This document shows, piece after piece, positions 1 through 6,263 of a DNA stretch of 6,263 nucleotides. Origin of the DNA: a bacterium (GTDB lineage Bacteria > ARS69); the NCBI GenBank assembly GCA_025774865.1, contig JALGZO010000537.1, positions 1-6,263 on the forward strand. The letters run 5' to 3'. The stretch's first letter is position 1. Every line of letters begins with the position of its first letter. The translations under genes were made by a program, and so were the position numbers. The notes beneath the pieces are model-generated. The model had not been told where the DNA came from. It saw only the letters and a program-made list of their open reading frames with translations, and searched no databases.

Positions 1-624
1 GGTATGGCCGACGATCGAGCCTTCCAGCGACGATACCTCTTTCCGGTGGAGCTCACCCGCGGCAAGAAGGTGACGGGTACGGTGGAAGCCGACGAGGGAG
101 TGTTTCCGACCACCGCCGACGGTCTGGCGAAGCTCCGCACCGTGTTGGAAGGGGGCACGGTCACGTTCGGCACCCAAACGTACCCGGCCGACGGCAATGC
201 CGGGCTCGTGGTCTGCGGAGAGGAGCAGGCAGCGCGGCTCAGCGGCGACGGCAACCCGACCATTCGACTGTTGAGCTTCGGCGAGGCGCGCGTGGAGCCG
301 GCCATGATGCCGAAGGCGGTGGTGCCGGCCGCCCGAGATGCCCTCAGGCGGGCCGAGATCGAGATCGGAGATTGCGCCGTCATCAAGACGCACAATCCCT
401 TCGCCGTGAACGACGTGATCTTCTGCCGCGAATTCGGTCTCGAGCCGGAGCGCGTCAATCGGTTCGGCTCCCCGCTGATCTGGGGGCACCCTCAGGCCCC
501 CACGGGACTGAGGGCCGTCATCGAGATGATCGAGGAACTCGCCCTCGCGGGCGGAGGCTACGGCCTCTTCTCGGGATGCGCCGCGGGTGACACTGCCATG
601 GCCGTCGTCCTCAAGGTGGGTTGA
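1..624 (+). CDS. Thiolase family protein, C-terminal half (5' partial)
   Basis: The reading frame is open to the left edge. The ATG at position 4 aligns to the middle of a thiolase, so the gene very likely starts outside the window; thiolases are about 390 residues and roughly 207 are present. Numbering from that ATG, the visible family features are GTVTFGTQTYPADGNAGLV (51-69, the TAGNAS...DGAA region), MMPKAVVPA (101-109, the 'MGxGPVPA' region), NPFA (131-134, in place of NEAFA), the GHP catalytic His at 162 and SGCAAGD with the second catalytic Cys at 192. The N-terminal nucleophilic Cys is off-window. Thiolases form or cleave 3-ketoacyl-CoA in fatty-acid or polyester metabolism in the cytoplasm. 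The variant NPFA and GCAAGD motifs mark a divergent subgroup, so the substrate cannot be named. It ends with TGA, 30 nt from the convergent HEAT-repeat gene. The family is secure; the exact reaction is not. Confidence 0.88.
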   Translation, partial: GMADDRAFQRRYLFPVELTRGKKVTGTVEADEGVFPTTADGLAKLRTVLEGGTVTFGTQTYPADGNAGLVVCGEEQAARLSGDGNPTIRLLSFGEARVEPAMMPKAVVPAARDALRRAEIEIGDCAVIKTHNPFAVNDVIFCREFGLEPERVNRFGSPLIWGHPQAPTGLRAVIEMIEELALAGGGYGLFSGCAAGDTAMAVVLKVG

Positions 625-654
625 GGCGACCGCTGGGTGGTGATCCGGCCGTAG

Positions 655-1305
655 TCAGCGGGCCTTCTTCAGGAAGGCCTCGGCCTTCCTCTTCGTGGCG
701 CCACGCGGATCGTTCGCGTGCGCATCCGCGTACGAGATGATGCCGGCCCGTAGCGGTCCCGGCTTCAACCGATCGAAGTACTCCGAGAACGCCACGATCA
801 CCTTCCCCGCGAGGATGCTCCGGCAGTCGCGGCTCCGTTCGACGACGTCGGCTCGCAGGAGATTCTCCGTGATCGCCTTGCGGCAGCGTGGCTTGCACGC
901 CGCGATCTTCCCGAGATTGTCGACGGCGTGCGCGGCGGTGACGAGCTCCTTTGCTTCGAGATGCGAGAAGAAGCGGCGGAGGATCCCCTGGTTCAGCCGG
1001 CTTCCCGAATCCACGGCGGCGAGATTCCCCAGGACGTCCATCGCGATCCACTTGAGAATGCTGTCCTCCACCTCGAGCTTCGATGCGAAGAAGTCGAACC
1101 GCGCATAGAGTGCCGAGGGATCCTGCTCACTCACGATCTTCAGCGTTTTGGCGGCGGCGTTCTTGACCCGCTTCGTCGACGACTCCGCCGCCTCCACGAC
1201 CTCTCCCAGAAGGGACCGGTCCTTCAGGACGCGCTTCGCGATCTCCGGGGCCACGCCGTTGCCCTTCTCCTTCAAAACGTTCTCGATACTCGTGCGCGCG
1301 CCCAT
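655..1305 (-). CDS. HEAT/ARM-repeat-like alpha-helical protein
   Basis: A 216-residue protein with no signal peptide or membrane segment, so probably cytoplasmic. The sequence is helical and repetitive. Stretches such as LLGEVVEAAESSTKRVKNAAAKTL (32-55), ILKWIAMDVLGNLAAVD (83-99) and LVTAAHAVDNLGKIAA (121-136) have the paired-helix spacing and the internal D/N-L-G pattern of HEAT or ARM repeats. These normally form protein- or nucleic-acid-binding superhelices with no catalytic residues. A CxxxC pair (C137, C141) and C161 lie in one region. The C-terminus is very basic (TKRKAEAFLKKAR). The ATG starts 4 nt after the MerR-family stop codon, and a GAGGA sits 8 nt upstream inside that gene, so the two are almost surely co-transcribed and coupled. 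Function is unknown. It could be a partner or target of the regulator; remote kinship to HEAT-like DNA-alkylation-repair proteins is possible but not shown. Confidence 0.82.
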   Translation of the reverse strand: MGARTSIENVLKEKGNGVAPEIAKRVLKDRSLLGEVVEAAESSTKRVKNAAAKTLKIVSEQDPSALYARFDFFASKLEVEDSILKWIAMDVLGNLAAVDSGSRLNQGILRRFFSHLEAKELVTAAHAVDNLGKIAACKPRCRKAITENLLRADVVERSRDCRSILAGKVIVAFSEYFDRLKPGPLRAGIISYADAHANDPRGATKRKAEAFLKKAR

Positions 1306-1309
1306 CGTC

Positions 1310-2119
1310 TCAGTCCTCGATCGGGACCTGGATCTCGGTGAGGTAGTTCTTCGGGTTGCCCTTGAAGATGAGGCCCGGTCCCTTGCGGTAGACCTCCCTC
1401 GTGGGGCGTCGGATGGTGTAGCCCTTCTCGTTCACGTAGGCGAAGACGCGCTTGTAGGATTCGCGAAGCGTCTCGTACGGACCCTGGTGAACGAGGGTGA
1501 CGCACCGGCCGCCCTTCAGTTCGCGGACGGAGATCCCGTCCGTATCCTTACCCTTGCGCACCGGGACGCACGGTTCGAAGTCCGCGTCCTCGTCCTTGTA
1601 CTCGCCGTCGTAGTAGAGCGTCATCGGCTTGCCGTTCACGTGCCGACCCATCTTCTTGCACACGAGTCCCAGGCCGCTGCCGACTTCCTCGTAACGGCCT
1701 CTCATCCGGTGTCCCGCGATGAGGATCGTGTCCAGCTCGGATTCCTCGATGTCGAAGCCGCGGTTCTTTTGCATGGTGGTGTCCCCCTCGAACTCGATGA
1801 CGGAGCGGATGGAACGGGAGATCTCGGTGTAGCGGTCGATCTCGTCCTTGACCTGCCGCAGCTTCTGCTCGAGCTGAGGCAGCAGGTCGGAGTCGTCGGA
1901 GCACTGGTCGAGGAGACCCTTGATCTCGGCGAGCGAGAAGTCGAACCCCTTCAGCATCTTGATGCTCTTCGCTGTCTCGAAGTTCGAATCGTCGTAGTAG
2001 CGGTAGCCGGAGTCGGCGTCGACCTCGGCCGGGATCAGGAGGCCTTTCTCGTGATACAGCCGCAGTGACTTGATGGACAGCGAGGTGATCAGTGAGAACT
2101 CACCGATGCTGAACTTCAT
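1310..2119 (-). CDS. MerR-family transcriptional regulator with GyrI-like effector-binding domain
   Basis: A 269-residue cytoplasmic regulator of the BmrR type. Residues 1-70 are a MerR winged helix (FSIGEFS, SIKSLRLYHEKGLL, then GYRYYDDS). Residues 77-110 form the dimerising antiparallel coiled coil (PQLEQKLRQVKDEIDRY). Residues 127-268 are a GyrI-like ligand-binding domain with HQGPY (211-215), ETLRESYKRVFAYV, and the terminal YLTEIQVPI, whose Glu (262) matches the conserved glutamate of multidrug-binding relatives. The start is placed at 2119, because GGGAGG lies 7 nt upstream. A longer in-frame ATG at 2170 lies inside the predicted -10 box and would add a Gly/Ala-rich, non-conserved 17-residue leader. 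The family represses, and on ligand binding activates, promoters with an over-long spacer; such a promoter precedes this gene, so autoregulation is inferred. The ligand is unknown, probably a hydrophobic or cationic molecule by family analogy. The HEAT-repeat gene follows directly. Confidence 0.93.
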   Translation of the reverse strand: MKFSIGEFSLITSLSIKSLRLYHEKGLLIPAEVDADSGYRYYDDSNFETAKSIKMLKGFDFSLAEIKGLLDQCSDDSDLLPQLEQKLRQVKDEIDRYTEISRSIRSVIEFEGDTTMQKNRGFDIEESELDTILIAGHRMRGRYEEVGSGLGLVCKKMGRHVNGKPMTLYYDGEYKDEDADFEPCVPVRKGKDTDGISVRELKGGRCVTLVHQGPYETLRESYKRVFAYVNEKGYTIRRPTREVYRKGPGLIFKGNPKNYLTEIQVPIED

Positions 2120-2126
2120 CGCTCCG

Positions 2127-2132
2127 CCTCCC
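2127..2132 (-). promoter_or_regulatory. Ribosome binding site that fixes the merR-type gene start
   Basis: GGGAGG on the minus strand, 7 nt before the ATG at 2119. It supports this start over the in-frame ATG 51 nt further upstream, which overlaps the predicted promoter. Confidence 0.75.
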
Positions 2133-2165
2133 GGGGCGCCTCGACCGGCTCCCCCGACGCCCCCA

Positions 2166-2196
2166 AGCATGGGGTCTGCCCTTGGGGGAGAGTCAA
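2166..2196 (-). promoter_or_regulatory. MerR-type promoter with 19-bp spacer
   Basis: On the minus strand, -35 TTGACT (2196-2191) and -10 CATGCT (2171-2166) are separated by 19 nt (2190-2172). The 19-20 bp spacing, too long for normal RNA polymerase contact, is the hallmark of promoters that MerR-family proteins activate by DNA distortion. An imperfect dyad is centred in the spacer, as expected for the operator. The start point would fall near 2159, giving a leader of about 40 nt before the regulator ATG at 2119. The -10 is only a partial match to TATAAT, keeping the A at position 2 and the final T, which is compatible with activator dependence. The call comes from sequence pattern and family knowledge. 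Confidence 0.78.
2175..2191. promoter_or_regulatory. Predicted MerR-family operator dyad
   Basis: The minus strand reads TCTCCCC (2191-2185), CAA (2184-2182), GGGCAGA (2181-2175). The arms are complementary at 6 of 7 positions around a 3-bp centre at about 2183. The dyad starts at the last base of the -35 box and otherwise lies inside the 19-bp spacer of the promoter, the usual place for a MerR dimer. The adjacent regulator is the obvious candidate to bind it. Confidence 0.72.
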
Positions 2197-2271
2197 CCCC
2201 TCGCGAAGTAGCCGAGGAGACCGTCGGCGAAGGAGTCGGCAGGGATCTCCTCGAAGGCTCCTCCTATCGTC
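2197..2271. other. Intergenic spacer between barrel-protein gene and MerR promoter
   Basis: Seventy-five nucleotides between the stop of the outer-membrane protein gene and the -35 box of the regulator. No hairpin followed by a T-run is visible, so I see no intrinsic terminator for the upstream operon. The minus strand can be read in another frame as a peptide-like tail, GGAFEEIPADSFADGLLGYF and a few residues more. It ends at a TGA that overlaps the -35 box. It has no convincing start codon of its own and may be chance in GC-rich DNA or a remnant. Confidence 0.4.
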
Positions 2272-2898
2272 CTACAGCCACCAGGAGGCACCCACCAGGA
2301 TCTTCGCCGCGGTGCCCTTTTCCTCAATGGGGGTCTCCGCGGTGAAGTCGCCGGCCGGTGTGTGCAGCGTGGCGCGCGTCTTCTCCCAGTTCACGAACTC
2401 TCCGCGCACCGAGAAGTCGAGGGCGAACGTGTCCCCGAAGAAATAGAGTACCCCGCCGCCCCCGAGAATCCCCGGACCGGTGGTCTCCCAGTCGAGCGCG
2501 TCCTTGCGGGAACGAAGTGCGAACCCGCCCACGCCGCCGTAGAGGTAGGGGCGTAGCGGCTCCGGATTCCGAAACAGGTACATGCCGTCGATGGTCACGC
2601 CGGCGTAGGCCACCTCTATGTCCGGGTCCGAGGTGTCGTGCCCAGCGGCGCTGAGAGACAGCCGCACCGGGAACGACGGCGTAAAACCCCAGCCGAAGAA
2701 CAGGTTCGCGCCGCCGCCGACCTCGTCGACGAAGACTGCGGCGGGATCCGGATCGTCGGGGCGATCCGCAGCTCCTACGCGGTTCGACTGCAGATCGATC
2801 CCGAAGAAGAAGCCGTCGGTGTCGGCGGCCGCGGGGAACGCCGTCGCGAACAGCGCGAGGGCGAAGGTACAGAGTCCGGCGAGGCGTGTGGTCTTCAT
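2272..2898 (-). CDS. Small outer-membrane beta-barrel protein
   Basis: A 208-residue precursor with a Sec signal peptide: MKTTR, a hydrophobic core at 6-22, then PAAA with likely cleavage after A25. The mature part alternates hydrophobic/aromatic and polar residues in strand-like blocks: GFFFGIDL; ANLFFGWGF then PVRLSLSAAG; VAYAGVTIDGMYLF; LRPYLYGGVGGFALRS; GILGGGGVLYFFGDTFALDFSVRGEFV; and AAKILVGASWWL. This fits an eight-stranded barrel of the OmpA/OmpW/opacity-like class (about 180 mature residues). The phrase 'RPYLYGGVGGF' is typical of that class. The last residue is Leu after WW rather than the usual Phe. The start ATG overlaps the stop of the response-regulator gene (ATGA), with a perfect AGGAGG 6 nt upstream, so translation is coupled to the regulator. 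Its role is unknown; it could be an output, an envelope sensor accessory or a simple porin-like protein. It is the last gene of the operon. Confidence 0.85.
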   Translation of the reverse strand: MKTTRLAGLCTFALALFATAFPAAADTDGFFFGIDLQSNRVGAADRPDDPDPAAVFVDEVGGGANLFFGWGFTPSFPVRLSLSAAGHDTSDPDIEVAYAGVTIDGMYLFRNPEPLRPYLYGGVGGFALRSRKDALDWETTGPGILGGGGVLYFFGDTFALDFSVRGEFVNWEKTRATLHTPAGDFTAETPIEEKGTAAKILVGASWWL

Positions 2899-4319
2899 GG
2901 CGTCCCTCCTGTGGTTTCGCCGATGGCATACACTTGGATCTTCTTGTGCAAGTTGGTTCGATCGATTCCCAGGAGCCGGGCCGCGCGGGACACGTTGCCG
3001 TCCGCCTCGCGGAGCGCACGCCGGATGGCCTCGGCCTCGAAGCGCCGCCTGGCTGCGACGAGTCCTCCCTCGGCTCGGATCCAGGCTGACGACGTGGCCG
3101 GCGGCCCGGCGTCCTCCGCCCCGCCGGCATGGCCCGGCGCCGACGGTATGGCGGCCAGCCCCACTCCGGCCCGGTCGAGGTCCGCTAGCGTGATCTCGCT
3201 CCCGCTCGTCATGATCGCGAGTCGCTCTACGGTGTTCTCCAGCTCACGCACGTTGCCCGGCCATGCGTGCGCCGACAGTGCCTCCAACGCGTCCGGCGCG
3301 AAACGCGTCGGTGGTCGGTTGTTCTCCAGGCGAAAGCCCTCCAGGAAGTGCCGGGCCAGCTTCGCAACGTCGCCCGGCCGCTCGCGCAGCGGCGCCGCGC
3401 GCAGCGGGACGACGTTCAACCGGAAGTAGAGGTCCTCACGGAATCGGCCGGCCGCCACCTCCGCAGTGAGGTCCTTGTTCGTGGCCGCGATCACGCGCAC
3501 GTCCACCTTTACGGTTCCGCTGCCACCCACGCGCTCGATCTCGCCTTCCTGCAATGCGCGCAGCACCTTCGCCTGCGCCTTCTGGCTCATGTCCCCGATC
3601 TCGTCGAGGAACAACGTGCCGCCATCCGCCTGCAGGAACTTGCCGTCCCGAGACGAGTCCGCCCCCGTGTAGGCCCCCTTCACCGCGCCGAACAGTTCGC
3701 TCTCGATGAGCTCCTCGGGGATCGCGGCGCAGTTCACCTTCACGAACGGGCCGGCGCTCCGCTCACTGGACTCGTGCACGGATCGCGCGACGAGTTCCTT
3801 GCCGGTCCCGCTCTCGCCGAGAATGAGGATGCGTGCGCTCGTGGGCGCCGCCCGGTCGATCTCCTCGCGAAGAACCTTCATCACCGGCGAGTCGCCGATC
3901 ATCACGTGCCGGCGATCCTCGCGCTCCTTGAGCTCCCGCCACTCTCGCCCCACCGTCCGCAGCTGCAGCGCGTTTCGCACCGCCACGAGCACGCGCTCCC
4001 GACTGAGCGGCTTTTCCAGAAAGTCGAAGGCCCCCTCGCGCGTGGCTTCCACGGCGGTCGCCACGCTCGCGGCCCCGGAAATCATCACGACCATTCGGTC
4101 GGGATCCGATCGCTTCAGTGCGCGCAGCATCTCGAGCCCGTCGATGCCGGGGAGATTCACGTCGAGGAGGACCACGTCAGCCGCCTCCCGCTCGAGCCGC
4201 GCCAGCCCTTCTTCCGCACTGGCCGCCACCATCACGTCGAACCCCTCGGACGACAGGACCATGCGCAGTGTGCGGCGGATGTTCTTCTCGTCGTCCACGA
4301 CGAGAATGCGGTCGCTCAC
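2895..4319 (-). CDS. NtrX/NtrC-like sigma54-dependent response regulator
   Basis: A 474-residue cytoplasmic activator in the standard three-part layout. The receiver is about 1-120, with acidic pocket D9/D10, phosphoacceptor D53 (LLDVNLP), S81 and K103. The AAA+ sigma54-activation domain is about 140-385: Walker A GESGTGKE (168-175), GAYTGA loop (215-220), Walker B LFLDEIG (236-242), the arginine-finger region GRFREDLYFRLNV (291-303) and sensor II WPGNVREL (353-360). A Gly/Ala/Pro-rich linker (about 384-412) leads to a Fis-type HTH (about 428-465, GNVSRAARLLGIDRTNLHKKI). It should remodel sigma54-RNA polymerase after phosphorylation. The start is GTG at 4319, overlapping the kinase stop by 4 nt, with AGGAGG 7 nt upstream. 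The loop carries Tyr where GAFTGA has Phe, a known natural variant. The neighbouring NtrY-like kinase makes the NtrX-type assignment likely; target genes are not visible here. Confidence 0.96.
   Translation of the reverse strand: MSDRILVVDDEKNIRRTLRMVLSSEGFDVMVAASAEEGLARLEREAADVVLLDVNLPGIDGLEMLRALKRSDPDRMVVMISGAASVATAVEATREGAFDFLEKPLSRERVLVAVRNALQLRTVGREWRELKEREDRRHVMIGDSPVMKVLREEIDRAAPTSARILILGESGTGKELVARSVHESSERSAGPFVKVNCAAIPEELIESELFGAVKGAYTGADSSRDGKFLQADGGTLFLDEIGDMSQKAQAKVLRALQEGEIERVGGSGTVKVDVRVIAATNKDLTAEVAAGRFREDLYFRLNVVPLRAAPLRERPGDVAKLARHFLEGFRLENNRPPTRFAPDALEALSAHAWPGNVRELENTVERLAIMTSGSEITLADLDRAGVGLAAIPSAPGHAGGAEDAGPPATSSAWIRAEGGLVAARRRFEAEAIRRALREADGNVSRAARLLGIDRTNLHKKIQVYAIGETTGGTP
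2905..2910 (-). promoter_or_regulatory. Ribosome binding site of the barrel-protein gene
   Basis: A consensus AGGAGG lies 6 nt before the ATG at 2898, inside the last codons of the response-regulator gene. It shows that the 4-nt overlapping start is real and suggests strong translation of the final operon gene. Confidence 0.8.
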
Positions 4320-5779
4320 GACGTCGCCTCCTCCGCCGGCGCGGGAGCTGTCGGCAGATGAACGGTGAATGTGGTTCCGCTACCGACTTCGCTTTCCACC
4401 TCGATACGGCCCCCGTGACCGCGGACGATTTCCGCCACGATCGCGAGTCCCAACCCCATGCCCTCCGATTTCGTGGAGAAGTTCGGCTCGAAGATCCGCT
4501 CTCGGTTCTCGGGCGCGATGCCGCAGCCTTCGTCGGCGGCCCGGATCGCGACGTCAGCATTCGTCGTGGCCGAAAGCGTGACGCGCTCCGGTCGCCCAGC
4601 TTCGCGGCACGCAGCCAGGCCATTGTCGATCAGGTTGATCAGGGCTCGCCGGAGCTCCGCTTCGTCGAATCGGGCGTGCAGTGGGCTCGATCTCACGTGG
4701 TACGTCACGCGCTCCCCGTAGAGCCGCGACAGATCTCCCAGCAGCGTGGATAGATCGCCGGGAGTGGGCCGAGGGGCGGGAAGACGCGCGAACTCCGAGA
4801 ACTCCCGAACGAGGCGGCGCAGGGAGTCGGTCTCTTCGTTCACGATCTCCGCGCACTCTGTGAGGAGCGCGACGAATTCTGGATCAGCGCGGCCGGGCGC
4901 CTGGTCACCCAGCTGCTGTACGGCCAACTGGATCGGTGTGAGCGGGTTCTTGATCTCGTGGGCGAGGCTGCGGGCGATGTCGCGCCAGGCGGCCATCCGT
5001 TCCAGGCGCGAGAGTTCGCGCCGCTGAGTCTCGAGCTCGTCGACCATCTGATTGAACGCGTCTACGAGCTGCCCGACCTCGCCGGGCGCACGGATGCTCA
5101 CGCGGGTCCCCAGATCTCCGCCGCCGACGCGGAGCGCCGCGTCGGCCAGCGCCTCCACGGGGCGCGCGAGCCGTCGGGCCATCACGCCCCCGATGGCCGC
5201 GGCCACGGCGAGCAGCAACACGTACGTGAGCACGAACGGGAGAACGTATCCGCGGAGCACGGCGCTACGCTCCAGCTGCCAAGCGCGGAGCATCGCCAGC
5301 GTGCCGGTGATCTTGTCCGCGGTCTCGGTCATCCGGGCGTCGAGCGGCCACGCGAGAACGCGCGCGCCGTCGTCGCCAGACACGAGAACGACCAGGTGAT
5401 CGCCGACCCGCTCAGGACCGATCCTCGCCGCGCTATCGTCGCGGCGCGCCGCGGCCCGCGCCCAGTCGGCTACGGCGCTCGGGAGCTCGCCTCGAAGGGA
5501 CCCGTCCGGCCGGAGCTCGGCTTCCCGCACATCCGGCGTCCGCACCGCGTCCGCCGGGAGCTCCTCTCCGGACGCGAATCGCGCGAGTGCTTTCTTGTCC
5601 CGTCGAAGCTGCTCGCGCGACGCGTCGAGCGCGGCCTCCAGTGCCTCGTCCACCTCCGCGGACAGCGGCGACCGGAAACTCCTCTCCAGGAGGCTGCTCA
5701 CGAGCACGGACAACGGCGCCGCGGGGAGCAGCGCCACCACGAGCGCCGCGAGCACGGTGCGAGTTCGCAGGCGGTTCAT
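4316..5779 (-). CDS. NtrY-like membrane sensor histidine kinase
   Basis: A 487-residue inner-membrane kinase. TM1 is about 9-30 and TM2 about 177-199; they flank a periplasmic region of about 145 residues that I do not recognise. HAMP follows (about 200-252, ARRLARPVEAL...AFNQMVDEL). The dimerisation/phosphoacceptor domain has H274 in SLAHEIKNPLTPIQLAVQQL, an H-box of NtrY type. The catalytic ATPase domain has the N-box INLIDNGLAA (381-390), G1 DEGCGI (417-421 core), F-box IFEPNFSTK (429-437) and G2 GMGLGLAI (440-447). All key residues are present, so it should be active. It is shorter than typical NtrY, with two rather than several membrane segments and no room for a PAS domain between HAMP and the H-box. 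The ATG overlaps the stop of the upstream DUF4390-like gene (ATGA), with GGAGG 4 nt before it; its own stop overlaps the regulator start. The cognate partner is surely the downstream regulator; the signal is unknown. Confidence 0.95.
   Translation of the reverse strand: MNRLRTRTVLAALVVALLPAAPLSVLVSSLLERSFRSPLSAEVDEALEAALDASREQLRRDKKALARFASGEELPADAVRTPDVREAELRPDGSLRGELPSAVADWARAAARRDDSAARIGPERVGDHLVVLVSGDDGARVLAWPLDARMTETADKITGTLAMLRAWQLERSAVLRGYVLPFVLTYVLLLAVAAAIGGVMARRLARPVEALADAALRVGGGDLGTRVSIRAPGEVGQLVDAFNQMVDELETQRRELSRLERMAAWRDIARSLAHEIKNPLTPIQLAVQQLGDQAPGRADPEFVALLTECAEIVNEETDSLRRLVREFSEFARLPAPRPTPGDLSTLLGDLSRLYGERVTYHVRSSPLHARFDEAELRRALINLIDNGLAACREAGRPERVTLSATTNADVAIRAADEGCGIAPENRERIFEPNFSTKSEGMGLGLAIVAEIVRGHGGRIEVESEVGSGTTFTVHLPTAPAPAEEATS
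4327..4332 (-). promoter_or_regulatory. Ribosome binding site supporting a GTG start of the response regulator
   Basis: AGGAGG lies 7 nt upstream of the GTG at 4319, within the 3' end of the kinase gene. It confirms the GTG initiation codon, which begins the conserved receiver start (residues SDRILVVDD), and indicates coupled translation of kinase and regulator. Confidence 0.75.
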
Positions 5780-6263
5780 CGATCCTCCGCGGATTCCGGA
5801 AGCTCGTCCGGCACGAACCAGGGCGAAAACCGCTCCGACGCCTCGTCCGCGTCGCGCTTCGCCCCCTTATAGAAGAAGCGGATCACGTCGCTCAACCCGA
5901 CCGAGATCTCACGGCCATCGGCGCTCTCGCGCCGGTCCGTTCCGCCGGTCACCCACCGCTCGAGGCGCTCCGTCTCCCGAGGCGCGATCATGTGGAGCCG
6001 GCACTGCGCGCGGATCCGGTGGCGCTGCGCCCCAGCCACGCTTGCGAACGACGCCACGGGCAATCGCGGCAACACCTCCAGGAAGTGCTGGAGCGAGGCG
6101 AGATCCGCGAACCGCTCGTCCGCGCCTCCGCCCTCGACGCGAAACACCTCGTCCCACAGGTCGTACGCCACGCGGAAGAGCACGCGTTCCTCGGCAACGG
6201 TCCGGTCCCGCTCGTCGTGCAGATCCAGCTGCATCTCGATCGCGGATGGAAGCCCGCTGTCCA
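5776..6263 (-). CDS. DUF4390-like protein (5' partial)
   Basis: The frame is open to the right window edge. The first in-frame ATG (6234) is preceded by coding-like residues DSGLPSAIE, and a 'GLP' followed by a strand and 'E..R' is part of the family pattern, so that ATG is internal and the true start lies outside. About 162 residues are visible. Recognisable DUF4390-type features are YDLWDEVFRVE, then RFADLASLQHFLEVLPRLPVA, a strand with RIRAQCRLHMI, ERLERWVTGG, and a C-terminal tail with FFYKGAKR and FSPWFVPDEL. Family members are secreted or envelope proteins of unknown function, usually 170-200 residues; any signal sequence would be off-window. It precedes an NtrY-like kinase with a 4-nt overlap, as I recall for this family in Betaproteobacteria, which supports the call. 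A role in envelope signalling alongside the kinase is inferred from position only. Confidence 0.72.
   Translation of the reverse strand, partial: DSGLPSAIEMQLDLHDERDRTVAEERVLFRVAYDLWDEVFRVEGGGADERFADLASLQHFLEVLPRLPVASFASVAGAQRHRIRAQCRLHMIAPRETERLERWVTGGTDRRESADGREISVGLSDVIRFFYKGAKRDADEASERFSPWFVPDELPESAEDR
5784..5788 (-). promoter_or_regulatory. Ribosome binding site of the kinase gene
   Basis: GGAGG lies 4 nt before the ATG at 5779, in the last codons of the DUF4390-like gene. The spacing is a little short but consistent with translation coupled through the ATGA overlap. Confidence 0.55.

Follow-up and report, generated by a model that had tools for sequence, protein, structure and literature searches.

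Organization of the locus

The locus described here raises the question of what kind of signalling system is encoded by four tightly packed genes, the last of which specifies an outer-membrane barrel protein, and whether its components may act together across the cell envelope. The window, i.e. the whole 6,263-nucleotide stretch of DNA analyzed, corresponds to the entire contig G000:C541 of a fragmented assembly. ORF calling identified four co-oriented genes on the minus strand, encoding a DUF4390-like protein, a histidine kinase, a sigma54 regulator and a small barrel. Genes and junctions are the following:

5776..6261, minus strand, DUF4390-like (PlrP-like) gene, 161 codons, called as ORF, 5' end beyond the contig end
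5776..5779, minus strand, ATGA overlap of DUF4390 stop and kinase start, ribosome site GGAGGA at 5783-5788
4316..5779, minus strand, histidine kinase, 487 aa, ATG start (ORF and Pfam)
5336..5668, minus strand, periplasmic sensor region of the kinase, residues ~38-148 (AF2 secondary structure)
4316..4319, minus strand, GTGA overlap of kinase stop and regulator start, purine-rich site GGAGGAGG at 4327-4334
2895..4319, minus strand, sigma54-dependent response regulator, 474 aa, GTG start (ORF and Pfam)
2895..2898, minus strand, ATGA overlap of regulator stop and barrel start, purine-rich site AGGAGG at 2905-2910
2272..2898, minus strand, small outer-membrane beta-barrel protein, 208 aa, ATG start (ORF and Pfam)

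The three junctions of exactly 4 nt with ribosome sites, on which the original prediction was built, were confirmed. Overlaps of 4 nt mark 10 of 13 homologous kinase/regulator junctions, 6 of 11 DUF4390/kinase junctions and 8 of 14 regulator/barrel junctions; the remaining barrel genes overlap the regulator by 11 nt, follow it at a short distance or have a start that is uncertain. As the same junctions overlap again in diverged loci, the overlaps are more than a chance occurrence. The spacing suggests that the four genes may be carried by a single transcript; the plrPSR genes of Bordetella are comparably tightly spaced, yet internal promoters are used (PMC13001219). Terminator and sigma70 scans across the window gave chance-level signals only. 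The four-gene operon originally proposed stands as a set of co-oriented, overlapping genes, but its size is a lower bound, because the contig end falls inside the DUF4390 gene, and an Omp85 gene precedes DUF4390 in relatives.

The remaining DNA hosts the C-terminal part of an acetyl-CoA acetyltransferase (thiolase; 4-624, plus strand), cut by the contig end, and, on the minus strand, a MerR-type regulator with a GyrI-like effector domain (1310-2119), followed by an ORF at 655-1305.

The kinase and the DUF4390 protein

Pfam recognizes HAMP, HisKA and HATPase_c domains in the kinase, and nothing else. Pfam and AF2 together delineate TM1 (residues ~8-30), a periplasmic domain, TM2 (~172-197), HAMP (199-250), HisKA and HATPase_c (372-478). 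The HisKA motif H274-E275-x-x-N278 is that expected of a bifunctional kinase. In the AF2 model (built from 15 sequences, pLDDT 74) the elements of the sensor come in the order long helix, strand, helix, three strands (local pLDDT about 45-82), an order which, at moderate confidence, appears PDC/Cache-like; no Pfam match to a PDC/Cache domain was found in the kinase. Fold searches were dominated by catalytic cores, with ZraS as best match, and did not inform on the sensor domain.

The DUF4390 gene lies directly 5' of the kinase. The Pfam match (PF14334) is weak on the window fragment (E=1.8e-4, under the cut-off), reaches E=1.6e-7 and 1.6e-10 in fuller relatives, and is above the cut-off in several relatives. 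The protein is 53-57% identical to its homologues in G002 and G001, where the full genes overlap an Omp85 gene. Its N-terminus, presumed to be a signal peptide, lies outside the window; several relatives begin with hydrophobic leader-like segments. PDB sequence searches with DUF4390 and with the barrel returned nothing meaningful. A second DUF4390 gene resides on another contig of the same genome (G000:C780:16975-17328, L193).

PlrP of Bordetella is a DUF4390 protein; genetic work published in 2026 showed that it acts with the NtrYX-type kinase PlrS, and suggests that, by way of the PDC domain, it keeps the phosphatase activity of PlrS in check (PMC13001219). DUF4390 genes precede NtrYX-type systems in beta- and gamma-proteobacteria (PMC13001219). 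The Bordetella system works without an adjacent Omp85 or barrel gene. DUF4390 was not known to have a partner before the PlrP-PlrS link, and that study dealt mainly with Proteobacteria. No Omp85 or barrel partner is described in the passages on DUF4390 that were consulted.

The upstream Omp85 gene and the types of loci

In G001 and G002 an Omp85-superfamily gene precedes DUF4390, and its stop overlaps the DUF4390 start region. The Omp85 match in relatives is above the cut-off (PF01103, E=1e-25 to 1e-22); the POTRA match is weak and under the cut-off (E=0.001-0.002), and a weak ShlB/FhaC match was also seen. As Omp85 precedes and overlaps DUF4390 in relatives, the unit reads Omp85-DUF4390-kinase-regulator-barrel, four of the five genes being in the window. 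The assembly to which the window belongs yielded no Omp85 orthologue, and the gene may fall in an assembly gap. The original prediction overlooked both this gene and the probable sigma54 autoregulation discussed below.

The five genes are complete and co-oriented in G002, G240, G368, G387, G388, G198, G397, G393 and G391, and partial at contig ends in G000, G001, G386, G389 and G405. In three genomes (loci L199, L247, L257) the operon is preceded, upstream of Omp85, by genes for two small proteins, membrane-bound or exported, in which hydrophobic motifs of the LPLNLVESILP type recur.

PF14334 is present in 53 of 386 sampled genomes, and three types of loci were distinguished. Type A loci, which have the PlrP arrangement, consist of DUF4390 and a long kinase (mostly 680-780 aa, mostly with 4 TM helices), usually followed by a regulator, and have no barrel genes. 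Type B1 loci comprise Omp85, DUF4390, a 2-TM kinase, a regulator and a barrel; in type B2 kinase and regulator are followed by Omp85 and DUF4390. As the B2 kinase-regulator pair adjoins a different Omp85-DUF4390 pair, the link between Omp85 and DUF4390 is a recurring one. B2 Omp85 proteins often carry CBM48/AMPK1_CBM repeats: in L180, L186, L187 and L196 (G002, G102, G176 and G138, respectively) these glycogen-binding-like repeats are N-terminal in a kinase-regulator-Omp85-DUF4390 array, and Omp85 of the sister locus in G138 has an additional bactofilin-like stretch. G331 and G200 have Omp85-DUF4390-kinase with no regulator after, and some other surveyed loci are cut or unclear.

The B1 Omp85 profile matched at E below 1e-100 in 5 of 386 sampled genomes; B1 loci are therefore rare, and in this sample limited to three phyla, over which the set is co-inherited. 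Median identity is 27-40% for the four envelope parts, 49% for the kinase core and 58% for the regulator; the set is nevertheless kept together. Flanking genes vary more, some being common to loci within and between phyla. A conserved gene cluster between B1 and B2 loci, ~25-35 kb apart in G368, G240 and G388, was judged to reflect general synteny.

The window's own phylum was sampled with five genomes (G000-G004). Gene order in G002 is the same as in the window, with ATGA overlaps at the kinase/regulator and regulator/barrel junctions; in G001 the same order is divided between two contigs. Neither G003 nor G004 gave a match to the barrel, DUF4390 or the B1 Omp85, and their best kinase matches are core domains of other kinases only, that of G003 having a PAS domain. 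Two irregularities were noted. A tandem duplication of ~20 nt (TCTTCCCGCGGGCATGGTGG) in the G002 kinase gene (L105:10130-10180) coincides with a frame change, and may be an assembly error or a slippage site. The G001 kinase (L108:2826-4142) has a sensor half like that of the window kinase, and dimerisation helices which look like those of another kinase subfamily; a contig end falls there, and either a domain swap or a chimeric contig would account for the mismatch.

The small barrel

The barrel protein consists of a signal peptide followed by an OMP_b-brl domain (PF13505, 31.8 bits, cut-off 28.7); it ends with ...SWWL in the window, with ...F in relatives, which likewise start with a leader. 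A structure model built from one sequence is poor (pLDDT 41). A conserved signal-peptide barrel gene after the regulator, as called for by the original prediction, is borne out: of 15 related loci whose sequence extends beyond the regulator, 14 have it as the next gene, distributed over three phyla (G000, G002, G240, G368, G386, G387, G388, G389, G198, G397, G405, G393, and G391 twice). The refuting condition named beforehand, relatives without the barrel, was tested: G003 and G004 gave no match to the barrel, DUF4390 or the B1 Omp85 at all, and the barrel is missing in one divergent locus, G390:C125.

In the G240 phylum the barrel profile matches 6 of 7 genomes. In the G198 phylum 5 of 47 genomes combine a strong barrel match with a regulator gene immediately before it; in G399 the match is strong but no regulator adjoins it upstream, and several genomes carry barrel homologues outside the operon. 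Given the latter and the locus G390:C125, the system may be able to do without the barrel, or the barrel gene may simply be one of its targets. Its sequences diverge (22-48% identity), and its distances follow those of DUF4390 (0.75) and Omp85 (0.73) better than those of the kinase core (0.49), a weak trend over nine loci. A conserved lipoprotein-like gene (~290 aa, with a lipobox and ...DYNNGE..CWDE... near the C-terminus), mostly on the opposite strand, is found near the operon downstream of the barrel in five genomes (L209, L245, L246, L256, L259).

Sigma54-like sites and the proposed circuit

Sites of the form NGGNAC-N5-TTGC, or close variants, were scored with a sigma54 matrix which approximates the published consensus. 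Of 18 B loci, 14 have such a site before Omp85 (B1 7/10, B2 7/8), vs. 20 of 90 control genes (Fisher p=1.2e-5); the controls were drawn from the same loci and are not free of regulon members. The site is absent before Omp85 in the B1 loci of G002, G388 and G391. Sites in the window are weak and none precedes the operon, because the promoter region lies beyond the contig. Sigma54 autoregulation of the operon is probable, and by extension may hold true for the window's organism.

We favour, with moderate confidence, the reading that the four overlapping genes of the window are the 3' part of a five-gene operon for envelope signalling, a three-component system of the PlrP kind that reaches out to the outer membrane and is autoregulated. 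The presence of Omp85 and barrel genes beside DUF4390 suggests a coupling between the DUF4390 protein and the outer membrane. Like PlrP, it would act on the kinase's periplasmic sensor, setting the kinase/phosphatase balance; the two outer-membrane proteins would make it responsive to outer-membrane state, and the small barrel would, most simply, be a sentinel client or a partner of the Omp85 protein. The phosphorylated regulator would activate sigma54 promoters, among them the one that drives its own operon, with Omp85 as first gene. Gene order, coupling, domain content, the conservation over three phyla and the sigma54-like sites of relatives are observed; contacts in the periplasm, the direction of control and the sentinel role of the barrel are what we infer from them. 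The trans-envelope unit of the original prediction is a fair reading, because a conserved, often coupled barrel is joined by a genetic precedent of DUF4390 acting on a kinase (PMC13001219).

The cell may use the gene set to monitor its own outer membrane. In its most complete form, in which a dedicated Omp85 inserter and its sentinel barrel would report how outer-membrane assembly stands, with DUF4390 as relay across the periplasm, a PDC-type kinase as receiver and sigma54 transcription of the same operon as response, such self-contained surveillance is a tentative proposal, which we regard as rather doubtful. If true, it would represent an envelope-stress pathway of previously undescribed architecture, found in at least three phyla.

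Omp85 and barrel may alternatively be outputs, i.e. autoregulated targets of a two-component system with a PlrP-type modulator, kept adjacent for co-expression. This is possible, though we deem it unlikely. The sigma54-like sites before Omp85 fit the idea, as does the arrangement of most B2 loci, in which the Omp85-DUF4390 pair comes after the regulator, behind a gap of 155-465 nt with a sigma54-like site; barrel sequences are replaceable, and PlrPS signalling needs no barrel (PMC13001219). Translational coupling of the barrel to the regulator, presumably a low-copy position, would however be unusual for an abundant structural output, and B1 loci place DUF4390 between Omp85 and the kinase.

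Family of the regulator and remaining alternatives

The regulator features REC (5-114), AAA+ (140-306) and Fis-type HTH (424-463) domains (Pfam REC/Sigma54_activat/HTH_8). It scores 420 bits against the curated NtrX model, the cut-off of which is 600, and AtoC (best) and NtrC score higher; two PlrP-type regulators have NtrX as best family at 503-533 bits, likewise under the cut-off of 600. The window proteins reach none of the curated cut-offs of the AtoSC/ZraSR families. PAS and NtrY_N domains are absent from the window kinase according to Pfam, and only two TM helices are present. In a tree of 45 regulators, each of types A, B1 and B2 is set apart from the rest by a branch with good support; B1 regulators are monophyletic (support 100/100), and B1 and B2 group together (99/96), type A being opposite that branch. 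Kinase relatives in named genomes are, in the loci checked, Bacteroidota-like kinases (26-39% identity) near which neither DUF4390 nor Omp85 nor a barrel is encoded.

Lacking PAS and NtrY_N, with a regulator under the NtrX cut-off and in a separate clade, the pair is not NtrY/NtrX by these tests, and the identity assigned in the original prediction is not supported; the system resembles NtrYX/PlrSR in its layout, but by the tests applied does not belong to them. An NtrYX system with an incidental, hitch-hiking barrel gene would agree with the position of DUF4390 upstream of NtrYX-type systems in beta- and gamma-proteobacteria (PMC13001219) and in the PlrP-type loci surveyed here. This reading is very improbable: besides the domain content of the kinase and the affinities of the regulator, it is already contradicted by the cross-phylum conservation of the barrel after the regulator. 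Likewise very improbable is that Omp85 and barrel work as a pair in secretion or assembly, one as dedicated inserter and the other as its client, with kinase, regulator and DUF4390 only controlling their expression. The POTRA-like repeat of Omp85, its weak match to ShlB/FhaC and the near-constant presence of the barrel in its operon speak for this; against it, the operon showed no gene for a passenger-like exoprotein, and Omp85-family inserters usually serve many clients.

Comparison with known systems

The five-gene operon is a little-known set, conserved as a group in at least three phyla. Here DUF4390 is tied to Omp85-superfamily proteins, in other phyla and in two types of loci, one of which also includes a small barrel. 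If the link is functional, what DUF4390 senses becomes directly testable, and this kind of two-component system gains an outer-membrane end.

The closest layout is that of PlrP-PlrS-PlrR in Bordetella, which shares DUF4390 directly 5' of the kinase and sigma54 regulator, the 4-nt DUF4390/kinase overlap and a kinase with a periplasmic sensor (PMC13001219); export of the DUF4390 protein, as in PlrP, is presumed for the window. PlrP-type loci encode a 4-TM kinase of about 740 aa and no barrel; the window system differs in its 2-TM kinase without PAS, the barrel downstream, the Omp85 upstream (in relatives) and the regulator clade. NtrY-NtrX has a kinase and a sigma54 AAA+ regulator in common with the window, and differs in the features listed above (NtrY_N/PAS, NtrX score, clade). 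AtoSC/ZraSR share the domain layout of the regulator (best NCBIfam, AtoC) and the kinase core (closest solved core, ZraS), in contrast with the DUF4390, Omp85 and barrel context of window-type loci. The Rcs system (RcsF-BamA/OmpA-IgaA-RcsCDB), in which outer-membrane barrels and a periplasmic reporter feed an inner-membrane kinase, is an analogy only (PMC7553776, PMC9907809); it is a phosphorelay without sigma54, and the homologous parts are just the general Omp85/BamA and small-barrel folds.
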